From a bacterium (GTDB lineage: Bacteria > ARS69): a stretch of DNA of 8,076 bases. Position numbers and translations under genes: made by a program. Positions within the stretch are counted from its first letter, which is position 1, and each line of letters begins with the position of its first letter. The stretch lies in NCBI GenBank assembly GCA_025774865.1, contig JALGZO010000717.1, positions 1-8,076 on the forward strand. The letters are read 5' to 3'. Positions 1-8,076 of the stretch are shown here, in pieces. Under the pieces are notes generated by a model that saw only the letters and a list, made by a program, of their open reading frames with translations, did not search any database and was not told where the DNA came from.

Positions 1-1114
1 CGCCGGCGTACTCCCAGTTGTCCAGCAAGCCGTGGCTGGCGAGGCAGTCGGCCCGGTGCAGCTCCAGATGGTCGTCGAACCGGGGCATCCCGAGGAAACG
101 CTTCAACGTGGACGGTCTCATTTGCCGGATGTCCTTGAACTTCATGTGGTTGGCAACGAGTGCCACCACGTGCTCGCGCGACTCGTTCGACAGTCGGAGC
201 TCCCGGCAGAGCCTCTCCGCCAGGTCGGAGCCCACGCGGCAATGCTCGGGGAAGCGAATCCGATCGGCGCGGTCGAACGTCGGCGGCTTGCCGACGTCGT
301 GCAGGAGGGCCCCGAACGCGAGCTCCGGCGACGGTGACCTCAAGTGCCGGAAGAGGAGGATCGTGTGCGTGAGCACGTCACCCTCCGGATGGAACTCGGG
401 GGGCTGTTCCACGCCGTCCATCGCGGCGACGTCCGGGAGAACGACCTTCAGAAGGCCGGTTTCGCGAAGGAGCCGGAGACCGCGTTCGGGGTCGGGGCCG
501 GTGAGGAGGCGCGTGAGCTCGTCGCGCGTCCTCTCGGCCGCGACGTTTGCGGCGAGCGGCGCGAGCTCCTCGACGGCCGCCCGCGTCGAGGGCTCGATCT
601 CGAAACCGAGCTGTGCGGCGAAGCGCACGGCGCGGAGGAGCCGGAGGTGATCTTCACGGAAACGCTCGCCGGGCTCGCCAATCGCGCGCAGGATCTTCGC
701 TTGCAGGTCGCGGCGACCGCCGACGTGATCGATCACCTCGCCGGTGGTCGCGTCCAGGAGCATCCCGTTCACCGTGAAGTCGCGACGCTGGACGTCCTCC
801 TCCTCGGTCGCGTACCGGACCTCGCTCGGACGCCGTCCGTCGAGGTAGGGACCCTCGGATCGAAACGTGGCCACTTCGATCGCGTGATCGTGCACTCGGA
901 CCAGCACGACCCCGAACGCCGCACCGACGAGCCGACTGTCCGAGAACAGAGCCGAGACCTCGTCGGGTCGAGCGGACGTCGCCACATCGACGTCGTTCGG
1001 AGGCACGCCGAGCAGGTGGTCGCGCACGGCGCCGCCGTTGATGTAGGCGCGGTGTCCCGCTCGCGCGAGGCGCTCGGTGACGACTCGAGCAGCTTCCATC
1101 GAGGCGACCGGCAT
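1..1114 (-). CDS. cca: CCA tRNA nucleotidyltransferase (class II, HD domain), 3' end outside window
   Basis: Adds or repairs the 3' CCA end of tRNAs from CTP and ATP in the cytoplasm. 371 residues are visible; the C-terminus lies beyond the left edge. The nucleotidyltransferase head shows GGAVRD at 27-32, the metal-binding DVD at 41-43 and the class II signature RRDFTVNGM at 110-118, followed by the neck region with RFREDHLRLLRAVRFAAQ around 151-167. An HD domain follows: HPEGDVLTHT at 242-251, LLHDVGKP at 270-277 (H272, D273), ANH at 321-323 and D356. This architecture is that of bacterial CCA-adding enzymes or poly(A) polymerases with an HD tail. The ATG at 1114 is chosen because GGGAGG lies about 6 bases before it; Met6 is a possible second start. 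Class II CCA enzymes and poly(A) polymerase I are hard to separate by motif, but the HD domain favours CCA addition. It is divergent from the Trm112-like gene, with a 109-base gap. Confidence 0.9.
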   Translation of the reverse strand, partial: MPVASMEAARVVTERLARAGHRAYINGGAVRDHLLGVPPNDVDVATSARPDEVSALFSDSRLVGAAFGVVLVRVHDHAIEVATFRSEGPYLDGRRPSEVRYATEEEDVQRRDFTVNGMLLDATTGEVIDHVGGRRDLQAKILRAIGEPGERFREDHLRLLRAVRFAAQLGFEIEPSTRAAVEELAPLAANVAAERTRDELTRLLTGPDPERGLRLLRETGLLKVVLPDVAAMDGVEQPPEFHPEGDVLTHTILLFRHLRSPSPELAFGALLHDVGKPPTFDRADRIRFPEHCRVGSDLAERLCRELRLSNESREHVVALVANHMKFKDIRQMRPSTLKRFLGMPRFDDHLELHRADCLASHGLLDNWEYAG

Positions 1115-1223
1115 GGTGATCCTCCCGGGTCCAGCTTACCGCAGGCCGGCAAGCCGTCGAACCCGAACCGAATTGCCACGCGTTTGCGGCTGTGAGATCC
1201 TCGCGTCCTCCCCGGAGGTTCCC

Positions 1224-1484
1224 ATGCAGACCGACCAGGCGCCGGAATCGGGCGGCAGCGGCCCGGAAGACCAGAATTGGCTCCTCGAGCTGCTCGTCTG
1301 TCCACTCACGCGGGCGCCACTCGTGCTGGACGGCGACACCCTCGTCTCCACCGACCCTGCGACCCGGCGCCGCTACCGGATCGACGACGGCGTTCCCATC
1401 ATGTTGATCGACGAATCCGAAGAGCTCGACGATGCCACCTGGAAAGAGATCATGGCGCGTCATCCGGAGGCGTCGGGAGAGTAG
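1224..1484 (+). CDS. Trm112/UPF0434 (YcaR-like) family protein
   Basis: An 86-residue protein with the Trm112-like core: LLELLVCPLTRAPLVL at about 20-35, a middle strand, then YRIDDGVPIMLIDE at 51-64. In eukaryotes and archaea Trm112 is a small zinc-binding activator of methyltransferases; bacterial members are mostly uncharacterised and cytoplasmic. Only one cysteine (C26) is present. The ligands of the zinc-binding YcaR type are replaced (CPLT instead of CPxC, and no downstream Cys), as in many bacterial relatives, so zinc binding is unlikely. The ATG at 1224 is chosen because GGAGG sits 5 bases upstream; the frame is open further back to 1077, but that stretch covers the cca start region and does not look like the family. 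The SD lies inside CCTCCCCGGAGG, a small inverted repeat. Its last 35 bases overlap, antisense, the end of the next gene. Confidence 0.82.
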   Translation: MQTDQAPESGGSGPEDQNWLLELLVCPLTRAPLVLDGDTLVSTDPATRRRYRIDDGVPIMLIDESEELDDATWKEIMARHPEASGE

Positions 1485-3024
1485 GCCGCAGGAAGTCGAG
1501 CTCGAAGCTCCGGAACCCCACGAACCGGACCCGTACCGTCGGTGAATCTCCCTCTTTCCCCGATCTCGCCCGGGCCACGAGCTGCGTCGCCATCGCGGGG
1601 TTCGAGGTGACGGTGTAGCCCGAGGTCTGGGCGCGGAAGACTCCGACGATTTCGTCGTCCAGCGCGCGGAACCACGCCGGCATGAGCGCGATCGCTTCCA
1701 CGGGATGAGTGCGGACGAACGCTTCGTCCGGGCCCAGCATCTCGGGCGTGTTGAGTCCGACGACGTCGATGGTGGGAAGTCTCGAGAAATAGCGGATCGC
1801 CCCGGCGTCGGAGGCGGCGATCCAGCGACCCGCCGGCACCTTCGCCTCGAGCCATTCGCCGACCCGGCGCTGCACCTCGTTGATGTTGCGGACATCGTTG
1901 TGGTAGTGCCGGCTCACGGGAGCGACCGTCGTCGCGGCGCCGATGAGCGAAAGGAGAACCAGGGTCGCGGCGGGTGCTCTCGCGGCGCGCGACGCGAACC
2001 GCTCCCCGAGACCGTGCGCCCCGATCGCCAGACCGCAGAGCAGGAGCGGCACGGACGGCAGGACGTAGCGCAGGTGGTAGAACGCCCGAGGATCGGCCGG
2101 ATCGAGGACGAGGAGGTTCGCCGCGAGGAACACGAAACCGGCGAGGAGCGGGAGCGCGCGAAAGAGCGCGTCGGCCCCGCCGCCGCGGCGAATCAGGCCT
2201 CCCGCCGCGAGCCACCCGAGTCCGGCGGTGAACGGAGGCACTCGGGGCAACATCTCGGTGAGTGCGGTGGCCAGTCGCCCGGGGAAGGCCGCCAGACTCG
2301 TCGTGCTCTTCGCGTGGAACGTCGCCGGGAGCGGAGAGCCGCTCGCCCAGAGGTGGTGGCCGCCCAGCGCGCCGGCGGCGATGATCGGTGGGGAAAGCAG
2401 TCGAATCGTCGCTGCGCGTCCGCCGGCGATCGCCGCGACGCCGGCCGCGAGCACCGCCACGGCGCCCGCCTCGGGCCGGGCCAGGCCGGCGAGCGCGAGC
2501 CAGACACCGGCTCGTCCCCACGCCCTCCCGACCACTGAACGCATCGCGAGCAACAGCAGGAGTCCCGTCAGCGTGATCTCCATCCCGGAGAACGCCGCGG
2601 CCGCCCATGGCGTCGCGAGCGCGATGAGCCCGCCCGCGCTCGCGCCGGCGAGTCGGCTTCCGGTGACGCGAGCGACGAGCGACGCGCCCACCACCACCCC
2701 GACGACATGCACCAGCGCGCCGGCGAGCACGATCGCGCGCACGAGCGAATCGACCGACCGACCGAACGCCGCGTGCAAGGTGGCGAGGCAGATCGCCCAG
2801 AGCGGCGACGTGCATCCGGTGGACGGAACACCGTCGTTGTACGCGAGGTGCCCGCTCTCGAGGAGGCCGCGCCCGTAGACGAGGTGGATCCACGCGTCGT
2901 CGAGCCGAAACCCGATCGGCCCAGGGTTCGCGGAACGTCCGATGAACCACAGCGCTCCCAACATGAAGATCGAAAGCGCGGCAGGCGCGACGACGAAGAC
3001 CGGTTTCTTCAGCGCGAACCCCAT
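1450..3024 (-). CDS. Multi-pass membrane glycosyltransferase-like protein (GT-C type)
   Basis: A 524-residue protein with a hydrophobic N-terminal anchor (about 8-30), then RLDDAWIHLVYGRGLLESG (40-58) and STGCTSPLW (68-76), many further membrane segments to about 380, and a soluble C-terminal part. The paired acids D42-D43 in the first extracytoplasmic loop, and the following pattern of Y-R, N-G and TSPLW, match GT-C glycosyltransferases that use polyprenyl-phosphate sugars (AftB-like and related families). The C-terminal INEVQRRVGEWLEAKVP and IAASDAGAIRYFSRLPTIDV stretches are also typical of these proteins. Acceptor and sugar cannot be told from sequence, so the role in cell-envelope glycan or glycolipid assembly is inference. 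The ATG at 3024 is the only usual start after the in-frame TAG at 3055-3057; AAGAAAGGA directly abuts it, so the ribosome site is poorly spaced. It has no polysaccharide cluster around it. Confidence 0.75.
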   Translation of the reverse strand: MGFALKKPVFVVAPAALSIFMLGALWFIGRSANPGPIGFRLDDAWIHLVYGRGLLESGHLAYNDGVPSTGCTSPLWAICLATLHAAFGRSVDSLVRAIVLAGALVHVVGVVVGASLVARVTGSRLAGASAGGLIALATPWAAAAFSGMEITLTGLLLLLAMRSVVGRAWGRAGVWLALAGLARPEAGAVAVLAAGVAAIAGGRAATIRLLSPPIIAAGALGGHHLWASGSPLPATFHAKSTTSLAAFPGRLATALTEMLPRVPPFTAGLGWLAAGGLIRRGGGADALFRALPLLAGFVFLAANLLVLDPADPRAFYHLRYVLPSVPLLLCGLAIGAHGLGERFASRAARAPAATLVLLSLIGAATTVAPVSRHYHNDVRNINEVQRRVGEWLEAKVPAGRWIAASDAGAIRYFSRLPTIDVVGLNTPEMLGPDEAFVRTHPVEAIALMPAWFRALDDEIVGVFRAQTSGYTVTSNPAMATQLVARARSGKEGDSPTVRVRFVGFRSFELDFLRPTLPTPPDDAP

Positions 3025-3031
3025 TCCTTTC

Positions 3032-3059
3032 TTGACGACGCGTTGGCTCGTTCTCTAGT
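3032..3059 (+). promoter_or_regulatory. Sigma70-like promoter for the small plus-strand unit
   Basis: TTGACG (3032-3037, 5 of 6 to consensus) is followed after 16 bp by TCTAGT (3054-3059, 4 of 6). Transcription would begin near 3066, about 110 bases before the 52-codon ORF, and end at the terminator at 3343-3375. The site overlaps the translation start side of the divergent membrane glycosyltransferase gene. Confidence 0.4.
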
Positions 3060-3066
3060 TTCGCCG

Positions 3067-3095
3067 CAACCGGGCGGATCCGCGCCGTCCGGTTG
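3067..3095. promoter_or_regulatory. Inverted repeat at the predicted transcript start (operator or leader hairpin)
   Basis: CAACCGG (3067-3073) and CCGGTTG (3089-3095) form a perfect 7-bp inverted repeat. Between them lies the 10-bp perfect palindrome GCGGATCCGC (3074-3083). The element falls at about +1 to +30 of the predicted plus-strand promoter and inside the divergent intergenic region, so it could be a repressor operator or a leader hairpin. No regulator is encoded nearby. Confidence 0.35.
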
Positions 3096-3157
3096 TCCGT
3101 CGTTTCCTCGGGGCACGTCGCGAGGTCCCCCGCGCGTGACCGTTCGATCCGAGGGGA

Positions 3158-3175
3158 TGGGAGGATGCACTCCCG
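3158..3175 (+). promoter_or_regulatory. Hairpin covering the Shine-Dalgarno of the small basic ORF
   Basis: GGGAG (3159-3163) pairs perfectly with CTCCC (3170-3174) around the loop GATGCA, with a T-G wobble pair outside. The only good SD, GGGAGG at 3159-3164, is inside the stem, immediately before the ATGATG at 3176. A four-codon mini-ORF (ATG at 3165, stop TGA at 3177-3179) overlaps that start and has its own SD-like GAGGGG at 3151-3156. This could allow coupled or conditional translation; that is inference. Confidence 0.3.
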
Positions 3176-3334
3176 ATGATGAGAAGGGCCTTGGTTCAGG
3201 GCGCTTCGATTCGACAGAGGGTACTCCGCCGGCGTCGGATTTACACGAGCTTCGCCGACGCTTGGGAAGCCAGGCGGCACGAACCGGAACGGATTCGGAA
3301 GGGCAAACCGAAGCTGAAACCGAAAACCGCCTGA
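3176..3334 (+). CDS. Small, very basic hypothetical protein (52 aa)
   Basis: I do not recognise this protein. The ORF has 52 codons and carries 12 Arg and 5 Lys against 4 acidic residues, with an RRRR run at 18-21 and the tail RKGKPKLKPKTA at 41-52. A basic tail of this kind suggests nucleic-acid or ribosome binding, which is inference. Support for a real gene is positional: an upstream sigma70-like promoter, an SD (GGGAGG, 11 bases before ATG 3176; a second ATG follows at once), and a stop only 8 bases before a strong intrinsic terminator on the same strand. GC content at third positions is lower than in the neighbouring large genes, so the alternative is that the transcript is a small RNA and the ORF is chance. 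A longer open frame on the same strand (2707-3426) runs through the terminator and is rejected. Confidence 0.45.
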   Translation: MMRRALVQGASIRQRVLRRRRIYTSFADAWEARRHEPERIRKGKPKLKPKTA

Positions 3335-3342
3335 ACGACGAG

Positions 3343-3375
3343 CGCCCCGGATCGCGAGGTCCGGGGCGTTTTTTT
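3343..3375 (+). terminator. Intrinsic (Rho-independent) terminator
   Basis: CGCCCCGGA (3343-3351) and TCCGGGGCG (3360-3368) form a perfect 9-bp stem with an 8-base loop, followed at once by seven Ts (3369-3375). The T-run is on the plus side only, so it terminates rightward transcription, which implies a plus-strand transcript ending here. Confidence 0.85.
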
Positions 3376-3398
3376 GACTCGCTCGACGACCGGAAGAA

Positions 3399-3662
3399 TC
3401 AGCCGGCTCCGTTCGGGGCGATGTAGATGTCGAGCGGGTAGAACTGACGACCGTCCACGTGCATCTCGACCTGGAACCAGAGACCCGTCACGACCATCGG
3501 TGCCGACGTTTCCAGGGGGGCAACCGTCGACCGTCCGAATGCCGTCCCGAAGAAGTCGACCGGAGCGACCTGGAGCAGTCCGTGCGTGCGGTTCTCGATG
3601 ACGAGCCGGTCCCCCGGCGACAGGGTCACGCGCGGGAGGTCGGTGCCGCCCCACTCGTCCAC
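3399..3662 (-). CDS. Hypothetical beta-rich protein, possibly a lipoprotein with a broken leader
   Basis: I do not recognise the family. From the GTG at 3662 it would be 87 residues with alternating hydrophobic strands (RVTLSPGDRLVIENRTHG at 11-28; MVVTGLWFQVEMHVDG at 57-72; FYPLDIYIAP near the end), suggesting a small beta-sandwich. No metal-ligand pattern of cupredoxins is seen. The same frame continues coding-like upstream of 3662 (WQVVRVVV) back to AACGNRGGARSGP, which resembles the lipid-anchored start of a mature lipoprotein. A leader would begin at the in-frame ATG at 3782 (MRRPVPPALPVP), but a TAA at 3744-3746 interrupts it and no hydrophobic core is present. GTG 3662 lacks a convincing SD. 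Either the gene has lost its signal peptide or translation starts unconventionally. A leader-like RNA and an intrinsic terminator lie upstream on the same strand. Confidence 0.5.
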   Translation of the reverse strand: MDEWGGTDLPRVTLSPGDRLVIENRTHGLLQVAPVDFFGTAFGRSTVAPLETSAPMVVTGLWFQVEMHVDGRQFYPLDIYIAPNGAG

Positions 3663-3789
3663 GACGACCCGGACGACCTGCCACGGACCGGACCGGGCAC
3701 CTCCGCGGTTTCCGCAAGCGGCGGGCGATCGCTCGGTCTGGAATTACGGAACGGGGAGCGCGGGTGGGACGGGGCGGCGCATGCGGACG

Positions 3790-3825
3790 CAGAAAAGGGG
3801 CGGAGTGGCCAGTACTCCGCCCCTT
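3790..3825 (-). terminator. Intrinsic terminator on the minus strand
   Basis: AAGGGGCGGAGT (3795-3806) and ACTCCGCCCCTT (3814-3825) form a perfect 12-bp stem with a 7-base loop. Read on the minus strand the stem ends in TTTTCT; the plus side has no T-run. It therefore stops leftward transcription coming from 3826-4120, and lies about 130 bases before the 3399-3662 ORF, so it could be the end of a small RNA or gene, or an attenuator for that ORF. Confidence 0.75.
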
Positions 3826-3856
3826 CGATCCTGTGCGGGATATCCGCGTCTAGGGT

Positions 3857-3930
3857 TGAGGGGTTGATCTCCACCGAAAACCGGAAGCACACCTCCGAGC
3901 ACCGGTCTGTCAGGAGGAGAGAACCCCTCA
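3857..3930 (-). ncRNA. Candidate structured RNA or leader element
   Basis: Three nested stems can be drawn: TGAGGGGTT/AACCCCTCA (3857-3865 with 3922-3930, 9 bp), TCTCC/GGAGA (3868-3872 with 3916-3920, 5 bp, separated from the first by two bases on one side and one on the other) and ACCGG/CCGGT (3880-3884 with 3902-3906, 5 bp). The first two stack nearly continuously. The minus strand is chosen because the intrinsic terminator at 3790-3825 follows on that strand. No long ORF is supported here, so the stems are not explained by codon use. The class is unknown: I see no SRP, RNase P, tmRNA or known riboswitch signature. The inverted repeats would fold on either strand. Confidence 0.35.
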
Positions 3931-3938
3931 GTCGCCCT

Positions 3939-4112
3939 CTAAGGACATGCAAAGGTGGTGCCGCTCGTGCCCGAATTCTCGAAGAACCTGCAACTCGCTG
4001 TGAGCTCGTCGATTGGCCGAATCGAAGCTCCGCGCGGCGACTCGGCCTTGACGCCCGGACCGTCCTCGTTCGAGGACAATCCTCGAAGAATGTCCTCGAT
4101 CGGGGACAGCAT
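3939..4112 (-). CDS. Possible small hypothetical protein (57 aa)
   Basis: An ATG directly preceded by AGAGGGAGG opens a 57-codon ORF ending in TAG at 3939-3941. The protein starts MLSPIEDILRGLSSNEDG and is hydrophilic and rich in Ser, Gly and Glu, with no membrane segment and no motif I know. Third positions are moderately GC-rich, as expected of coding sequence here. Against it, the purine-rich SD abuts the ATG, and a minus-strand promoter predicted at 4125-4153 would start the message only about six bases before the ATG. Two palindromes (4062-4107) lie inside its first codons. The transcript may instead be a non-coding RNA running to the terminator at 3790-3825. Longer minus-strand frames across this region (to 4219 and 4686) run through the terminator or over neighbouring genes and are not supported. 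Confidence 0.3.
   Translation of the reverse strand: MLSPIEDILRGLSSNEDGPGVKAESPRGASIRPIDELTASCRFFENSGTSGTTFACP
4062..4107. promoter_or_regulatory. Pair of 16-bp palindromes, 30 bp apart (candidate operators)
   Basis: GTCCTCGTTCGAGGAC (4062-4077) is a perfect palindrome around a 2-base centre. GTCCTCGATCGGGGAC (4092-4107) is the same site with one mismatch. The centres are exactly 30 bp apart, close to three helical turns, as expected for cooperative binding of a dimeric regulator on one DNA face. They lie just downstream of a possible minus-strand promoter and upstream of the plus-strand DUF6504-like gene, so they could repress the former or activate the latter. No regulator gene is in the window. 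Confidence 0.45.
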
Positions 4113-4124
4113 CCTCCCTCTGGA

Positions 4125-4153
4125 ATGCTAAACATTTGTCTGGTATCTTTCGA
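4125..4153 (-). promoter_or_regulatory. AT-rich island with a minus-strand promoter-like pair
   Basis: In a strongly GC-rich window, 4124-4151 is conspicuously AT-rich. On the minus strand TCGAAA (4148-4153) and TAGCAT (4125-4130), each 4 of 6 to consensus, are separated by 17 bp, predicting a start near 4118. On the plus strand TATCTT (4144-4149) could serve as a -10 for the DUF6504-like gene, but only a poor -35 (TGGAAT) precedes it. The island may be bidirectional. Confidence 0.3.
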
Positions 4154-4218
4154 TGGATCTCCTTGGAGGCAGGAAACGAGGAGCCGTCGGAAGGGGCCAG
4201 CCCGGGGGACGAACGGCA

Positions 4219-4470
4219 TTGATCGAGAAAATCCAGGAGCCCATCGAGGTCCTCACGAAGTTCGTGGACGGAAGAATCCAGCCGATGCGATTCCGCTGGC
4301 GAGGGCGCGTGTTCACCGTGTCCGAGATCACCGGGCTCTGGGACAAGCGAATCGGGGAACACCGGGCGCACTTCTTCTCCGTGGGAGTGGGGACACGGGA
4401 CTACTACGAGCTCTGCTACCAGGCGCGCACGTCGCAGTGGACACTCGAGAACATCTACCTCGAGGGATGA
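4219..4470 (+). CDS. DUF6504-like protein
   Basis: An 83-residue protein resembling the DUF6504 group of small uncharacterised cytoplasmic proteins. The pattern is EPIEV near the N-terminus (7-11), FRWRGRVFTVSEITGLW (25-41), then HFFSVGVGTRDYYELCYQ (51-68) and WTLENIYLEG (74-83). The conserved aromatic-rich strands and the ELCY/W..E..YLEG tail support the call; molecular function is unknown. I choose the TTG at 4219 because GGGGGA lies about 9 bases upstream and the family match begins right after it. An in-frame ATG at 4153 would add 22 residues, but that stretch has coding-unlike third positions, matches nothing and has no SD. It converges on the large minus-strand gene with 16 bases between them and no terminator. 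Confidence 0.72.
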   Translation: MIEKIQEPIEVLTKFVDGRIQPMRFRWRGRVFTVSEITGLWDKRIGEHRAHFFSVGVGTRDYYELCYQARTSQWTLENIYLEG

Positions 4471-4486
4471 GTGCCGGTTCGGGCAG

Positions 4487-7021
4487 CTATTCTCGGTTCG
4501 TTTCCGTCTCGCGCAGACGGCGCAGCAGCAGCTCGAGCCTCCGGTCGTCGGGGTTCGCGGCGAGCCCCTCCCGGAAGGACGCCGTTCCTGTGCGGAGAAC
4601 CGCCACCCCGCCTCCTGCGGCGTAGCCCTCGAGCAGTTTGCCGGCGGACGCCACGAATCGCCGCATCGTGTCGCGGTCGAAGTCACCCCGGATCGGCGGC
4701 AGGTCGGGGCGCCGCGAGTCTCGAAGCCAGCGGAGGTTCACGTCCTCCCTCGCGGCGCCGTGCTGCCTCCGGCGTTCGCGGACCATCGTGAACTCGGTCC
4801 GCGGACGGGCCCAGGTGTTGATCGGTCCGTCGCCGATCGCCGCGCGGACGTCGTCGTCCTCCGCGATGCGCAGCGACGCCATCGCGTACGGCGACTCCAC
4901 GTGGATCCTCTCGAGATCGGGCCCGACCCGAGGGTCGGACGCGAAACGGCGCATCCGGTCGAAGCGAAACGCGATCGGGTCGGAGCTGCCCGCGAGAATC
5001 ACGTTCGACGGATCGTGCCAGAGGAGCACGGTGTACGGGAACGCGCGAGTGAACGTGCGCGTGATCGTGCGGAGCTCGGACGCCGGCAGGTTCAGGGCCA
5101 GCCACTGGACCATGACGCCGCCGTCGCGCAGGCGGTCGCGGCACAGCTCGTAGTAGTCGCGTGCGAGCAGCGACGCGTTCCCGACGTACTCGGGATTCAG
5201 CTTGGAGTCACTACTGATCACGTCGAAGCGTCGCTCGGTGGTGAGGAGAAACTGCACGCCGTCGGCCACTCGCAGATCGGCGCGCGGATCGGCGAGCACG
5301 TCGCCGTGTTCCGCCCGGAAGTACGCTGCTCCCTCGACGACTCCCGGAGCGATTTCCACGCACATGAGAGTTGCGATCTCTTCGTACAGAGCGAGGGTCC
5401 CGAGCGTGATTCCGCTGCCGAGTCCGACCGTGAGGACGGCCTCGGCGCGATCGACGAGCGCCATGGGAAGATGGGCCAGGATCTTCTCCTTGCGCAGGAC
5501 GTTCGCGTTCGTCCCGCCGATGTGGTGCCCGTCGACGCTCATGTGCATCTCGCCGTTCGGCTTCTGGTAGACGCGCGTCGCGGCGAACGAGTCCTCCGCG
5601 TCGAAGAGCACCCGGTCGCCCGGCGACTGGGTGTCGCTCAAGATCGCTCGCGCTTCCCGGCCGGCGACGAACCCGACCCCGAGGATCAGCGCTGCCGCAA
5701 CGGGAGCGAGCCAGACGTGTCCGCCGGGACCGCGGACCAGCCAGTGGACTCGCGTCCCAAGAGCGAGGTTGACGACGGCGGCCGCGACGATCGCGTTCCG
5801 TGCGCCGAGGAGCGGCAGCGCCACGAAGCCGGCGGCGAGCGACCCCACGATGGCTCCGAGCGTGTTCGCGAAGTAGAGGGTCCCCACGCGGCCCCCGACT
5901 CGCTCGAGATTCCGGATTCCGATCCGGTTCACGAGCGGAAACGTCATTCCGAAGAGCATCGTCGGAAGAATCATGACGGCGAACGCCATGAGGAAGCGGC
6001 CGAAGACGAAGCCGCTCCAGCTGGCGGTGGTCACCCCCCTCGCTTCATAGGCCGGGAGCCCCATCCAGATGAGGGGAATGCTCGCGAGGGCGGTGGCGCC
6101 GATCGCGATCTGCGTCCACCCGAGCCACCGCGCAGGGGAGCGGACACGATCCGCGAGCTGTCCTCCGAGCCAACCGCCGCCGGATAGTCCCAGAAGGAAC
6201 GTCGTCAGCATCGCGCTGAACGCGTAGGTCGAGTTGCCCAGGAAATGTTGCAGCGCGCGGGTCCACAGGACTTCGTACGCGAGCGCGGTCGCTCCCGACA
6301 GCGCGAAGACCGTCACGAGCCAACGGTCAGTGAGTTCGCGAGGTCCTTCGAGCGGCATGGGTCGCGGCGGCGCTTCGCTCGCGGCCGTTTCCACCGTGCG
6401 GCTCGGCCCTCCCGCCCGGTCGATCGCGAGCGCAGCCAGGGCCACGAGCAAGTTCCCCGCGACGGCCAACCCCGTGCTCCCGTGGAGGCCGAGCACCTGA
6501 ATGAGGACGAAGCCGGCGAGGAAGCTCCCCGCGGTCGCTCCGAGCGTGTTCACGGCGTAGAGGGCGCCGAGACCCCGGCCGACACTCTCCTGAGCGCGGA
6601 CGAACCAGCGGCCGAGCACCGGAAGCGTGCCGCCCATCAGGATCGTCGGCGGCAGCAGCAGCGCGAACGCGACGAGGATCCGCAGGAGGAAGTGGCTCTG
6701 GGGCGGCAGGGTCCGGGCCGCTCCGACATAGAGTGGCTCCACCACCGCGACAAGAAAGGGGATGAGGCCCCCGATCAGGCCGATCCCGAGCTCGAGCGAA
6801 GCGTAGAGACGCAGCGGTCGTCCGGCCCGGTCGGCGCGGGCGCCGAGCCAACGGCTCCCCAGCGCGAGCCCTCCCATGAACGCGGCGAGCACCGTGCTGA
6901 CCGCGTAGCTCGTCCCGCCGAGTAGGTGCGTGAGCAGACGGATCCAAACGAACTGATAGATGAGGGCGCTGATGCCGGCGACGAAGAAGAGTGCGAGGAC
7001 GAGGATCGAACGCGCGATCAC
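4487..7021 (-). CDS. Fused membrane transporter-like / spermidine synthase-like protein
   Basis: An 844-residue two-part protein. Residues 1-455 are a multi-pass membrane region made of two similar halves: ALIYQFVWIRLLTHLLG, ADR, GGTLPVLGR and LYAVNTLGATAGSFLAGF in about 19-171 recur as ALAYEVLWTRALQHFLG, ADR, GMTFPLVNR and LYFANTLGAIVGSLAAGF in about 246-399. Residues about 465-690 are a spermidine synthase-like Rossmann fold with VGLGSG (532-537), the acidic E556 after the second strand, DG at 587-588 and SSDSKLNPEY (603-612). The canonical aminopropyltransferase DSxDP motif is here DSKLN, so the second Asp is a Leu and classical spermidine synthesis is doubtful; these fusions are common in GC-rich bacteria and uncharacterised. 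The GTG at 7021 is chosen because the membrane region starts right after it; an SD-like GGGGTGG is close. It begins 20 bases after the DinB-like stop, suggesting one operon. Confidence 0.85.
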   Translation of the reverse strand: MIARSILVLALFFVAGISALIYQFVWIRLLTHLLGGTSYAVSTVLAAFMGGLALGSRWLGARADRAGRPLRLYASLELGIGLIGGLIPFLVAVVEPLYVGAARTLPPQSHFLLRILVAFALLLPPTILMGGTLPVLGRWFVRAQESVGRGLGALYAVNTLGATAGSFLAGFVLIQVLGLHGSTGLAVAGNLLVALAALAIDRAGGPSRTVETAASEAPPRPMPLEGPRELTDRWLVTVFALSGATALAYEVLWTRALQHFLGNSTYAFSAMLTTFLLGLSGGGWLGGQLADRVRSPARWLGWTQIAIGATALASIPLIWMGLPAYEARGVTTASWSGFVFGRFLMAFAVMILPTMLFGMTFPLVNRIGIRNLERVGGRVGTLYFANTLGAIVGSLAAGFVALPLLGARNAIVAAAVVNLALGTRVHWLVRGPGGHVWLAPVAAALILGVGFVAGREARAILSDTQSPGDRVLFDAEDSFAATRVYQKPNGEMHMSVDGHHIGGTNANVLRKEKILAHLPMALVDRAEAVLTVGLGSGITLGTLALYEEIATLMCVEIAPGVVEGAAYFRAEHGDVLADPRADLRVADGVQFLLTTERRFDVISSDSKLNPEYVGNASLLARDYYELCRDRLRDGGVMVQWLALNLPASELRTITRTFTRAFPYTVLLWHDPSNVILAGSSDPIAFRFDRMRRFASDPRVGPDLERIHVESPYAMASLRIAEDDDVRAAIGDGPINTWARPRTEFTMVRERRRQHGAAREDVNLRWLRDSRRPDLPPIRGDFDRDTMRRFVASAGKLLEGYAAGGGVAVLRTGTASFREGLAANPDDRRLELLLRRLRETETNRE

Positions 7022-7041
7022 GCCACCCCGGCGATCATGCT

Positions 7042-7320
7042 TCAGGCGTAGGGCATGGGCGGGACCTTGCCGAGCATCCGCGCGTAGACCGCGAGCGATC
7101 CACGGTGGTGCGCGGTGTGATCCGCCATCCCGTGGAGGATGGCCCGCTTCGGCAGGCCGCTCATGATGCCTTCCGGGAGGAGCTCGTCCAGTTCCGCGAC
7201 CGACATCATCTCGGGTCGGGGCCGGAAGTCGGCGTCGCCCTCCTCCAGACGGCTCGCGGTCTTCTCGAAGAGGTCTCGCATGTCGTGCAGCAATCCGACG
7301 GCGGGGTTCTGCGTGGTCAT
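7042..7320 (-). CDS. DinB-like protein with probable internal deletion
   Basis: A 92-residue protein whose two ends match the DinB/DfrB four-helix fold, a putatively metal-dependent family of about 150-175 residues (some members act in thiol-dependent enzymes; this branch is uncharacterised). The N-terminal part (MRDLFEKTASRLEEGDADFRP and EMMSVAE to residue 43) is the usual first helix. Residues 44-92 (LDELLPEGIM, DHTAHHRG at 67-74, YARMLGKVPPMPY) are the usual last helix and tail. The intervening helices, including the QVAH-type first metal ligand, are missing, so only the H71/H72 pair of ligands remains. The reading frame is intact. The ATG at 7320 is strongly supported by AGGAG 6 bases upstream; the frame is open further to 7482, but that stretch is not DinB-like and spans a hairpin. 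It is followed by the 844-residue membrane protein. Confidence 0.72.
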   Translation of the reverse strand: MTTQNPAVGLLHDMRDLFEKTASRLEEGDADFRPRPEMMSVAELDELLPEGIMSGLPKRAILHGMADHTAHHRGSLAVYARMLGKVPPMPYA

Positions 7321-7392
7321 CGCGTCTCCTGTTCTTGGGTGGGCGGCAGAATAGCACGGCGTTCCGAGAGCGCGGAGGCCGCCCCGAGGGAA

Positions 7393-7415
7393 GGCCCGCC
7401 CCGACCGGGCGGGCC
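7393..7415 (-). terminator. GC-rich hairpin between mscL and the DinB-like gene
   Basis: GGCCCGCCC (7393-7401) and GGGCGGGCC (7407-7415) form a perfect 9-bp stem with a 5-base loop, 37 bases after the mscL stop. On the minus strand it is followed by TTCCCTC, not a proper T-run, so it may be a weak or factor-assisted terminator or a messenger-stabilising hairpin. It suggests mscL is separated from the DinB-like gene. Confidence 0.4.
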
Positions 7416-7451
7416 GGGTGGGCCCAGTCAGGAACGCCCGGATCGGGTCTC

Positions 7452-7907
7452 TCAGCCCAGCTCCGAAGTGCAGTGCGGGCAACGGGTCGCCTTGATGGGA
7501 ACGTCCGTGAAGCAGAACGTGCAGCCCTTGGTGGTTGGTGCGGCGGGAGGCGCCTCCTCCTCCTTCCGCTTCATCTCGTTCATGCCTTTGATCACCATGA
7601 ACAGAGCGAGCGCGATGATCAGGAAGCTGACGATTGTGTTAAAGAACGCGCCGTAGTTTATGGTAACGGCCCCGGCCGCCTTGGCTTCCTCCAGCGAGGC
7701 ATACGGGGCGGCCGCCTCGGCGCCTTGCTTCAGCACCATGAACATGTTGGAAAAATCGACCCCGCCGAGTGCCAGCCCGATCGGCGGCATGATGACGTCA
7801 GCCACCAGTGACTTCACGATGGTTCCGAACGCCGCCCCGATCACGATCCCGACCGCCATGTCCAGCATGTTGTCCTTGAGGGCGAACTCCTTGAACTCCT
7901 TCAACAT
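7452..7907 (-). CDS. mscL: Large-conductance mechanosensitive channel MscL with zinc-ribbon tail
   Basis: A 151-residue inner-membrane channel that opens on membrane tension to release solutes during hypo-osmotic shock; works as a homopentamer. The N-terminal amphipathic helix [20 protein letters not shown] leads into the pore-lining segment [22 protein letters not shown] (20-41), then a periplasmic loop (about 45-85) and a second membrane segment (about 87-107). After the KRKEEE charge cluster and a Pro/Ala linker, the C-terminus carries C129-x2-C132 and C143-x2-C146 (CTFC and CPHC), a zinc-ribbon-like tail instead of the coiled-coil bundle of E. coli MscL. Similar tails occur in some other bacterial MscL proteins. 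The ATG at 7907 follows AAAGGAG with 9 bases of spacing. It starts 30 bases after the upstream gene stops. Confidence 0.95.
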
Positions 7908-7937
7908 TCGAGACTTCTCCTTTCAAAGCGACGCGGC

Positions 7938-8076
7938 TCAGCCGATCGGGATGATCACCCCGAGACTGGCCCCGAAACCATTCATCTTGCGCTTACCCCC
8001 GATCTGGTCCTCTTCGTCCGCCTCGAGAAACAGGTAGCGAGCCTCCGCAAATGCGCCCAGCCCGAGCAGCGTGAAT
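7938..8076 (-). CDS. C-terminal fragment of a probable outer-membrane beta-barrel protein
   Basis: The last 45 codons of a gene entering from the right edge, ending in TGA at 7938-7940. The residues alternate in the way of transmembrane beta strands (GLGAFAEARYLFLEAD, a short charged loop EEDQIGGKRK, then MNGFGASLGVIIPIG), which fits a beta-barrel or porin-like outer-membrane protein. The chain ends in Gly rather than the aromatic residue usual for BAM-targeted barrels, so the call is provisional. It is co-directional with mscL, 30 bases upstream of it, and may share a transcript. Confidence 0.45.
   Translation of the reverse strand, partial: FTLLGLGAFAEARYLFLEADEEDQIGGKRKMNGFGASLGVIIPIG

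Follow-up and report, generated by a model that had tools for sequence, protein, structure and literature searches.

What does a 345-base stretch of DNA encode when promoter- and terminator-like signals enclose a single, very short open reading frame (ORF)? Such a locus lies at positions 3032–3375 of the contig stretch analysed here (8,076 nt, hereafter the window), and a preliminary description had read it as a short transcription unit, complete in itself, whose product is either a tiny, highly basic protein or a small RNA. The sites it had named (promoter, palindrome at the predicted start, ORF, and terminator) were all found again in their places, and its count of 17 basic (K+R) against 4 acidic (D+E) residues in 52 codons was confirmed; within this stretch the gene for the 52-residue, strongly basic protein forms a complete one-gene unit. 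Comparison of five genera backs the protein half of that reading, and on the aligned sequences we regard the gene and transcription unit at 3032–3375 as well supported.

The comparison set consisted of the window genome and four others (G001, G002, G003, and G004), so that the phylum was sampled by five genomes from five genera (one genome per genus) of one family. An orthologue of the 52-codon ORF occupies a common syntenic place in all five. The G004 locus is on BQJX01000022.1 (Gemmatimonadota bacterium DHS20C21, on whose genome a literature search found no papers) and that of G001 on JAGQIB010000630.1 (Gemmatimonadetes bacterium HKST-UBA01). The G002 and G003 orthologues, weak with the first queries, were confirmed by their position beside the same membrane-protein gene, and these two loci also carry a TTGAC promoter 5′ and a GC-rich terminator-like hairpin 3′ of the orthologue. 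The neighbourhood, common to most of the five genomes within the reach of contigs and matches, comprises genes for a CCA-adding/poly(A) polymerase-like protein, a Trm112-like protein, and a membrane protein, followed by the small gene, an 87-amino-acid antisense gene, and a DUF6504 gene.

A protein search of its own genome showed the small gene to be single-copy, with one further match at chance level. Pairwise identity among the orthologues is 33–60%, against about 51–78% for the neighbouring proteins, and because the alignment of orthologues leaves the most distant one with only 28% identity to the window protein, relatives may escape sequence searches. Outside the phylum, a sample of 381 other genomes yielded none at E ≤ 0.001. 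In the phylum whose PcnB is nearest, 43 genomes lacked the small-gene synteny and yielded only two weak partial matches to the small protein; one of these, in L038, was rejected as a relative, its DNA being judged by eye to be the end of a sigma-factor-like gene. A scan of GTDB contigs, with peptide patterns built from the three closest sequences, returned only two orthologues that were already known.

The ORF (3176–3334, plus strand) was examined for frame conservation and for dN/dS in these relatives. Over the first 36 alignment columns of the five orthologues, the proposed frame had a BLOSUM score of 359, compared with a mean of −100 (sd 97) for column shuffles, none of 5000 reaching 359; the column shuffle destroys codon structure and is thus a simple control, less than a full RNAcode analysis. 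Conservative amino-acid changes were seen in the proposed frame alone, all five other frames scoring negative. Values of dN (0.16–0.75) were lower than those of dS (0.77–1.96) in every pair with an estimable dS, a few saturated pairs giving no comparison. Together, the frame-specific conservative substitutions and the excess of dS over dN indicate that the ORF is a real protein-coding gene under protein-level selection, and the suggestion that a small RNA is the main product is therefore not supported. Its start is bounded in G002 by a stop codon immediately 5′ of the ATG. We regard it as a plain case of a small gene that is real and under selection, and its products as a clearly delimited orphan family: five diverse members, as yet without a family name, from a phylum that has been little studied.

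The −35 element is TTGACG (3032–3037, plus strand), in which TTGAC is invariant in all five genera and stands 144–159 nt 5′ of the ATG. The −10 region (3054–3061, plus strand) can be read either as TCTAGT (3054–3059), with a 16-nt spacer, or as TAGTTT, with an 18-nt spacer; the aligned elements in the relatives are TATGGT (two genomes), TAGTTT, and TAGCGT, with 17-nt spacers. At the other end, the sequence and a terminator scan place an intrinsic terminator at 3340–3375 (plus strand), with a perfect 9-bp stem (3343–3351/3360–3368; 14 pairs by the count of the scan) followed by seven Ts (3369–3375). The site at 3340–3371 has the longest stem listed by the scan of the window. A GC-rich terminator-like hairpin lies 3′ of the stop codon in all five genomes, and folding of the terminator region gave a Stouffer z of −7.5 over the five species. 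One promoter and one terminator around one ORF are accordingly present by sequence at every locus, although three of the relatives have only a weak T-run on the rightward side. The terminator had been offered as strong evidence for a rightward transcript, and for the window genome this stands; a strong rightward T-run occurs only there and in G001, however, being poor in G002 and G003 and, in G004, located on the opposite side of the hairpin, where the convergent neighbour would be served.

The leader contains several candidate RNA structures. The palindrome noted at the predicted start corresponds to hairpin H1 (3066–3096, plus strand), an inverted repeat of 12 pairs including one G-U, whose placement at the transcript end rests on the predicted transcription start. 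Folding predicts a 5′-terminal hairpin for each of the five species, with stem sequences that differ by genus; the stem drawn for G003 differs from the 45-nt minimum-energy fold. Against dinucleotide shuffles, the z values of this region were −3.0, −2.8, 0.1, −3.4, and −0.8 (Stouffer −4.4), three of the five species being significant alone and G001 and G003 lacking individual support. The arms of each H1 paired better with each other than with swapped arms (rank 1 of 120 orders), a test biased upward because the arms were picked from folds. Farther downstream, the Shine-Dalgarno-like GGGAGG (3159–3164, plus strand) stands 11 nt 5′ of the ATG, the relatives having GGAAGG-, AAGAAGG-, or GAGG-like sequences. 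A hairpin had been described over this site, and its 5-bp GGGAG/CTCCC form is indeed present in the window (3159–3163/3170–3174) but, as drawn there, is not conserved in the relatives. What is conserved is another complementary pair just 5′ of the Shine-Dalgarno sequence, H2 (3124–3159, plus strand; GGTCCCC at 3124–3130 and GGGGATG at 3153–3159), both motifs of which are found in all five genomes, near positions −52 and −24 relative to the ATG and at a near-constant distance from it. H2 is conserved by sequence without covariation (within shuffles for the five sequences), and the folding z of its region was not below shuffles.

A possible third hairpin, H3 (3183–3207, plus strand), covers codons 3–10 at the same position in all five species; it is not supported as a selected RNA structure, since its stability does not exceed that of synonymous recodings, and it showed no significant covariation in five sequences. 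A covariance model of H2 plus H3 scored convincingly only at the small-gene locus across the five genomes, where no convincing second copy of the leader was found (best other match, E = 0.07).

The five orthologues share the majority pattern MRRRPFVQGTSxRKRVLRRRRIxTSFxDxWxAL, followed by a variable tail. Structure prediction, of low to moderate confidence (pLDDT 62.6), returned a single helix (residues 12–34) flanked by flexible ends; in this predicted layout, a basic helix containing an invariant Trp would lie between an extended basic N-terminus and a disordered basic tail. Sequence and fold searches of the small protein against Pfam, NCBIfam, PHROGs, and the PDB found no relative, and the fold search, made with the low-confidence model, found no structural match. 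In general shape the predicted protein would nonetheless resemble small ribosomal proteins such as bS22 (mycobacteria, Flavobacterium, and Borrelia; mS38/eL41 analogues), which is likewise tiny, very basic, and helical. The bS22/mS38 binding site is a 16S pocket formed by h2, h27, h44, and h45. Unlike bS22, to which it has no sequence match, the window protein binds the ribosome only hypothetically, and membership in the bS22/mS38 group is not supported by profile search: the COX24_C profile (PF08213), which we take to cover the bS22/mS38 region, does not match it, nor did the profile hit anything in the five genomes at E ≤ 1. The protein is also similar to bS21 in being small and basic and in length, but it has no Pfam match, including to PF01165, and each of the five genomes has a true bS21 gene at another place (product 93–100% identical among the four read out), which rules out a replacement of bS21 by the small protein.

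We thus favour, with a probability of roughly 0.5, a monocistronic, phylum-restricted gene whose small Arg-rich product would bind nucleic acid and would most likely be RNA- or ribosome-associated. A sigma70-type promoter would give rise to a monocistronic mRNA of roughly 310 nt, with H1 at its 5′ end, a leader of ~110 nt, the Arg-rich ORF, and the intrinsic terminator. H1 would probably guard the 5′ end against decay, much like the stabilising hairpin of ompA type in E. coli, likewise a stem-loop at the extreme 5′ end of an mRNA, the start being a predicted one here; mRNAs of E. coli can gain stability from stem-loops at their 5′ ends (Emory et al. 1992, as cited in PMC2777011). Nucleic-acid binding is suggested by a net charge of +9 to +13 in each orthologue (51–58 residues) and by the modest-confidence basic helix, and the molecular role by charge, size, and a resemblance in kind to small ribosomal proteins, RNA or the ribosome being a likelier target than DNA. 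The identity of 33–60% among orthologues, set against that of bS21, argues against a core ribosomal protein, and the fast evolutionary rate speaks for a role that is peripheral or regulatory. If ribosome-associated, the protein would join a recent series of small basic ribosomal proteins overlooked by annotation; bS22 in Borrelia was unannotated until cryo-EM showed it on the ribosome (PMC10618245). The conserved GUCCCC/GGGA pair beside the Shine-Dalgarno sequence may be a site of translation control, possibly autogenous. The leaders that regulate ribosomal protein S15 differ between lineages, to which they are specific, and extend across the Shine-Dalgarno sequence (PMC4137082), and the present locus may likewise have a structured leader at that site of a small basic gene in one lineage; its putative leader differs from autogenous ones in lacking covariation among the five sequences and is unique to the small gene. 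Because neither H2 nor H3 shows significant covariation, autoregulation through the leader is a guess. We think it improbable that the product is a ribosomal or ribosome-associated protein that is new, confined to this phylum, and able to repress its own mRNA by way of the conserved leader; if true, it would be an unannotated ribosome component in a lineage without a ribosome structure.

Other explanations fit parts of these data. The most serious is that the protein is DNA-binding, nucleoid-associated, or transcription-associated, for which its charge and size are equally suitable, and its fast evolution relative to bS21 and its single copy with its own promoter would be in keeping; since it matches no DNA-binding family of Pfam or NCBIfam and its predicted structure contains no helix-turn-helix or ribbon-helix-helix, we hold this to be possible but doubtful. 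A cationic, small, lineage-restricted, and quickly evolving product might instead act elsewhere, as a toxin, as a cationic peptide of antimicrobial-like type, or as a regulator that controls one enzyme by protein binding. Its retention by every one of the five genera at the same chromosomal position, the lack of an antitoxin or export gene among its neighbours, and the finding of no relatives in the phages and plasmids searched make such a peptide unlikely.

That a regulatory small RNA is the main product, the ORF being incidental or secondary, would account for strong hairpins at both ends of a short transcript and for a weak excess of identical synonymous codons over codons 2–12 (29 versus 20.4 expected). 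Given conservative substitution in the ORF frame only, a hairpin within the ORF that is no stabler than synonymous recodings, and an Rfam search of the unit, as the preliminary description had envisaged, in which no family reached the gathering score, it is very improbable, although the RNA may have a dual function, regulatory as well as encoding the protein. Least tenable is a chance ORF among chance signals in GC-rich DNA, with no gene at all. The window promoter does fail the strict consensus rule of the promoter scan, and the window total of eight terminator-like sites is only slightly above, and within about 1.4 sd of, that of shuffles; but the recurrence of promoter, ORF, and terminator-like hairpin at one locus in all five genomes places the unit beyond chance, and the coding test is likewise against it.

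Several neighbouring features were also observed. The 87-amino-acid gene (3399–3662, minus strand) is 60–69% conserved in three other genera and was not found in G003; its product has no Pfam match, and inspection by eye suggests a small domain rich in beta structure. Upstream of it lies a noncoding element (3785–3915, minus strand) that is conserved in G004 and G001 (BLAST pairwise 74–77%; column identity 82% on average). It includes the run GACCGGTGCTCGGAGGTGTG, which is identical among them, and ends on the minus strand, at its 3′ end, in a terminator-like hairpin plus T-run. It matched no Rfam family at gathering score and might serve as an attenuator, as a riboswitch-like leader, or as a small RNA in its own right. 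The small DUF6504 gene (4153–4470, plus strand; match just above the cut-off) lies within the conserved neighbourhood, and a 23-nt stretch just upstream of it (4086–4108, plus strand) is also conserved in G003. Finally, an MscL channel gene (7452–7907, minus strand) encodes a C-terminal Cys-rich tail that resembles a zinc ribbon (CTFCF...CPHC).
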